DNA from: Neoroseomonas marina
GTDB lineage: Bacteria > Pseudomonadota > Alphaproteobacteria > Acetobacterales > Acetobacteraceae
Assembly (NCBI RefSeq): GCF_012927745.1
Contig: NZ_JABBKX010000003.1
Coordinates: forward strand, 434,001 to 498,000
DNA: 64,000 nucleotides
Reading direction: 5' to 3'
The translations under genes and the position numbers were made by a program. This document shows, one piece after another, positions 1-64,000 of the stretch (position 1 is its first letter; each line of letters starts with the position of its first letter). The notes under the pieces are model-generated. The model searched no databases. It was not told the origin of the DNA and was given only the letters and a program-made list of their open reading frames with translations.

Positions 1-1032
1 CGCGGTGAATCCGGAATCCGCGCAGCCCCCGGTGAACTCCCCTTCCACCTTCAGACCCGTATCGGCCGCGGCCGCCTGATAGACCTTGAACACGCGGTCC
101 GAGGCCGGCGTCGGGTTCAGCGGCAGGAACTCGCCCTTGATGGTGAGCACGGACTTCGTCCCGGGCACGTAGGCGCGCGCGACGATGTCGTGGATCTTGC
201 CCATGATCTCGTCGCGGTCGGCGGGCTCGATGTAGCGCAGGTCGATCTGGAACTGGCAGTTCGGCGCGGTGGTATTCACCGACTGCCCGCCCTGGATCAG
301 GCCGACGTTGAGCGTGATCCCGCGCTTGAGGTCCGTCAGCGCATGGATGGCGACGATCTTGTTCGCCGCCTCCCCGATGGCGCTGATGCCCGCTTCGAAA
401 TTGCCGCCCGAATGCGCGGCCTTGCCTTCGATGTCGACGACGCTGAACACGCCGCCCTTGCGCGCCTTCACGACATTGCCCGAGGCGCGGCCCGGCTCGC
501 TGTTGAAGACGACGCGCGCGTTCTTCGCCTCGGCCTCGATGACGGGGCGGCCTTCGGGGCTCCCGATCTCCTCGTCACCGGTGAAGAGCCCGACGAGCGG
601 GCCCGGCGCGCCGCCGAACTTCGCGAAGGCGGCGAGGACGAACATGTTCATCACGATGCCGGCCTTCATGTCCGCGACGCCGGGGCCGTAGGCGCGCCCG
701 CCCTTGATCGTGAACGGGCGACGTTCCGGCTCGCCCTTCGGGAAGACCGTGTCGCGATGACCCATCAGCACGATGTTGCTGCGCTGGTTGCCGGTGCCGA
801 GGGCATGGCCGCCCTCGACGATGCCGCGGATGCAGTCGCCGTGCTTCTGCTGCGGCAAGGTCTCCGTGGGGATGCCGTGGGAGGCGAGGAAGCGCTTCAC
901 CTGCGTGCCGGTGCGGTCGACGCCGTCCTTGTCGTAGGACCCGCCATCGGTGTTCACCATCTCGGCAAGTTCGGCGAGCATCGCGTCCTTCTGCGATGCC
1001 AGCCAGGCGGTGATCTGCGCTTCCGTGCTCAT
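1..1032 (-). CDS. M20 family metallopeptidase (glutamate carboxypeptidase-like), 3'-truncated by window edge
   Basis: Zinc-dependent hydrolase of the M20/ArgE/DapE/CPG2 family that cleaves an amide or peptide bond, probably of an N-acyl amino acid. The first 344 codons are visible; the C-terminus lies outside the window. Metal-site motifs are in order: GHRDTVF (His92), GPGVADMKAG (Asp121) and TGDEEIGSPEGR (Glu154/Glu155), followed by the dimerisation (lid) domain with AAHSGGNFEAG. There is no signal peptide, so it should be cytoplasmic. The ATG at 1032 is the only reasonable start. It is the last visible gene of a minus-strand run, 55 bp after an amidase, which suggests it finishes breakdown of an amide product. 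The substrate cannot be read from sequence. Confidence 0.88.
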   Translation of the reverse strand, partial: MSTEAQITAWLASQKDAMLAELAEMVNTDGGSYDKDGVDRTGTQVKRFLASHGIPTETLPQQKHGDCIRGIVEGGHALGTGNQRSNIVLMGHRDTVFPKGEPERRPFTIKGGRAYGPGVADMKAGIVMNMFVLAAFAKFGGAPGPLVGLFTGDEEIGSPEGRPVIEAEAKNARVVFNSEPGRASGNVVKARKGGVFSVVDIEGKAAHSGGNFEAGISAIGEAANKIVAIHALTDLKRGITLNVGLIQGGQSVNTTAPNCQFQIDLRYIEPADRDEIMGKIHDIVARAYVPGTKSVLTIKGEFLPLNPTPASDRVFKVYQAAAADTGLKVEGEFTGGCADSGFTA

Positions 1033-1087
1033 GGGCATTCTCCTTGTGGGGCGGAGGATCGCACCGTCGCCGCGCCGCGCAAGGGGC

Positions 1088-2458
1088 TCAGAGCGACGGC
1101 CAGCGATGCGCCCAGGGATGCGCGGCCTCGTATTGCCGCGCGAGCGCGATCAGCCGCCAATCGGCGCCAAAGGGCCCGATGAGCTGCACGCCGATCGGCA
1201 GACCATCCGGCGCGGGATCGACCGGGACGTTCAGTCCCGGCAGGCCGCCCGCATTCACGATGCCGGTGAAGGCGCGGTGATGGGGCGGGCCGAATTGCGT
1301 CGCATCCCAAGGCAGCGCGCCGGCCGAGGGCGTGACGATCACGTCCCAGCTGCGGAAGGCGACGGCGAACTGGGCCTGCACCTCGCGGAACGCGTTCAGC
1401 GCCTCGATGTAGTCGGCGACGGTGAAGCCGGCCGCCTGGTCCATCATCTCCTCGTAGATCGCGCCGATGCGGCCGCGCCAGTCCCGGTCGCGCAGCAGCC
1501 AGGAGAGGCCCGAGGCCGTCAGCACCGGCCAGTGCCGGTCAAAGAGGGCGAGGTCCACGGGCATCGTCCCTTCCTCGACGCGATGCCCGAGCGCGGCGAG
1601 GTTGCGCGCGGCGCCGGCGCAGGACGCCGCGACGGGCGCATCCACCTCCCAATCTCCGAAGCGCGGCACGTAGAGGATGCGCAGCCCCGCGGGCGGCGGC
1701 GGTTCCTCATGCGGGCCGGGAACGCCAACGGACAGCCGGTCCTCATCCAGCGGCCCCTGGATGACCGACAGCACCGTCGCGAGGTCATCCACCGTACGCG
1801 CAAGCGGCCCGATCACCTCGGCATCGTCGAGGATGACCGGCAGCCCGTTGCGCCGCGCGACGCGCCCCGCGGTCGGCTTAAGCCCCAGCAGTCCGCAATG
1901 CGAGGCCGGCCGCCGGATCGACCCGCCCCCATCGGTGCCGAGCGTCACCGGCCCGAAGCCCGAGGCAACCGACGCCGCGCCACCGCCCGTCGAAGCGCCC
2001 GGCGTCAGCGCCGTGTTCCAGGGATTGCGCGTGGTGCCGAAGGATTTGGTGTCGCAGTTCCCGCGCCCGAGCGTGAACTCCGACACGTTGGTCTTGCCGA
2101 GGATCACCGCGCCACCGGCGCGCAGGCGAGCGACCGGCGTCTCGTCGGCCTCGGGGACGTAGTCGAGGTAGAGCTCGCTGCCCCAGGCGCAGCGCAGCCC
2201 GGCGACCGTGATGTTGTCCTTGATCGAGACCGGCACGCCATCCAGCGGCCCGAGCGGCCGGCCGGCGGCGAAGCGCGCATCGGCCGCCGTCGCCGCCGCC
2301 AGCGCGCCCGCCTCATCGAGCGTCGCGAAGGCGTTCAGCTTCGGGTTCGCCGCGGCGATGCGGTCGAGCACCGCGCGCAGCGCCGCGCCAGGCGTCAGGC
2401 TGCCATCGCGATAGCGCGCGGCGAGTGCCGTCGCCGGTAGCTGCCAGATCTCGGTCAT
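1088..2458 (-). CDS. Amidase (amidase-signature family)
   Basis: Amidase-signature hydrolase of 456 aa, the usual length. The catalytic triad is recognisable: Lys80 in GVPVSIKDN, the cis-Ser in GASTGGGAA (about Ser156) and the nucleophile Ser180 in GTDGGGSIRRPA. It hydrolyses a carboxamide to acid plus ammonia; the substrate is unknown. GatA is unlikely because no gatC or gatB is adjacent and the C-terminal half resembles stand-alone amidases. It lies 27 bp downstream of a Bug receptor gene and 55 bp upstream of the M20 peptidase, in one transcription unit with a second, distinct amidase at 4698-6113. Confidence 0.9.
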   Translation of the reverse strand: MTEIWQLPATALAARYRDGSLTPGAALRAVLDRIAAANPKLNAFATLDEAGALAAATAADARFAAGRPLGPLDGVPVSIKDNITVAGLRCAWGSELYLDYVPEADETPVARLRAGGAVILGKTNVSEFTLGRGNCDTKSFGTTRNPWNTALTPGASTGGGAASVASGFGPVTLGTDGGGSIRRPASHCGLLGLKPTAGRVARRNGLPVILDDAEVIGPLARTVDDLATVLSVIQGPLDEDRLSVGVPGPHEEPPPPAGLRILYVPRFGDWEVDAPVAASCAGAARNLAALGHRVEEGTMPVDLALFDRHWPVLTASGLSWLLRDRDWRGRIGAIYEEMMDQAAGFTVADYIEALNAFREVQAQFAVAFRSWDVIVTPSAGALPWDATQFGPPHHRAFTGIVNAGGLPGLNVPVDPAPDGLPIGVQLIGPFGADWRLIALARQYEAAHPWAHRWPSL

Positions 2459-2485
2459 GCGGCCCCCTTCGTGTCGGAGGGAAGC

Positions 2486-3457
2486 CTACTCGATCTTGCC
2501 GAGGGCGCGCACCACGCGGACCAGGCGCGCGGCGTCCTCGCCATAGAAGCGCTGGAACGCCTCGCCGTCGCGATGGTCGATGGTGTTGCCGCTGGCTTCC
2601 ATCGCGCGACGGAACTCGGGATCGGCGGACACCAGGCGCGATGCGTCGCGGATGCGCGCGATGACCGGCGCGGGCGTGGCCGCGGGCGCAAAGAGCCCGA
2701 CCCAGATGTAGAACTCGCAATCCGGGAAGCCCTTCTCGATCAGCGTCGGCACCTCCTCGAAGCCAGCGAGGCGCGTGCGCCCCCAGGTCGCGATCGGCCG
2801 CAGGGCGCCGCTGCGCACATGCGGCGCAATGGGACCAGGCCCCGAGGCCAGGCAGTTCACCTGGCCCGCGAGCAGCGCCGTCAGCGCGGGCCCACCGCCC
2901 TGGAAGGGTACGTGCAGCATGTCGAGCCCCGCCGCCTGGCTCAACTGCGCCATCGGCACATGCAGCGCCGAGTAGTTGCCCGCCGAGGAATAGGAGACCT
3001 GCCCAGGGCGCGCCTTCGCATCGGCGATGAACTGCTCGATGGTGCGGATGGGGCTCGCGGACGGCACCACCAGCACGGTGGGATCGGCGGAGAACAGCGC
3101 GATCGGCGCCAGCATGTCGGGCGTGTAGGTCGGCTCGCGACCGTTCACCCGCGCGGCCTCGGGCAGCAGTGCCATGGAGGAGAGCGCCATCAGCAGCGTG
3201 TAGCCGTCCGGCGTCGCGCGCGCGACCGAGGCGTTCCCGATCGCCCCCGCCGCCCCGCCGCGGTTCACGATCGGCACCGCGACGCGCCATATCCGCTCGA
3301 GCGCCGCCGCCACCGGCCGCCCCACCACATCCGCCTGCCCGCCCGGCGGGAAGGCGACGACCATGCTGAGGGGGCGCGTGGGGAAACTCTCCTGCGCCCG
3401 CGCCGCGCCCGCGAAGGCGGCAACGGCGGCGGAGCCGATCAGGACGCGACGCTTCAT
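2486..3457 (-). CDS. Bug/TctC-family periplasmic solute-binding protein
   Basis: A 323-aa periplasmic receptor of the Bug (TctC, tripartite tricarboxylate transporter receptor) family. It has an N-terminal signal peptide (hydrophobic stretch ending near ARA-QE, residues about 1-21), then the family hallmarks RPLSMVVAFPPGGQADVVGR and NRGGAAGAIG, which form the ligand carboxylate-binding loops. Such proteins bind small carboxylates or amides and usually work with TctA/TctB membrane subunits, which are absent from this window. Its place between a FAH-family hydrolase and an amidase suggests that it captures the substrate of this operon. Confidence 0.9.
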   Translation of the reverse strand: MKRRVLIGSAAVAAFAGAARAQESFPTRPLSMVVAFPPGGQADVVGRPVAAALERIWRVAVPIVNRGGAAGAIGNASVARATPDGYTLLMALSSMALLPEAARVNGREPTYTPDMLAPIALFSADPTVLVVPSASPIRTIEQFIADAKARPGQVSYSSAGNYSALHVPMAQLSQAAGLDMLHVPFQGGGPALTALLAGQVNCLASGPGPIAPHVRSGALRPIATWGRTRLAGFEEVPTLIEKGFPDCEFYIWVGLFAPAATPAPVIARIRDASRLVSADPEFRRAMEASGNTIDHRDGEAFQRFYGEDAARLVRVVRALGKIE

Positions 3458-3495
3458 TCTCTTCTTTCCTCCCGGTTGGTCTCGTTGGCCTCAGG

Positions 3496-4371
3496 TCACG
3501 CGACGGGGTTCTCCAGCACGCCGATGCCGGGCACCTCGATGCGCACCTTGTCGCCGGGCTTGAGGAATCTCGGCGGCGAGAAGCCGATGCCCACGCCCGC
3601 CGGCGTGCCGGTCGCGATGATGTCCCCCGGTTCCAGCGTGATCGCCGCGCTGATCGTCGCGATCAGGGTCGGGATGCCGAAGATCAGGTCGTCGACCGGC
3701 GCCCGCTGGCGCAGCTCGCCATTCACCCAGGTCGAGATCGCGAGCTTCGGCGGCGTCCCGGCGGCATCGGCCGTCACGATCGCCGGGCCCATCGGGCAGA
3801 AGCCGTCGATGCCCTTGCCGAGGATCCACTGGCGATGCTTGTGCTGCAGCGTGCGCGCGGTGACGTCGTTGACGATGGTGTAGCCGAAGACGTGCCCGTA
3901 GGCGTCGGCCTCGCTGATGCCGCGGCCGCCCTTGCCGATGACGACGGCGATCTCGCCCTCGTAATCCGTGCTGTTCGAGGAATCGAGGAAGGAGGGGATC
4001 GGGTCGTGCGGGCCGATCACGCTGGTGGGCGGCTTGCTGAACACGACCGGTGCCTCGGGCACCACTTCCTTCGCCGTGGCGTCGAAGCCGCTGTTCGCGA
4101 ATTCCTTCGCGTGCTCGTGGTAGTTCTTGCCGACGCAGAAGACGTTCTTCGCCGGGCGCGGGATGGGCGCGAGGATCGTGGCCCCTTCGGCGACCGGCGC
4201 CTTCCCTTCCGCCGCGCGGGCGGCCGCCAGCGTGGCGGCGCCACCCGCGATCAGCGCCAGCATGTCGCGCGGCAGCGCCGCATCGGCAGCGGCCAGGTCG
4301 AGCACCTTGCCCGCCTCGTCCAGCGCGCCGAGGCGCGTGCCCTTCCCGTCCTTGAACGTCACCAAACGCAT
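3496..4371 (-). CDS. Fumarylacetoacetate hydrolase (FAH) family protein
   Basis: A 291-aa FAH-superfamily enzyme that acts on C-C bonds of beta-diketo acids, or decarboxylates or hydrates them, in catabolic pathways. Divalent-metal ligands are visible as Glu138 and Glu140 in DYEGEIAVVIG and Asp169 in NDVTAR; the C-terminal glycine motif GTPAGVGIG is also present. The N-terminal cap domain (1-70) is of standard size. It is 14 bp downstream of the phnA-like gene and 38 bp upstream of the Bug receptor gene, so it is probably co-transcribed. The exact reaction is unknown; ureidoglycolate lyase-like and 2-hydroxyhepta-diene-dioate isomerase-like members look alike. Confidence 0.87.
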   Translation of the reverse strand: MRLVTFKDGKGTRLGALDEAGKVLDLAAADAALPRDMLALIAGGAATLAAARAAEGKAPVAEGATILAPIPRPAKNVFCVGKNYHEHAKEFANSGFDATAKEVVPEAPVVFSKPPTSVIGPHDPIPSFLDSSNSTDYEGEIAVVIGKGGRGISEADAYGHVFGYTIVNDVTARTLQHKHRQWILGKGIDGFCPMGPAIVTADAAGTPPKLAISTWVNGELRQRAPVDDLIFGIPTLIATISAAITLEPGDIIATGTPAGVGIGFSPPRFLKPGDKVRIEVPGIGVLENPVA

Positions 4372-4385
4372 GAAAATCCTCCCGA

Positions 4386-4694
4386 TCAGCGCTTGCGCAC
4401 GAATTCGGTGCGCAGCACCAGGCCCTTGATGCCTTCGTAGCGGCAGTCGATCTCCTCGTCATTCTCCGTCAGGCGAATGGAGCGGATAACCGTGCCCTGC
4501 TTCAGGGTGGTGCTGGTCCCTTTCACCTTCAGGTCCTTGATGAGGGTGACCGAATCGCCATCCGCCAGGACATTGCCCGCCGCATCCCGCACGCGGGACT
4601 TCGCGGCCTCGGCCGCCGCGGCGGCCACCTCCGAGGCGGGGCGCCATTCGCCGCTGGCCTCGTCATAGACGTAGTCGTCACCGTCGCCAGACAT
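4386..4694 (-). CDS. PhnA/YjdM-like protein lacking the zinc ribbon
   Basis: The C-terminal 65 residues carry the PhnA/YjdM domain, with AAGNVLADGDSVTLIKDLKV and the closing GLVLRTEFVRKR, an SH3-like fold. Family members normally begin with a four-cysteine zinc ribbon. Here residues 1-35 (including YVYDEASGEWRPASE) have no cysteine, although tyrosine, acidic and tryptophan positions still recall the ribbon. The gene starts 3 bp after the upstream amidase stop, so no longer N-terminus is available. Despite the historical name it need not be linked to phosphonates, and no phn genes are nearby. Its role in this operon is unknown. Confidence 0.8.
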   Translation of the reverse strand: MSGDGDDYVYDEASGEWRPASEVAAAAAEAAKSRVRDAAGNVLADGDSVTLIKDLKVKGTSTTLKQGTVIRSIRLTENDEEIDCRYEGIKGLVLRTEFVRKR

Positions 4695-4697
4695 GCG

Positions 4698-6113
4698 TCA
4701 GCCCCGCTGCGGCGCGGTTTCGGCGGGATTGGCGAGCGGCAGCGTCGCCGCGCGTTCCAGCGCCCGCGCGCCGCGGAAGGCCAGGTCGTCGCGATAGAGA
4801 GGTGCCACCACCTGCACCGCGCGCGGCATGCCCTCCCCGTCCAGCGCCACCGGCACGCTGATCGCGGGCTGGCGGGTCAGGTTGAAGGCGAAGGTCCAGG
4901 GTGCCCAGTCGCGCCACAGGGCCAGTTCCGGCTGCACCGTCGGCTGGTCGGCGTCGAAGGCCGCGGTTGGCGTGCAGGCGGTCAGCACCAGGTCGTAGCG
5001 CTGGTGAAAGCGCGCCATGGCGTGCGCGGCCTCGAGGCGCATCGCCTCGGCCGCCAGGTAGTCCACGGCCGACATGTCGCCGTTCTTCCGCGCGACCTCG
5101 AGGATGCCGGCATCGAGCATCCCGTGCTTCTCCTCCGGGATGGTCGCGACGACGCGGGACAGGGCGACGCCCCAGACGCGGCCGAAGATCGCGCGGGTAT
5201 CGGGCAAGCCGGGATCGGCTTCCTCGACGATCGCGCCCTGCTCGGCGAGCATCTGCGCGGCACCCGCCAGCACCGCCTCGCCATCCGCGTCGAGCGGCGG
5301 CTCGAAGCCCATGCGCCGCACCACGGCGACGCGCATGCCCGCGACGCCATCCTCGATCCCCTGGCGCCAGTCGCGCGGTTCGTCCGGCAGGCAATAGGGA
5401 TCGCGCAGGTCGAATCGCGCCATGGCCGAGAACATCAGCGCCGCGTCGCGCACCGTGCGCGTCATCGGCCCGGCCACCGCGACATGCCCGAAGGCGCCCA
5501 ACGGCCATTGCGGGATGCGCCCGAAGGAGGGCTTCACGCCGACCAGCCCGCAGAAGGCCGCCGGGATGCGGATCGACCCGCCGGCGTCGGTGCCGATGTG
5601 CAGCGGCCCGAAGCAGGCCGCGCCCGCTGCCCCGGCGCCGGAGGACGACCCGCCGACCGTGCGCTGCGGGTTCCACGGATTGCGGGTGATGCCGTTCAGC
5701 GGGCAGTCGCCCGGCGACTTCCAGCCAAACTCCGTGGTCGTCGTCTTGCCGAGGATGACGGCGCCGCTTTCCTTCAGCCCCATGACCGAGGGCGCATCCT
5801 CGGTCGCCGGCGTCGTGTCGGTGGTGCGGCTGCCGCGGCGGGTCGGGAAGCCGGCCAGGTTCAGCAGGTCCTTCACCGTCGCCGGCACGCCGTCGAGGGG
5901 CCCGATCGGCCGCCCGGCGGCCCAGCGCGCCTCGCTCTCGCCCGCGGCCTGCAGGGCGCGCGGGTTCATGGCGGCGAAGGCGTTGACCCAGGGGTTGTAG
6001 CGGGCGACGCGCTCCATCACGGCCTTCAGCGCCTCGACCGGCGACAGCGCACGGCGGGCGTAGAGGCCGAGGAGCGTCTCGGCGGACATCAGGGCGGGAT
6101 CGGTGTCGGACAT
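4698..6113 (-). CDS. Amidase (amidase-signature family), second copy
   Basis: A 471-aa amidase-signature enzyme with Lys81 in GVPATVKDL, a cis-Ser in GGSSSGAGAAG (about 157) and nucleophile Ser180 in GTDAGGSIRIPA. It is clearly divergent from the amidase at 1088-2458, so it is not a recent duplicate and probably has a different substrate. It follows the rutA-like gene by 45 bp and precedes the phnA-like gene by 3 bp. In the inferred pathway it could deaminate or decarbamoylate the ring-opened product of the RutA-like enzyme; this is an inference from position only. Confidence 0.9.
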   Translation of the reverse strand: MSDTDPALMSAETLLGLYARRALSPVEALKAVMERVARYNPWVNAFAAMNPRALQAAGESEARWAAGRPIGPLDGVPATVKDLLNLAGFPTRRGSRTTDTTPATEDAPSVMGLKESGAVILGKTTTTEFGWKSPGDCPLNGITRNPWNPQRTVGGSSSGAGAAGAACFGPLHIGTDAGGSIRIPAAFCGLVGVKPSFGRIPQWPLGAFGHVAVAGPMTRTVRDAALMFSAMARFDLRDPYCLPDEPRDWRQGIEDGVAGMRVAVVRRMGFEPPLDADGEAVLAGAAQMLAEQGAIVEEADPGLPDTRAIFGRVWGVALSRVVATIPEEKHGMLDAGILEVARKNGDMSAVDYLAAEAMRLEAAHAMARFHQRYDLVLTACTPTAAFDADQPTVQPELALWRDWAPWTFAFNLTRQPAISVPVALDGEGMPRAVQVVAPLYRDDLAFRGARALERAATLPLANPAETAPQRG

Positions 6114-6158
6114 GGGGCCACCATGTCCCCCGATCCCGCGCCGTTCAAGCCGGGGCGG

Positions 6159-7244
6159 TCATTCCGCGGCCAGCGGCAGCCTGTCCCTGCGGCAGTCCAT
6201 CAGCGGCTGGATGCGCTTGCCAAAGGTGTCGAGGCCTTCGAGGAAGTCGTCGAAGGTCAGCATGATCCCCTTCACGCCGGGCATGGTCGCGATCTCGTCC
6301 ATCATCCGCGCGACATTGGCGTAGGACCCGACCAGCGTGCCCATGTTCCAGTTGACCGGCGTGGGGGAGCGCAGCACCGCCGCAGCCATGGAGGTATCGG
6401 CCGCCGTGGTGTCCTCGGCCGCCTTGCCATGCAGGTAGGCGAGCGCCTCCTTGTCCGCGCCCTCGACATACAGCTTCCACTTCGCCCAGGCGGCCTCGTC
6501 CGTCTCGTCGGCGATGATCATGTAGAGCATGTAGGCGCCGATATCGCGGCCGGTCTTCTTCCCAGCCTCGAGCACGCGGGCGGGGACGGAGGCAGCCTTG
6601 GTCGGCTCGTTCACGCCCTCGCCGAGGCAGAAGTTGAAGTCGCAGAACTCGGCGGCGAAGGCCATGCCGCGGTCCGACTGGCCCGCCGCGACCACCTTTA
6701 CGCGGTCCTTCGGGCGCGGCGACAGGACGCAGCCATCCATCTGGAAGTAGTCGCCCTTGAAGTCCGACAGGCCGGTCTCCCAGAGCTGGCGCATGATGGT
6801 CACGTATTCGGTGCTGTAGTCGTAGCGCTTGGCGAAATGCTGGTCGCCCGGCCACAGCCCCATCTGGCTGTATTCCTTCGAATGCCAGCCCGAGACGATG
6901 TTCACGCCGAACCGGCCGGGGGCGATGGAATCGATCGTGCTCGTCATACGGGCGACGATCGCCGGCGGGATGGTCAGCACCGCGACGGACGCGAACAGCT
7001 TGATCCGCGTCGTGACCGCGGCGATGCCCGCCATGAGCGTGAAGCTCTCGAGCCCATGATCCCAGTACTCGGTCTTCCCGCCGAAGCCGTGCAGCTTGAT
7101 CATCGACAGGGCGAAGTCGAAGCCGTAGCCCTCGGCCTTCTGCACCACCGCCTTGTTGAGCTCGAAGCTCGGCATGTACTGGGGCGAGGTGGCGGAGATG
7201 ATCCATCCGTTGTTGTTGATCGGGATGAAGACGCCGATGTCCAT
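6159..7244 (-). CDS. rutA: RutA-like pyrimidine monooxygenase (LLM-class flavin enzyme)
   Basis: An FMN-dependent luciferase-like monooxygenase of 361 aa, close in length and motif order to E. coli RutA, which opens the uracil ring between N3 and C4 to give ureidoacrylate. RutA-like segments include [20 protein letters not shown] near the N-terminus, [27 protein letters not shown] and the C-terminal [21 protein letters not shown] chose the ATG at 7244 (MDIGVFIP) over an upstream in-frame start because the extra 23 residues are low-complexity and Arg-rich. No rutB-G genes follow; two amidases, a FAH enzyme and a Bug receptor do. The substrate may therefore differ from uracil. Confidence 0.85.
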
Positions 7245-7348
7245 GCTGCGGCTCCGCTGGCTGTGGACCGCCGGCGCCTGGCGCGCGGCGGATTGACCCC
7301 GCCGACGCCGCAATTACCGTGCCATGCGCGGTTGCACGGAGATCACCA

Positions 7349-8248
7349 ATGAGCGACGAGACGGCGAAGCCCTGGGAATGGCCGGAGACCCGCTGGCGCC
7401 ACATCGTCGGCCGCGCGCGTGCGGGGCGTTCCCTCGCGCCGAAGGCCTGGCCGGGCGGGGCGCGCTGCGCCGTCTCGCTGTCCTTCGATGCCGATCACGA
7501 GACCATCCCGCTGCGCGATTCCGACGAAAGCCCGATGCGCATCAGCCAGGGCCAGTACGGCAACCGGCAGGGCGTGCCGCGCATCCGCGCGCTGCTCGAC
7601 CGGCACGGCGTGCGCGCCTCCTTCTTCTATCCCGCCGTCTCCGCCCGGCTGCACCCGAACGAGGTGCGCGCGGTGGCCGACGAAGGGCACGAGATCGGCA
7701 TCCATTCCTGGATCCACGAAGCCAACACGCAATTGCCGCCCGGGGTGGAGCGCGAGCTCACCTTCCGCGCGGCAGACACGCTCGAGAAGATCGCCGGCAA
7801 GCGCCCCGTCGGCATCCGCACGGCGTCCTGGGACTTCTCGGTCGACACCATGGACATCATCCGGGAGCTCGGGCTGCTCTACGATTCATCGCTGATGGCC
7901 GACGACGATCCCTATGAGCTCGAAGTCCAGGGCGAGCCGACCGGCATCGTGGAACTGCCGCCCGAATGGATCCGCGACGACGCGGTCTACTTCAACATGG
8001 TGCGCTTCTCGGCGCTGCGGCCCTACACGCCGCCCTCGGCGGTCGAGGAGATCTTCCGCGCCGAATTCGACGGCGCCTATGCCGAAGGCGGGCTGTTCCT
8101 GCTGACCATGCACCCGCACGTCACCGGGCACCGCAGCCGCATCGCGCTGCTCGACCGGCTCGTCGCCTACATGAAGGCCCAGCCCGGCGTGTGGTTCGGC
8201 ACGCATGAGGAGGTCGCGCGCTGGTGCGCGCAGCAGGGCGGGTTGTGA
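7349..8248 (+). CDS. Polysaccharide deacetylase family (PuuE-like) hydrolase
   Basis: A 299-aa NodB-homology (CE4) protein. Metal and catalytic residues are visible: Asp47 and Asp49 in SLSFDADHE, then His119 and His123 in GIHSWIHE. There is no signal peptide, unlike peptidoglycan deacetylases; cytoplasmic relatives such as PuuE open allantoin or act on N-acyl small molecules. I chose ATG 7349, preceded by a GGAG about 8 nt upstream, over an in-frame ATG 30 nt earlier. It is divergent from the rutA-like gene with a 104-bp shared upstream region, which suggests joint regulation and a role in the same nitrogen-compound pathway. Confidence 0.82.
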   Translation: MSDETAKPWEWPETRWRHIVGRARAGRSLAPKAWPGGARCAVSLSFDADHETIPLRDSDESPMRISQGQYGNRQGVPRIRALLDRHGVRASFFYPAVSARLHPNEVRAVADEGHEIGIHSWIHEANTQLPPGVERELTFRAADTLEKIAGKRPVGIRTASWDFSVDTMDIIRELGLLYDSSLMADDDPYELEVQGEPTGIVELPPEWIRDDAVYFNMVRFSALRPYTPPSAVEEIFRAEFDGAYAEGGLFLLTMHPHVTGHRSRIALLDRLVAYMKAQPGVWFGTHEEVARWCAQQGGL

Positions 8249-8256
8249 AGGAAGGC

Positions 8257-8366
8257 GGGGGGAAGGGAACTTCCCCCCGAGCCCCCCAACCTTCTTTGGC
8301 AATTGGGAACTGACCTCCGAGGTCAGTCTCCGGTCGCGGGCGCGGGGGAGGGTTCCCTCCCCCGCG
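8257..8366. terminator. Three stacked hairpins between convergent genes
   Basis: Three perfect inverted repeats sit between the converging deacetylase and Bug genes: an 8-bp stem at 8257-8264/8271-8278, an 8-bp stem at 8309-8316/8320-8327 with a 3-nt loop, and a 12-bp G/C stem at 8341-8352/8355-8366 with a 2-nt loop. They lack long T-tracts. They probably act as bidirectional terminators or transcript-end stabilisers. Confidence 0.6.
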
Positions 8367-8373
8367 CTTCGTC

Positions 8374-9366
8374 TCACGTCACGACGATGTTGTACTGCCG
8401 CGCCACGGCGGTCCATTCGCCGATCTGCTGGTTGATGATCGCGACGAAATCCGTCCCCGTCGGCGGCGGATTGCGCGGCAGGGTCTGCAGTTCCTCGAAG
8501 CGCGCCATCAGTTCCGGACGCTGCACCATCGTCGGGATCAGCGCCGTCAGCCGCTCCACGATCGGCTGCGGCAGGTTCTTCGGCGCCGACAGCCCAAGCC
8601 ACTGCGCCGAGGTCAGCTTCGGATAGCCGAGCTCCGCGAAGGTCGGCACGTTCGGGAAGGCCGGCAGGCGCTGGAGCGTGGACACAGCGAGCGCGCGCAA
8701 CACCCCGTCCTTCATCAGCTGCACATTGGTCGTGATCGGGTCGATCATGGACTCGATCTGGTTCGCCATCAGGTCCTGCATGGCCGGCGCCGACCCGCGA
8801 TAGGGCACGTGGTCGAGGTTGAGGGCGTTGGCCTCCCCCGTCAGCATCGCGCCGAGCAGATGCGGCGCCGAGCCGATGCCGGAGGACCCGTAGCGGACCG
8901 GCCGCACACGCGCCGCGGCGAGGTATTCGTCGAGCGTCCGGTACGGCGAATCCGCCTTCACCAGAAGGACGTTCGCGGCTTCGACCAGCAGGCCCATATG
9001 GGTGAAGTCGCTGACCGGATGGAAGGGCAGCGTCGGCATCGTCGCTGTCGAAAAGACATGCACCGAGGCATGGCTGACGAGCAGCGTATAGCCGTCCGCC
9101 GGCTGCTTCGCGACGAAGTCGGTCCCGATCACCCCGCCCGCGCCGGCGCGGTTCTCGACCACCACGGTCTGCCCCAACGCCTGGGACATCACCGGGGCCA
9201 TCAGGCGACTGACGGTGTCGACCAGCCCGCCCGGGGGAAACTGGGCGACCAGGCGGACCGAACCGCGGGTCGGCCAGGCGCCCGACTGCGCGGAGGCAAC
9301 CCACGGGGTGGCCAAGGGCCCCAGCGCTCCGGCCGCGGCGAGCCCGAGAAATGAGCGACGATTCAT
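8374..9366 (-). CDS. Bug/TctC-family solute-binding protein with Tat-like signal
   Basis: A 330-aa periplasmic receptor of the Bug family. The N-terminus MNRRSFLGLAAAGALG has the twin-arginine pattern RRSFL, so it is probably exported folded by Tat, with cleavage near ASA-QS. The ligand loops appear as RLVAQFPPGGLVDTVSR and VVENRAGAGGVIGTDFVAK. It stands alone: the PilZ gene upstream is 135 bp away, the deacetylase converges on it, and no TctA/TctB genes are near. The ligand is unknown, presumably a small carboxylate. Confidence 0.9.
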   Translation of the reverse strand: MNRRSFLGLAAAGALGPLATPWVASAQSGAWPTRGSVRLVAQFPPGGLVDTVSRLMAPVMSQALGQTVVVENRAGAGGVIGTDFVAKQPADGYTLLVSHASVHVFSTATMPTLPFHPVSDFTHMGLLVEAANVLLVKADSPYRTLDEYLAAARVRPVRYGSSGIGSAPHLLGAMLTGEANALNLDHVPYRGSAPAMQDLMANQIESMIDPITTNVQLMKDGVLRALAVSTLQRLPAFPNVPTFAELGYPKLTSAQWLGLSAPKNLPQPIVERLTALIPTMVQRPELMARFEELQTLPRNPPPTGTDFVAIINQQIGEWTAVARQYNIVVT

Positions 9367-9501
9367 GACCTTGCTCCCTGTCAGGGCGCCGTCGCCGCCG
9401 GATGATCAAGAAGCAGGCATTGCAGTGGCTCAGACCCCGGCGGCCCGGCGCTCGGGAGACAGGGATGGCAAGCTCCGTGCCGCGCGGCCGGGACCGCGAC
9501 G

Positions 9502-9882
9502 TCAGGTGGCGAGTTCGGCGATCGCCCGGCGCCAGGCCTCGGCCTCGGACGGTTCCTCGATCGCGATATGCGCGCCGAGCAGGCTGACGCCGCGCACCCG
9601 CGCCCGGAACGCCACCTCGGGACGGCGCATCAGCCGCACCAGCAGCTGGTCGTCGGCGACGAGCCCCGGGACGCCGCGCAGCATGGCGCCGCCGTCGGAG
9701 ACATCGCGCAGATGCCCATCCCAGACATGGCGTCCGGTGAAGATCGTACAGGGCTGGTCGACCAGGAAACGCGGCGTCCGCCGCCGATCATCGGGATAGG
9801 TACCCGGCACCGAGGCCGGCGCCTGGCGCTCTGCCTCGGATCCAGTCTCGTCCGGAGTGGACCCAGGACCATTGCCTGACAT
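9502..9882 (-). CDS. PilZ domain protein (c-di-GMP binding)
   Basis: A 126-aa single-domain PilZ protein. Both c-di-GMP-binding motifs are visible: RRTPR (Arg34 and Arg38) and DVSDGG (Asp60, Ser62, Gly65). The N-terminal 30 residues are low-complexity. The start ATG at 9882 was chosen because the domain begins shortly after it; the much longer open frame upstream is the antisense shadow of gamma-glutamyltransferase. Stand-alone PilZ proteins act as c-di-GMP effectors for motility, polysaccharide or surface behaviour. No partner gene identifies its target. Confidence 0.85.
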   Translation of the reverse strand: MSGNGPGSTPDETGSEAERQAPASVPGTYPDDRRRTPRFLVDQPCTIFTGRHVWDGHLRDVSDGGAMLRGVPGLVADDQLLVRLMRRPEVAFRARVRGVSLLGAHIAIEEPSEAEAWRRAIAELAT

Positions 9883-9962
9883 GCGCCCCCCACCCGCGGT
9901 CTTCCGCCGCCGCGCGCCATTTGGCGCGCCCGGCGAGGGAAGGGCAAGGATTCCCTCACGAT

Positions 9963-11534
9963 TTATTGTGCGAGGGCGGCGCTCCAGGGGCTCATCGCGT
10001 CCGTGATGCCCTCCCGCGTGCCGTCCTTGGCGATGCGGATCAGGTTCGGGCAGGCGAAGTTCACCGGCATGACGGCGTGCTCGACCTCGGTCACCTCGGC
10101 GTCGCGGGCCAGGACGGCGATGGTTTCCGCCCCCAGGCGACGGTCCGCCGTCACCCCGTCCGGACCCGAGACGTCCAGGCGCGGATGATGCGCCGCCACC
10201 TCCGGGCTCATGCCGAAATCGGCGACGTAGGACAGCATCTGGAAGACGGAGGCCATGATGCGGCGCCCGCCCGAGGCGCCGAGCGCGATCGTGGGCGCAT
10301 CGCCCTCCGCCCCGATGACGGGGCACATGTTGGTCAGCGGACGCTTGCCGGGCCCGATGGCGTTCTTCGCGTCCGGCCGCGGATCGAACCACATGATGCC
10401 GTTGTTCATCAGCACGCCGGAGCGCGGCAGCACGACGCGGCTGCCCATCGAGGACAGCAGCGTCGTCGTCATCGCCACCATCATCCCGTCCTTGTCGCAG
10501 ACGGTCAGGTGGGTCGTGCAGGATTCCGCTGCCTTGGGCTCGGCGTCGCCGAGGCCCGCGAGCCGATCCGCATAGGCCGACCGCATCACGCGGGCGAGCT
10601 GCGCATACCAGCCCGCCGTCGGCGCCCTGCCCGAGAAGTCCGCCCCGCGCATGCCGTCGAGCACGGCGAGCAGGGTCGGCGCCGCGGTCAGGCCGTTGGC
10701 GAGGAACAGCCGCTTGCCCCGCCATTCCGCCTCGAGCGCCGGCTTCACGCTCGCCTTGCAGCCCATCAGGTCGGCCGCGCTGATCGGCGATCCCATGTCG
10801 CGGAAATCGGCGAGCAGTTCGCCGGCCACCTCGCCTTCGTAGAAGTCGCGCAGCCCGGCATGGGCCAGGCGCTCGAGCGTCTCGGCCAGCTTGCCCTGCC
10901 GGAAGAAGCCGGGGCTGCCCTGGTAGGGCGGCACCGGCGGCAATCCGTTCGGCAGGTAGATGCGCGCGCTTTCGTCGTACAGCCGCAGCACGGAGGCGCT
11001 GTTCGCGACCTTCAGCGTGGTGAACCAGTCCTGCGCCAGGCCGCGCTTCGCCAAGGCGATCGCCGGCGCCATCACCACCGACAGCGGCAACCGCCCATGC
11101 TGCGCGTGCAGCTCGGCATAACCGGCGACCGAGGAGGGGATGGCGAAGGACAGCGGGCCGTGGACGTTGCGGTCCTCGAACACCTCCGGCCAGGTGAACA
11201 GGTCCGCCTTCTGCCGACCGGTCATCGGGTAGGCGGAAGGATCGAGCGCGTGCGGAGAGACGGGCCCGAAATCCAGGGTCTGCGGGGCGAGGTCCGGCCC
11301 CGCGACCTGGGTGAAGCCGATCCCGCCGAGGCCTGAATTCCAGGGCTCCACCGCCGCCAGCGCGAAGGCCGTGGCGACCGCGGCGTCGGCCGCCGTGCCG
11401 CCTTCCTCGAGGATGGCGATGCCCGCTTCCGCCGCGTCGCGGGCCTGGGAGGCGACCATGCCGCGCTTGCCCGTGGCGCCGGGCTTGGTGACCTGCCAGT
11501 GCTGCGTGACATGGGGGGGCGGCGTCCAGGCCAT
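9963..11534 (-). CDS. ggt: Gamma-glutamyltransferase family (Ntn hydrolase)
   Basis: A 523-aa GGT-family protein, made as a precursor that self-cleaves before a threonine. The expected cleavage site is Thr340 in SCTTHLTVCDKDG, followed by the small-subunit TTTLLSSMGS segment and the GGRRIMASVFQ substrate loop. It hydrolyses or transfers gamma-glutamyl groups from glutathione or related amides. No clear signal peptide is seen (N-terminus MAWTPPPHV), unlike the periplasmic E. coli enzyme, so it may be cytoplasmic. It is divergent from malate synthase G across a 178-bp region. The Ggt-related cephalosporin acylases are an alternative identity. Confidence 0.87.
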   Translation of the reverse strand: MAWTPPPHVTQHWQVTKPGATGKRGMVASQARDAAEAGIAILEEGGTAADAAVATAFALAAVEPWNSGLGGIGFTQVAGPDLAPQTLDFGPVSPHALDPSAYPMTGRQKADLFTWPEVFEDRNVHGPLSFAIPSSVAGYAELHAQHGRLPLSVVMAPAIALAKRGLAQDWFTTLKVANSASVLRLYDESARIYLPNGLPPVPPYQGSPGFFRQGKLAETLERLAHAGLRDFYEGEVAGELLADFRDMGSPISAADLMGCKASVKPALEAEWRGKRLFLANGLTAAPTLLAVLDGMRGADFSGRAPTAGWYAQLARVMRSAYADRLAGLGDAEPKAAESCTTHLTVCDKDGMMVAMTTTLLSSMGSRVVLPRSGVLMNNGIMWFDPRPDAKNAIGPGKRPLTNMCPVIGAEGDAPTIALGASGGRRIMASVFQMLSYVADFGMSPEVAAHHPRLDVSGPDGVTADRRLGAETIAVLARDAEVTEVEHAVMPVNFACPNLIRIAKDGTREGITDAMSPWSAALAQ

Positions 11535-11712
11535 GGCGACGATCCTATCCTCGTGGGCGCCGGAGCCTTGCGCCGCGCCGCGCCGCCGGCAAGCCCCCCG
11601 GCGGCCGCTCTCGCGGCGGCGACGCGCGGCGTTTGCCCATCCGCGCCTTTGCCCCTAGGTAGCGGCGAATCATGCCTCCATGCGGGGCCTAAGCGTTCAG
11701 GAGATCAGCACC

Positions 11713-13857
11713 ATGACCGCAACGAAGGGTCTGCACGTCGCCCCGGTGCTCAAGGCGTTCATGGAGACCGAGGCCCTCCCCGGCACCGGCGTCGAGCCCG
11801 CCCGCTTCTGGGAAGCGATGGAGCGCGTGCTGCGCGAGCTGGCGCCGGCCAATGCCGCGCTGCTCAGGAAGCGTGACAGCCTGCAGTCGCAGATCGACGC
11901 CTGGCACCGCGCCCACCCGGCGAAGCCGGTCGACCTCGCCGGCTACACCGCCTTCCTGAAGGACATCGGCTACCTGCTGCCCGAGCCCGCCGAGGTGAAG
12001 GTCGGCACGACCGATGTCGACGCCGAGATCGCCAGCCTCGCCGGCCCGCAGCTGGTGGTGCCGGTCTCGAATGCCCGCTACGCGCTGAACGCCGCGAACG
12101 CACGCTGGGGCTCGCTGTACGACGCGCTCTACGGCACGGACGCCATTCCGCAGGAGGGACCGAAGGCGAAGGGCTACGACCCGTCGCGCGGCGCCAAGGT
12201 GATCGCCCGCGCCCGGCAGGTGCTGGACCAGGCGGTGCCGCTCGCCAAGGGCAGCCACGCGGACGCGACCGGCTACCGGCTCGAAGCCGGCGCGCTCGAG
12301 GTCTCGCTCAAGGACGGGTCCAGGACCGGCCTCGCCCGCCCGGGTCAGTGCGTCGGCTTCCTGGGCGACGCGCACGCGCCGACGTCGCTGCTCTTCGTGC
12401 ACAACGGCCTGCACATCGAGGTGAAGTTCGACCGCGCCCACCCGATCGGGAAGACCGACGCGGCCGGCATCGCCGACGTGGTCATGGAATCCGCGCTGAC
12501 GACGATCCAGGACTGCGAGGATTCCGTCGCCGCCGTCGACGCCGAGGACAAGGTCGAGGTCTACCGGAACTGGCTCGGCCTGATGAAGGGTGACCTCACC
12601 GCCGAGTTCGAGAAGGACGGCAAGGTGATGGTCCGCCGGCTGAACCCGGACCGCATCTTCCAGAAGCCCTCGGGCGGGGCGGTCACGCTGCATGGCCGCT
12701 CGGTGATGCTGGTGCGCAATGTCGGCCACCACATGATGACCGATGCCGTCACGCTCGATGGCGCCGAGGTGCCGGAGACGATCCTCGACGCGCTCTGCAC
12801 CGTCGCGATCGCGCTGCACGACATCCGCGGCAAGCGGATGAATTCGCGCGCGGGCAGCGTCTACATCGTGAAGCCGAAGATGCACGGGCCGGAGGAAGTG
12901 GCCTGGGCGGACACGCTGTTCGCGCGCGTCGAGGACGCGCTCGGCCTCAAGCGCGCCACGCTCAAGATGGGCATCATGGACGAGGAGCGGCGCACCACCG
13001 TCAACCTCAAGGCCTGCATCGCCGCGGCGAAGGACCGCGTGGTTTTCATCAACACGGGCTTCCTCGACCGCACGGGCGACGAGATCCATACCTCGATGGA
13101 AGCGGGTGCGGTCGTGCGCAAGAACGACATGCGCAAGGCCGCCTGGATCGGCGCCTATGAGGATTGGAACGTCGACACCGGCCTGATGTGCGGCCTGCGC
13201 GGGCGGGCGCAGATCGGCAAGGGCATGTGGGCGATGCCCGACATGATGGCCGCGATGCTGGAACAGAAGGTCGGCCATCCGAAGGCGGGGGCGAACACCG
13301 CCTGGGTGCCCTCCCCCACCGCGGCGACGCTGCACGCGCTGCACTACCACCTGGTCGACGTCGCGGCGCGGCAGGACGAGTTGCAGAAGGGCGGCCGCCG
13401 CGCGGCGCTCGAGAGCATCCTGACGGTGCCGCTCGCCGAGAACACCAACTGGTCGCCCTCGGACGTGCAGGCCGAGCTCGACAACAACGCGCAGGGCATC
13501 CTGGGCTATGTCGTGCGCTGGGTGGACCAGGGCGTCGGTTGTTCGAAGGTCCCTGACATCAACGATGTCGGCCTGATGGAGGACCGCGCGACGCTGCGCA
13601 TCAGCAGCCAGCACATCGCCAACTGGCTGCGCCACGGCATCGTCACCTCCGACCAGGTGATGGCGACGATGAAGCGCATGGCCGCGGTGGTGGACCAGCA
13701 GAACGCGGGCGACCCGGCCTACCGGCCCATGGCCGTCGGCTTCGACGGTCCGGCCTTCAAGGCGGCCTGCGACCTGGTGTTCGAGGGCGCGAAGCAGCCC
13801 AACGGCTACACCGAGTTCGTGCTCACCCGCCGCCGGCGCGAAGCCAAGGCGGGCTGA
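11713..13857 (+). CDS. glcB: Malate synthase G
   Basis: Condenses glyoxylate with acetyl-CoA to malate in the glyoxylate/glycolate pathway, in the cytosol. The 714-aa length is typical of isoform G, as is the alpha/beta insertion in residues 130-260. Recognisable segments are [52 protein letters not shown] and the late [20 protein letters not shown]. The ATG at 11713 follows AGGAG at 11699-11703; an in-frame ATG 33 nt upstream has no such site. No glcDEF or isocitrate lyase gene is in the window. Confidence 0.97.
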
Positions 13858-13865
13858 CCACCGGC

Positions 13866-13890
13866 GGGCGCCCGGATCGTCCGGGCGCCC
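13866..13890. terminator. Bidirectional hairpin terminator
   Basis: A perfect 10-bp G/C stem (13866-13875/13881-13890) with a 5-nt loop, 8 bp after the glcB stop and 10 bp before the end of the convergent receptor gene. It can serve both strands. Confidence 0.7.
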
Positions 13891-13899
13891 TTCACGCCC

Positions 13900-14928
13900 T
13901 CAGCGCATCGGCGGCGCGTAGTGCAGCCCGCCCTGGGTCCAGAGCGCGTTGACGCCGCGCGCGATGCCGATCGGCGCGATGTTGCGCTCCCACACCTCGC
14001 CGTAGTTGCCGACCTGGGCGACGATCCGCGCGGCCCAGGCGTTGTCGAGGCCAATCCCCTGGCCAAGATCGCCGGTGCGACCCAACAGGCGCTGGACATC
14101 CGGGTTCGTGCTGGCCGCCGCGGCGTCGGCGTTGGCGCTCGTCACGCCGAGTTCCTCGGCCGTCAGCATCGCGTAGTGCGTCCAGCGCACGATGTTGAAC
14201 CAGCGCCAGTCCCCCTGGCGCACCGCGGGGCCCAGCGGTTCCTTGGAGATCACGTCGGGCAGCAGCACCAACTGATCCGCCTCGGCGCCGCGGCTCGCGC
14301 GGAAGGCGGCGAGCGCCGACAGGTCGAGGGTGTAGACGTTGCAGCGATCGGCGAGGAAGGCCTCCCGCAGCGCCTCGATGGTCGGCACGGCGAGCGGCGT
14401 GAAGCGCATGCCGTGGCCGCGGAAGTATTCGGCGGTGATGGTCTCCGTCGTGGTGCCGGGCAGCAGGCAGATGGTGCTGCCGTCGAGCTGGCGCAGCGTC
14501 GAGATGTTCGACGATCGCTTCACCATGAAGCCCTGGCCGTCATACATGCTGACGCCGACGAAGGCCGCCCCGAGCGTCGCTTCCCGCCCCATCGTCCATG
14601 TCGTGGTCCGCAGCAGGATGTCGATCTCGCCCGATTGCAGCACGGCAAAACGCGTCGCCGTGGTCGGCGTGACGAAGCGCACCTTGTTCGCATCGCCGAG
14701 CACGGCCGCGGCCACGGCGCGGCAATAGTCGACATCGATGCCGCGCCAGACCCCGCTCGCGTCCGGCTGCGCGAAGCCCAGCGTCGACGGGGTGACGCCA
14801 CAGGTGACGACGCCCCTCTCCCGCACCGCGGCCAGTGTATCCGGCGCCGGCTGCGCGGCGGCGGGCAGTGCAAGGCCAAGGGCGAGCGCCACGGCCAAAC
14901 CGGTCGAAGCGGTCCGTTCACGAGACAT
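13900..14928 (-). CDS. Amino acid ABC transporter substrate-binding protein (AapJ-like)
   Basis: A 342-aa periplasmic binding protein of the polar/general amino acid type (SBP_bac_3). It has a signal peptide ending near PAAAQP and then the typical AVRERGVVTCGVTPSTLGFA opening, GIDVDYCRAVAAAVLGD, and the AapJ-like late segment AWAARIVAQVGNYGEVWERN. AapJ normally sits in an aapJQMP operon; here no permease or ATPase gene is adjacent, so it must use components encoded elsewhere or be an orphan. It is convergent with glcB and separated by a hairpin. Confidence 0.88.
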   Translation of the reverse strand: MSRERTASTGLAVALALGLALPAAAQPAPDTLAAVRERGVVTCGVTPSTLGFAQPDASGVWRGIDVDYCRAVAAAVLGDANKVRFVTPTTATRFAVLQSGEIDILLRTTTWTMGREATLGAAFVGVSMYDGQGFMVKRSSNISTLRQLDGSTICLLPGTTTETITAEYFRGHGMRFTPLAVPTIEALREAFLADRCNVYTLDLSALAAFRASRGAEADQLVLLPDVISKEPLGPAVRQGDWRWFNIVRWTHYAMLTAEELGVTSANADAAAASTNPDVQRLLGRTGDLGQGIGLDNAWAARIVAQVGNYGEVWERNIAPIGIARGVNALWTQGGLHYAPPMR

Positions 14929-15008
14929 CCTGGCGGTTCCCCCACATCGCGGAAGCCAGCCACGCCCGATGCCTGGCGGCTCCGGTCGATGACAGTGGGA
15001 ACCGCTAC

Positions 15009-15030
15009 GGCATCAGGTGTCCTTGATGCC
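15009..15030 (-). terminator. Hairpin downstream of the PNPOx-like gene
   Basis: A 7-bp inverted repeat (15009-15015/15024-15030) with an 8-nt loop lies about 40 bp past the stop of the PNPOx-like gene. The stem is modest and there is no T-tract, so this is a tentative terminator. Confidence 0.4.
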
Positions 15031-15071
15031 GCGCAACCGGCGCGCAGATTCGTCCGCGCTGCGGTGCCCGG

Positions 15072-15791
15072 TCAGCGATAGGCCTCGGCGTGGGCCTCGC
15101 GCAGCGCCTCCTCCAGCAGCCGTCCCGGCCGATAGGCATCGAGATCCGCGCCGCGCTCCACACCCGCGACCAGGCGCGGGCACGGCTCCGGTTCCCCGAG
15201 CACCGTGCGCACGGGCAGCCGCTCGGCGTAGATCGGCAGCGCGTAATCCTCCTCGTCGTCGCCCACGCCCTTGGCGCGGATCTTGGCCGAGGCGCGCTCG
15301 ATCTCCATCCACACCACCGCGGTCGCCTTGATCTCCTGCGTCGTGCTCTGGCGCAGCCCCGCGGTGCGGTTGGGGAAGAAGCGGTCGACCATCATGGTCA
15401 AAGCCCGGACCTTCTCCTCGGGGTCCGTGACCAGTCGTGCCTGCCCGAAGCACATGACCGCGCGATAGTCGGCGGAATGATTGAAGCCGCACCGCGCCAT
15501 GACGAGGCTGTCGAGATGGGCGACCGTCAGGCAGGCGGGCTCCCCGTCGGACAGGTTGCGCAGCATCCGGCTCGCGCTCGACCCGTGCCAGTAGAGCCGC
15601 GTGCCCTCCCGCCAGAACAGCGTGGGCGTGCAGTAGGGCTGCCCGTCGATGACGTAGGAGACGTGGCAGAGCGCCGCGGAATCGAGAATGCGGTGGACGG
15701 TCTCATGGTCGTAGCGGGCGCGTTCGTGCAGGCGCTTCACGCGGTTGACCTGGTCGACCGGATAGGCCGGGGCTTCGACGGCGTCGGACAT
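15072..15791 (-). CDS. Pyridoxamine 5'-phosphate oxidase-like flavin-binding protein
   Basis: A 239-aa split-barrel flavoprotein of the PNPOx-like/NimA group. Family segments visible are the ILDSAALCHVSYVIDGQPYC strand pair, PTLFWREGTRLYWHGSSASR (FMN phosphate loop) and FNHSADYRAVMCFGQARLV. Members bind FMN or F420 and some oxidise pyridoxamine phosphate. I chose ATG 15791; the much longer open frame beyond it is antisense to the regulator. It is divergent from a MocR/PdxR-type regulator with a palindrome in between, which suggests a link to vitamin B6 metabolism. The true substrate is unproven. Confidence 0.82.
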   Translation of the reverse strand: MSDAVEAPAYPVDQVNRVKRLHERARYDHETVHRILDSAALCHVSYVIDGQPYCTPTLFWREGTRLYWHGSSASRMLRNLSDGEPACLTVAHLDSLVMARCGFNHSADYRAVMCFGQARLVTDPEEKVRALTMMVDRFFPNRTAGLRQSTTQEIKATAVVWMEIERASAKIRAKGVGDDEEDYALPIYAERLPVRTVLGEPEPCPRLVAGVERGADLDAYRPGRLLEEALREAHAEAYR

Positions 15792-15831
15792 GGTGGGTCC
15801 CCTCATTGACCGGCCCCTTGTCGCACTGCGA

Positions 15832-15855
15832 AATTGGTCGACGCGAGGACCAATT
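15832..15855. promoter_or_regulatory. Palindromic operator candidate for the MocR-type regulator
   Basis: A perfect inverted repeat AATTGGTC-N8-GACCAATT lies in the 75-bp gap between the divergent PNPOx-like gene and the MocR-type regulator. It is AT-richer than its surroundings and ends 11 bp before the regulator's ATG. Its position suggests that the regulator controls itself and its neighbour through this site. Confidence 0.6.
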
Positions 15856-15866
15856 CGGAGCCGTAT

Positions 15867-17297
15867 ATGCCGACCATTCGGGAGCGCCATGCTGCCGTGC
15901 TCGACCTGCCGTTGCGCCTCGAGGATGAGAGCGCCGGCGGCAGCCAGTCGAGCCGAGTGCATGCGGGGTTGCGGGCGGCGATCCTCGATGGTCGCCTCGC
16001 GGCGGGGCTGCGCCTGCCGTCCAGCCGCCTGCTGGCCGAACAGCTCGGCGTCCGGCGCAACGCCGTGGTGGTCGCCTACGAACTGCTGCTGAGCGATGGG
16101 CTGGCCGAAGCCCGGGTCGGCGACGGCACCTATGTCGCCGCCCGGGTGCCGCGCGGTGCGGCCGTGGCCGATCCCGTCACGATGCCGGAGAGCGCGCCCC
16201 GGGGCGCGCCCTTCGCCGTCGGGCGGACCACCGCCGACCCGATCCTGCTGCGCCGCTTCGCGCGCGCGCTGCGCGACCGTGTCTGGCACGCCGACGAGGC
16301 CGAGCTCGGCTACGGCGATCCCCGCGGCAGCGAGGCGCTGCGCCGCGCCATCGCCGAGCACCTGGCCGCGACGCGCGGCATCACCTGCGACCCGAGCCGC
16401 ATCCTCATCACCAGCGGCACGCAGCAGGGGCTGCGTCTCTGCGCCGAGGCGCTCCTGCGGCGCGGCGACGAGGTGTGGATGGAGGATCCGGGCTACGTCA
16501 CCGCGCGGCGGACGCTGAGCGCGCTCGGCGCGACGCTGGTGCCGGTGCCGGTCGACGCGGCGGGCATCGACGTCGCCGCGGGGCGGCGCCGCGCCCCGGG
16601 CGCGCGGGTCGCCTATGTCACGCCATCCCACCAGTTCCCCACCGGCGTGACGATGTCGATGGCGCGCCGGCTCGCGCTGCTCGACTGGGCGCGGGCCGAG
16701 GAAGCCTGGGTGATGGAGGACGACTACGACAGCGAGTTCCGCTTCGCCGGCCCGCCGCTGACCGCGCTCGCCGGCATCGATGGCGCGGGGCGGGTGATCT
16801 ATCTCGGCACCTTCTCCAAGACGCTGTTCCCCGGATTGCGCATCGGCTTCGTCGTGGTGCCGGCGACGCTGATGGACCGCGTGATGGCCGTGCGCGCGGT
16901 GTCGGACCGCTTCCCCTCGCCCATCATGGGCGGCGCGCTGGCCGAGGTGATGGAGGGCGGTGACTTCGCGGCGCATCTGCGGCGGATGCGCACGCAGTAC
17001 CGGCTGGCGCGGGATCTGGTGGCGGAGGAGCTGGCCCTCGCCTGCGGTCCCCACCTGGCCTTCGAGCGCCCGGATCACGGGCTGCATCTGCTCGGGACCC
17101 TGCCCGAGGGGCTCCCGCCCGGCACCGCCAGGCGGATCCAGGCGGAGGCCGGGGTCGAGGGCTGGCTGCTGTCGGAGTTGCGTCTGCTGCCCGAAGGCCC
17201 CGACGGCTTCCTGATCGGCTACTCCGGCCATGCGCCCGCGGCCCTGCGCGACGCCGCGAGACGGCTCGGCGCCGCCATCCGCCGCCACTGCGCCTGA
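15867..17297 (+). CDS. MocR/PdxR-type GntR-family regulator with aminotransferase domain
   Basis: A 476-aa fusion of an N-terminal GntR winged helix (about residues 20-95, GRLAAGLRLPSSRLLAEQLG then VVAYELLLSDGL) and a class I aminotransferase-like domain that binds PLP as effector. The PLP lysine lies in LGTFSKTLFPGLRIGF. Such proteins sense PLP and regulate its synthesis (PdxR) or GABA/taurine use. I chose ATG 15867, with GGAG 7 nt upstream; an in-frame TTG at 15834 lies inside the operator palindrome. The divergent PNPOx-like gene favours a PdxR-like role, but other MocR roles are possible. Confidence 0.88.
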   Translation: MPTIRERHAAVLDLPLRLEDESAGGSQSSRVHAGLRAAILDGRLAAGLRLPSSRLLAEQLGVRRNAVVVAYELLLSDGLAEARVGDGTYVAARVPRGAAVADPVTMPESAPRGAPFAVGRTTADPILLRRFARALRDRVWHADEAELGYGDPRGSEALRRAIAEHLAATRGITCDPSRILITSGTQQGLRLCAEALLRRGDEVWMEDPGYVTARRTLSALGATLVPVPVDAAGIDVAAGRRRAPGARVAYVTPSHQFPTGVTMSMARRLALLDWARAEEAWVMEDDYDSEFRFAGPPLTALAGIDGAGRVIYLGTFSKTLFPGLRIGFVVVPATLMDRVMAVRAVSDRFPSPIMGGALAEVMEGGDFAAHLRRMRTQYRLARDLVAEELALACGPHLAFERPDHGLHLLGTLPEGLPPGTARRIQAEAGVEGWLLSELRLLPEGPDGFLIGYSGHAPAALRDAARRLGAAIRRHCA

Positions 17298-17378
17298 GGG
17301 CGTCGCGACGAGCCGCCCTTGCCAGGAGGCGCGCAACGGGCTTCAAGGCGCGCCCTCCTCCTGCCGGACACTCCTTTC

Positions 17379-18626
17379 ATGCGCCCCGCGATCGGGATCG
17401 ATTTCGGCACGACGAACAGCGTGGTCGCGATGGCGCGGCCCGATGGCTCAGTCGTGACCCTGCGTCATCCGACGGGCGAGGTGTTCCGCTCGGTGCTCTG
17501 CTTCTGGGCCGGGGAGGATGGCCGCCCGCGCAATGCCGCGGGGCCAGAGGCGATCGAGGCCTATCTCGACGATCCGCTCGCCAGCCGGCTGATCATGTCG
17601 ATGAAGAGCTACCTGGCGCAGGGCAGCTTCACCGAGACGCGCATCCTTGGCCGGTCCTGGTCGCTCGAATCCCTGATCGGGCTGTTCCTGCGCACGCTCC
17701 TCGCGCCCTTCCGCGGCGAGCTCGACGGCGCGGAGGTGACGGTCGGCCGCCCGGTGCGCTTCGTGGCGCAACGCGACGACGGCGTCCTGGCCGAAACGCG
17801 GCTGCGCGGCGCCTTCGCCGCGGCGGGGCTCTCGACGGTCGCCGTCGGGCTCGAGCCGGCCGCGGCAGGACACCGCTTCGCCCAGGACCTCGACCACGCG
17901 GCGACGGTGCTGGTCGCGGATTTCGGCGGCGGCACCAGCGACTTCTCGGTGATGCGCTTCGATCCCGGGCCGCCGCGGCGCGTCACCGCGCTGGGCCATG
18001 CCGGCGTCGGCATCGCAGGCGACGCCTTCGACTACCGGATCATCGACCACGTCGTCTCGCCGCGGCTGGGCAAGGGGACGGGCTACAGCGTGATGGGCGG
18101 GGATATGCTGCCGGTGCCCCCCGCCTGGTTCACCAGCTTCGCGCGCTGGAACCAGCTGTCGATGATGCGCGCCCCCCGCACGCTGCGCGACATCGCCGAG
18201 GTCGCACGCACCGCCGAGCACCCCGAGCGCCTGCAGCACCTGATCCAGTTGATCGAGGAGGAGGCGGGCTACGCGCTGTACCGCGCCGTCGCCGGCGTGA
18301 AGGCGGCGCTGTCGGCCGAGGAGGCGGCGGTGCTCGACTTCGCCCATGGCGACTTCGCGCTGCGCGCCAGCATCGCGCGGACCGACTTCGAGGCCTGGAT
18401 CGCGCCGGAGCTGACGCGCATCGCCGCGGCGGTCGATGCGGCGCTCGCCGATGCGGGGACGGCACCCGACGCGGTCGACCGCGTGTTCCTCACGGGGGGA
18501 ACCTCCCTGGTGCCGGCGGTAAGACGGATCTTCACCGACCGCTTCGGGATGGAACGGGTCCTGTCAGGTGGCGAGTTCGTCTCGGTCGCCGAGGGCCTCG
18601 CGCTCATGGCGCGCCCGGCGATGTGA
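17379..18626 (+). CDS. Hsp70-family protein, YegD-like
   Basis: A 415-aa protein with the actin-like ATPase fold of Hsp70: phosphate-1 loop GIDFGTTNSVVAM, phosphate-2 loop VADFGGGTSDFSVM and adenosine motif FLTGGTSLVPAVRRIF. It is much shorter than DnaK (about 640 aa) and has no peptide-binding domain or lid, as in E. coli YegD. The chaperone or regulatory role of YegD proteins is not settled. I chose ATG 17379 because the ATPase fold starts immediately. No DnaJ or GrpE gene is near. Confidence 0.88.
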   Translation: MRPAIGIDFGTTNSVVAMARPDGSVVTLRHPTGEVFRSVLCFWAGEDGRPRNAAGPEAIEAYLDDPLASRLIMSMKSYLAQGSFTETRILGRSWSLESLIGLFLRTLLAPFRGELDGAEVTVGRPVRFVAQRDDGVLAETRLRGAFAAAGLSTVAVGLEPAAAGHRFAQDLDHAATVLVADFGGGTSDFSVMRFDPGPPRRVTALGHAGVGIAGDAFDYRIIDHVVSPRLGKGTGYSVMGGDMLPVPPAWFTSFARWNQLSMMRAPRTLRDIAEVARTAEHPERLQHLIQLIEEEAGYALYRAVAGVKAALSAEEAAVLDFAHGDFALRASIARTDFEAWIAPELTRIAAAVDAALADAGTAPDAVDRVFLTGGTSLVPAVRRIFTDRFGMERVLSGGEFVSVAEGLALMARPAM

Positions 18627-18985
18627 CGGCTGCCGTCTGATCGGTTTCAGTCCCGACGGGCCTGCACGGTGCGACGTCCCATCTTCGGGAGACGTCCCGG
18701 TGAACCGGGATCCGATGCGGACGGATGCCAGGACCAAGAGCCATCCCGGCCTCCCGGGGCAGCGCCTGCGACGGCTACAGCATCGGCCTCGCTTCGGCTG
18801 CAGGAGCAAGGGGTCGAAACGCAGCAGTACACGACGCTGACCGGCGCGGGCGGCATCGACCTCGCCCGCGCGGAGTGGTACGGGCGTCCCCCATCGGCCC
18901 ACCCCGAGAGGGTGGGGCGCCCGGCCTGGCCGGTGCCATGGCCAACCACGCACGGCTCCCCGCCGGCCCATCGAGATTTCGCACC
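18627..18985. other. Intergenic region without a recognisable gene
   Basis: 359 bp between the YegD-like gene and DUF3297. Open frames here are short and do not look like proteins. Two perfect hairpins are visible: TCCCGGT-GA-ACCGGGA at 18695-18710 and a CCACCC/GGGTGG stem near 18900-18918. It may hold a long leader or a small RNA for the DUF3297 gene; nothing more can be supported. Confidence 0.5.
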
Positions 18986-19237
18986 ATGACCGACACGCTT
19001 CCCGACCGCCTCTCGACCGACCCCGCCAGCCCCTACTTCAACGAGGAGCTGCTGCAGCGCGGCGTCGGCATCCGGTTCCGTGGCCAGGAGAAGACCAATG
19101 TCGAGGAGTACTGCGTCTCCGAAGGCTGGGTCCGCGTCAGCATGGGCAAGAGCGTCGACCGCAAGGGCCGGCCGCTGACGCTGAAGCTGACGGGCACCGT
19201 CGAACCGTATCTGCGCGGCGCATCGGAAGAGGCCTGA
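18986..19237 (+). CDS. DUF3297 family protein
   Basis: An 83-aa cytosolic protein of the DUF3297 family, which is common in Proteobacteria and of unknown function. The characteristic central segment is present: GVGIRFRGQEKTNVEEYCVS then EGWVRVSMGKSVDRKGRPLT. Family members are 80-90 aa, so the ATG at 18986 gives a full-length protein; a longer open frame from 18725 only adds antisense-like residues. It is followed by a strong hairpin terminator. Confidence 0.85.
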   Translation: MTDTLPDRLSTDPASPYFNEELLQRGVGIRFRGQEKTNVEEYCVSEGWVRVSMGKSVDRKGRPLTLKLTGTVEPYLRGASEEA

Positions 19238-19245
19238 CGCACGAT

Positions 19246-19274
19246 GGGCCGGGCACCCCCCCGGGGCCCGGCCC
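19246..19274 (+). terminator. Hairpin terminator after DUF3297
   Basis: A perfect 9-bp G/C stem (GGGCCGGGC at 19246-19254, GCCCGGCCC at 19266-19274) with an 11-nt loop, starting 8 bp after the stop codon. Confidence 0.6.
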
Positions 19275-19334
19275 AGTGCGGTCGCAGTCGTGGCGTGCTC
19301 TCGCCCGGCCGATCCCCTACCGGCCGGAGCGACG

Positions 19335-19625
19335 TCACATGTCCTGCGACTTGTAGAGGGTCAGACCGCCCAGCGCCGTGGTGATGGTGCCCAGCACCGC
19401 CATCACCAGGGCCACGACACGTGGATCGAGCGTCGGCAGGCCGCCGGGCAGCTGGATCACCGCAGCCGTGGTGAAGATCCCGACGTAGGCGGCGGCAGCG
19501 ACCGCCCCGAAACCGAGAACGAGGGCGATCATTCCGAGGGCCACCGCTGCCCGCCCTTCGGGCGAGAGGCCGTAGCCATACGACTCAGGGGCGGTCGACC
19601 GGCCCATCTGCATCTGATCGCGCAT
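19335..19625 (-). CDS. Small two-helix membrane protein, possibly a phage relic
   Basis: A 96-aa protein with two predicted transmembrane segments (about residues 30-55 and 68-88) and a short charged N-terminus; there is no cysteine or catalytic motif. I chose ATG 19625, preceded by GGGGGTGC; an in-frame ATG 24 nt earlier overlaps the upstream fragment. The second segment and the ending LGGLTLYKSQDM recall small phage or plasmid membrane proteins, such as holin-like ones. It directly follows the phage head-closure-like fragment on the same strand. The function is not recognised. Confidence 0.55.
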   Translation of the reverse strand: MRDQMQMGRSTAPESYGYGLSPEGRAAVALGMIALVLGFGAVAAAAYVGIFTTAAVIQLPGGLPTLDPRVVALVMAVLGTITTALGGLTLYKSQDM

Positions 19626-19645
19626 TTTGCACCCCCAGATCACAA

Positions 19646-19828
19646 TCAACGCGGGTATGTGAACACGATCCCGTGATGATTTGCAATCTCGAAGATGCTC
19701 TCAATATTGAGAATTTTGCCATCGACTACTATATCTGGTGGAATTGTGCGGTATCGAACCACCACATCTTGTTTGACGCTGAATTCACGGTACGTCTCAT
19801 TTATCGTGACAGGCGAGACATGCCTCGG
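19646..19828 (-). pseudogene. 5'-truncated phage head-closure (head-tail joining)-like fragment
   Basis: About 60 codons ending in a normal stop. The segment VVVRYRTIPPDIVVDGKILN followed by IESIFEIANHHG matches the conserved end of HK97-type head-tail joining proteins (rYRxgItpdmrv.ydGr.ynI.sv). Full-length members are about 110 aa; here the N-terminal half is missing, and the frame continues upstream into GC-rich sequence without family character. Base composition drops sharply within this fragment (about 43% G+C by eye against about 70% around it), in line with a phage origin. The identification rests on pattern memory only. Confidence 0.5.
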
Positions 19829-19975
19829 CGCGGTTGTCCTGATCCCGTCACGGCGCCCGCCTAACGCCCCGCGGCGCACAACCGCAGGACGATGTGCGCA
19901 ATGCGGGTATCTGTCGCAATCCACAACCGGGACGCGGCGCGGCGACACGTCACGCCACCGGCTTCCCGGCCGACC

Positions 19976-21169
19976 TCAACCGGCGGCGGCGACGGGCCTC
20001 GAGCCGCGCGCGGCGAGCCAACGCTCCATGCGCGCCAGCGCCTCGTCCAGCAGCGCATCGCCCTTGCAGAAGGCGAAGCGCGCGTAGTGGCTGGGCGCAT
20101 CCTCGCTGGCATAGAAGGCGGTGACGGGGATGGCGGTCACCTTCGCCTCCTCCGTCAGCGTCCGGCAGAAGGACACGTCGTCGCCGTTCCAGCCCAGCGG
20201 GCGGACATCGGTGGTGATGAAGTAGGTGCCCTTGGTCTCGAGCACCCCGAAGCCCAGCCGCGCCAGCCCCGCCGCCAGGCGGTCCCGCTTCTGCTGCAGA
20301 TGGCTCGACAGTCCGGCGAAATAGGCATCGTCCTTCACCAGTCCGACGGCGACGCCGCGCTGCAGGTTGGGCGGCGTGGTGAAGGTCAGGTTCTGATGCG
20401 CCTTGGCGACATTGGGCGCGAGCGAGCGATCGCAGGTGATGTAGCCGACCTTCCACCCGGTCAGGCTGAAGGTCTTGCCGGCGGAGCCGATGCGCATACA
20501 GCGCTCGCGCATGCCCGGCAGCGTCATCAGCGGGATGTGTTTCCAGCCGTCGAAGGTCAGGTGCTCGTAGACCTCGTCGCAGATCGCGTAGCAATCGTGG
20601 CGGGCAATGAGGTCGGCAATGAAGGCGAGCTCGGCGGCGGTGAACACCTTGCCGGTCGGGTTCATCGGGGTGTTGAACAGGATCGCCTTGGTCTTGGGCC
20701 CGAAGGCGGCGGCCAGTTCCGCGCGCGGCAGCTCCCAGTTCGGGGGCGACAGGCGCACCAGCTTCGGCACCGCGCCGAGGAGCTTCACGACCGGAAGATA
20801 CGTGTCGTAGAGCGGCTCGATCAGCACGCATTCGTCGCCCGGGTTCAGCACCGCCATGAGGCAGGCGGTGATCGCTTCCGTGGCGCCGGAGGTGACGACG
20901 ACCTCCGCATTCGGATCGACCTCGAGGCCATAGAAGCGCCCGTTGTGGGCGGCGACCGCGTTGCGCAGTTCCGGCACGCCGGTCATCGGCGGATACTGGT
21001 TGCGGCCGTCGAGCAGCGCGTCGGCCGCAGCGCGGACCACGTCGTCCGGCCCGTCATAATCCGGGAAACCCTGGCCGAGGTTGATCGCCTGGTGCTGGTT
21101 CGCCAGCGCCGACATGACGGTGAAGATCGTGGTGCCGGTGGCGGAAAGAAGGGCGTTCTGCGGGCGCAT
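19976..21169 (-). CDS. PLP-dependent class I/II aminotransferase
   Basis: A 397-aa fold-type I aminotransferase. Key features are INLGQGFPDYDGPDDVV, GRNQYPPMTGVPELRNAV, VTSGATEAITACLMA, NTPMNPTGKVF and the PLP lysine in SAGKTFSLTGWKVGY. This pattern is that of the methionine/kynurenine-oxoglutarate aminotransferase group (YbdL/KAT-like). It uses a broad range of amino acids, so the exact donor is uncertain. It is divergent from glnB; the 312-bp gap holds the nitrogen-control elements described separately. Confidence 0.9.
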   Translation of the reverse strand: MRPQNALLSATGTTIFTVMSALANQHQAINLGQGFPDYDGPDDVVRAAADALLDGRNQYPPMTGVPELRNAVAAHNGRFYGLEVDPNAEVVVTSGATEAITACLMAVLNPGDECVLIEPLYDTYLPVVKLLGAVPKLVRLSPPNWELPRAELAAAFGPKTKAILFNTPMNPTGKVFTAAELAFIADLIARHDCYAICDEVYEHLTFDGWKHIPLMTLPGMRERCMRIGSAGKTFSLTGWKVGYITCDRSLAPNVAKAHQNLTFTTPPNLQRGVAVGLVKDDAYFAGLSSHLQQKRDRLAAGLARLGFGVLETKGTYFITTDVRPLGWNGDDVSFCRTLTEEAKVTAIPVTAFYASEDAPSHYARFAFCKGDALLDEALARMERWLAARGSRPVAAAG

Positions 21170-21273
21170 CGTCCGGGCGCGGTGTCCTGGAAGGTCGAGG
21201 GAGCGCCGCTTATGGGGCCACCGGCGGAGGGCGGCAACCCGCAGGCATATGCTGCCCTATTATTGAGCGATTC

Positions 21274-21288
21274 GCACAATGTATGTGC
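21274..21288. promoter_or_regulatory. NtrC-type binding dyad upstream of glnB
   Basis: The sequence GCACA-ATGTA-TGTGC is a perfect dyad with GCAC-N7-GTGC spacing, which matches the known NtrC consensus TGCAC-N7-GTGCA. It lies about 52 bp upstream of the -24 element of the sigma-54-like promoter, within the usual range for an enhancer. It could also affect the divergent aminotransferase. Confidence 0.55.
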
Positions 21289-21339
21289 AACACCATGCTT
21301 GAACCACCGATTTTCCCTGGGTCCCGCCGATTGCTGGCC

Positions 21340-21355
21340 CGGCATGGCGCGTGCA
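21340..21355 (+). promoter_or_regulatory. Sigma-54-like promoter of glnBA
   Basis: CGGCATGGCGCGTGCA matches the -24/-12 consensus TGGCACGNNNNTTGCW at 9 of the 12 defined positions, with the invariant GG (21341-21342) and GC (21353-21354) exactly 10 nt apart. Transcription would start near 21366, giving a leader of about 115 nt before glnB. Confidence 0.5.
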
Positions 21356-21370
21356 ATACCCCGGGCGTGA

Positions 21371-21820
<450 letters not shown>

Positions 21821-21832
21821 CCCTGGTGGTTA

Positions 21833-21862
21833 CGCCGCCCCCTTTCTCGGTGAGGGGCGGCG
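21833..21862 (+). promoter_or_regulatory. Hairpin in the glnB-glnA intercistronic leader
   Basis: A perfect 9-bp G/C stem (21833-21841/21854-21862) with a 12-nt loop starts 12 bp after the glnB stop, inside the 206-bp gap before glnA. It lacks a T-tract. It may reduce read-through or protect the glnB mRNA, and glnA may have its own promoter in the remaining gap. Confidence 0.45.
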
Positions 21863-22026
21863 CGAGGTCCGCGTGAGGCGCCAGGCGCCCGCCGGGCCGC
21901 AGTATCCAGGCTGGCCGGCATGCGCCGACCCGCCAGGGAAGCCGGGCCACGTCGCGGAGCACCGAAGCCGCGACGGGGATGCAAGGACTTCGGGGTTTTC
22001 GCAGTCAGGGAACAGGACCGCACATC

Positions 22027-23466
22027 ATGGCCAAGAAGCCCGCCGCCGCCGGAGGTGGCTCCGCCGTCTCCAAGGTGATGGAGATGATCAAGGAGCACAG
22101 CGTCGAGTACGTGGACTTCCGCTTCACGGACCCGCGCGGCAAGTGGCAGCACACCGCCCAGCACGTCTCGACGATCGAACCCGAGATCTTCGAGGAAGGG
22201 ATCATGTTCGACGGCTCCTCGATCGCCGGCTGGAAGGCGATCAACGAGTCCGACATGATCCTGATGCCGGACGCGACCACGGCGGTGATGGATCCCTTCT
22301 CGGCCAAGCCGCAGATGATCCTCTTCTGCGACATCTATGAGCCGTCGACCGGCCAGCGCTACAACCGCGACCCGCGCGGCACGGCGAAGAAGGCCGAGGA
22401 ATACCTGAAGTCGACCGGCATCGGCGACATCGCCTTCTTCGGTCCGGAAGCCGAGTTCTTCATCTTCGACAACGTGAAGTTCGGCACCGGCGGCACCTAC
22501 GGCATCTACCAACTCGACAGCATCGAGGGCCCGCAGGCCAGCCTGAAGGACTTCCCCGAAGGCAACATGGGCCACCGCCCGGGCGTGAAGGGCGGCTACT
22601 TCCCGGTCCCGCCGGTGGACAGCGAGCAGGATCTGCGCGCCGAGATGCTCTCGACGATGATCGAGATGGGCCTGCCCGGCGAGAAGCACCACCACGAGGT
22701 GGCGCAGTCGCAGCATGAGCTCGGCACGAAGTTCGGCCCGCTCGTGGAGCAGGCGGACTTCATGCAGATCTACAAGTACTGCGTGCACAACGTCGCCCAC
22801 AGCTACGGCAAGACCGCGACCTTCATGCCGAAGCCGGTCTACGGCGACAACGGCTCGGGCATGCACGTCCACCAGTCGATCTGGAAGGGCGGCAAGCCGG
22901 TCTTCGCCGGCAACGGCTATGCCGACCTGTCCGACACGGCGCTGTACTACATCGGCGGCATCATCAAGCACGCCAAGGCGCTCAACGCCTTCACCAACCC
23001 GCTGACCAACTCCTACAAGCGGCTGATCCCGGGCTTCGAGGCGCCGGTGCTGCTCGCCTACTCGGCGCGCAACCGTTCCGCGTCCTGCCGCATCCCCTAC
23101 GCGACGTCCCCGAAGGCGAAGCGCGTCGAGGTGCGCTTCCCGGATCCGGGCGCGAACCCCTACCTCGCGTTCGCGGCGATGCTGATGGCCGGCCTCGATG
23201 GCATCAAGAACAAGATCCATCCGGGCGACGCCATGGACAAGGACCTGTACGACCTGCCGCCGGAGGAGCTGAAGGGCATCCCGACGGTGTGCGGCTCGCT
23301 GCGCGAGGCGCTGCAGTCGCTCGCCGCCGACCACGAGTTCCTGCTGGCCGGCGACGTCTTCTCGAAGGACCAGATCGAGTCCTACATCGAGCTGAAGTGG
23401 TCCGAGGTGTACAAGTTCGAGCACACCCCGCACCCGGTCGAGTTCGAGATGTACTACTCCGTCTGA
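22027..23466 (+). CDS. glnA: Glutamine synthetase type I
   Basis: ATP-dependent ligation of ammonia to glutamate; a dodecameric cytosolic enzyme. The 479-aa length is normal if translation starts at ATG 22027 ([10 protein letters not shown]); the slightly extended Ala/Gly-rich N-terminus is unusual but harmless. Signatures are [17 protein letters not shown], the metal-binding [29 protein letters not shown] (ATP region) and the adenylylation site Tyr408 in [10 protein letters not shown], which shows GSI-beta type control by GlnE. It is co-transcribed with or read independently of glnB 206 bp upstream, and is followed by a strong terminator. Confidence 0.98.
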
Positions 23467-23492
23467 TCCTTCTCGGATCCGACGGCAGCTGG

Positions 23493-23517
23493 GGGCTCCG
23501 CGCATCGCGCGGGGCCC
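23493..23517 (+). terminator. Rho-independent-type terminator after glnA
   Basis: An 11-bp stem with one G-T pair (23493-23503/23507-23517), a 3-nt loop and a T-rich TTCTGCTGTT downstream, starting 27 bp past the glnA stop. Confidence 0.7.
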
Positions 23518-23635
23518 TTCTGCTGTTCGGGGGGTGTGAAACGGGTCAGGCCGCCGTGCGGCCTGTGCGCGATGTCGCTTGAAGCGCGGTCGCCCTGCGG
23601 CGAAACATCGCGCGCATTCCCACGGGACAGGCGCC

Positions 23636-24340
23636 ATGCCCGCCAATCGCTACATCACGAAGAACGGCCAGATCAGCATCGTCGGCATCGCCGATGCCGG
23701 GATGAGCTGCAACCACCCCGCCGACAATCCCGCGGACCCCCGCTGGCAGAAATGGCCGACGCAGGTGACGGTCCCGACCTCCTTTCGCGGGTCGGGCCGG
23801 CCGATCAACGTCGTGACCTGCTTCGAGGAAGCGATGGCGCTGGTGCATCGTTCGGTGGGCGACGCCCGCAACCCGCAATGCGATTCCTACTTCCTGGAGC
23901 TCGGACGGGGGCGCGCGCAGTCGGTGCGCCGCACGCTGACCGCCCTGCTGGGCTACAAGCTCATCTTCTTCCGCAACGGCTCGGCGAACCCGGCGGACGA
24001 CTTCAGGGTCACCGACGGCAGCGCCGGCGTCACGATGGGCGAGGTCCTCTCGTCGAACAACGTCGCGGGCAACGCCATCATCTCCATCTCGGCCTATGCC
24101 GCGCGGTCGCCGGTCTCCCTCGCCGCGACGATCGTCCATGAGCTCGCGCATGTCGCGGGCGCGCCGGGCCGTCCGGCGGATGGCGACTGGCGGGCCATGA
24201 ACGAGGCCGCCCGCGCGCCCTACTTCGGCGCCGAGAACGCCCTCAAGGTCTGCGGCTTCACCCGGCAGCACAACCCCGAGATCTACGGCGAGATCCTCGA
24301 CCGGTTCCAGCGCCGGATGAAGATCACCGGCCTCGCCTGA
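23636..24340 (+). CDS. Uncharacterised protein with HEXXH putative metalloprotease motif
   Basis: A 234-aa protein with no recognised overall family. The clear feature is HELAH at residues 168-172 within TIVHELAHVAGAPG, a zinc-metallopeptidase helix. A following MNEAARAPYFGAENAL (about 188-203) could supply a third ligand, as in gluzincins or aspzincins. There is no signal peptide or membrane segment. The cysteines (five, e.g. MSCNHP, NPQCDS, KVCGF) are spread out. I chose ATG 23636 after GGGACAGG; an in-frame TTG at 23579 adds low-complexity residues. The last 17 bp overlap the convergent lipoprotein gene. Function unknown. Confidence 0.7.
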   Translation: MPANRYITKNGQISIVGIADAGMSCNHPADNPADPRWQKWPTQVTVPTSFRGSGRPINVVTCFEEAMALVHRSVGDARNPQCDSYFLELGRGRAQSVRRTLTALLGYKLIFFRNGSANPADDFRVTDGSAGVTMGEVLSSNNVAGNAIISISAYAARSPVSLAATIVHELAHVAGAPGRPADGDWRAMNEAARAPYFGAENALKVCGFTRQHNPEIYGEILDRFQRRMKITGLA

Positions 24341-25166
24341 CGCGTCCCGGGGCGGGCTGCGGGCCGGCCACGAAGCGCAGCGAGGCGAAGTAGCGCTCCA
24401 TCAGCGCCGCCCATTCGACGCTGCGCGGATCGGCTTCCGTGTCCTGCGCGACGCGCCGCTCGCTCGCGCGCAGCACGGCGAAGCCCGCCGCGCCGGCGGG
24501 TGCCAGGCAGTACCGACTGTTCGAGGTCATGCGCAGCACCGTCCCGGCGGGAAAGCTCGGATGGTCGCGTTCCTCATAGACGATGCGGGCGGGAATGCAG
24601 GCGGTGCCGGCATCGGCCGTGCCGACCTGCGCCTCGATGACGCGCAGCTGCGGGCCTTGTTCGACCGGCAGCAGGCGCAGGCCGCCGGCGGGCGTCTCCT
24701 CCCCCGCCATGCCGGCGCGAAGGTCGGCCTCGAGCACCGCGCGGAGCGCCGCCAGGTTCCGCAGGGTCGATGGCGGCACCTGCTCCGGCCCGAAACGCGC
24801 CGCGGCGAGGGAGAGCGTATGCGCGAGTTCCGACGCGGTCGGCATCCGGCCCTCGGTGCGCAGCGCCACGGCCGGCGCGAAGCGGAGGAACATCGCGCCC
24901 GACGGTGGCTCTGCGCGCTCGCACCAGTCGGGGCCGGGCAGCGTCACCTCCGCGCTGCCGGACGGGCCGCCGACGCTCCGCCTGGCATCGGGATCGGCGA
25001 TGAAGGTGCCGCCCATGTAGGTGCAGCGCTCCGCGACCTCCTGCTGCGCCTGGGCGAGCGGCACCGGCCGCAGCCCGGGTTCCTCCGCCGCGCAGCCCAC
25101 GAGACCAAGGCACAGGGCGAGACGGCGCCACCCTGCGGCGGCGCGGAGCCCCTTCCTCGCGCGCAT
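24324..25166 (-). CDS. Uncharacterised lipoprotein
   Basis: A 280-aa predicted lipoprotein. An Arg-rich N-terminus and hydrophobic stretch end in the lipobox LVGC (Cys25), so it should be anchored in a membrane facing the periplasm. Four later cysteines (ERCTYM, PDWCER, TACIPA, SRYCLA) could form disulfides. No catalytic or binding motif is recognised. It follows the class V aminotransferase gene's stop codon closely in space (4 bp away at 25171, same strand upstream), so the two may be co-transcribed. Its 3' end overlaps the HEXXH-protein gene tail to tail. Confidence 0.7.
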   Translation of the reverse strand: MRARKGLRAAAGWRRLALCLGLVGCAAEEPGLRPVPLAQAQQEVAERCTYMGGTFIADPDARRSVGGPSGSAEVTLPGPDWCERAEPPSGAMFLRFAPAVALRTEGRMPTASELAHTLSLAAARFGPEQVPPSTLRNLAALRAVLEADLRAGMAGEETPAGGLRLLPVEQGPQLRVIEAQVGTADAGTACIPARIVYEERDHPSFPAGTVLRMTSNSRYCLAPAGAAGFAVLRASERRVAQDTEADPRSVEWAALMERYFASLRFVAGPQPAPGRVRRGR

Positions 25167-25170
25167 CGCG

Positions 25171-26325
25171 TCAGGCCGCGCGCTTCACGACGCGGGCGAA
25201 GGCGGCGACGAAGCGGTCGACATCCTCCTCGTCATTGTAGACATGCGGGCTGATGCGCAGCCGCCCGAGCCGCGGCGCGGCATAGGCGCCCTGCGCGCCG
25301 AGCGCTTCCGCGAGGCCCGCCGGCATGCCGCCGGCGAAGGACACGCAGAGCACATGCGGCGCGCGCAGGCTCCGCTTCGGCAGCAGCGCGCCGGCGGCGG
25401 CGAGCCCGTCCTCAAGCCGCGCAGTCAGCATCGCGCAGCGCTCCGATATCGCGGGCTGCGTCCAGCCGGCCATCATCTCGAGCCCGACCGCCGCCATCTC
25501 GAGCCCGACGAAATGGTCGCGTTCGCCCATGTCGTAGCGGCGCGCGGAATCGACGTAGGAGAGATCGGCGAAGTACGGCACGCGCTCCGCCGCCACGCCC
25601 TTGCGACCGAAGGCGGTCTGTTCGAGCGGCACGCCGCCCTGCCAGCGCTTCGCCACATAGGCGAAGGCCCGGCCATAGGGCCCGAGCACCCATTTGTAGG
25701 TCGGGAAGATCAGGAAATCCGGGTCGATGCGCTTCACGTCGAGGTCCATCATCCCCGCGCCATGCGTCGCATCGATCAGCAGCGCCGCGCCCTTCGCCTT
25801 CAGCGCCGCGGCGATGCGATCCATGTCGAGCGCCGACCCGTCCGACCAGTGCACGTTGGAGATCGAGGCGAGCGAGACCGGCGCGCCGGGCTTCGCGATC
25901 GCGGCTTCCACGGCAGCGGTCCAGTCGCCGTCGGAGGGCCGCTTCACCGTATCGACCGTGAAGCCCTGGGCGGGCGCGCGCACCATCCATTCGAGCACCG
26001 GGGAGGAATGGTCGTCCTCCAGCACCACCACGCGGCTGCCGGCCGGCGGAGCGAAGACCTTGGCCGCGGACGCCACGCCGTAGCCGACCGAGGAGACCAC
26101 CGCGACATCCTCCGCCGCGGCGCCGATCAGCGCGGCGGCGGCGGCGCGGGCGCGCTCGATCACCCGGCCCGGCAGCGCGGGATCGACCTCCCAGGGGCGG
26201 CCCTTGCGGCCGACGCCCATGCGCCCGGCCTCCTGCACCGCGAGCGGCAGCGGCGACCAGGCCGCCGCGTTGAGGTAGGCGACCTCGCGCGGCAGGTCGA
26301 AGAGATGGCGCTGGGAGGGCAGCAT
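25171..26325 (-). CDS. Class V aminotransferase family protein
   Basis: A 384-aa PLP enzyme of the aminotransferase class V/cysteine desulfurase-like group. It shows SSVGYGVASAAKVF, the histidine ASISNVHWSDGSALD, the PLP aspartate in LLIDATHGAGMMDLD and the Schiff-base lysine in FPTYKWVLGPYGRAF. There is no conserved desulfurase cysteine loop near the C-terminus, so it is more likely an aminotransferase, lyase or epimerase than a cysteine desulfurase. I chose ATG 26325 (MLPSQRHLFDLP) over an in-frame ATG 48 nt upstream. Substrate unknown. Confidence 0.85.
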   Translation of the reverse strand: MLPSQRHLFDLPREVAYLNAAAWSPLPLAVQEAGRMGVGRKGRPWEVDPALPGRVIERARAAAAALIGAAAEDVAVVSSVGYGVASAAKVFAPPAGSRVVVLEDDHSSPVLEWMVRAPAQGFTVDTVKRPSDGDWTAAVEAAIAKPGAPVSLASISNVHWSDGSALDMDRIAAALKAKGAALLIDATHGAGMMDLDVKRIDPDFLIFPTYKWVLGPYGRAFAYVAKRWQGGVPLEQTAFGRKGVAAERVPYFADLSYVDSARRYDMGERDHFVGLEMAAVGLEMMAGWTQPAISERCAMLTARLEDGLAAAGALLPKRSLRAPHVLCVSFAGGMPAGLAEALGAQGAYAAPRLGRLRISPHVYNDEEDVDRFVAAFARVVKRAA

Positions 26326-26613
26326 CGGGCGGTTCCTGGGCCTTGGACGCGGGAAGCCTAGGCATGGTTTCATCCGCGCGAAATCCCCCGGTTAACCTCG
26401 TCGGCAGGGCGGCCTCGGCGGCACAGGGGGTTACGCGGCGCCGCTCAGCGGAGACCGCAGCGAAGGTTGAGGCGACCGGCCGGATTTCATCCCTCGTTAG
26501 CCGAATCGGGCGCAGTTCCGACCCTGCCGCGCGGTCGCGCCGGACCCGCGCCGCCCCTCCGGCCCTGGCCCCGCGACGGCGGCGGCAGCAGAGACGGCCA
26601 TGAGGGAGACAGG

Positions 26614-26997
26614 ATGTCCCACCACAACCCCCTGCCCGGTGCCTGCGAGCGCGAGGCGCAGCAGGACCCCGCGCAACTCGAATTCGACGGCCAGGCGGGC
26701 GCCGCGCTCCACCGCCGGCGTCGCGGCCTTGGGCTGACGGCGACCGAGGTCGCGCGCCGCGTGGGCATCTCCCAGCGCCGCATGGCGCGGCTGGAACTGG
26801 GGCTCGAGCCGCTGACGCTCCGGCTCGCCATCGGTCTCGGCGTGGCGCTCGGCATGCCGGCGGGGTGGTTCCTGCACCTCGACGCCGCCGCACTGCCCGA
26901 AGCGATCGGCATCGCGCTCGACGAGGCGCAGTCCCACTGGGCGCAGACGCTCGCGATGCGCCTGGCCGAAGCGGGCGCGGCGGGGATGCAACACTAG
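26614..26997 (+). CDS. XRE-family helix-turn-helix regulator
   Basis: A 127-aa protein with a Cro/CI-type HTH at about residues 30-85: GAALHRRRRGLGLTATEVAR then RVGISQRRMARLELG. The C-terminal part is short and helical, with no recognised effector domain. ATG 26614 is preceded by GGGAGACAGG. It is followed 103 bp later by a purine permease gene on the same strand, so it may control that gene. The N-terminal sequence of a longer open frame from 26467 is low-complexity and not counted. Confidence 0.78.
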   Translation: MSHHNPLPGACEREAQQDPAQLEFDGQAGAALHRRRRGLGLTATEVARRVGISQRRMARLELGLEPLTLRLAIGLGVALGMPAGWFLHLDAAALPEAIGIALDEAQSHWAQTLAMRLAEAGAAGMQH

Positions 26998-27100
26998 GCC
27001 GCCAAGTGCCGGGCCCGTCGCGGCCCGGCCTCGCACCCCGGCGATCTCCGGGCGATTCGCGGCGTAGCCTTGCGGCGAAACCCTCATGGAGGTCCCCCGC

Positions 27101-28387
27101 ATGGAGCGCCTGTTCCGGCTGAGCGAGCGCGGCACCGACCCGCGCACCGAGATCCTCGCCGGCCTCTCGACCTTCCTCACCATGGCCTACATCGTCGTGG
27201 TGAACCCCTCGATCATGACCGCGGCCGGCATCGACCAGGGCGCGGCCTTTGTCGCCACCTGCCTCGCCGCGGCGATCGGCTCGATGCTGATGGGGCTGAT
27301 CGCGAACTTCCCGATCGCGCTGGCGCCGGGAATGGGGCTCAACGCCTACTTCGCCTTCGCGGTCGTGCAGGGCATGGGCGTGCCGTGGCAGGTCGCCCTC
27401 GGCGCGGTGTTCCTGTCGGGGCTGATCTTCTTCGCCGTGTCGATCCTCAAGGCGCGGGAATGGCTGGTGAACGGCATCCCGGTCTCGTTGAAGTTCGGCA
27501 TCGCCGCGGGGATCGGCTTCTTCCTCGGCCTGATCGGGCTGAAGAACATGGGCCTGGTGGTGGCGGATCCGGCGACGCTGGTGGGGCTCGGGTCGCTCAC
27601 CCAGACCTCGACGCTGATCGCCTGCGCGGGCTTCCTGGTGATCGCGGGCCTGTCGGCGCGCGGCGTGCCGGGGGCGATCATCATCGGGATCCTCGCCACC
27701 GCCGCGGCGGGCATTCCCTTCGGCCTGACGAAGCTGGCGGGCATCGCGAGCCTGCCGCCCTCCCTCGCGCCCACCTTCATGCAGCTCGACATCGCCGGCG
27801 CGCTCGGGCTCGGCATCACCGGCATCGTCTTCACCTTCTTCATCGTCGACCTGCTCGACAACACCGGCACGCTGATCGGCACGGTCCACCGGGCGGGGCT
27901 GATGAACAAGGACGGCACGGTGCCGAACCTGGGCCGCGCGCTGGTCGCGGATTCCACCGGCGCGATGACGGGCGCGGTGCTCGGAACCTCCACAACCGTC
28001 AGCTACATCGAGAGCGCGGCGGGCATCCAGGCCGGCGGGCGCACGGGTCTGACGGCGGTCACCGTCGGCGTGCTGTTCCTGCTTGCGCTGTTCCTGGCGC
28101 CCCTCGCGACTTCCATCCCGGCCTTCGCCACCGCGCCCGCGCTCGTCTTCGTCGCCTGCCTGATGGCGAAGGCGCTGCAGGAGCTCGATTGGGAGGACGC
28201 GACGGAATACATGCCGGCGATCGTCACCGCGCTCGCGATGCCCTTCACCTTCTCGATCGCGACCGGCATCGGGCTCGGCTTCATCGCCTATGCGGGCGGC
28301 AAGACGCTGGCGGGGCGCGCCGGGGACGTGCATGGCGCGGTGTGGCTGATCGCGGTGCTCTCGGCGATCAAGTTCTCGCTGATCTGA
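27101..28387 (+). CDS. NCS2-family purine (adenine/guanine/hypoxanthine) permease, AzgA-like
   Basis: A 428-aa inner-membrane proton symporter with about 12-13 hydrophobic segments. AzgA-type signatures are AGLSTFLTMAYIVVVNPSIM, FPIALAPGMGLNAYFAF and VLGTSTTVSYIESAAGIQAG, which hold substrate-binding residues, plus FFIVDLLDNTGTLIG. I chose ATG 27101 because GGAGG at 27088-27092 is well placed; an in-frame ATG 15 nt upstream would bury that site. It imports purine bases for salvage or nitrogen supply, in keeping with the RutA-like and deacetylase genes at 6-8 kb. Confidence 0.93.
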   Translation: MERLFRLSERGTDPRTEILAGLSTFLTMAYIVVVNPSIMTAAGIDQGAAFVATCLAAAIGSMLMGLIANFPIALAPGMGLNAYFAFAVVQGMGVPWQVALGAVFLSGLIFFAVSILKAREWLVNGIPVSLKFGIAAGIGFFLGLIGLKNMGLVVADPATLVGLGSLTQTSTLIACAGFLVIAGLSARGVPGAIIIGILATAAAGIPFGLTKLAGIASLPPSLAPTFMQLDIAGALGLGITGIVFTFFIVDLLDNTGTLIGTVHRAGLMNKDGTVPNLGRALVADSTGAMTGAVLGTSTTVSYIESAAGIQAGGRTGLTAVTVGVLFLLALFLAPLATSIPAFATAPALVFVACLMAKALQELDWEDATEYMPAIVTALAMPFTFSIATGIGLGFIAYAGGKTLAGRAGDVHGAVWLIAVLSAIKFSLI

Positions 28388-28393
28388 GGCCGC

Positions 28394-28951
28394 TCAGGCC
28401 TCCAGACCTCCGGCGGGCGGAAGACGAACCTCCGTTTGCGCGGCCTGTCGAAGAGGCCGAGCAGCGCCTAGCCGCGCTCGGCCGGATGGGGTGGCCTCTC
28501 GAAGGCGATGCCGTCGCGCGCCGAAGCAATGCTGCGGACGTCGCAGCTCATGACGCCGCGCCGGGCCGGGAAGGACGAGCGCGGGATCTGGCCACCTACG
28601 CACAGCAGGAGGAGATGCGGGGCGACATCCTCGGGCTGCAGGATCGCCCGGGTAGGCCCCGCCCCCAGAGCCCCAACGCTTCGAGGATCGGCGGACGTCC
28701 TCGCCGGCGGTCGTGGATGCACGGACGTCGCTAGGCCCGATGACCTTCGTGGTGATCGAGATCACGCCGCGCTGTTCCAACGCCCGCAACCTCTGCGCGA
28801 ACGACGCCTTCGACATGAGCGGCAGGCGACGGCGCCGATCATTGCACGGCCCCGGCCCGCATCGGAACTCGCGCCAGATCAACCATGTCCAGCGTTCGGC
28901 GACGAACTCGCTGGTCTTCACGACGGAACAGAGTTGTCCGTCGCCGGTCAT
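28394..28951 (-). pseudogene. Decayed HxlR-family transcriptional regulator
   Basis: The first 60 codons from ATG 28951 (or 28993) encode a good HxlR winged helix: LCSVVKTSEFVAERWTWLIW then LPLMSKASFAQRLRALEQRG. After about codon 85 the family sequence moves to another frame: ILEALGLWGRG is read near 28650-28690, and then LQPEDVAPHLLLL and SFPARRG in a third frame, as expected for the linker and C-terminal SCP2-like part of related regulators. A stop at 28468 ends that frame. At least two frameshifts are needed, so this is a broken gene in the 680-bp gap between the purine permease and an acyl-CoA dehydrogenase, which it may once have regulated. Confidence 0.65.
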
Positions 28952-29068
28952 GGCGACGCTTCGGGCTGCGCGAGACGACGCAAGCAGGTCCATTTTCTGT
29001 CCTTGAAGCACGCGCGTCCGAAAAGCGACCGTCCGCGCCATCGTCATTCCAGGACGGGAGAGACCACG

Positions 29069-30208
29069 ATGCCGGACGCCATCACCACCGACCTGCCCAG
29101 GACGGACTGGGTCGCCCTCGCCGACCAGGTCGGCCGCGAGATCGCCGCCACCACCGCGCGCCACGACGAGGAGGGCAGCTTCGTCGAGGAAGGCTTCCGC
29201 GCGCTCAAGGACGCTGGCTTCTTCAAGGCGCTGATCCCCGCGGAACTCGGCGGCCTCGGCGCCGACTACCGCGATGTCTGCAACGCGATCCGCCGCCTCG
29301 GCACCTATTGCGGGTCGACCGCCCTCGCCTTCTCCATGCATTCGCATCTGGTCGCCGTGCCGGCGTGGCGCTGGCGGCACGAGAAGGCGCCAGTCGAAGG
29401 CATGCTGAAGCGCGTCGCCGCCGAGAACCTGATCCTGATCTCGAGCGGCGGTTCCGACTGGCTGCCGAGCAACGGTCGCGCGACCAAGGTCGACGGCGGC
29501 TTCCGCGTCAGCGCGAAGAAGGTCTTCTCCAGCGGCTGCCAGATGGGCGACCTGCTGGTCACGAGCGCGATCCACGACGACCCCGAGAAGGGCCCGACGG
29601 TCCTGCACTTCGCCGTGCCCTTCACGGCGGAAGGCGTCCGCCGGGTCGACACCTGGCGCGTGCTCGGCATGCGCGGCACCGGATCGCACGACGTGGTGCT
29701 GGAGGACGTCTTCGTGCCGGATGCCGCGGTCGTCGCGCGGCGCGAGCCCGGCAAGTGGCACCTCCTGTTCCACCACATCTTCGCCCTCGCCTTCCCGCTG
29801 GTCTATTCGGCTTATGTCGGCGTGGCGGAAGGCGCACGCGCCCGCGCACTCGAGATCGCGCGCGACAAGCCGAAGACCCACGCGCTGACCATCGCGGCCG
29901 GACGGCTCGAGAACGCCTTCATGCAGGCGGAGATGTCGCTCGACCGGATGATCACCATCGCCGAGACGGAAGCCCCCGGCGCCGAGCGCACCAGCCGCGC
30001 GGCCATCGCCCACACACTGACGACACAGGCGGCGATCGCGACCGTCGAACGCGCGATGGAACTGGTCGGCGGCGCGTCCTTCTACCGGGACCTGGGCCTC
30101 GAACGCGCCTTCCGCGACGTGCAGGGCGCGCGCTTCCACCCGCTGCAGGAAGTGCCGCAGCTGGAACTTACCGGGCGCATGGCGCTGGGGATGGGGATCG
30201 ACGGGTGA
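29069..30208 (+). CDS. Acyl-CoA dehydrogenase family protein
   Basis: A 379-aa FAD-dependent acyl-CoA dehydrogenase-like enzyme. It shows AELGGLGADYRDVCNAIRRL, the FAD-binding ISSGGSDWLPSNG, VLGMRGTGSHDVVLEDVFVP and a C-terminal helical bundle with MELVGGASFYRDLGLERAFR and DVQGARFHPLQ. The catalytic base is not obvious at the usual C-terminal position, so it may belong to the flavin monooxygenase-like (DszC/NcnH) branch of the family. The ATG at 29069 follows GGGAG. The decayed HxlR regulator lies divergently upstream. Confidence 0.85.
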   Translation: MPDAITTDLPRTDWVALADQVGREIAATTARHDEEGSFVEEGFRALKDAGFFKALIPAELGGLGADYRDVCNAIRRLGTYCGSTALAFSMHSHLVAVPAWRWRHEKAPVEGMLKRVAAENLILISSGGSDWLPSNGRATKVDGGFRVSAKKVFSSGCQMGDLLVTSAIHDDPEKGPTVLHFAVPFTAEGVRRVDTWRVLGMRGTGSHDVVLEDVFVPDAAVVARREPGKWHLLFHHIFALAFPLVYSAYVGVAEGARARALEIARDKPKTHALTIAAGRLENAFMQAEMSLDRMITIAETEAPGAERTSRAAIAHTLTTQAAIATVERAMELVGGASFYRDLGLERAFRDVQGARFHPLQEVPQLELTGRMALGMGIDG

Positions 30209-30255
30209 TGGGTGGGCCATCGGGGGGCCACCGCCCCCCAGACCCGGGGTCAGCT

Positions 30256-30403
30256 GATGGCCGGTTGGCGGGAGGGGCAGCGAGCGACCTGGATCAAGGT
30301 CGCGACCAGGAGCCCCTCCCGCCAACCGGCCATCCAGTTCACGCGGGTCCGGGGGCACGTATGCCCCCGGCGGGAGGGTTCGGGAGGGCAGAGCCCTCCC
30401 GAA
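30256..30403. repeat. Stacked inverted repeats between convergent genes
   Basis: A perfect 23-bp inverted repeat (30256-30278/30312-30334) encloses a second 7-bp stem (30284-30290/30297-30303). Two more hairpins follow: a 22-bp nearly continuous palindrome at 30349-30370 and an 11-bp stem at 30379-30389/30393-30403. The array lies between the ends of an acyl-CoA dehydrogenase gene and parE. It probably terminates both, but is far more elaborate than needed; no transposase frame is present. Confidence 0.65.
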
Positions 30404-30411
30404 AGCCACCC

Positions 30412-32394
30412 TCACGCGTCGAGCGCCTCCGCCTCCACGCTCGCCGCGTTCTCCTGGATGAACTGGAAGCGCAGTTCCGGCTTGCGGCCCATCAGCGCCT
30501 CGATCCGGTCGGAGGTGCGGGCACGGTCCTCCGGCGGCAGGACCACGCGCAGCAGGGTGCGCTTCTTCGGGTCCATGGTGGTTTCCTTGAGCGAGGCCGG
30601 TGGCATCTCGCCCAGGCCCTTGAAGCGGCTGACCTCGACCTTCTGGTTGGCCTTGAAGCGCTTCTTGAGCACGCGCTCACGGTCGGCGTCGTCCATCGCG
30701 TAGACCGACACGCCACCGGCCTGCAGGCGATAGAGCGGCGGCTGCGCCAGGTAGACGCGGCCCTCGCGCACCAGCTCGGGCAGTTCCTTGTAGAAGAAGG
30801 TCATCAGCAGGGCGGCGATGTGCGCGCCGTCCACATCGGCGTCGGTCATGATGACGACGCGTCCGTATCGCAGGCGCGCGATGTCGAAGCGGTCCCCGAC
30901 GCCGCAGCCCAGCGCCTCGATCAGGTCCTTGAGTTCCTGGTTCTGGCGCAGCTTCTCGGTGGAGGCGCTGGCGACGTTGAGGATCTTTCCGCGCAGCGGC
31001 AGGACGGCCTGGGTCTCGCGGTCGCGCGCCTGCTTGGCCGAACCGCCGGCCGAATCACCCTCGACGAGGAAGAGCTCCGTGCCCTCAGCGCTCTCGCGCG
31101 AGCAGTCCGCGAGCTTGCCCGGCAGGCGCAGCTTGCGCGTCGCGGTCTTGCGCGGCGTGTCCTTCTCGGCGCGGCGGCGCAGGCGCTCCTCCGCGCGCTC
31201 GATCGCGAAGGCGAGAAGGTTGTCGGCGGTCGCGGGATCGCCGGCAAGCCAATGGTCGAAATGGTCGCGCAGCGCCGCCTCGACCAGCTTCGCCGCTTCG
31301 GCGTTGGTAAGCTTGTCCTTGGTCTGGCCCTGGAAGTGCGGATTGCGGATGAAGACCGACAGCATTCCGGCGAGGCCGCCGAGCAGGTCCTCCGCCGTCA
31401 CGTTGCCGGCGCGCTTCTCCTTCTTGAGTTCGCCATAGGCGCGCAACCCCTTCACCAGCGCGGCGCGGAAGCCCGCTTCATGCGTGCCGCCCTGCGGCGT
31501 CGGGATGGTGTTGGCGTAGGTGTTGAGAAAGCCGTCGCCGCGCTCGACCCAGGTGGCGGCCCATTCGACGCGGCCCGCGCCTTCGGGGAACTCGGCCTGG
31601 CCGGCCCAGGGGGCGGGGACGACGGTCGCCTGGCCTTCGATCGCCGAGGCTAGGAAGTCCGACAACCCGCCAGGAAAATGCAGCACCGCCTCGGACGGCG
31701 TGTCGTCCTTGATCAGCGATGGGTCGCAGGACCAGCGGATCTCGACGCCGCGGAACAGATAGGCCTTGGACCGGCACAGGCGGAACAGGCGAGCGGGCCG
31801 GAAATCCTGCGTGCCGAAGATCTCGGGGTCGGGCTTGAAGCGGATCGTGGTGCCGCGGCGGTTCTGCACGCTGCCGGCATTGACCAGCTTCGTCACCGGC
31901 TTGCCCCGCTCATAGGCCTGGGTGAACAGGGTACGATCGCGCGCGACCTCCACCTCGAGCCGCTCGGCGAGCGCGTTCACCACCGAGGAGCCCACGCCGT
32001 GCAGGCCGCCCGAGGTGTCGTAGGCCTTGCCGGAGAATTTCCCGCCCGAATGCAGCGTGGTGAGGATGACCTCGAGCGCCGAGAGCTTGGGAAATTTCGG
32101 GTGGGGGTCGACCGGGATGCCGCGGCCGTTGTCGCGCACGACGATCCAGTTGCCGGGCTCGAGCGACACCTCGATGCGGTCGGCGTGCCCGGCCACCGCT
32201 TCGTCCATGGCGTTGTCGATGATCTCGGCGGCCAGGTGATGCAGGGCGTTCTCATCGGTGCCGCCGATATACATGCCGGGGCGCCGCCGGACGGGTTCGA
32301 GCCCCTCCAGCACCTCGATGTCCTTGGCCGAATAGCCGTCGCTCTGCCCAACGGCGCCCTTTCGCGCACCGCCCCGGCCGAACAGGTCGTTCAT
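30412..32394 (-). CDS. parE: DNA topoisomerase IV subunit B
   Basis: The 660-aa ATPase subunit of topoisomerase IV, which with ParC decatenates daughter chromosomes. GHKL ATPase motifs are EIIDNAMDEAVAG, VRDNGRGIPVD and GGLHGVGSSVVNALAERL; the TOPRIM motifs are EGDSAGGSAKQARDR and MTDADVDGAHIA. The C-terminus ends RFQFIQENA, as in ParE and not the longer GyrB. I chose ATG 32394 (MNDLFGRG) after AGGGGA; an upstream in-frame start is unsupported. No parC in the window. Confidence 0.96.
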   Translation of the reverse strand: MNDLFGRGGARKGAVGQSDGYSAKDIEVLEGLEPVRRRPGMYIGGTDENALHHLAAEIIDNAMDEAVAGHADRIEVSLEPGNWIVVRDNGRGIPVDPHPKFPKLSALEVILTTLHSGGKFSGKAYDTSGGLHGVGSSVVNALAERLEVEVARDRTLFTQAYERGKPVTKLVNAGSVQNRRGTTIRFKPDPEIFGTQDFRPARLFRLCRSKAYLFRGVEIRWSCDPSLIKDDTPSEAVLHFPGGLSDFLASAIEGQATVVPAPWAGQAEFPEGAGRVEWAATWVERGDGFLNTYANTIPTPQGGTHEAGFRAALVKGLRAYGELKKEKRAGNVTAEDLLGGLAGMLSVFIRNPHFQGQTKDKLTNAEAAKLVEAALRDHFDHWLAGDPATADNLLAFAIERAEERLRRRAEKDTPRKTATRKLRLPGKLADCSRESAEGTELFLVEGDSAGGSAKQARDRETQAVLPLRGKILNVASASTEKLRQNQELKDLIEALGCGVGDRFDIARLRYGRVVIMTDADVDGAHIAALLMTFFYKELPELVREGRVYLAQPPLYRLQAGGVSVYAMDDADRERVLKKRFKANQKVEVSRFKGLGEMPPASLKETTMDPKKRTLLRVVLPPEDRARTSDRIEALMGRKPELRFQFIQENAASVEAEALDA

Positions 32395-32652
32395 GTCTTG
32401 TTCCCCTATGAGGGGGCAGAATACCGGGCTGGCTCGGCGGAGACAACGCAACCAACGAGTCGTCTTTCTCCGCCCGCCGGGCTCCGTTCCGTCTCGAAAT
32501 GGATCTCAGCGGCCGCGCAGACCAAGGATGCCTCGAAAAGCACCGGAACAACCGCGCCGTTGCGAACGACCTGCCGCTCATGCGGATCGCCCATCGTACG
32601 CCTTCGGCCGAAGATGCGACCGATCGGCCATGTCGGAAGCCAGATGCGAGGC

Positions 32653-34561
32653 CTAGGGCGTCGCTGCGGAAGGAGATGGCAACGCTTCCGGTCCGTCCGG
32701 CTTCTCGTAGACGACATAAGGCCCGATCCGTTCGACCGGCACCAGCCGCTCCTCCAGGAAGCGCAGAAGGGGAGGACGCTGAGCCATCTGGCCGCGATCA
32801 AAGAACTCCATGAGAGCCGGATCATGGAGCAGGCAGAGGCCTGGCGCCGCGTCCAGCGCCGAGACAACTTGCTCCTGCTGGCTATCCGTCAGGAAGGCCA
32901 GCGGATGGTTGATGTTGAGACCGGTCAATGGCGGGTTGGCTGCCCAGATATGCAAGCTCATGAGACTGGGCAGGGAATACGCGTTCCGACACCGGGAGAG
33001 CCTCGCGACGACAGCACGCAAAGTTGCGCCCTGCCCCTCCTCCACCCGGATAAAGCGCGCCCCCGGCAGGTCCAGCGGCTTGTGATCCTGCAACACAATG
33101 AGTTTCACTGCGACAGCGCTTAGCACGACAATGAACAGCCCGATCCGGAGCCGTTCCTCGGCGCGCACGCGCTGCGGCGGGGCAATCAGCATGATGATAT
33201 CGGAGACGAAAAGTGCCGCAATCACGCCCAACGGGGCGGCAGCGATGAACACTTGGTGCCCCGCGACAGGAAAGGGATAGAGAACGAAGATTGCTGCCGT
33301 AAGACCCAAAGCCAGACGGGTCGTTGGTAGGCAACTGCCGCCCCCAATGACGGAAGCATTATCAAAAGGGACATTGGAATCAGTATAAAGAAACCATGCC
33401 CTAATTTGACCTCCGAGTAAACAATCAATGGGAGAACTTCTTGAAATATTATAATAAAATATAGAAAAATATAAATAATTTTTAAAATTGATATTATCGA
33501 TATAGTGTACTTCTTGTTGTATTCTGAGAGAAAAGAATGCAAAACAACGCAAGAGAGGCTCGCCAGGAGAGATATCCATGCGGGATATCCAATAAATGCC
33601 TCCATTTGCCAGTTGCGCACAAACCTGAAGGTCTGCGTGAACGTCATCTCAAAGAGCGCGTCAAAGCTCGTCCCTCGGCCAATCGTTACCGCGAGGACAA
33701 GTGAGAACGCCCCAAGCAAGCCCCCGGCCGACGCTATAATATGAGTTAGGACCCGGGTGTTACGCGGCGCCCTATTGCCCCTGCTGCCCAGAGCCCCAAG
33801 ACTCACAGCAGAGCCGATCATGATGGTCGCAAACACCGCATAGCTAGGCACCCACGACAACGAGCGCACTGACCACATCATCGCAACCGGGGCAACGACC
33901 AGAAGACAAACGACCAAAATACGAGCGATCCTCGCAGCTTTGGCGTCATCAAGCCACTGCGATGCAAGAAATGCCCAAACTGCTCCAAGAAACAAGCCAA
34001 CATTGACCTTCAGGAGCAGCGCGCCCCCGATGGCCACACCGATGGCGACCGCCCAACGGCGCTGATCTGTCCGCTCAAGCCGCCCTACCGCCAATAAGAA
34101 GAGCAATGACAGGAGAACGCTGAGCCCCTCCGGGTGGCCCGGAGAGTTCGCCATCACTCGAAGAGCAGCAAAAACTAGGACGGCGGCAACCAAGCCAGCC
34201 AAACGCGAACCCGAACATCGGCAGGCGAGAACCGCCCCCCCCCCGCCACGCAAGCGATCTGCACGAAGACGCACACCGCGCGAACCGCATCATGCGTTAC
34301 AGATTTCGCGAATATTTGATATGCATATCCATAAAATAAATAATAAAATGGGCCATAAAATGAATATACTTCATCATACAATACATAATCTCTATTTATT
34401 AATATAAAATTATACATTAATACTCCTTCATCATCAAATCTTTGAAAATCTACGAAAGAGTGAATTATAGAAAGAGCAACGAGTAGAATCGCTGTCAAAT
34501 ACAGAAACGGGGTCCGATTAGGAGTCACCCGACCGGGAACGGTAGTCCGCGGCAGCTTCAT
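32653..34561 (-). pseudogene. GT-C-type membrane glycosyltransferase-like gene with two frameshifts
   Basis: One membrane protein gene is split over three frames: codons from ATG 34561 to about 34240, then about 34240-33345, then about 33345 to the stop at 32653. Part 1 has a membrane anchor and the GT-C-like acidic motif RFDDEGVLMYN followed by VYSFYGPFYYLFYG. Part 2 has many hydrophobic segments. Part 3 continues with FVLYPFPVAGHQVF and a soluble C-terminal domain. Each junction lies at a homopolymer (C10 at 34235-34244, C5 near 33340-33345) and each needs one added base, giving 636 aa. AT-rich patches at 33.4-33.5 and 34.3-34.5 kb suggest horizontal origin. It could be true decay, phase variation or sequencing error. 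Confidence 0.7.
34235..34244. repeat. Homopolymer C10 tract inside a coding region
   Basis: Ten consecutive C (G on the coding strand) at the exact place where the reading frame of the membrane glycosyltransferase-like gene breaks. An 11th base would restore the frame. Such tracts are slippage-prone both in cells and in sequencing. Confidence 0.9.
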
Positions 34562-34579
34562 AACAACTGCCAGCCGCGC

Positions 34580-35479
34580 TCAGGCGCCCAGTTCGAAGCC
34601 GGAAACAGCGGCCTCCCGCGCGAGAGACAGGCTCTCGGCGAAATTGTCCCGCTTCGCGATGTTGCTGGCCGCCAGGACTCGCACCTGCCCGCCCGCCCCG
34701 GATGCCGCCGCCCGCGGCGCCGCGTAGTCGGCGATCTGGAAGGCCCCGGTCGGCGCATAGCCACGCAGCCCGTCCGATCCTTCGACCAACGCGAAGCCGG
34801 ACTGGGCGGGCCGCACGCGCACCGCGGTGCCGGCGGGCACGCGGCCGATCTCCGGTGCGCCGCTTTCCGGCCGCAGGCGCAGCGGCACCGTCGCGGCGGC
34901 GACGACGCGGCGGGTCGTCCCGGTCTCCGACCGCGCCCGGCGCTCGGCGTCCCGCGTGCCCGGCGCGACCGCCTCGACCGCGGCCTCCCGCTCGGCCGCA
35001 CGCTGCTGCACGCCGTCGAGCACCTGCTGCGCGCGCGCGAGGTCGCGCTGCAGCCGCGCCCGCAGCGCCGCCATGCGCTGGTCCGCCACCGGCCGGGTCG
35101 TGCGCCCGGCCGCGAGCTCGGCGCGGATCGTCCGCGCCTCGATCCACCGGCAATAGAGCAGCGCGTCGAAGGCGATCTGCAATGCGTCGAGGTCGGAATT
35201 CTCCTGGGCCAGGCTCGCCTCGAGCACCGCGGTGCCGGCGCCGGCGCTGCGGCCGAAGTTCTGGTTGTTGCGGGCGCGCGTCCACGTCCCGCCGCCCTCC
35301 GGCTGACCGACGAAGGGATTGCCCGCGCCGACGAAACTCCCCTGCTGGGATCGGCAACCATCGCCACCGGACGCGAAGCCGCCCCCTGGCCCACCGGCGC
35401 AACCGGCGGCGACCGCCAGGCCCAACACGGCCGCCGTCGCGCCGGCGAGGCGCAGCACCGACCGGTCAGGCGCCGTCAA
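34580..35479 (-). CDS. SH3-domain lipoprotein
   Basis: A predicted lipoprotein of about 299 aa. No ATG is available; a TTG at 35479, overlapping the end of dps by 14 nt, or a GTG at 35458 gives a signal peptide with lipobox VAAGC. The middle (about 85-190) is helical and Ala/Arg-rich, with ADQRMAALRARLQRDLARAQ. The C-terminal third is a bacterial SH3 domain (VPLRLRPESGAPEIGRVPAG then GLRGYAPTGAFQI). SH3 domains of this kind bind cell-wall peptides, so a periplasmic envelope role is likely. It appears translationally coupled to dps. Confidence 0.72.
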   Translation of the reverse strand: MTAPDRSVLRLAGATAAVLGLAVAAGCAGGPGGGFASGGDGCRSQQGSFVGAGNPFVGQPEGGGTWTRARNNQNFGRSAGAGTAVLEASLAQENSDLDALQIAFDALLYCRWIEARTIRAELAAGRTTRPVADQRMAALRARLQRDLARAQQVLDGVQQRAAEREAAVEAVAPGTRDAERRARSETGTTRRVVAAATVPLRLRPESGAPEIGRVPAGTAVRVRPAQSGFALVEGSDGLRGYAPTGAFQIADYAAPRAAASGAGGQVRVLAASNIAKRDNFAESLSLAREAAVSGFELGA

Positions 35480-35969
35480 GATGCGCCTCGAGCATCCAAA
35501 GCGCCTTGTCGAGCGTGCGGGAGAAGCCGGTGAGCAGGTCGGCCGTATCGGCATCGCCGGCCTCATCCGTCGCATCGATCGCCGCGCGCACGGACTTCGC
35601 CAGGATCGCATACCGGTCCGCCAAGGCCTTCACATGATCGAGGCCGGCGCGCAGGCCGACCGGATAAGGCTCGAGGCGGGATTTCTCACCCACCGCCTGG
35701 GTCGTGCCGTCCGGCGTGCCGCCCAGCTGGACCGTCCGTTCGGCGATGTCGTCCGTCACCTCGGCGAGCTGTTCATAGAAGGTGCCGAAGAGCTCATGCA
35801 GCGCCGCGAAATGCGCGCCACGCACGGTCCAGTGCGCCATGCGCACGGCGTTGGTCAGGTCGATCGTGTCGGTCAGCGTCGCATTCAGGACCGCGACCGA
35901 CGCATCCCGCGCATTGGCGCCGAGGTCGTTGCGGGTGGCATGCAGCTTTCCGGCCCTGGGCTTCGCCAT
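35466..35969 (-). CDS. dps: Dps-family DNA-protection ferritin
   Basis: A 167-aa dodecameric mini-ferritin that stores iron, detoxifies peroxide and may coat DNA. The intersubunit ferroxidase ligands are in the conserved VRMAHWTVRGAHFAALHELF and FYEQLAEVTDDIAERTVQLG segments (His46 and the acidic pair near 73-77). The Lys/Arg-containing N-terminus (MAKPRAGKLHATRNDLG) could aid DNA binding. I chose ATG 35969; a longer open frame upstream lacks family similarity. The SH3 lipoprotein gene overlaps its 3' end. Confidence 0.93.
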   Translation of the reverse strand: MAKPRAGKLHATRNDLGANARDASVAVLNATLTDTIDLTNAVRMAHWTVRGAHFAALHELFGTFYEQLAEVTDDIAERTVQLGGTPDGTTQAVGEKSRLEPYPVGLRAGLDHVKALADRYAILAKSVRAAIDATDEAGDADTADLLTGFSRTLDKALWMLEAHLDGA

Positions 35970-36033
35970 CACTCTCTCCTCGTTTCGCTGGCCTAGCATA
36001 TGGCGCCAGGCGATCGGGAGGTAACCCCGGGCA

Positions 36034-37629
36034 CTAGGGTGCAATGGCGATGTAGCGGGTCGCCTCCGGCGGCTCGTCCCCCTGGTGGAAGGCCGCGGCC
36101 CGGGCCAGCGCCGCGCGGTCGGCGGCATCGAGCCGCCCGGCCTCGCGCAAATGTTCCGTCCAGGATTCCACCGCCCAGATCTCGACCCATCGCTCGGGAT
36201 GGGCGACGTCCTCCATCAGTCGCCAGGCCGCCGCACCGCTGCGCAGGCGGACGCGCCGCGCCTCCCGCATCGCCACCAGGAAGGCGTGCCGGTCCTTCGG
36301 GTCGATGCTGTAGCGCACCTGCTCCACGACGCGGCCGCTGTTCTCGGCGAGCACGCTGCGCAATTCGGCCGCGGGCGCCTCGGGGTTGGGCAACGGGACG
36401 GACGGCGCCTCGGGCGCCGGCGCCGCGTCGAGCCGCCAGCCGCGGACCGCGACCGCCGACACCGCGGCCGCGGCAGCCGCGAACAGCAGGGCCGGGCCGA
36501 CGCCGAGATGACTGCCCGCCCACCCCCACAGCACCGCGCCGAGCGTCATCGCGCCGAAGAAGCACAGCTGATAGATGCCGATCGCCCGCGCCCGCACCCA
36601 GGCGGGCGTCGCGAACTGCGCCGCGGCCTGCAGCGTGCTCGCCGCGGCAAGCCAGCCGGCGCCGAACATCAGCATGGAGATGCCCGCGGGCAGCCAATGC
36701 CCCGACACGCCCAGCAGGGCGAGCGCCGCCGCCGAAACCAGCGAGAAAGCCGTGACCATCCCGCCGCGCGTCGGCAGGCGGGTGCGCAGCGCCGGCAGGG
36801 CAAAGCCCGTCGCAACGGCGCCCACGCCCATCACGCCGAGCATCATGCCGTAGGCCTCCGGCCCCAGGCCGAGGCGGTGCCGCACCACCAGCGGCAGCAT
36901 CCCCCACACCGCCGCGGTGAAGAAGAAGAAGACGCAGGCGCGCAGGATGGTCGCGCGCATCGCGGGGCTGGCGAAGACGAAGCGCACCCCCGCGCGCATG
37001 GCGCCGAGGAAGTGCTCCGGCGGCAGCGGGTTCTCGGGCTTCGCCCGCTTCCAGAACAGCAGGGAGAGCAGCAGCGTCAGGAAGCAGACCGCGTTCAGCG
37101 CGAAGGCCGCCTCGGTGCCTGCCAGCGCGATGGCGAAGCCGCCGATCGCCGGGCCCACCGCGCGGGAAAGATTGAAGCCGATGCCGTTCAGCGCGATCGC
37201 CTGCACCAGGTCCTCGCGCGGCACCAGTTCCGGCGTCGTCGCCGCCCAGGCCGGGAAGTTCAGCGCATTGCCCGTGCCGATGCAGAAGGTGAAGAACAGC
37301 AGCGTCCAGGGCCCGACCACTCCCGCCCAGGTCAGCAGGGCCAGCATGCTCGCCACCGAGAAGACCCAGGCCTGCGCGCCGATCAGGTAGATCCGCCGGT
37401 CGATGATGTCCGCCGCGGCGCCGGCTGGCAGCGCCAGCAGGAAGACCGGCAGCATCGAGGCCGCCTGCACCGCGCTGACCATGGCCGGCGAGGGATCGAG
37501 CGAGGTCATCATCCACCCCGCCCCCGTGTTCTGGACCCACAGGCCGATATTGGCGGCGAGGTTCGCCCACCAGAGGAGGCGGAAGGCGGGATGGCGGAGT
37601 GGCGCGAAAGCGGCGGGCATGGGTTCCAA
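36034..37629 (-). CDS. MFS transporter with C-terminal ABM-like domain
   Basis: A 531-aa protein. Residues 1-415 form an MFS-type transporter of the MFS_3 (enterobactin exporter-like) group, with the DLV..A.aLNg motif QAIALNGIGFNLSRAVGPAIG. After a Pro/Ala-rich linker (about 415-435) comes a soluble 95-residue domain that looks like a dimeric alpha-beta barrel (VEQVRYSIDPKDRHAFLVAM, WVEIWAVESWTEHLRE). This extra domain is known in some MFS_3 proteins and may sense or modify cargo. Start may be ATG 37629 or 37620. Confidence 0.87.
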   Translation of the reverse strand: MEPMPAAFAPLRHPAFRLLWWANLAANIGLWVQNTGAGWMMTSLDPSPAMVSAVQAASMLPVFLLALPAGAAADIIDRRIYLIGAQAWVFSVASMLALLTWAGVVGPWTLLFFTFCIGTGNALNFPAWAATTPELVPREDLVQAIALNGIGFNLSRAVGPAIGGFAIALAGTEAAFALNAVCFLTLLLSLLFWKRAKPENPLPPEHFLGAMRAGVRFVFASPAMRATILRACVFFFFTAAVWGMLPLVVRHRLGLGPEAYGMMLGVMGVGAVATGFALPALRTRLPTRGGMVTAFSLVSAAALALLGVSGHWLPAGISMLMFGAGWLAAASTLQAAAQFATPAWVRARAIGIYQLCFFGAMTLGAVLWGWAGSHLGVGPALLFAAAAAAVSAVAVRGWRLDAAPAPEAPSVPLPNPEAPAAELRSVLAENSGRVVEQVRYSIDPKDRHAFLVAMREARRVRLRSGAAAWRLMEDVAHPERWVEIWAVESWTEHLREAGRLDAADRAALARAAAFHQGDEPPEATRYIAIAP

Positions 37630-37670
37630 CTGCCAGAGGCAGGGGGCTTGGGGGAAGCAAAGAACGCGCC

Positions 37671-38558
37671 TCAGCCCGGCGGCGCGCGCACGCCTCCGTT
37701 CCTGGCATGCAGCGCGAAGACCAGGGCATAGGAGATGATCATCAGCAGGAACCAGGCCCCGAGCTTGGTCAGCGGCACCGGCGACCAGCCCCCGCGCTGG
37801 TGCGGATAGAGCCAGGCGCCAGCGAAGGTGCCGAGGTTCTCGGCGAACCAGATGAACAGCGCGACGAGCAGGAAGCCCACCGGCAGGGGCATCCAGCGCC
37901 AGCGTCGCCAGGGTCGGAACCAGATGCGGCAGCGGCCGAACATCAGCCCCGTCGCGGCGAACAGCAGCCAGCGCGCATCCCAGGCGAAATGGTGGGCGAA
38001 GAAGTTGGCGTAGATCGCCGCCCCCAGCGCGAGGACCGCCCAGGCCGGCGGATGATGCGTGAAGCGGAAGTCGAACAGCCGCCAGGCGCGCGCGATGTAG
38101 GACCCGACCGCGGCATACATGAAGCCGGTGAAGAGTGGCACGCCGCCGATCCGGATGAAGGACGGCTCCGGGTAGGTCCAGGATCCCTGCGCGGTCTTGA
38201 ACACCTCCATCGCCGTGCCGACGAGGTGGAAGACGAGGATGACCTTCGCTTCCTCCCAGGTCTCCATCCGCGTCGCGAGCAGCGCACCCTGGATGGCGAG
38301 GCAGGCGAGCAGCAGGAAGTCGTAGCGCGGCAGCCAGGCGCCGCGCGGATAGAACAGGTGCGTCGCCACCAGCAGCGCCAGCAGCAGCCCGCCGAACAGG
38401 CAGGCCCAGCCCTGCTTCACCCCGAAGCGGAGGAACTCGTAGCAGCCCGACGCGCGGGGCCCGGCCAGGATGGCCCGCGCGCCGAGCCGCCGCTCCGCCG
38501 CGACGAACCGCGCGAGCAACGGCCAGGCGCGCGCGGCGCTGTCATCGGGGCGGGTCAT
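37671..38558 (-). CDS. DUF817 integral membrane protein
   Basis: A 295-aa protein with about 7-8 hydrophobic segments, of the DUF817 family. Family-like segments are EFLRFGVKQGWACLFGGLLL, FKTAQGSWTYPEPSF, FTGFMYAAVGSYIARAWRLF and ENLGTFAGAWLYPHQRGGW. Function of the family is unknown. It is 41 bp upstream of the MFS gene on the same strand and 51 bp downstream of a PH-domain gene, so these three may form one unit. Confidence 0.85.
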   Translation of the reverse strand: MTRPDDSAARAWPLLARFVAAERRLGARAILAGPRASGCYEFLRFGVKQGWACLFGGLLLALLVATHLFYPRGAWLPRYDFLLLACLAIQGALLATRMETWEEAKVILVFHLVGTAMEVFKTAQGSWTYPEPSFIRIGGVPLFTGFMYAAVGSYIARAWRLFDFRFTHHPPAWAVLALGAAIYANFFAHHFAWDARWLLFAATGLMFGRCRIWFRPWRRWRWMPLPVGFLLVALFIWFAENLGTFAGAWLYPHQRGGWSPVPLTKLGAWFLLMIISYALVFALHARNGGVRAPPG

Positions 38559-38609
38559 GCCGGCGCCGAGCGTCGCGGCGCGCCGTGGCGAAAGGACGGC
38601 CTGCCCGCG

Positions 38610-38999
38610 TCAGTCCAGCGTTGCGGCCGGGCCCTTGGGCCGCGCCGTCTGGTTCCACAGGGTGCGGATCTTCTCGCTGACGCCGATCGGATCGGCGATG
38701 CCGCGCAGCACGTGGGTTTCCTCCGAACGGCCTTCCATCGACTTGATGACGATGTCGCCGATGCCGGTCAGCCGGTGCCAGATGCTCTGCTTCACCACCA
38801 CGTCGCGGATACGGAAGATCTCGATATCGTCGCGCACCTTGGTCCAGAAGCCGGAGGTGACGGTGATCCGCTCGTTCGTGACCGTGATGCGCTGCCGCCC
38901 CAGGAAGGGCAGGCCGAGCATCAGGACGGACAGGACGAGCCAGAGCGGCCCATAGGAGCGCCGCGTCTCGCGCGCCTCCAGGATGACGGTCTCGGTCAT
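38610..38999 (-). CDS. Bacterial PH-domain (YdbS/bPH2-like) membrane protein
   Basis: A 129-aa protein with one hydrophobic segment (about 16-32, GPLWLVLSVLMLGLPFLG) followed by a bPH2 domain: RITVTNERITVTSGFWTKVR, DIEIFRIRDVVVKQSIWHRL, IGDIVIKSMEGRSEETHVLR. The fold is associated with bacterial membrane proteins of unsettled role. I chose ATG 38999; the 39 upstream codons of the open frame are Pro/Arg-rich and unsupported. Confidence 0.85.
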   Translation of the reverse strand: MTETVILEARETRRSYGPLWLVLSVLMLGLPFLGRQRITVTNERITVTSGFWTKVRDDIEIFRIRDVVVKQSIWHRLTGIGDIVIKSMEGRSEETHVLRGIADPIGVSEKIRTLWNQTARPKGPAATLD

Positions 39000-39206
39000 G
39001 CGGTGTTCCTCGTAACGCTCACGGAATACGGGCGCGCGGGTCGGCGGGCAACGGGGAAGGACCTGCGGCGGCGGCGGGCGCGGCGGAAAGCGGTACCTCC
39101 CGGACAAGCGCCGCATGGAAGAAGAATCTTTCTTTCATCCGGCTATTGTGCCGGCTTCACGAAAATACTTTCTCTCCTGCACCGCAATGTCACCGGGACG
39201 CCCGCC

Positions 39207-40160
39207 ATGCCGAAGGTCCATGTCATCCACGAGAACGACGCCTGGCTCGCGCCCCTGCGCGCCTCCTTCGCGCGGCTCGGCGCGCCGCTCGAGGAATGGT
39301 TCCTCGACCGCGGCATCCTCGACCTGACGCGCCCGCCGCCCGAAGGCGTCTTCTACAATCGCATGTCCGCCTCCTCGCACACGCGCGGGCACCACTACGC
39401 GCCGGAATACGCGGCCGCCGTGGTCGAATGGCTCGAGCGCCACGGCCGCACCGTGGTGAACGGCCGTCGCGCGCTGCAGCTGGAAGTCTCGAAGGTCGCG
39501 CAATACGAAGCGCTCGCCGCCTGGGACATCCCGACGCCCCCGACGCTCGCCGTGGTCGGCGAGGATCACCTGCGCGAGGCCGCCGGCCGCATCGGCTTCC
39601 CCCTGATCCTGAAGCACAACCGCGCCGGCAAGGGCCTCGGCGTGCAACTGGTGAAGAGCGCCGCCGCGCTCGAGGAAGCCGTCGCCCGCATCGCCGCCAG
39701 CGAGGATCCCTACGCCCTGCCCCGCGACGGGATCTGGCTGGTGCAGCGCTATGTCGCGGCGCCCGAGCCCTTCATCACCCGTGCCGAGTTCATCGGCGGG
39801 AAATTCCTCTACGCCGTGCGCGTCGACACCTCGGAAGGCTTCGAGCTCTGCCCGGCGGATGCCTGCGCCATCCCCGAGGGCGCCGCCTGCCCCGCCGTCG
39901 CGCCGGGCGAGAAGTTCCGCATCGTCGAGGACTTCGCGCATCCGCTGATCCCGCGCATGGAATCCTTCCTCACCGCGAACGGCATCGGCGTCGGCGCGAT
40001 CGAGTTCATCACCGATGCGGCGGGCGAGACCTTCGCCTACGACGTCAACACCAACACCAACTACAACGCGGAGGCCGAGCGCCGCGCCGGCATCTCCGCG
40101 ACCGACGCGCTGGCGCGCCATCTCCTCGCGCTGCTGCCGCGCGCCGCCAAGGCGGCCTGA
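39207..40160 (+). CDS. RimK-like ATP-grasp ligase
   Basis: A 317-aa ATP-grasp enzyme. The N-terminal domain carries EGVFYNRMSASSHTRGHHYA, and the ATP-grasp core has FPLILKHNRAGKGLGVQLVK, QRYVAAPEPFITRAEFIGGK and the metal site AIEFITDAAGETFAYDVNTN. It probably joins an amino acid to a carboxylate using ATP, like RimK/LysX; the acceptor is unknown. ATG 39207 follows CACCGGGACG rather than a strong ribosome site. The Bug receptor gene starts 2 bp after its stop, so the two are translationally coupled. Confidence 0.85.
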   Translation: MPKVHVIHENDAWLAPLRASFARLGAPLEEWFLDRGILDLTRPPPEGVFYNRMSASSHTRGHHYAPEYAAAVVEWLERHGRTVVNGRRALQLEVSKVAQYEALAAWDIPTPPTLAVVGEDHLREAAGRIGFPLILKHNRAGKGLGVQLVKSAAALEEAVARIAASEDPYALPRDGIWLVQRYVAAPEPFITRAEFIGGKFLYAVRVDTSEGFELCPADACAIPEGAACPAVAPGEKFRIVEDFAHPLIPRMESFLTANGIGVGAIEFITDAAGETFAYDVNTNTNYNAEAERRAGISATDALARHLLALLPRAAKAA

Positions 40161-40162
40161 CG

Positions 40163-41119
40163 ATGCGCCGGCTGCTGCTCGCGGTCCTCGCCGCGGCGGC
40201 CCTTGCCGGGCCGGCGCGGGCCGAGGACGCCGCCCGCCCGATCCGCTGGCTGGTCGGCCTTCCCGCCGGCAGCGGACCGGACATGCTGACGCGCCTGCTG
40301 GCCGAACGGCTGGCGGCGCAACTCGGCCGGCCGATCGTGGTCGAGAACCGGCCCGGCGCGGCGGGGAACATCGCCGCGGCGGCGCTCGCCCGCGCGCCGG
40401 CGGACGGGTCGACGCTCGGCACGCTGCTCGCCGCGACGGTCGCGATCAACCGGCACCTCTATCGCGACCTCGGCTTCGATCCCGCGCGGGACTTCACGCC
40501 GATCAGCCATTTCGCGTCCTTCCCGGGCGTGCTGCTGGTGCATCCCTCGGTGCCGGTGGAAACCCTCGCCGAGTTCGCCGCCTGGGCCCGAGCGCAGCCG
40601 CAGGCGCCGCTCTGCGCCACGGGTGGCGCGGGGGTGGTGCCGCATCTCGCGCTCGCCTGGCTGATGCGGGAGATCGGCGCGCGCTGCGAGTTCGTCCATT
40701 ACCGCGGCAGCCCCGAGGCGCAGCGCGACCTCATCGCCGGGCGCGTCGGCGTGCTGATGGACGGGCTGCCGACCTCCCTGCCCGGCCTGGCCGCGGGCCG
40801 GTCGCGCGGCGTCGCCGTCACATCCCTCCGGCCAAGCGCGCTTGCGCCCGACCTGCCGACCATCGCCGCGAGCCTGCCGGGCTTCGAGGCGCTGTCGTGG
40901 ATCGCGGTCGGCGCCGCGGCCGGCCTGCCCGAGCCGCTCGCGGCGCAGATCGAAGCCGCGGTGGCGCAGGCCATGCAGGATCCCGCGCTGCTCGAGCGGT
41001 TCCGCGCCCTTGGCGTCGAGCCGGCCGCCTCGGGCCGGGCCGCCCTCGCGGCCCGCATCGCGGCCGAGGATGCGCGATGGGGGACGGTGGTACGGGATGT
41101 CGGGATCACGCTCGACTAG
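40163..41119 (+). CDS. Bug/TctC-family solute-binding protein
   Basis: A 318-aa periplasmic receptor with a classical signal peptide ending at ARA-ED. Family loops are RWLVGLPAGSGPDMLTRLLA and IVVENRPGAAGNIAAAALAR. It differs in having two extra cysteines (LCATGG and ARCEFV). It is coupled to the preceding ATP-grasp ligase, an unusual partner, and no TctA/TctB genes follow. Confidence 0.9.
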   Translation: MRRLLLAVLAAAALAGPARAEDAARPIRWLVGLPAGSGPDMLTRLLAERLAAQLGRPIVVENRPGAAGNIAAAALARAPADGSTLGTLLAATVAINRHLYRDLGFDPARDFTPISHFASFPGVLLVHPSVPVETLAEFAAWARAQPQAPLCATGGAGVVPHLALAWLMREIGARCEFVHYRGSPEAQRDLIAGRVGVLMDGLPTSLPGLAAGRSRGVAVTSLRPSALAPDLPTIAASLPGFEALSWIAVGAAAGLPEPLAAQIEAAVAQAMQDPALLERFRALGVEPAASGRAALAARIAAEDARWGTVVRDVGITLD

Positions 41120-41183
41120 TCGCATCGCCGGGAACGGATCCGCTTCGCCGCTGCCGGCACGATAGGTCCGTGCTAGGAACGAT

Positions 41184-41537
41184 GCATCCGGGGCCGACCG
41201 CGAGACCTTCGCGGCGAACCAGCTTCCCCCGGTCAATGCCTTCTGGTCCGTCACCATGTATCACGGCGGCAACCAGCTGCTCGTGCAGAACCCGATCGAC
41301 CGCTACCTGATCAACGCGCCCATGCTGAACGGCATGAAGCGCAACCCGGATGGCGGAGTGACGATCCACATCCGGACGGACGACCCGGGCGCGGAGCTGC
41401 GGCCGAACTGGCTGCCGGCGCCGGACGGGCCGATCTACCTCGTGATGCGGCTCTACTGGCCGAAGACCGAGGCGCCGTCCCTGCTGCCCATCGGTCGCGG
41501 CGCCTGGCAGCCGCCAGGCATCGTCAAGGTCGGCTGA
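41184..41537 (+). pseudogene. DUF1214 C-terminal remnant
   Basis: The frame from about 41184 encodes FAANQLPPVNAFWSVTMYHG then NPIDRYLINAPMLNGMKRN and WLPAPDGPIYLVMRLYWPK, the conserved end of DUF1214 (often fused to DUF1254). Full proteins are 300-480 aa; only about 118 residues remain and no start or N-terminal domain precedes them. The fragment follows the Bug gene by about 65 bp. A deletion removed the front of the gene. An internal ATG at 41256 could still give a 93-aa peptide. Confidence 0.75.
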
Positions 41538-41599
41538 CGGATCCCAAGGACCTCATCGGGCTTTCGAAGGGAGACTCCGGGGCAAGGAGCCTCCGGCCT

Positions 41600-42295
41600 T
41601 CAGGCCGCAAGCCAGGCTGCGAGCGCGGCGGTGACCGCCTCGGGCGCTTCCATCGTCGGCAGGTGCCCGGCCCCCTCGAAGTGGCGCAGGCGGGCGCCAG
41701 GGATCAGGGCCGCCATCTCGGCGGCGAGGTGCGGCGGCGTGAGCGCATCCTCCGCCCCCACCCCGACCAGCGTCGGCACCGCGATGCGCGCGAGGTCCGG
41801 ACGCGAATCGACCCGGTGCATGATCGCCTCCTGCTGGCGCAGGAAGGCGTCCTTGCCGACCCGCTCGGCCATCTCCATCACCTCGGCCGCGAGCGGGCCG
41901 TCGAGCCTGGAGGGGTGGATCAGCTGCGGCAGCAGCCGCGGTGTCACCCCGCGGAACTGCCCCGAGCGCGACAGGGAGATGAGGCCGCGCCGCCGGCGCT
42001 TCTGTTCCTCGGTGTCGGCGCGGGCGGAGGTGTCGAGCAGGCAGAGCCGGGTCACCCGCTCCGGCGCCTGGCGCATGATCTCGAGCGCGACGTAGCCACC
42101 CATCGACAGGCCGGCCAGCGCGAAGTCGCCCTGCACGCCGGCGACCGCCCGGGACGCCATGGCCTCGATACGGTCATCCCGGGTGAGGTCCGCGATCACC
42201 GGCCGCGCCAGCGGCGCCAGCGCCGCCGCCTGGTCGCGCCAAAGCCGCGCATCGCAGAGCAGGCCAGGGAGGAGGAGGAGCGTGACGGGCTGCAT
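41600..42295 (-). CDS. Alpha/beta hydrolase
   Basis: A 231-aa alpha/beta-fold hydrolase. The nucleophile is Ser in AGLSMGGYVALEIMRQAPER (about Ser75), the oxyanion region is LLPGLLCDARLW, the acid is in VGVGAEDALTPP and the histidine is in EGAGHLPTMEAPEAV. The lid is short. It resembles small esterases or MenH-like enzymes; no substrate evidence exists. I chose ATG 42295 as the family N-terminus starts there. Confidence 0.85.
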   Translation of the reverse strand: MQPVTLLLLPGLLCDARLWRDQAAALAPLARPVIADLTRDDRIEAMASRAVAGVQGDFALAGLSMGGYVALEIMRQAPERVTRLCLLDTSARADTEEQKRRRRGLISLSRSGQFRGVTPRLLPQLIHPSRLDGPLAAEVMEMAERVGKDAFLRQQEAIMHRVDSRPDLARIAVPTLVGVGAEDALTPPHLAAEMAALIPGARLRHFEGAGHLPTMEAPEAVTAALAAWLAA

Positions 42296-42519
42296 GGGAG
42301 GGGCTCTATCCCGCCCCGGTCGGGCCGTCCATGCGTCCCGCGCGGGCCGGCCACGGCGGAAAACCTTGATCTTCTGGCCGAAGCGGCGCATATCCGGCGC
42401 GCTCGTGGACTGGCGGGCCGGATCGTCGGCCCCGGATTGCGCGCCCTCCCGGGGCTCGGCCACCCACCGCACCCCCAATCCGGTTGCCCGCCGCGGCGGG
42501 CCCATGGAAAAGAGCGACG

Positions 42520-44391
42520 TTGAACGATACGCAGATTGCGGCCGCCGAGGCGGCCGACGCCCAGGCTCAGCCGGGCACCGCCCCCGTGGCGAACGAGGCC
42601 ACCACCGGCCTGGATGCGGCGCCCGCCGCCGCCGATGAGGCGACCCCGGTCGCCGAGGAGACCGCCGCCCTCGCGGCCGACGACGCCGTCGAGGACGAGG
42701 TTCCCGAGTACACCGAGGAAGACGAGCCGGAGCCCCCGCGCACGACCTTCGCCGATCTCGGCCTGTCCGAGGAACTGCTCCGGGCCGTGTCCGAATCCGG
42801 ATACGTCCACCCGACGCCGATCCAGGAAAATGCCATTCCCTGGGTGCTGATGGGCCGCGACGTGCTGGGCTGCGCCCAGACGGGCACCGGCAAGACGGCG
42901 TCCTTCGTGCTGCCGATGATGGACATCCTGGCCGGCAGTCGCGCCAAGGCGCGCATGCCGCGCAGCCTGATCCTGGAGCCCACGCGCGAGCTCGCGTTGC
43001 AGGTGGCCGAGAACTTCGAGAAGTACGGCAAGTACCTCAAGCTCAACCACGCTCTGCTGATCGGCGGGGAGAGCATGAACGACCAGCGCGACGTGCTCGA
43101 GAAGGGCGTCGACGTGCTGATCGCCACGCCCGGCCGGCTGCTCGACCTGTTCGACCGCGGCCGCATCCTGATGGCGGATTGCAAGCTGCTGGTGATCGAC
43201 GAGGCGGACCGCATGCTGGACATGGGGTTCATCCCCGATGTCGAGCGTATCGTCTCCCTGCTGCCGCAGATGCGCCAGACGCTGTTCTTCAGCGCCACCA
43301 TGGCGCCGGAGATCCGCAAGCTCGCCGACGCCTTCCTGTCGAACCCGAAGGAGATCACGGTCGCGCCGCCGGCCTCGGTGGCGGCGACGATCACCACCGG
43401 CATCGTCTTCGTGCAGCCGCACGACAAGCGCGAGGCGCTGCGTCGCCTGATCCGGTCCGAGAAGGTCCAGAACGCGCTGATCTTCTGCAACAAGAAGATC
43501 GAGGTCGACATCCTCTACAAGTCGCTGAAGAAGCACCGCTTCAGCGTCGGCGCGCTGCATGGCGACATGGACCAGGCGTCCCGCTTCGCGACGCTGAACG
43601 CCTTCAAGGCCGGCGAGCTTCAGCTGCTGGTCTGCTCGGACGTCGCGGCGCGCGGCATCGACATCGGCGGGCTGAGCCACGTCTTCAACTTCGACGTTCC
43701 CTTCCGCGATGAGGACTACGTGCACCGCATCGGCCGCACCGGCCGCGCGGGGCGCGAGGGCCACGCCTACACCATCGCGACCGCCGATGACGCCAAGAAC
43801 GTCGCGGCGATCGAGAAGCTGACCGGCAAGCCGATCCCGCGCATGGCGGTCGAGGGCCTCGACGTCGTGCCGGAGGAGGAGATCGAGGAAGCGCGCAACG
43901 CGCCGAAGGGCCGCGGCCGCGGCGCGTCGTCCGCCGCGAAGGGCCGCGGCGGGGATCGCCGCGAAAGTGGACGCCGCGACGGCAGCCGCCGGGACGGGCC
44001 GCCGCGCGACCGCGCCCCACGGGACCGCGACGAGGCCGCCGAGGCCCGTCCACGCCGCGAGCGCGAGCGCGACGAAGCGCCTGCCGATGCGGCGCCACGT
44101 CGCGAGCGGGATCGCGACCGCGACCGCAGCGCCCGGATCGAACGCGAGACCGCCGAGGCCGCCCGCACCGACCGCGAGCCGCGCCGCGAGCGGGAGCGCG
44201 ACCGGGAGCGCGACCGGGATCGCGACCGCGATCGGGACGGCCGCGAGCGCCGCTACCGGCAGGAGGACCTGGGACCGGCCGTGAAGGGCTTCGGCGATGC
44301 CGTGCCGGCCTTCATGCTGATCCCGCTGCCCCGCCCGCGCGCCGAGAAGCCCGCCGCCCCCGAGGCGGCGCCGGAAACCGAAGCCGCCTGA
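42520..44391 (+). CDS. DEAD-box RNA helicase with long RD-rich tail
   Basis: An ATP-dependent RNA helicase of the RhlE/DeaD type. It has an acidic N-terminal extension (1-75), then the helicase core with the Q motif (HPTPIQ), [18 protein letters not shown] (VIDEADRM), SAT and [11 protein letters not shown]. From about residue 470 the tail is very basic and repetitive, with Arg-Asp/Arg-Glu dipeptides ([18 protein letters not shown]), ending in a short hydrophobic [10 protein letters not shown] stretch. The start is uncertain: no in-frame ATG lies upstream of the core, and TTG 42520 ([10 protein letters not shown], 623 aa) is the best candidate. Confidence 0.92.
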
Positions 44392-44489
44392 CGCCCGGCC
44401 GGGCGCGACCCGCCCGGCCCCCTTCGCCATTGCCCGAGCGCCGGCGGAATCGCATCCTGCCGCCGGCCATACTCGCCGGAGGACATGCC

Positions 44490-45686
44490 ATGAACGTCGT
44501 CTCCAAGCCCGCCACCAAGTCGCAGTTCGTCTGGGACGACCCGCTGCTGCTCGATGATGTCCTCACCGAGGACGAGCGCATGATCCGCGACAGCGCGCGC
44601 GACTTCTGCCAGGAGAAGCTGCTGCCGCGCGTGCAGGAAGCCTTCCGCAAGGAACACTTCCACCGCGAGATCATGAACGAGTTCGGCGAGATGGGCTTCC
44701 TCGGCGCCACGCTCGACAGCCATGGCTGCGCCGGCGTCGGCTACGTCTCCTACGGCCTGATGGCGCGCGAGGTGGAGCGCGTCGATTCCGGCTACCGCTC
44801 GGCGTTCTCGGTGCAGTCCTCGCTGGTGATGTACCCGATCCACGCCTTCGGGTCGGACGCGCAGAAGGACAAGTACCTGCCGAAGCTGCGCACCGGCGAG
44901 TGGGTCGGGTGCTTCGGCCTGACCGAGCCGGATGCCGGGTCCGACCCGAATTCGATGCGCACCCGCGCCCGGAAGGTCGATGGCGGCTACATCCTGAACG
45001 GCTCCAAGACCTGGATCACCAACGCGCCGATCGCCGACGTCGCCGTGGTCTGGGCGAAGGACGACGAGGGCATCCTGCGCGGCTTCGTGCTCGAGCGCGG
45101 GATGAAGGGCCTCTCCTTCCCGAAGATCGAAGGCAAGTTCTCGCTGCGCGCCTCCGTCACCGGCATGATCATGATGGATGACGTCTTCGTGCCGGAGGAG
45201 AACAGGCTGCCGGGCGTGAAGTCGCTCGCCGGTCCCTTCTCCTGCCTCAACCGCGCACGCTACGGTATCGCCTGGGGCGCGCTCGGCGCCGCGGAAGACT
45301 GCTGGCACCGCGCGCGCGACTACACGCTGAACCGCAAGATGTTCGGCAAGCCGCTGGCGCAGACGCAGCTCATCCAGAAGAAGCTGGCGGACATGATGAC
45401 CGAGATCACGCTCGGCCTGCATGCCGTGCTGCGCGTCGGCCGCCTGATGGACGAGCACAAGGCGGCGCCGGAGATGATCTCCCTGGTGAAGCGCAACAAC
45501 TGCGGCAAGTCGCTCGACATCGCGCGCGTCGCCCGCGACATGCATGGCGGCAACGGAATCGTGGACGAATACCACGTGATCCGCCACGTCATGAACCTCG
45601 AGACGGTGAACACGTACGAGGGCACCCACGACGTGCACGCGCTGATCCTCGGCCGTGCGCAGACGGGGCTCAACGCCTTCGGCTGA
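44490..45686 (+). CDS. gcdH: Glutaryl-CoA dehydrogenase-like acyl-CoA dehydrogenase
   Basis: A 398-aa FAD enzyme that oxidises and decarboxylates glutaryl-CoA to crotonyl-CoA in lysine/tryptophan/aromatic degradation. Typical segments are [60 protein letters not shown] and the catalytic glutamate in [18 protein letters not shown]. The arginine in MRTRA near the substrate pocket is typical of GcdH. ATG 44490 follows GGAGGACATGCC. It is the first gene of a plus-strand run with DUF2721 17 bp later. Confidence 0.9.
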
Positions 45687-45702
45687 CCCCGGAGGGGCGG
45701 GC

Positions 45703-46125
45703 ATGCTGCTGACCGGCACGGATCTGCTCACCATCGAGCGGACGCTGCAGCTGGCCATTGCGCCCGCCTTCATCCTGGGTGGCATCATGGCGCTGCTGTC
45801 GCTGCTCTCGTCGCGACTGCAGCGCCTGGGCGATCTGTACGAGGAGGCCCGCAGCGGCATCGAATCGCCGCTGACGGACCTGCACCTGCTGGCTCGGCGC
45901 GCGCGCCTGATCTATCGGGCCATCACCTTTGCCATCGCCGCGGCGGTTCTGCTCTGCATCCTTGTCATCGCCGCCTTCGTCGAACCGCTCGCGCATGTGC
46001 GCGCGGGCGGGCATATCGCGGGGCTGCTGTTGTTGGGGATGCTCAGCCTGACAGCCTCGCTTGCCTGCTTCCTGCGCGAGGTGCTGATGAGCCGCGACAA
46101 GCTGCCCACACTGCCGCAGCAGTGA
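45703..46125 (+). CDS. DUF2721 membrane protein
   Basis: A 140-aa membrane protein with three hydrophobic segments (about 16-32, 72-92 and 100-122). The DUF2721 pattern is visible: LQLAIAPAFILGGIMALLSL followed by SSRLQRLGDLYEEAR and a conserved helix with RRARLIYRAITFAI. Function unknown. ATG 45703 is preceded by GGAGGGG. Its stop overlaps the GTG start of the methyltransferase gene (GTGA). Confidence 0.83.
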   Translation: MLLTGTDLLTIERTLQLAIAPAFILGGIMALLSLLSSRLQRLGDLYEEARSGIESPLTDLHLLARRARLIYRAITFAIAAAVLLCILVIAAFVEPLAHVRAGGHIAGLLLLGMLSLTASLACFLREVLMSRDKLPTLPQQ

Positions 46126-47429
46126 CCGTCGATCCTGTCACGCTGCGCGTCACCGGCATGGGCGCCGCCGGGGACGGCCTGTCCGTGCTGCCCGACGGCA
46201 CGCCCTGCTTCGTGGCCCGTGCGCTGCCCGGCGAGACCGTGCGCGCCACGCCCGGCGCAAAGCGTGGCGACGGCCGCGCCGCCACCCTCATCGACATCGT
46301 GGCGTCGAGCCCCGATCGCGTCGCCCCGCCCTGCCCGCATTTCGCGCAAGGCTGCGGTGGCTGCACGGTGCAGCATTGGGCGCCGGCCGCGCAGGCCGCC
46401 TGGAAGCGCGACAAGGTGCGCGAGGCGCTGTCCCGCGCCGGCTATCCCGATGCGCCCGTGACGGACACGGTGACGACGGCGCCGGGCCATCGCCGTCGCG
46501 CCGACCTCGCGCTCCGCCGTGGGCCCGGCGGCATCGTCGCCGGCTTCCACCGCGCCGGCAGCGCCGAGGTGCTGGACATCGCGGCCTGCACCGTCCTCGA
46601 CCCGCGTCTGGTCGACCTGCTCACTCCGCTGCGCGCCATGCTGAAGCGTTTGCCGGCGCTGCGGCGCGAGGGCTCCGCCGTGGTGAACCTGCTCGACACC
46701 GGCCCGGACCTGCTGCTGCGCACCGACGGGTCGCTGGCGCCCAGCGACCGCGCCATGCTCGCCGCCTTCGCCGCGGAAGCCGGCATCCCGCGCATCGCCT
46801 GGGCGCTGAAGGACGGGCCAGCCGAGATCGCGGCCCAGATCGGCCCGGCGACCATCGCACTGTCCGGCGCGACCATCGCCCCGGCCCCCGGCGCCTTCCT
46901 GCAGGCTAGTCCCGAAGGGGAAGCGGCGATCGTCGCCGCGGTTCTGGCTGCCCTGCCTGCCAAGCTGACGGGCCGCGGGCGGATCGCGGATCTCCATGCC
47001 GGGCTCGGCACCCTGTCGATCCCGCTGGCCGCGCGCGGGCGCGTCGCCGCCTTCGAAGGCGATGCCGCGGCCGTTGCCGCGCTGTCCGGGGCCGCGGGAC
47101 GGGCCGGCGTGCCGGTCACCGCGACGCGGCGCGATCTCGCCCGCCAACCGCTCACCGTGCAGGAACTGATCGCCTTCGCGGCCGTGGTGCTCGACCCGCC
47201 CCATGCGGGGGCGGCGGAACAGGTCGCGCTGCTGGCGCGCAGCCAGGTGCCGCTGGTGGTCTATGTCTCCTGCAACCCGGCGGCGCTGTCGCGCGACGCA
47301 CGGGTCTTCGCGCAGGCAGGCTGGCGCGTTTCCACCGCCACCCCCATCGACCAGTTCGTGCATTCCGCCCAGACCGAGGCGGTGGTCGCCTTCAGCGCGG
47401 CTCGACCTTCGAAAGGTAAAGCGTGGTAA
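46122..47429 (+). CDS. RNA (uracil-5-)-methyltransferase, RlmD/RumA type
   Basis: A 435-aa SAM-dependent methyltransferase of the TrmA/RumA family that makes m5U in 23S rRNA or tRNA. It has an N-terminal TRAM-like domain (1-55), the Fe-S cluster cysteines Cys71, Cys78 and Cys81 in CPHFAQGCGGC with a fourth probably in DIAACTVLD, SAM motifs IADLHAGLGTLSIPLA and VVLDPPHAG, and the catalytic Cys in VYVSCNPAALSRD followed by the base glutamate in HSAQTEAVVAF. It starts with GTG 46122, coupled to DUF2721. Its 3' end overlaps the convergent FkbM gene by 38 bp. Confidence 0.9.
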   Translation: MTVDPVTLRVTGMGAAGDGLSVLPDGTPCFVARALPGETVRATPGAKRGDGRAATLIDIVASSPDRVAPPCPHFAQGCGGCTVQHWAPAAQAAWKRDKVREALSRAGYPDAPVTDTVTTAPGHRRRADLALRRGPGGIVAGFHRAGSAEVLDIAACTVLDPRLVDLLTPLRAMLKRLPALRREGSAVVNLLDTGPDLLLRTDGSLAPSDRAMLAAFAAEAGIPRIAWALKDGPAEIAAQIGPATIALSGATIAPAPGAFLQASPEGEAAIVAAVLAALPAKLTGRGRIADLHAGLGTLSIPLAARGRVAAFEGDAAAVAALSGAAGRAGVPVTATRRDLARQPLTVQELIAFAAVVLDPPHAGAAEQVALLARSQVPLVVYVSCNPAALSRDARVFAQAGWRVSTATPIDQFVHSAQTEAVVAFSAARPSKGKAW

Positions 47430-48435
47430 CGCGGCGCTGCGTCATCAGTTCCTCGGCCGTGCAGGGCTTGGCGCGCGAATCCCCGTCGATGTAGCGCAGC
47501 GGATAGCGCGCCGAGAGCGCGGCGAGCAGCGCCAGCGCCTCCTTGCAGCGATTGGCGTCGAACTCCATCAGGATGCGCAGGTTCGGGCTGCGGTCGAGCA
47601 ACCCGCCCAGGCCCGCGACGATGCTGTCGGCAGCGCTCGCCACCCCGATGCGCAGCACGTCGATGCTGCCAGGTTCGAGATCCTGCAGCGCCTCCGCCGG
47701 CGCCGGACAGCCCGCGCGGCCATGCTCGAAGGTGAACCAGTTGGCGAAGGAACCATGGAGCGGCCCGGTGAGCTGTGCCGGCACCCGCAGCGCTTCGTGC
47801 TTCGCCTCCGCGGCTGCGCAGCGGTGGAGCGTGACGATGTCGCCCAGGCCGTTCACCGCGACATTCCGGCGCAGCAGGGAATGCAGCCACGGGTTCGGCT
47901 CGAGCGCTACGACACGCCCCGCGCTACCGACCAGGTCCGCGAGCACCGCCGAGTAGTAGCCATAGACGGCGCCGACGTCGTAGGCGGTCTCCCCGCGCGC
48001 GACGTTCCGGCAGATGAACTCGGTGATCCAGTATTCCCAATAGCCGTCGAGCAGCAGATGCGGCGCGATGCCGCCATCGGCAGCGTCGGTGAACATCTTG
48101 AAGCGGCCGAGCGTGCGGCAGAGCACGCTGCCATCGGGCAGCGGCACGTTCTGGGTGCGGTCGCGGATCAGCGCCTCGACCTGCCGGCGGTTGCCGCCGC
48201 GGAAGAGTTCCTCGAGCGTCGCGATGTCCCGGCGACCCACCGCGGCGTGCATCGCCTCGAGCTCGGCGCGCAGGGTGGCGAGCTCCCCGCGGATGCGGAA
48301 CAGCTCCTCATGCGTGCCGAGCGTCCCGTGGCGCGATCCGCCGGTGGCGAACAGCCAGGAGAACAGCCGCGGGACGAGACCGGGCCGGCTGGCCGCGGTC
48401 GGCAAGGTCGGGAAATGCGTGTCGTCCTTCGGCAC
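47392..48435 (-). CDS. FkbM-family methyltransferase
   Basis: A SAM-dependent methyltransferase of the FkbM family (about 347 aa), probably acting on a sugar or secreted-product hydroxyl. The motif I region reads TAYDVGAVYGYYSAVLADLV, where the common asparagine after DVGA is a valine; ALEPNP follows. An N-terminal helical region (40-90) may be a coiled coil. The start is uncertain: GTG 48435 has GGAAGGGG upstream, while ATG 48564 has no ribosome site and adds Arg-rich residues. It overlaps the convergent RNA methyltransferase gene. Confidence 0.78.
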   Translation of the reverse strand: MPKDDTHFPTLPTAASRPGLVPRLFSWLFATGGSRHGTLGTHEELFRIRGELATLRAELEAMHAAVGRRDIATLEELFRGGNRRQVEALIRDRTQNVPLPDGSVLCRTLGRFKMFTDAADGGIAPHLLLDGYWEYWITEFICRNVARGETAYDVGAVYGYYSAVLADLVGSAGRVVALEPNPWLHSLLRRNVAVNGLGDIVTLHRCAAAEAKHEALRVPAQLTGPLHGSFANWFTFEHGRAGCPAPAEALQDLEPGSIDVLRIGVASAADSIVAGLGGLLDRSPNLRILMEFDANRCKEALALLAALSARYPLRYIDGDSRAKPCTAEELMTQRRVTTLYLSKVEPR

Positions 48436-48592
48436 CGGCGTGTCGTGACCCCTTCCGTCTCCGGCGTGTAGCGCCCGAAGGATGAAAATCCCACCAAGAC
48501 TGCGCCGAGGCAACCCGCCTCGACGCGCGGCGACCCTTGATCGTTCGGCGGGCAGGGCCACCATCTACCGATCTGGGAGAGGGTCACGAAGA

Positions 48593-49558
48593 ATGCTGCA
48601 CCGCCGTATCGCCCTGCTGGCCGCGGGATCCGCGCTTGCCGCACCGTCCCTGCCGCGGATCGCGGCAGCGCAGGGGCAGCCGGCACCGGCCCAGGCGCCG
48701 GGCTTCTACCGGTTCCGCGTCGGGGCCATCACGGTGACGACGGTGCATGACGGGTTCTTCGCCCGGCCCCTGGAAGGCTTCGTGCGGAACGCGCCGCTCG
48801 CGGACGTGCAGGCGGCCGCCCGCGACGCCTTCCTGCCGACCGACACGACTGTCATCCCCTTCACCATCACCTTCGTCCAACGCGGCGATACGCTGGCGGT
48901 CTTCGACGCGGGCAACGGCGTGACGCCGGCCGGCGCGACGGCCGGGCGGATGATCGCGAACATGGCGGCCGCGGGCATCGACCCTGCGCGCGTGACGCAT
49001 GTGATCCACAGCCATTTCCACGGCGACCACGTGAACGGCCTGCTGAACGCGACGGGCGGCGCCGCCTTCCCGAACGCGGCCGTGCTGGTGCCGGAACCCG
49101 AATGGGCCTGGTGGACGACGGCGGGCAACGAGACGCGCACGCCGGAAGGCCAGCGCCCGACCTTCGCCAACGTCGCGCGGCGCTTCGGGCCGTACCAGGG
49201 CAAGGTCGCGCCCTTCCGTCCTGGCGCCGAGGTCATCCCCGGCATCACCTCGCTCGCCGCGCCGGGCCATACGCCGGGCCACACCATCTTCCGCATCGCG
49301 GATGGCGACGCGCAGGCGATGTTCCTCGCCGACGTGACGAACCGGCCCGAGATCATGATGGCCCATCCGGACTGGCAGATCGTCTTCGACTTCGATGGCG
49401 ACATGGCCGCCGCGACGCGACGCCGCGTGCTCGACATGGTCGCGACGGATCGGATCCGCGTCACCGGCTACCACTACCCCTTCCCGGCGAGCGGCCACGT
49501 GGCGCGCGCCGGGAATGGCTTCCGCTTCGTCCCCGCCGATTGGTCGAGCGTGGTCTGA
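48593..49558 (+). CDS. Exported metallo-beta-lactamase-fold hydrolase (copy 1)
   Basis: A 321-aa MBL-fold protein with a signal peptide (MLHRRIALLAAGSALAAP, a weak twin-arginine pattern). The metal motif is HSHFHGDH followed by VNGLL; later ligands are in AAPGHTPGHTIFR, FLADVTNRP and VTGYHYPFPASGH. It resembles periplasmic MBL hydrolases of the AttM/quinolinate-lactonase-like kind; the substrate is unknown. It is a paralogue of the next gene and 28 bp upstream of it. Confidence 0.88.
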   Translation: MLHRRIALLAAGSALAAPSLPRIAAAQGQPAPAQAPGFYRFRVGAITVTTVHDGFFARPLEGFVRNAPLADVQAAARDAFLPTDTTVIPFTITFVQRGDTLAVFDAGNGVTPAGATAGRMIANMAAAGIDPARVTHVIHSHFHGDHVNGLLNATGGAAFPNAAVLVPEPEWAWWTTAGNETRTPEGQRPTFANVARRFGPYQGKVAPFRPGAEVIPGITSLAAPGHTPGHTIFRIADGDAQAMFLADVTNRPEIMMAHPDWQIVFDFDGDMAAATRRRVLDMVATDRIRVTGYHYPFPASGHVARAGNGFRFVPADWSSVV

Positions 49559-49586
49559 CAGGGCCTCAGGAGCAGGAGACACCCCG

Positions 49587-50537
49587 ATGCGCATCACCCG
49601 TCGCGCCGCCGGCACGCTGCTGGCCGCGCCCCTGGTCCTGCGGGCCGGCGGTGCCGCCGCGCAGGCCGCCGCACCGCCGATCGTCGGCCCGGCCTTCCAC
49701 CGCTTCCGCGTCGGCGCGCTGACCGTGACCGTCGTGACCGACGGATCCAACGTCCGCGGCGATGTCCGCCAGGGCCTGGTCGTCAATGCCTCGGGCGAGC
49801 AGGTCACCGCCGCCATGCAGTCGGCCGGCCTTTCCGGCACCGCGATGCGCAACCCCTACAACGTCACCTTCGTCGAGACGCCCCGCGGGCTTGTCGCCTT
49901 CGACGCCGGCACCGGCGGCGTCGGCGCCGAGACCGGCGCGCTGCCGGCCAACATGCGGGCCGCTGGGCTCGACCCCGCGCAGGTGGTGCTGATCGTCCAC
50001 ACGCATTTCCATGGCGACCATATCGGCGGCCTCGCGACCAGTGACGGCACGGCGCTCTTTCCCCAGGCGCGCATCGCGGTGCCTGAGCGCGAATGGGCCT
50101 TCTGGACCGATGCCGGCGAGGAAACCCGCGCCGCCGAGGCGCGCCGCCCCGGCTTCGCCCTGGTCCGGCGCCGCTTCGCGCCCTACGCCGCGCGCGTCGA
50201 GCGTTTCGCGCCGGGCGCCGAGGTCGCACCCGGGATCCATGCCATCGCAACCAACGGCCACAGCCCCGGCCACACCTCCTTCCTCATCGCCGAGGGGCGG
50301 GAGCAGGTCCTGGTGATCGGGGACGCCGTGACCACGCCGCCCTTCTTCATGGCGAACCCCACCTGGTACCCGGTCTTCGACATGGACCCGACCATGGCGG
50401 TGGAGACGCGGCAGCGGTTGCTCGATCGCGCGGCCACCGAGCGCATGCCGGTCATCGGGTACCATTTCGACATGCCGGCGACGGGCCGCGTGGAGCGCGC
50501 CGGGACCGGCTACCGACTGGTGCCGGCCAACGCCTGA
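49587..50537 (+). CDS. Exported metallo-beta-lactamase-fold hydrolase (copy 2)
   Basis: A 316-aa paralogue of the preceding gene. It has an N-terminal signal MRITRRAAGTLLAAPLVL with a twin-arginine pattern, the metal motif HTHFHGDHIGGL, NGHSPGHTSFLI, VIGDAVTTPPFF and IGYHFDMPATGRVERAG. ATG 49587 follows AGGAGAC. The pair probably arose by tandem duplication and then diverged substantially outside the motifs. Substrate unknown. Confidence 0.88.
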   Translation: MRITRRAAGTLLAAPLVLRAGGAAAQAAAPPIVGPAFHRFRVGALTVTVVTDGSNVRGDVRQGLVVNASGEQVTAAMQSAGLSGTAMRNPYNVTFVETPRGLVAFDAGTGGVGAETGALPANMRAAGLDPAQVVLIVHTHFHGDHIGGLATSDGTALFPQARIAVPEREWAFWTDAGEETRAAEARRPGFALVRRRFAPYAARVERFAPGAEVAPGIHAIATNGHSPGHTSFLIAEGREQVLVIGDAVTTPPFFMANPTWYPVFDMDPTMAVETRQRLLDRAATERMPVIGYHFDMPATGRVERAGTGYRLVPANA

Positions 50538-50604
50538 CCGATACGGTCGGATGTGGCGGCCGCAAGCGCGGAGAGGCTAGCCTCTCCGCCGCAGGAGGAT
50601 CGCC

Positions 50605-50919
50605 ATGCGCCTCGTCGCCCTTGCCGCCGCCGTCGCGGGTCTTGCCTTCGCCACGCCCGCCCGCGCCGATGCCATCGACGGGCATTGGTGCACCGAGGGC
50701 GGGCTGCGCCTGTCCATCGCCGGGCCCAGCATCGTGACGCCGGGCGGCGCGCGGCTCCAAGGCGACTATGGACGGCATGACTTCGCCTACACCGCCCCCG
50801 CCTCCGATCCCGGGGGCAGCCAGCGCGTGACGATGCGCCTGCGCGGAGAGAACCTGATGCAGGTCGAGGCTGCGGGGCTCGACCCGCTCTGGCGCCGCTG
50901 CGGCCCGCCGACTAGCTAG
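50605..50919 (+). CDS. Small secreted protein of unknown function
   Basis: A 104-aa protein with a signal peptide (1-21, cleaved near ARA-DA). The mature part, DAIDGHWCTEGGLRLSIAG, contains two cysteines (WCTEGG and RRCGPP) that may form a disulfide. The ATG is preceded by GGAGGATC. It is 67 bp after the second MBL gene and may be part of its transcript. Confidence 0.65.
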   Translation: MRLVALAAAVAGLAFATPARADAIDGHWCTEGGLRLSIAGPSIVTPGGARLQGDYGRHDFAYTAPASDPGGSQRVTMRLRGENLMQVEAAGLDPLWRRCGPPTS

Positions 50920-51118
50920 TTCCTTCGCCAGCGCTCTCGGCGACGTCCCCAACCCATCGTTTGCGCGCGCAATCGGGGCCATTCGATCGGCACCGGCGCT
51001 TCGCTCCACCGCGCGCCGGATCGTCGCCCCGCCTTCCCGACGAGGTTGCGCCGTCCGATCGCCGTCTGCTCCAGAAGGCTGCGCAACCGCGTGCTTGACG
51101 TAAGCTGTGCTATTCTTT

Positions 51119-51136
51119 ACTGACTGTCCGGTCAGT
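51119..51136. promoter_or_regulatory. Palindromic operator and promoter of the TetR-ABC operon
   Basis: ACTGAC-TGTCCG-GTCAGT is a perfect dyad of TetR type, 15 bp before the regulator's ATG. A TTGACG box at 51095-51100 is placed so that its -10 region (about 51118-51123) overlaps the dyad. This suggests auto-repression. The remaining 170 bp back to 50920 holds nothing recognisable. Confidence 0.65.
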
Positions 51137-51151
51137 CAAAAAGAGGCCCCG

Positions 51152-51784
51152 ATGCAGGCCCCCACCCCCCGCCGCCGGCGCAAGGACGCCCGGCCGGCCG
51201 AACTGCTCGATGCCGCGCTCGACACCTTCCGCGAGAAGGGCTTCGCCGCCACGCGGATGGAGGACATTGCCGCCCGCGCCGGCGTCTCCAAGGGCACGAT
51301 CTACCTCTACTACCCCTCGAAGGAGGCGGTGTTCGAGGCGCTGGTCCGCGCCAACCTGGTGCCGCGCATCGAGCGCATCCAGGGGCTGATGGCCACCACC
51401 CGGGGCTCGGCGACCGAGCGGCTGCACATGATCATCGCTGCCTTCGCCCAGGTCGCCGCCGATGCGAGGCTCGTCGCCCTGCCCAAGCTGGTGCTGGCCG
51501 AGGCGGGCAACTTCCCCGACCTCGCCCGCTTCTACCGGCACGAGGTGATCGGCCGCGGCCTGGCCCTCGTCGCCGGCATCCTGCGGGGCGGGATGGAAAG
51601 CGGCGAGTTCCGCCCGCTCGACCCCGAGGTGACGGCGCGGCTGTTCATGGCGCCGATGATCCTCGCCGCGCTGTGGCGGACGACCTTCGCCCCGATCGAG
51701 GATGCCCCCCTGCCGCCCGAGACGTTGCTGCGCCAGCACCTCGACCTCTTCCTCCGCGGCCTCCGCCCAGAGCCTGCGTCATGA
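51152..51784 (+). CDS. TetR-family repressor
   Basis: A 210-aa regulator. The HTH lies at about residues 10-56 (AALDTFREKGFAATRMEDIA then ARAGVSKGTIYLYYPSKEAV). The C-terminal ligand domain begins near residue 80. I chose ATG 51152 over an in-frame ATG at 51107, because the latter lies upstream of the operator. It is the first gene of a four-gene operon, with stop and start codons overlapping (ATGA) at each junction, so it probably represses the exporter genes that follow. Confidence 0.92.
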   Translation: MQAPTPRRRRKDARPAELLDAALDTFREKGFAATRMEDIAARAGVSKGTIYLYYPSKEAVFEALVRANLVPRIERIQGLMATTRGSATERLHMIIAAFAQVAADARLVALPKLVLAEAGNFPDLARFYRHEVIGRGLALVAGILRGGMESGEFRPLDPEVTARLFMAPMILAALWRTTFAPIEDAPLPPETLLRQHLDLFLRGLRPEPAS

Positions 51785-52728
51785 GGCGCCTCGCCCCCGT
51801 CCTCCTGCTGCTCGCCCTCGCCGGCTGCGACAAGCCGCCGCCCGACGGCGTCTTCCAGGGCTATGTCGATGCCGAGTACCTGCGCATCGCCGCCCCCGAG
51901 GCCGGCTGGGTCGCCAGCGTCGACGTGACCAAGGGCGCGCAGGTCGCGGCTGGCGCGTCCTTGTTCACGCTCGACAGCGACCTCCAGCGCGCCGCCGTCG
52001 CGCAGGCGCGCGCGACGCTCGACAAGGCGGAAAGCGACCTCGCGGACCTCTTGAAGGGCGCGCGGCCGGAGGAGATCGCCTCGATCGAGGCGCAACTCGC
52101 CGAAGCCGAAGCCGCGCTCGACCTCGCGCGCATCCAGTTCCGCCGGCAGGACCAGCTCGCCCGCACACGCGTCGCCTCGGAACAGGCGCTCGACCAGGCG
52201 CGCGCGACGGCCGAGCAGGCCGAAGCCCAGCGCAACCGCATCCGCGCCGATCTCGCCACCGCGCGGCTGCCGGCGCGCGAGGACCGCATTGCGTCCGCCC
52301 GTGCGGCGGTGAATGCCGCGCGCGCGGCGCTGGTGCAGGCCGAATGGCACCTCACGCAACGTAACGTCACGAGCCCCGCCGCCGGCGTCATCGACGACGT
52401 GCTGCGGCGACCCGGCGAATGGGTGCCGACGAGCGGCACGGTGATCAGCCTGCTGCCGCCGGAGGCGGTCAAGGTCGTCTTCTTCGTGCCCGAGGCCCGG
52501 CGCGCCGCCTTCCGCCCTGGCGACACCGTCGCAGTGGATTGCTCCGGCTGCCCGCAGGACCTGACCGCGCGGATCAGCCGCGTCGCGCAGGAGGCCGAGT
52601 ACACCCCGCCGGTCATCTACAGCCGGGAGACGCGCGCGAAACTGGTTTGGCGCATGGAGGCGATCCTCACGCCCCTGCCCGGCGCCCCGACGCCCGGCCA
52701 GCCGGTGAGCGTGCGGGCGCGGCCATGA
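51781..52728 (+). CDS. HlyD-family membrane fusion lipoprotein (YbhG-like)
   Basis: A 315-aa periplasmic adaptor of an ABC efflux system. It has a lipoprotein signal (LALAGC, Cys16), barrel-sandwich halves (YVDAEYLRIAAPEAGWVASV and NVTSPAAGVIDDVLRRPGEW) and a long helical hairpin (about 75-185) for docking to an outer-membrane channel. E. coli YbhG has a similar layout but is not a lipoprotein. It is coupled to TetR and to the ATPase gene. Confidence 0.9.
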   Translation: MRRLAPVLLLLALAGCDKPPPDGVFQGYVDAEYLRIAAPEAGWVASVDVTKGAQVAAGASLFTLDSDLQRAAVAQARATLDKAESDLADLLKGARPEEIASIEAQLAEAEAALDLARIQFRRQDQLARTRVASEQALDQARATAEQAEAQRNRIRADLATARLPAREDRIASARAAVNAARAALVQAEWHLTQRNVTSPAAGVIDDVLRRPGEWVPTSGTVISLLPPEAVKVVFFVPEARRAAFRPGDTVAVDCSGCPQDLTARISRVAQEAEYTPPVIYSRETRAKLVWRMEAILTPLPGAPTPGQPVSVRARP

Positions 52729-53669
52729 CCGACGCACCCGCCATCTCCGTCCGGGGCCTGACCAAGCGCTTCGGCGACAAGACGGTGGTGGACGGCTTCG
52801 ACCTCGATGTCGCGCGCGGGCAGATCCATGGCTTCCTCGGCCCCAACGGCAGCGGCAAGACGACGACGATCCGGATGCTCTGCGGCCTGCTCGTGCCCGA
52901 TGGCGGCAGCGGCACCTGCCTCGGCCGCGACATCCTGACCGAGGCCTGGGAGATCAAGCGGCGCGTCGGCTACATGACGCAGCGCTTCAGCCTCTACGAG
53001 GATCTCACGATCCGCGAGAACCTCGACTTCGTCGCGCGGCTCTATGACCTGGATCGACGTCGCGAGACGGTGGATCGCGCGTTGGACCGCCTCAGGCTGG
53101 CGAAGCGCAGCGGGCAGCTGGCGGGCACGCTGTCGGGCGGCTGGAAGCAGCGGCTCGCGCTCGCCGCCTGCGTGCTGCACGAACCGGAACTGCTGCTGCT
53201 GGACGAACCCACCGCCGGCGTCGATCCCAAGGCGCGGCGGGAGTTCTGGGACGAGATCCACACGCTCGCCGAGGGCGGCATGACCGTCCTCGTCAGCACG
53301 CACTACATGGATGAGGCGGAACGCTGCCACCGCATCGCCTACCTCGCCTATGGGCGGCTGCTCGCGGTCGGCACGGTGGCGGAGGTGATCGCCCATTCGG
53401 GCCTGTCGACCTGGCATGTGAGCGGCCCCGAGCGGCGCATCGGCACGCTGGCGCGCGACCTCGCCGCGCGGCCGGGCGTCGAGATGGTCGCGCCCTTCGG
53501 CGCGACGCTGCATGTCAGCGGATCGCAGGCCGCAGCACTCGCCGAGGCGATCGCGCCCTTCCGCGCCGAGCCGGATCTCGCCTGGTCCGCGGCGAAGCCC
53601 TCGCTCGAGGACGCCTTCATCCACCTGATGGCGGAAGCGCCGGTGCCGAGCGGAGCGCCGTCGCGATGA
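52725..53669 (+). CDS. ABC transporter ATP-binding protein (YbhF-like, single domain)
   Basis: A 314-aa ATPase with Walker A GPNGSGKTTT (39-48), signature LSGGWKQRLALA, Walker B LLLLDEPTAGVD and the H-loop VSTHYMDEAERC. The C-terminal 75 residues form the regulatory domain typical of DrrA/CcmA-type exporters. E. coli YbhF carries two such ATPase domains; this one has one, so it should act as a homodimer. Confidence 0.93.
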   Translation: MTDAPAISVRGLTKRFGDKTVVDGFDLDVARGQIHGFLGPNGSGKTTTIRMLCGLLVPDGGSGTCLGRDILTEAWEIKRRVGYMTQRFSLYEDLTIRENLDFVARLYDLDRRRETVDRALDRLRLAKRSGQLAGTLSGGWKQRLALAACVLHEPELLLLDEPTAGVDPKARREFWDEIHTLAEGGMTVLVSTHYMDEAERCHRIAYLAYGRLLAVGTVAEVIAHSGLSTWHVSGPERRIGTLARDLAARPGVEMVAPFGATLHVSGSQAAALAEAIAPFRAEPDLAWSAAKPSLEDAFIHLMAEAPVPSGAPSR

Positions 53670-54808
53670 GGAGAGGACCGCATTTCGCCTGGCATCGCCT
53701 CGCCGCCATGGTGGTGAAGGAATTCATCCAGATGCGGCGGGACCGGCTGACCTTCGCGATGATGGTCGGCATCCCGATTATCCAGCTGACGCTGTTCGGC
53801 TATGCCATCAACGCCGACCCGCGCAACCTGCCGACGGCGGTGCTGAGCCAGGATAATTCCTCCTTCTCGCGCGCGATCGTCACGGCGCTGCAGACCAGCA
53901 CCTACTTCCGCGTCACCACCGTCGCGCAGGATCCCGACCTGCTCGACCGCTTGCTCGCGCGCGGAGAGGTGCAGTTCGCCGTCGAGATTCCGACCGGCTT
54001 CGGGCGCGACCTGATGCGCGGCGACCGCCCTGCCCTGCTGGTGATGGCGGATGCGACGGACCCGGCCGCGACGGGCAATGCCGCCGGCGCGCTCGACCGG
54101 ATCGTGCAGTCGGCGCTGGCGCCGCTGCTCGACGGGCCGCTGGCCGGCCTCGCGCAGGGGCAGCCGCCGGTCGATCTGCGCATCCAGCGCCGCTACAACC
54201 CCGAAGGCCTGACCCAGTACAACATCGTCCCCGGGCTCATGGGCACGATCCTGACGATGACCATGATCATCATGACCGCGCTCGCCGTGACGCGGGAACG
54301 GGAACGCGGGACGATGGAGAACCTGCTCGCCATGCCCGTGCGGCCGGTCGAGGTGATGATCGGCAAGCTCACGCCCTTCATCCTGGTGGGCGGCATCCAG
54401 GTGCTGGTGATCCTGACCGCCGCGACGCTGCTGTTCCACGTGCCGATGGTGGGCGACCCGCTGGTGCTGGCCGCAGGGCTGCTGGTCTTCATCGTGGCGA
54501 ACCTCGCCGTGGGCTTCCTGTTCTCGACCGTCGCGAGCAACCAGCTCCAGGCGATGCAGATGAGCTTCTTCTTCTTCCTGCCCTCCATCCTGATGTCGGG
54601 CTTCATGTTCCCCTTCCGCGGCATGCCGGACTGGGCCCAGACGATCGGGGAGGCACTGCCGCTGACGCATTTCCTGCGCGTGGTGCGCGGCGTCATGCTG
54701 AAGGGAAACACGCTGGTCGACACCTGGCCGGACATATGGCCGATGCTGGCCTTCCTCGGCGCGGTCTCGGTGCTCGCGGTGATGCGCTACCGGCAGACGC
54801 TGGACTGA
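53666..54808 (+). CDS. ABC-2 type permease (YhhJ/YbhS-like)
   Basis: A 380-aa permease. It has an N-terminal membrane helix (FAMMVGIPIIQLTLFGYAIN), a large periplasmic loop (about 55-180) and five C-terminal helices with ERERGTMENLLAMPVRPVEV and FPFRGMPDWAQTIGEALPLT. E. coli has two permeases (YbhS and YbhR); only one is encoded here, so a homodimer is likely. It ends the TetR-HlyD-ABC operon, which probably exports a hydrophobic or toxic compound. Confidence 0.92.
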   Translation: MRRGPHFAWHRLAAMVVKEFIQMRRDRLTFAMMVGIPIIQLTLFGYAINADPRNLPTAVLSQDNSSFSRAIVTALQTSTYFRVTTVAQDPDLLDRLLARGEVQFAVEIPTGFGRDLMRGDRPALLVMADATDPAATGNAAGALDRIVQSALAPLLDGPLAGLAQGQPPVDLRIQRRYNPEGLTQYNIVPGLMGTILTMTMIIMTALAVTRERERGTMENLLAMPVRPVEVMIGKLTPFILVGGIQVLVILTAATLLFHVPMVGDPLVLAAGLLVFIVANLAVGFLFSTVASNQLQAMQMSFFFFLPSILMSGFMFPFRGMPDWAQTIGEALPLTHFLRVVRGVMLKGNTLVDTWPDIWPMLAFLGAVSVLAVMRYRQTLD

Positions 54809-54893
54809 CGTCGCGGCCCGGATATGACCTCCAAGGTCATCGCCACGAACATGCGGCCCGCTAGGCTGCTCCCATCGTCAGGAGCCGCCATCC

Positions 54894-55202
54894 ATGTCCG
54901 TGGCCTATGTCATCGCCTTCCGGGTTCGGGACGGTCAGCGCGACCGGTTCCTCGATCTGCTGAACGGGGTGCTCGACGCCATGCGCGTGGAAACGACCTT
55001 CGTCAGCGTCACGCTGCACGAGGATCCGTCCGATCCGCGGCACTTCCTGCTGCACGAGGTCTGGCAGGACCACCGGGACGTGCTGGAGGTACAGCTGGCG
55101 CGCCCCTACCGCGCCGCCTGGCACGCGACACTGCCCGAGCTGCTGGACGCCCCGCGGGACATCGGGATGTGGACGCCGGTCCGAACCGACCGGCGCGCCT
55201 GA
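54894..55202 (+). CDS. Antibiotic biosynthesis monooxygenase (ABM) domain protein
   Basis: A 102-aa dimeric alpha-beta barrel protein of the ABM/YgiN group. The pattern AYVIAFRVRDGQRDRFLDLL, then FVSVTLHEDPSDPRHFLLHE and VWQDHRDVLE, is typical. Such proteins oxidise quinols without a cofactor or act in stress; the substrate is unknown. It is 85 bp after the permease gene and converges on sufA with the stop codons adjacent. Confidence 0.83.
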   Translation: MSVAYVIAFRVRDGQRDRFLDLLNGVLDAMRVETTFVSVTLHEDPSDPRHFLLHEVWQDHRDVLEVQLARPYRAAWHATLPELLDAPRDIGMWTPVRTDRRA

Positions 55203-55571
55203 TCAGACGTGGAAGGATTCGCCGCAGCCGCAGCGGCCCTTCTCGTTCGGGTTGGTGAAGGTGAAGCCGGCGGTCATCGCCTTCACCTCGTAGTCCATGA
55301 TGGTCCCGATGAGGAACAGCGTTGCCTTGCGGTCGATCAGGACGGTCACGTCCTTGTCGGTGATGACCTCGTCGGTCGGCGCGGGCTCGTCCGTCCAGGA
55401 CAGGTCGTAGGACAATCCTGAGCAGCCCTTGGTCTTGACCCCGATGCGCAGCAGCTTGCCGTGCTCGCCCTTGGCATAGAGCCCCCGCAGCCGGTCCGCC
55501 GCGGCATGGGTGAGCGACATCACCGGCGGCAGGGCACGCTTCGCGCGCGGGGCTTCGATCGTCGTGTTCAT
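55203..55571 (-). CDS. sufA: HesB/IscA-type A-type Fe-S carrier
   Basis: A 122-aa A-type carrier that receives Fe-S clusters from the SufBCD scaffold and passes them to target proteins. The three conserved cysteines are present: KGCSGLSY and the C-terminal CGCGESFHV. The N-terminal 16 residues are an extra basic segment. It is the last gene of the suf operon, 9 bp after sufT. Confidence 0.93.
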   Translation of the reverse strand: MNTTIEAPRAKRALPPVMSLTHAAADRLRGLYAKGEHGKLLRIGVKTKGCSGLSYDLSWTDEPAPTDEVITDKDVTVLIDRKATLFLIGTIMDYEVKAMTAGFTFTNPNEKGRCGCGESFHV

Positions 55572-55580
55572 CGGCGCACC

Positions 55581-55955
55581 TCAGAACATGTTCAGCGCGA
55601 GGCGGGCATCCTCGCTCATACGGGACTGGTCCCAGGGCGGATCCCAGACGACCTCGACCAGCACGTCGGACACGCCCTCGATGCCACGCACCGCGTCCTC
55701 CACCTGGCCCGGCAGTTCCTGGGCGGAGGGGCAGGACGGCGTGGTCAGCGTCATCTCGACCTTCACCTTGCCGTCGTCCTCGATCTCGATCGCGTAGATC
55801 AGGCCGAGCTGGTAGATGTCGACCGGGATCTCCGGATCATAGACGGTGGAGATCGCGGCGATCACCGCATCCTCGCTCACCTTCGGCGCCGGCGGCTTCA
55901 CTTCGCCGTCCGGCGTCCAGGCGGCGCGGGTCTCGGTGGTGGCGGGTTCACTCAC
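55581..55955 (-). CDS. sufT: SUF-associated DUF59 (MIP18-family) protein SufT
   Basis: A 124-aa protein with a DUF59/MIP18 domain: VIAAISTVYDPEIPVDIYQL, MTLTTPSCPSAQELPG (conserved Cys) and the late VVWDPPWDQSRMSEDARLAL. SufT-type proteins help mature Fe-S proteins under high demand. A short Pro/Ala-rich N-terminus (1-30) is not conserved. It overlaps the end of sufU by 8 nt. Confidence 0.92.
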   Translation of the reverse strand: MSEPATTETRAAWTPDGEVKPPAPKVSEDAVIAAISTVYDPEIPVDIYQLGLIYAIEIEDDGKVKVEMTLTTPSCPSAQELPGQVEDAVRGIEGVSDVLVEVVWDPPWDQSRMSEDARLALNMF

Positions 55956-56421
55956 TGCTCGCCTCCTTGGTCCCGTCGAGGGCGGCGTTCAGCGTGTGCC
56001 ACGCCAACGTCGCGCACTTCACGCGGGACGGAAACTCATGAACGCCCGAGAGCGGCGCCAGGCGCTCCATGTCGTCCTGCAGCGCCGCGCCGCAATCCGG
56101 GCAGGTGCCTGTCATGGCCAACTCGCGGAACTTCGCGCCGAGGTCCTTCGCCTCATCGGCCGTCTTGCCCTTCACCACCTCGGTCATCAGGGAGGCGGAG
56201 GCGGTCGAGATGGCGCAACCGCGGCCCTGGAAGGCGGCTTCGGCGATGTGGTGGTCGGGCGTCATCTTGAGGAACAGCTCGATGCGATCGCCGCACATCG
56301 GATTGTCGCCGCGCGCGGTCGCGTCCGCATCTTCCAGTCGCCGGAAGTTCCGCGGCTTGCGGCCGTGGTCGAGGATGACCTCCTGATAGAGGTCGCGCAG
56401 GTCGTCGAAGAGGCCGCTCAT
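55948..56421 (-). CDS. sufU: SufU scaffold/sulfur-transfer protein
   Basis: A 157-aa NifU/IscU-like protein that accepts sulfur from SufS. The three conserved cysteines are in NPMCGDRIEL, GRGCAIS and RVKCATLAW. An insertion typical of SufU carries an extra TCPDCGAAL pair, giving a second CXXC. I chose ATG 56421 because it overlaps the sufS stop (ATGA). Confidence 0.93.
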   Translation of the reverse strand: MSGLFDDLRDLYQEVILDHGRKPRNFRRLEDADATARGDNPMCGDRIELFLKMTPDHHIAEAAFQGRGCAISTASASLMTEVVKGKTADEAKDLGAKFRELAMTGTCPDCGAALQDDMERLAPLSGVHEFPSRVKCATLAWHTLNAALDGTKEASSE

Positions 56422-57665
56422 TTGAAGAACTCCCGCGCCTCGGTCAGCGCGCGCGCGAGCAGATCCACTTCCTCCTTCGTCGTATAGAGCCCGAAGGAAG
56501 CCCGCGTCGTGCCGTTGTCGAGCCCGAAGCGCGCGTGCAGCGGTTCGGCGCAATGCCGCCCGGCGCGCACCGCGATGCCCGCGCGGTCGAGCAGCGTCGC
56601 GAGGTCGTGCGGATGCGCAGCGTCGAGTGCGAAGGCGAAGACGCCGCCGCGATCCTGCGCGCGGCCCAGCAGCGTCAGGCCCGGCACCTCGGACAGCGCG
56701 CCCATGGCGTGGTCGACCAGCGAGCGCTCATGCGCCTCGATCGCCGGCATGCCGATGGCAGTGACATAGTCGATCGCGGCATGCAGGCCGACGGCCTCGA
56801 TGATCGGCGGCGTGCCGGCCTCGAACTTCGCCGGGACGGCGGCCCATTCCGACTTCTCGAAGGTGACGACGGAAATCATGTCGCCGCCGCCGAGGAAGGG
56901 CGGCATCCGATCTAGGTGCTCCAGCCTCGCCCAGAGCACGCCGATGCCCGTGGGGCCATACAGCTTGTGGCCGGTGAAGCAGTAGAAGTCGCAGCCGATC
57001 GCCTGCAGGTCCACGCGCCGGTGCACCGCGGCCTGGGAGCCATCGAACAGGACCTTGGCGCCATGGGCATGGGCGAGCGCCACGATGCGCTCGACCGGCG
57101 TCACGGTGCCGAGCACGTTCGACATGTGCGCGACCGCGACCAGCCCGACCTTGCCGTCGGCGAGCTTGCGCTCGAGGTCGTCCATGTCGAGTTCGCCGGC
57201 GTCGGTCACGCGACAGACGCGCAGCTCGATGCCCTTGTCGTCGCGCAGCATCTGCCACGGGACGATGTTCGCGTGGTGCTCCAGCTCGGAGATCAGCACA
57301 GCCTGGCCCGGCGTCATCACCCCGCGGCCCCAGGAATGGGCGACGAGGTTCATCGCCTCGGTGCTGTTCTTCGTGAAGACGATCTCGCGCGCGTCGGCGG
57401 CGTTCAGGAAGCGGGCGGTCGCGGTGCGCGCGGCCTCGTAGGAATCGGTCGCGAGTTCGGACAGGCGATAGGCGCCGCGATGGACGTTGGCGTAGGCCGT
57501 CTCCATGCAACGGACCATGGCATCGATGACGGCGCGCGGCTTCTGGGCACTCGCGCCGGAATCGAGGAAGACCAGCGGCCGCCCACGCGCCTGCGGCTGC
57601 GACAGGATCGGGAAATCCTGCCGGATGCGCGCGACGTCGAAGGTGGCCGGGGTCAGCGTGTCCAT
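56418..57665 (-). CDS. sufS: Cysteine desulfurase SufS
   Basis: A 415-aa PLP-dependent cysteine desulfurase (class II, SufS type). Visible are FLDSGASAQKPRAVIDAMVR, SELEHHANIVPWQ, the PLP lysine in CFTGHKLYGPTGIGVLW and the catalytic cysteine in RAGRHCAEPLHARFG. It supplies persulfide sulfur to SufU. ATG 57665 overlaps the sufD stop codon. Confidence 0.96.
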   Translation of the reverse strand: MDTLTPATFDVARIRQDFPILSQPQARGRPLVFLDSGASAQKPRAVIDAMVRCMETAYANVHRGAYRLSELATDSYEAARTATARFLNAADAREIVFTKNSTEAMNLVAHSWGRGVMTPGQAVLISELEHHANIVPWQMLRDDKGIELRVCRVTDAGELDMDDLERKLADGKVGLVAVAHMSNVLGTVTPVERIVALAHAHGAKVLFDGSQAAVHRRVDLQAIGCDFYCFTGHKLYGPTGIGVLWARLEHLDRMPPFLGGGDMISVVTFEKSEWAAVPAKFEAGTPPIIEAVGLHAAIDYVTAIGMPAIEAHERSLVDHAMGALSEVPGLTLLGRAQDRGGVFAFALDAAHPHDLATLLDRAGIAVRAGRHCAEPLHARFGLDNGTTRASFGLYTTKEEVDLLARALTEAREFFK

Positions 57666-58953
57666 CACGCAGCCGCCCCCTGGCGGGCCCACCAATTGTC
57701 CAGCGCCCGCGTCAGCGCGGTGCGGAGCGTCTCGTCGGTCACGGTCTCCACCGCCTCATGCAGGAAGGCCTCCACCAGCATGGCCTTGGCCTGGCTCTCG
57801 GGGATGCCGCGGGAGCGGAGGTAGAACAGGCTGTCCGCATCCAGCGCGCCCACCGTCGCACCGTGGCTGCACTTCACGTCGTCGGCGTAGATTTCCAGCT
57901 GTGGCTTGCTGTCGATCTCGGCGTTCTCGCTGAGCAACAGCGCCTGGTTCATCTGGTAGCCGTCGGTCTTCTGGGCGGCCTGATGCACGAAGATCTTGCC
58001 CTGGAAGACCCCGCGCGACCGGCCGGCCAGCACCGTCTTGTAGGTCTGGCGGGACGCGCAATCGGGTGCGGCGTGATCGAGCGACGTGGTGGTGTCCACA
58101 TGCTGGCCATCGGCGGCCATCTGCGCACCGTTCATGTGGCAGGCGGCCTTGGGGCCGGTCAGCGCGGCATGGATCTCGTTGCGCGTCAGGCGCGGGCCCG
58201 CGGCGACGGTGAAGTTGTCGTAGGTGCCACCCGCGGCGATCGCCGCGTAGATGGTGGACAGGTGGAAGACGGTCGCTTCCTCCTGCAGCATCCGGCCGTG
58301 CGTAAAGGTTGCGCCCTCGGCGACCTCGATCTCGAAGACCGGGTTGTGCAGGCATTGGCCGCGGCCGGTGGCCGTCTCGATCAGCGTCAGCCTGGCACCG
58401 GCGGCGAGGCGGATCAGGTGCCGCGGATGGAAGGCGAAGGGACGCCCCGGATCGACGGCGATCGAGACGAGTTCCAGCAGCCCGCCATCGAGACCCTCCG
58501 GCAGGTCGATGAACAGCCCGTCCTCGAACAGCATGGTGTTCAGCGCGACCAGCGGCTCGCTGCCCGGCTTGGCCAGCGCGCCGAGGAAGGGCTCCGCGGC
58601 GTTGAGATCCTGCGCCAGGCTGCCGACGCGATGGGCCAGCCCATCCAGCGTCGAGAGATCGGAACGGAATCGCCCGTCCACGAAGACCGCGCGATGTGCC
58701 GCGTTCGCCACCGGCAGGGCGATCGCGCCTTCCACCATCGTCAGCGGCTCCGCGAAGGAGGACTGCGCGACGGGGGCGAGGTCGGTGTACTTCCACTGCT
58801 CGATGCGCCGCGTCGGGAAGCCCCGCGCGGCGAAGTGGACGGCGGCGTCGGCGCGCAGCGTGTTCAGCCAGGGCTTGCGGGCGCCGGGCAGGTGGACCTT
58901 CAGGCCCTCATAGCGGGCGAGAAAGCCGGCGGCGCCAGTGGCGACGGGTGCCG

Positions 58954-58957
<4 letters not shown>
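57665..58957 (-). CDS. sufD: SufD, Fe-S assembly scaffold subunit
   Basis: A 430-aa beta-helix protein of the SufB/SufD family, partner of SufB and SufC. Conserved parts are RRIEQWKYTDLAPVAQSSFA near the N-terminus, YKTVLAGRSRGVFQGKIFVH, KPQLEIYADDVKCSHGATVG and the C-terminal FYLRSRGIPESQAKAMLVEA. The His in KCSHGATVG is a cluster-site residue. It overlaps sufC by 4 nt. Confidence 0.95.
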
Positions 58958-59699
<742 letters not shown>

Positions 59700-59700
<1 letters not shown>

Positions 59701-61196
59701 CAGCCCACGCTCCCTTCCAGAGAAATCTGCAGCAACTTCTGCGCTTCCACCGCGAACTCCATCGGGAGTTCCTTCAGCACCTCGCGGCAGAAGCCATTGA
59801 CGATGAGCCCGACCGCCTCTTCCTCGCTCAGGCCCCGCTGGCGGCAATAGAAAAGCTGGTCCTCCGCGATGCGGCTGGTAGTCGCTTCGTGCTCCACCTT
59901 GGCGGACAGGCAGCGGTTCTCGATGTAGGGCACGGTGTGCGCCCCGCACAGATCGCCGATCAGCAGGCTGTCGCACTGGGTGAAGTTGCGCGCGCCCGTC
60001 GCCTTCGCGCCGATGCGCACCAGGCCGCGATAGGTGTTCTGCCCGTGCCCGGCGCTGATGCCCTTCGACACGATGGTCGACTTGGTGCGCGGGCCGATGT
60101 GGAACATCTTCGTGCCCGTGTCGGCCTGCTGGTAGTTGTTGGTGATGGCGACGGAGTAGAACTCACCCACCGAATCCTCGCCCTGCAGGATGCAGGAGGG
60201 ATACTTCCAGGTGATGGCCGACCCCGTCTCCACCTGCGTCCAGGAAATCTTGGACCGCGCGCCGCGGCAGGCGCCGCGCTTGGTGACGAAGTTGTAGATG
60301 CCGCCCTTGCCCTCGGCGTCGCCGGGGTACCAGTTCTGGACGGTGGAATACTTGATGGTCGCGTCATCCATCGCGACCAGCTCCACCACCGCGGCGTGCA
60401 GCTGGTTCTCGTCGCGCATCGGGGCCGTGCAGCCTTCCAGATACGAGACGTAGGAGCCCTCGTCGGCAACGATCAGCGTGCGCTCGAACTGCCCGGTGCT
60501 CTTGGCGTTGATACGGAAATAGGTCGACAGCTCCATCGGGCAGCGCACGCCCTTCGGGATGTAGACGAAGGACCCGTCGGTGAAGACCGCGCTGTTCAGC
60601 GCGGCGAAGAAATTGTCGCCCTGCGGCACCACGGTGCCGAGATACTTCCGCACCAGTTCGGGATGCGTCTGCACCGCCTCGCTGATCGAGCAGAAGACGA
60701 TGCCTTCCTTCTCCAGCCGGTCCTTGAAGGTGGTCGCGACGGAGACGCTGTCGAACACGGCATCGACAGCGACCGGCATGCGCCCCTCGGCCGGGGTGGA
60801 CCCCGCGCCTTCGACGCCCGCCAGGATCTCCTGCTCGCGCAGCGGGATGCCAAGCTTGGCGTAGGTCTTCAGCAGCTCCGGGTCGACCTCGTCGAGCGAC
60901 TTCGGCGCGACCTTCTGCTTGGGCGCGGCGTAGTAGTAGCTGTCCTGGTAGTCGATCGGCGGATACTTCACCGCCGCCCAGCGCGGTTCCTCCATCGCCT
61001 TCCAGGCGGCGAAGGCGCGCAGGCGCCATTCGAGCAGCCATTCGGGCTCGTTCTTCTTCGCGCTGATGAAGCGGACGATGTCCTCGTTCAGCCCCTTGGG
61101 GGCGAACTCCATCTCGATGTCCGTCTCGAAGCCCCATTTGTAGCCGGACTCGGTGACGGACTGGACGGTTTCGATCGTCTCGGTGACGGCAGGCAT
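59700..61196 (-). CDS. sufB: SufB, Fe-S assembly scaffold subunit
   Basis: A 498-aa protein that builds the cluster on SufBCD. Typical segments are [80 protein letters not shown], and [20 protein letters not shown] with the C-terminal cysteine. It is the first structural gene of the operon and begins 5 bp after the stop of the rrf2-type regulator. Confidence 0.97.
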
Positions 61197-61201
61197 CGTC
61201 T

Positions 61202-61648
61202 CTACTCCGCGGCGACGACGTCGGGGTGCGGCACGATGGCCGGCACGCGCGCGAGGTCGGCGATGGAAATGCCGGACAGCGCCCGGCGGATGGCATCGTT
61301 CACAGGGTCCCACCGGCCGCGCACGGGGCATGTCGCCTCCGCATCGCAAAGGCCGATCGAATTGTCCACGCAGGCGGTCAGCGCGATGGGGCCGTCTATC
61401 GCGGCGATCACGTCGGTCAATGGCATCTCGGCCAGCGGCCGCGCCAGGCGGTAGCCGCCCGCCGCCCCGCGCCGCCCCTCGACCAGGCCCGCATGGGACA
61501 GGATCTTCAGCACCTTCGCCACCGTCGGCTCTCCCAGCCCGGTCGCCGCGGCGAGGCCCGGCGCGGTCAGCACCCCCCCATCCTCGGCTTCCTCGAGCCT
61601 GGTCAGCACCACCACGGCGTAGTCGGTCAGCTTGGACAGCCGCAGCAC
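61202..61648 (-). CDS. Rrf2-family Fe-S-sensing regulator of the suf operon
   Basis: A 148-aa Rrf2 regulator. The winged helix (1-70) includes [19 protein letters not shown] and [20 protein letters not shown]; three cysteines, Cys93, Cys101 and Cys107 ([20 protein letters not shown]), should hold a cluster as in IscR and SUF-type regulators. I chose GTG 61648 because AGGAGGG lies 9 nt upstream, and the protein then begins [10 protein letters not shown]. It leads the suf operon and probably controls it by cluster sensing. Confidence 0.92.
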
Positions 61649-61692
61649 GGCCGTTGCCCTCCTGCAATCAGGACCCGATTGGTACGGATTGC

Positions 61693-61721
61693 AGATGCGC
61701 TTGCATCGATCCTCTGTCAAG
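61693..61721 (-). promoter_or_regulatory. Promoter candidate of the suf operon
   Basis: On the minus strand a perfect TTGACA -35 box (61721-61716) is followed after 17 nt by CATCTG (61698-61693), a weak -10. A weak -10 with a strong -35 is common where an Rrf2 regulator binds. No clear long palindrome is visible. Confidence 0.45.
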
Positions 61722-61783
61722 GCGGCCTGGACGGCCAGACGAGCGCCTTCCATCCTGCCCCGGCGACAGCGGGAGAAAGCGCG

Positions 61784-62668
61784 ATGCCGACCATCCGGAC
61801 CGACGACGGCGTGGACCTCTACTACGAGGAAGCCGGATCCGGCATCCCGATGGTCTTCGTGCACGAATTCGCCGGGGATTACCGGTCCTGGGAGCCGCAG
61901 ATGCGGTTCTTCTCGCGCCGCTACCGCTGCGTCGCCTATTGCGCCCGGGGGTATCCGCCCTCCGCCGTGCCGGCAGACCCGAAATCCTATTCGCAGGACC
62001 ATGCGACGAACGACATCGCGGCCGTGGTCCGGGCGCTCGACCTCGCGCCGGCGCATATCGTGGGCCTGTCCATGGGCGCCTTCGCGACGCTGCATTTCGG
62101 CCTGCGCTATCCGCGAATGGCCCGCAGCCTGGTCGCGGCCGGCGTCGGCTACGGCGCCGCCCCGGACAAACGGGACCAGTTCCGGGCCGAGACCGACGCC
62201 GCCATCGCCCGCCTGCGCACCGAGGGCATGGCCGTCTACGGCAAGACCTACGCCCATGGCCCGACCCGCCTGGTCTTCGAGGAATCCGACCCGCGCGGCT
62301 TCGCCGAGTTCGAGGCCCAGCTGTGCGAGCATTCCACCGAAGGCTCGGCGCTGACCATGCAGGGCGTGCAGCGCGAACGGCCCTCCCTTTTCGACCTCGC
62401 CGAGGGTTTCCGCGCCTACACCACGCCGACGCTGGTCGTGGCGGGGGACGAGGACGATCCGACGCTCGAGCCCGCGCTCTACCTCAAGCGCACCATCCCG
62501 ACGAGCGCGCTGATGGTGCTGCCGAAATGCGGGCACACCATGAACCTGGAGCATCCGGATGCCTTCAACCGGGCCGTGCTCGACTTCGTGACGCAGGTCG
62601 ATGCCGGCGCCTGGCGGCGGCGTATCCCGGCCAGCCAGAGCGGCAGCATTATCGCCGCGAAGACCTGA
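61784..62668 (+). CDS. Alpha/beta hydrolase
   Basis: A 294-aa alpha/beta hydrolase. The nucleophile is the Ser of VGLSMGAFATLHFGLRYPRM (about Ser96), the acid is in VVAGDEDDPTLEP, and the histidine is in KCGHTMNLEHPDAFN. The N-terminal GSGIPMVFVHEFAGDYRSWE matches the HGxPgs oxyanion region, with Glu replacing the usual Gly. ATG 61784 follows GGGAGAAAG. It is divergent from the suf regulator, but no functional link is evident. Confidence 0.87.
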   Translation: MPTIRTDDGVDLYYEEAGSGIPMVFVHEFAGDYRSWEPQMRFFSRRYRCVAYCARGYPPSAVPADPKSYSQDHATNDIAAVVRALDLAPAHIVGLSMGAFATLHFGLRYPRMARSLVAAGVGYGAAPDKRDQFRAETDAAIARLRTEGMAVYGKTYAHGPTRLVFEESDPRGFAEFEAQLCEHSTEGSALTMQGVQRERPSLFDLAEGFRAYTTPTLVVAGDEDDPTLEPALYLKRTIPTSALMVLPKCGHTMNLEHPDAFNRAVLDFVTQVDAGAWRRRIPASQSGSIIAAKT

Positions 62669-62678
62669 CGCGCCGGCG

Positions 62679-63128
62679 TCAGAGCTTCAGTTTCATGCCC
62701 TCATGGCTGGCGACGAAGCCCAAGGTCTCATAGAAGCGGCGCGCATCCCCGCGCGACTTGTTGGTGGTCAGTTGCACGATGCCACAGCCGCGGGCACGGC
62801 ATTGGTCGATCGCCCATTCGAACATCTGCCGACCGAGGCCGCCGCCACGCGCCTCGGCGGCGATACGCACGCTCTCGATCTGTCCGCGCCACATGCCGCG
62901 ATGGGACAGGCCGGGGATGAAGCTCAGCTGCAGGCAGCCGGCGACGCGACCCGCGATCTCGACCACCGCGAGGAACTGGTTCGCATCGGCCGCGATCGCC
63001 GCGAAGGCTTCATCATAGCCAGGGTCGCCAGGCTTCTCCCGCGCCGCACCGAGCACGTCGTCGGCGAGCAGGGCCACGATCGCCGGTACGTCGGCCGCGA
63101 TCGCGCGGCGGAACACCGGCGCGCTCAC
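62679..63128 (-). CDS. GNAT-family N-acetyltransferase
   Basis: A 149-aa acetyltransferase. The acetyl-CoA loop is ARGGGLGRQMFEWAIDQCRA, flanked by the beta-strand IESVRIAAE and the C-terminal RFYETLGFVASHEGMKLKL. Its substrate (a small amine or protein N-terminus) cannot be inferred. It starts with GTG 63128, overlapping the stop of the cyclopropane synthase gene (GTGA). Confidence 0.88.
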   Translation of the reverse strand: MSAPVFRRAIAADVPAIVALLADDVLGAAREKPGDPGYDEAFAAIAADANQFLAVVEIAGRVAGCLQLSFIPGLSHRGMWRGQIESVRIAAEARGGGLGRQMFEWAIDQCRARGCGIVQLTTNKSRGDARRFYETLGFVASHEGMKLKL

Positions 63129-64000
63129 GCGTAGAGGTCCTGCCGCGTCGGCGGCAGGCCCGAGGCCCCGCGCGCCCGCTTGGTCGCCACCGTCTGGAAG
63201 ATGCCGACCGTGCCGCGCTCGAAGGCAAGCGCGCAGCCGGCCAGATACATCAACCAGATCTTGGTCTTGGCCTCGCCGGCTTCGCGATACGCAGCCTCGC
63301 GATGGGCGTGGAGCCGCTCGGTCCATAGCCGACAGGTCCGACCGTAATGCTCGCGCCAGCCCTCGGTATCGTGGATCTCGAAGCCGTTGCGTTCCATCGC
63401 ATCGGTCGTGCCCCCGATATGGTCCAGCTCGCCGCCCGGGAAGATGTAGTTCACCAATGTGCGGAACTCGGGGTTCGCCTTGCGGAACTTCTTCTCGGTC
63501 GCCTTCATCGGCCGTGCGATCGCGTGGTGCAGGTAGATCCCGCGCGGCTTCAGCAGGCCGCGGATGTGGCGGAAATATCCGTCCCGGTTGTCGAGCCCGA
63601 CATGCTCGAACATGCCGATGGAGGCGACCTTGTCGAACTCCATGTCCGTGAGGTCGCGAAAGTCGCGCAACTCGATGGTGACGCGATCCTGAAGGCCGAG
63701 CCGCCGCACCTTCTCCGTCGCGAAGTCGAACTGCGCCTGGGACAAGGTCACGCCATGCGCCTGCACGCCGTAGTGCTGCGCCGCATGGCAGACGAGACCG
63801 CCCCAGCCGCAGCCGATGTCCAGCATCCGCTCCCCGGGCTTCAGCCGCAGCTTGCGGCAGGACATGTCGAGCTTGGCCTTCTGCGCGGTCGCGAGGTCCG
63901 CCTCCCAATCCGGGAAGTAGGCGCAGGAGTAGACCATCTCGGGGTCGAGGAAGAGCGCGTAGAAGGCGTTCGACACATCGTAGTGGAACTGCACCTGCGC
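63125..64000 (-). CDS. cfa: Cyclopropane-fatty-acyl-phospholipid synthase-like, 5' end outside window
   Basis: The last 292 codons of a SAM-dependent cyclopropane-fatty-acid synthase, which modifies unsaturated phospholipid acyl chains in the membrane. The catalytic domain begins with FHYDVSNAFYALFLDPEMVY and SCAYF, followed by SAM motif I MLDIGCGWGGLVCHAA, GVTLSQAQ, SIGMFEHVG and the YIFPGGELDHIG region. The frame is open to the window edge, so the N-terminal domain is outside. It is coupled to the GNAT gene. Confidence 0.93.
   Translation of the reverse strand, partial: AQVQFHYDVSNAFYALFLDPEMVYSCAYFPDWEADLATAQKAKLDMSCRKLRLKPGERMLDIGCGWGGLVCHAAQHYGVQAHGVTLSQAQFDFATEKVRRLGLQDRVTIELRDFRDLTDMEFDKVASIGMFEHVGLDNRDGYFRHIRGLLKPRGIYLHHAIARPMKATEKKFRKANPEFRTLVNYIFPGGELDHIGGTTDAMERNGFEIHDTEGWREHYGRTCRLWTERLHAHREAAYREAGEAKTKIWLMYLAGCALAFERGTVGIFQTVATKRARGASGLPPTRQDLYA

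Follow-up and report, generated by a model that had tools for sequence, protein, structure and literature searches.

The window, a 64,000-nt stretch of Neoroseomonas marina DNA, opens with seven minus-strand genes that run from an M20 peptidase gene to the gene of a RutA-type monooxygenase with gaps of 49, 27, 38, 14, 3 and 45 nt (Table 1). The initial annotation had described this seven-gene unit, which stands, with gaps of 3 to 55 bp, which do not: the measured range is 3 to 49 nt. The gene families that it named were borne out by Pfam and NCBIfam. The RutA gene starts with the ATG at 7244. The M20 gene crosses the window edge, beyond which it extends for 146 nt; the full gene encodes 394 amino acids (11854-13038 of the 20-kb stretch L009). 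By eye, the divergent intergenic region contains a TTGACC...TACCGTGCCAT-like stretch in the direction of the PuuE-like gene, seemingly common to several close relatives. It is a candidate promoter.

Table 1. Features of the RutA locus, with positions in the window; fractions give the RutA loci of close relatives in which the gene lies near RutA
Feature	Position (nt)	Strand	Evidence
M20 metallopeptidase, carboxypeptidase-G2-like	<1-1038	-	Pfam M20 and M20_dimer; best PDB match 1cg2
Ami2, amidase-signature enzyme, local extra	1088-2458	-	PF01425; 3/44 loci
Bug1, Bug/TctC-type solute receptor	2486-3457	-	PF03401; 19/44 loci
FAH-family hydrolase/decarboxylase	3496-4371	-	PF01557; best PDB match 8sky; 18/44 loci
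PhnA/YjdM-like small protein	4386-4694	-	TIGR00686; 8/44 loci
Ami1, amidase-signature enzyme, conserved partner of PuuE-like gene	4698-6113	-	PRK06169
RutA-type FMN monooxygenase, first operon gene	6159-7244	-	TIGR03612, O2 pocket, tree
Divergent intergenic region	7245-7348	.	Promoter-like stretch by eye
PuuE/HpPgdA-like polysaccharide deacetylase family member	7349-8248	+	PF01522; PDB 3rxz, 3qbu, PuuE
Bug2, another Bug receptor, in relatives often close to RutA	8374-9366	-	PF03401; 19/44 loci

RutA opens the uracil ring and is, to our knowledge, one of the few known enzymes that cleave an amide by a flavin N5-peroxide. The window protein scored 601.8 bits against TIGR03612 (equivalog cut-off, 498.3). 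Since 52 of 200 family genomes have places over this cut-off (114 in all), whereas RutB exceeded its own cut-off in 14 genomes, the score by itself says little. In the O2 pocket, L65, N134, V136, W139 and F224 are kept and T105 is replaced by S, an exchange after which E. coli RutA retained about 80% of its activity, according to an excerpt of PMC7662398; the roles of the pocket residues are taken from excerpts of PMC7662398, PMC10005588 and PMC8234197. A comparison with other RutA proteins in a tree had been proposed, and in a quick, midpoint-rooted tree with 73 unlabelled rows, 29 PuuE-linked and 12 RutB/RutC-linked rows fell on opposite sides of one branch with a support of 99 (input reduced from 138 to 114 by removing four broken or short rows and merging identical proteins). 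The window RutA thus forms part of a clade apart from the RutA of rutBC operons, and in the tree as drawn, PuuE linkage is present in the deepest branches of this clade. Ten positions distinguish the two groups. Because three of them (108, 137 and 140) are near pocket residues in the sequence, the substrate may have shifted. The closest named locus is that of Neoroseomonas oryzicola, with a RutA identity of 98%.

The divergent gene had been called a PuuE-like deacetylase. Its divergent position was confirmed, but its identity as PuuE was not: the protein reached 86.6 bits with the allantoinase PuuE profile (cut-off, 424.6) and, judged by this score, the name is a family resemblance only. The closest solved relatives are 3rxz, 3qbu and PuuE, and the metal motif D-H-H (D47, H119 and H123, without variation across 15 sequences) is kept as in HpPgdA, although identity in fold matches is only 24 to 36%. 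The second motif His is opposite a Trp in the PuuE-type chain 1z7a; a metal difference between PuuE and HpPgdA is described in an excerpt of PMC3084791. Because the confidence of the structure model was middling (mean pLDDT, 66), the fold match was taken as support for the sequence result only. Cyclic imide hydrolases such as HxnM and the imidase of P. putida are tied to the PuuE-like protein by description only, in an excerpt of PMC9304392. On the sequence evidence, a cyclic amide/imide hydrolase of the small-molecule branch is probable. Two annotated plasmid relatives of the gene adjoin creatininase-family, isoaspartyl-peptidase and ABC-transporter genes. Ami1 scored 519.5 bits against PRK06169 (cut-off, 506). 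Membership in the amidase-signature family is borne out by a PF01425 match with an intact Lys-Ser-Ser region, as judged by eye at what we take to be the motif positions. The PhnA-like protein scored 83.8 bits against TIGR00686 (cut-off, 80.2), with profile positions 16 to 108 aligned and positions 1 to 15 unmatched, and had no match in PHROGs.

The absence of rutB-G noted at the outset held for the 20-kb stretch with the operon, in which E. coli RutB-G had no match (E<=1e-6, more than half of the query). All listed genome matches to the RutB, RutC and RutF families fall outside the window, and a genome-wide profile search for these three found none over its cut-off; the best scores were 277.3 for RutB (cut-off, 377.95), 70.5 for RutC (169.1) and 211.5 for RutF (254.75). 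There are, however, an unlinked, diverged RutB-like gene, its product sharing 53% identity with E. coli RutB, and an unlinked RutF-like gene. Canonical rutB-G elsewhere had been named as an outcome that would speak against a separate route; it was half borne out, since both proteins exist but, at 276.8 bits (RutB-like) and 212.1 bits (RutF-like), stay below the curated cut-offs. The RutB-like kind was found in 13 of 27 genomes with the window RutA clade and in none of 173 others, a zero that leaves out higher-scoring sub-cut-off RutB matches of another kind in G003, G018 and G087 (3/173 with them); all counts given here and the Fisher values ignore shared ancestry. Within the genus, it was present in 7 of 14 genomes with this RutA and in 0 of 21 without, and it was missing along with RutA in two species of the genus (G104 and G160). 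Its residues D24 and K133 do not vary, and 12 of 13 sequences have C166. An obligate partnership with RutA is ruled out, because the protein was not found in 14 of the 27 family genomes (5 of them with canonical RutB), and in 7 of the 14 genus genomes with this RutA no match was found at E<=1e-30 among up to 26 candidates scored per genome. Neither RutB-like protein nor canonical RutB was found in 9 of the 27. RutF co-occurrence was uninformative, with a RutF-like protein in 138 of 200 genomes (E<=1e-50).

The seven-gene operon is real and recurrent, and since its gene order recurs in many species and not in this genome only, the locus is more than a chance arrangement. This agrees with the proposal that a RutA-type enzyme shares a non-rut operon with amidases, FAH, Bug receptor and M20. 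The operon is conserved, it was found in several Acetobacteraceae genera, and we found no account of it in the open-licence PMC literature. Among 44 close relatives with adequate flanks, RutA had a nearby PuuE-like gene in 20, Ami1 in 21, FAH in 18 and M20 in 13; 24 lacked the PuuE-like neighbour. The 20 PuuE-adjacent loci with full flanks contained Ami1 in 15, FAH in 14, Bug1 in 15 and M20 in 13. The 20 PuuE loci L121-L140 were hand-picked, mostly with Ami1 near, and frequencies were therefore taken from the survey of 200 family genomes. There, Ami1 was found in 91 genomes (E<=1e-180) and together with the PuuE-like gene in 65; in 47 the two were within 3 kb of each other, and every one of these pairs was divergent. 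Because the pair stands by itself in this way (of 33 adjacent pairs, 31 come from genomes that lack the window RutA clade), RutA is a movable addition, placed here between the PuuE-like gene and Ami1. Of the 27 genomes that have its clade, 13 showed RutA adjoining the PuuE-like gene in divergent orientation. In 5 of these 13, Ami1 followed on the strand of RutA, no more than 3 kb away; in the remaining 8, it was on another contig (4), 6 kb away on the opposite strand (2) or not found at the cut-off (2). In loci taken from genome contigs, Ami1 lay within 3 kb downstream of 16 of 25 PuuE-adjacent RutAs. RutA of the same clade also occurs in several other contexts; recurrent neighbours include a malate-synthase-like gene, so named by eye, and a gamma-glutamyltransferase cluster.

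Amidases also lie near other RutA paralogues. From 201 RutA places, 161 were distinct and 110 had 4 kb on both sides; wide flanks had been added for 62 of 80 further over-cut-off places (60 stretches, several ending at contig ends). An amidase gene was found within 4 kb at 18 of 47 window-clade loci, including two (L077 and L079) that a 72% limit had classed as other and the tree reassigned, and at 13 of 53 other RutAs without RutB, compared with 0 of 10 canonical RutAs, defined by RutB within 4 kb, and 1 of 34 control places from three genomes and 14 RutB-like/RutF loci. The difference between 13/53 and 0/10 was not significant (p=0.11). The amidases near other RutAs are no close relatives of Ami1. 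A gene for a RutE-like malonic-semialdehyde reductase lies within 4 kb of four of these other RutAs, which points to uracil-like carbon flow; none was seen at the window locus.

How these genes work together can be read in several ways. The Rut pathway might be scattered: RutA would open uracil, the RutB-like and RutF-like proteins would carry out the usual steps, and the amide module would be independent, sharing the promoter region. The identity of the RutB-like protein to E. coli RutB, its D, K and C residues, its tracking of the window RutA clade and the RutF-like score are in favor of this, as is the dispensability of RutC and RutD in E. coli reported in an excerpt of PMC8113886. Yet both proteins score below their cut-offs, half of the genus genomes with RutA gave no RutB-like match, RutF-like proteins are widespread, and the linkage of RutA to the PuuE-like gene is kept over several genera; we regard this reading as possible, if on the doubtful side. 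The initial annotation had instead suggested one linear pathway for the whole set. Dedicated to a non-pyrimidine N-heterocycle, such a pathway would comprise import by Bug, ring opening by RutA and the PuuE-like protein, release of ammonia or acids by the amidases and M20, and cleavage or decarboxylation of the carbon skeleton by FAH. The tight operon, the retention of Ami1, FAH, Bug1 and M20 in PuuE-adjacent loci and the gene neighbors of the two plasmid relatives would fit, but PuuE-like/Ami1 pairs without this RutA occur in 31 genomes, more than half of the 44 RutA loci lack the PuuE-like neighbour, and few loci have Ami2 or PhnA, which are extras. A linear seven-step pathway is thus ruled out as the main reading, and the dedicated pathway is unlikely. 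Chance or regulatory hitch-hiking, with RutA beside the module but metabolically unconnected, is more improbable still: the varied contexts of same-clade RutA and the recurrent gamma-glutamyltransferase and malate-synthase-like neighbors, which suggest a stable chromosomal place, would agree with it, whereas PuuE linkage in the deepest branches as drawn and the divergent arrangement in 13 family genomes argue against it.

We tentatively prefer recruitment of a RutA paralogue to an amide/imide-hydrolysis module, with putative substrate, order of steps and partner hydrolase as follows. At the core of the module would be the divergent PuuE-like/Ami1 pair, which M20 often accompanies, joined here by FAH and a Bug receptor. 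RutA would most likely retain RutA chemistry: O2 bound on the re face of the reduced FMN would give the N5-peroxide, which would split a pyrimidine or close cyclic imide at its N-C(=O) bond to a ureido- or amido-acid, the reduced flavin coming from a RutF-like or another reductase. For the hydrolysis step of E. coli RutB, a hydrolase of another family would stand in, namely the amidase-signature enzyme Ami1 in cis; the unlinked RutB-like enzyme of this genome may do it as well; FAH and M20 would act on other substrates or later products. An exchange of this kind is on record for one biuret step, catalyzed by amidase-signature AtzE or RutB-family BiuH, according to an excerpt of PMC5806882, although Ami1 scored 196.3 against the AtzE-family cut-off of 425.75 and the ring-opening chemistry differs. 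Compared with E. coli rutABCDEFG, RutA has the same O2 pocket and the genome has RutB-like and RutF-like genes, but rutB-G are unlinked, RutA is in a separate clade, and its neighbors are amidases, FAH, M20, Bug and the PuuE-like hydrolase. What is observed is the gene order, its recurrence, the conserved residues, the clades and the co-occurrence; the arrangement probably marks a variant ring-opening route.

Plasmid clusters of the Rhodobacterales Palleronia and Thioclava likewise have RutA near amidases without RutB within 4 kb, but their amidases are of other subfamilies, a GntR regulator adjoins RutA and no PuuE-like gene is annotated; in Palleronia a malonic-semialdehyde reductase lies at a distance of about 7.5 kb, and Thioclava has a flavin reductase at about 5 kb. 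RutA might have radiated in Acetobacteraceae and Rhodobacterales, with amidase-signature enzymes repeatedly replacing RutB and the window route using the PuuE-like cyclic imidase module on a substrate other than uracil, a wider scenario that we consider conceivable but rather unlikely. If many RutA relatives do use other hydrolases, the automatic annotation "pyrimidine utilization protein A" would be misleading for a large number of them, and N5-peroxide chemistry could be tested on new substrates.

The minus-strand unit and divergent PuuE-like gene of the initial annotation are indeed present, in the order M20, Ami2, Bug1, FAH, PhnA/YjdM-like, Ami1, RutA, with intergenic gaps from M20 to RutA of 49, 27, 38, 14, 3, and 45 nt; the M20 gene extends 146 nt beyond the window edge. 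Pfam and NCBIfam concurred with its gene labels, but the RutA start was corrected to 7244 and the PuuE label had to be qualified. Against the model of allantoinase PuuE, the PuuE-like protein scored only 86.6 bits, far under the cut-off of 424.6. It keeps the D-H-H metal motif, and sequence together with a middling model placed it nearest to 3rxz, HpPgdA, and the PuuE type, before polysaccharide deacetylases; passages in PMC9304392 and PMC3084791 tie its branch to cyclic imide hydrolases. The nearest relatives of M20, FAH, and Ami1 were carboxypeptidase G2, 8sky, and GatA-type amidases, respectively.

Coordinates of the features discussed (in the window unless another locus is named)
Feature	Position	Strand	Assignment
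M20	<1-1038	-	M20 peptidase
Ami2	1088-2458	-	amidase-signature enzyme
Bug1	2486-3457	-	Bug/TctC-type solute receptor
FAH	3496-4371	-	FAH enzyme
PhnA	4386-4694	-	PhnA/YjdM-like
Ami1	4698-6113	-	amidase-signature enzyme
RutA	6159-7244	-	FMN monooxygenase
PuuE-like	7349-8248	+	polysaccharide deacetylase family
Bug2	8374-9366	-	second Bug receptor
GGT	9963-11534		gamma-glutamyltransferase (by eye)
RutB-like	L180 (contig 43), 3672-4352		RutB-like enzyme
DAL	L009 (contig C20), 6916-8091		diaminopropionate ammonia-lyase
RutA paralogue	L198, 8001-9080		RutA, Roseomonas haemaphysalidis plasmid

In many relatives, the counterpart cluster of the GGT gene (family tested in L074) stays close to Bug2 and RutA. 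The DAL gene (466.9 bits; cut-off, 276) lies about 3.8 kb left of the M20 gene end and adjoins sugar-type ABC transporter-like genes (by eye), with Bug-receptor genes on the region's flanks.

RutA scored 601.8 bits against TIGR03612 (cut-off, 498.3), shares 61% identity with the E. coli enzyme, and keeps L65, N134, V136, W139, and F224 of the O2 pocket, with T105 changed to Ser; E. coli RutA T105S retains about 80% activity according to a passage in PMC7662398, citing Matthews 2020. In a tree of 114 proteins (73 rows neither PuuE linked nor RutB/RutC linked), all 29 PuuE-linked rows fell on one side of a branch with a support of 99, and a second branch, also with a support of 99, set off all 12 RutB/RutC-linked RutAs, among them that of E. 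coli. In the proposed comparison with characterised RutA, the PuuE-linked proteins grouped apart from RutB/RutC-linked RutA. With midpoint rooting, used for display only, the deepest branches of the window's clade as drawn are PuuE linked. Ten fixed differences distinguish 77 rows near the window RutA from the 12 canonical rows, and those at 108, 137, and 140 are near pocket residues in sequence. The TIGR03612 equivalog casts a wide net: of 200 genomes, 52 had places above its cut-off, 114 in all (maximum, 6 per genome), and RutB exceeded its own in 14 of 200. No second RutA was found in the organism's own genome, the remaining matches reaching at most 48.5 bits. In a subgroup of the window's clade (L019, L026, L031, L038, and L040), RutA has a DUF1028 cluster nearby (family tested in L026 alone); some members also carry a family-5 solute receptor together with a second luciferase-type monooxygenase.

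Does the arrangement recur in other Acetobacteraceae? It does, in several genera, and the gene set is a genuine, recurring variant. Of the 117 stretches confirmed in the genome_contigs scan, the best 80 were analysed; 73 carried a RutA sharing ≥71% identity with that of the window, in hosts including Neoroseomonas, Roseomonas, Belnapia, Dankookia, Roseicella, Paracraurococcus, and Paeniroseomonas. In the 44 of these 73 loci where the flanks of RutA reached ≥1.2 kb on the upstream and ≥7 kb on the downstream side, the PuuE-like gene adjoined RutA in 20, and the genes found nearby were Ami1 (21), Bug1 (19), Bug2 (19), FAH (18), M20 (13), PhnA (8), and Ami2 (3). Dankookia (L033) and Roseicella frigidaeris (L065) carry the M20-Bug1-FAH-Ami1 block in inverted orientation, slightly apart from RutA.

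If canonical rutB-G lay elsewhere, this RutA could work with them. Genome-wide, RutB, RutC, and RutF were all below their cut-offs (top RutC match, 70.5 versus 169.1), but an unlinked RutB-like gene (276.8 bits versus 377.95; 53% identity to E. coli RutB), adjoined by transhydrogenase-like genes (by eye), and an unlinked RutF-like gene (212.1 versus 254.75) were found. RutF-like genes occur in 138 of 200 family genomes. The RutB-like proteins form a separate clade of 13 members within the RutB family, with D24 and K133 invariant and C166 in 12 of 13 (Ser in 1). They occurred in 13 of 27 genomes with the window's RutA clade versus 0 of 173 others, or 3 of 173 if the sub-cut-off RutB matches of G003, G018, and G087 (300 to 342 bits) are counted; those of G003 and G087 fell outside the RutB-like clade in a tree without G018. 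The gene was present in 10 of 13 genomes with PuuE-adjacent RutA and in 3 of the 14 remaining genomes of the RutA clade. Within the genus, RutA is in 14 of 35 genomes, and a RutB-like gene (six at ≥83% identity, one at 60%) was found in 7 of these 14 versus 0 of 21 without RutA (threshold, E ≤ 1e-30; scoring limited to 26 candidates per genome, some genomes incomplete). Fisher tests of co-occurrence, which ignore ancestry, gave p = 2e-13 (family) and 5e-4 (genus). In 9 of the 27 genomes, neither RutB-like nor canonical RutB was found.

RutA close to amidases is a recurring theme. An amidase gene lay within 4 kb of RutA at 18 of 47 places of the window's clade (p = 0.0001 versus controls) and at 13 of 53 for other RutAs, examined in wide flanks (p = 0.007), versus 1 of 20 places chosen as controls in three genomes and 0 of 14 RutB-like/RutF loci. 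None was found at 10 RutB-linked RutAs, although the contrast of the other RutAs with these alone was not significant (p = 0.11). RutA also accompanies amidases on annotated Thioclava and Palleronia plasmids, the latter with a malonic-semialdehyde reductase about 7.5 kb from RutA. The amidases of other RutAs belong to subfamilies common to Rhodobacterales and Acetobacteraceae, and neither Ami1 nor Ami2 falls within these. Four other RutAs have a RutE-like gene (62 to 64% identity to the E. coli protein) no more than 4 kb away, and the one such gene scanned passed the malonic-semialdehyde reductase cut-off (303.9 versus 152); two of the four RutAs also have a distant isochorismatase-family gene. 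In L245 and L252, such a gene (28 to 29% identical to RutB), RutA, and the RutE-like gene form a single minus-strand run; these are possibly minimal Rut clusters using a different hydrolase. The RutA paralogue of L198 follows an annotated arylmalonate decarboxylase and ABC transporter gene run.

Mechanistically, reduced FMN in RutA would form an N5-peroxide and cleave a pyrimidine or cyclic imide at an N-C(=O) bond, and the ureido or amido acid may be hydrolysed by Ami1 and/or the RutB-like enzyme. For biuret, an identical step is ascribed to amidase-signature AtzE and RutB-family BiuH in part of PMC5806882, and a passage in PMC8113886 describes RutC and RutD as dispensable in E. coli.

The free separation of RutA and the hydrolase pair argues against the single linear pathway suggested initially. 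In the 200-genome family survey, own genome included, the PuuE-like gene (E ≤ 1e-90) was found in 87 genomes, Ami1 (E ≤ 1e-180) in 91, and both in 65; in 47 of the 65 they were ≤3 kb apart, always divergent (47/47), and of 33 genomes with ≤400 nt between them, 31 were without RutA of the window's clade. That RutA (≥73% identity) occurred in 27 genomes and adjoined the PuuE-like gene divergently in 13. Of these 13, 5 had Ami1 next in the orientation of RutA and ≤3 kb from it, 4 had it on a separate contig, 2 had it 6 kb away on the opposite strand, and 2 gave no match at the Ami1 cut-off. In the genome_contigs loci, 16 of 25 PuuE-adjacent RutAs had Ami1 downstream within 3 kb. In two other species of the genus (G104 and G160), PuuE-like, Ami1, FAH, Bug1, and M20 genes are consecutive without RutA, and on a 6.3-kb contig (L137), M20-Ami1 is divergent from the PuuE-like gene, without FAH or Bug. 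The PuuE-like/Ami1 hydrolase pair is therefore a unit in its own right, and RutA is a movable addition, gained in or lost from the gap between the two genes.
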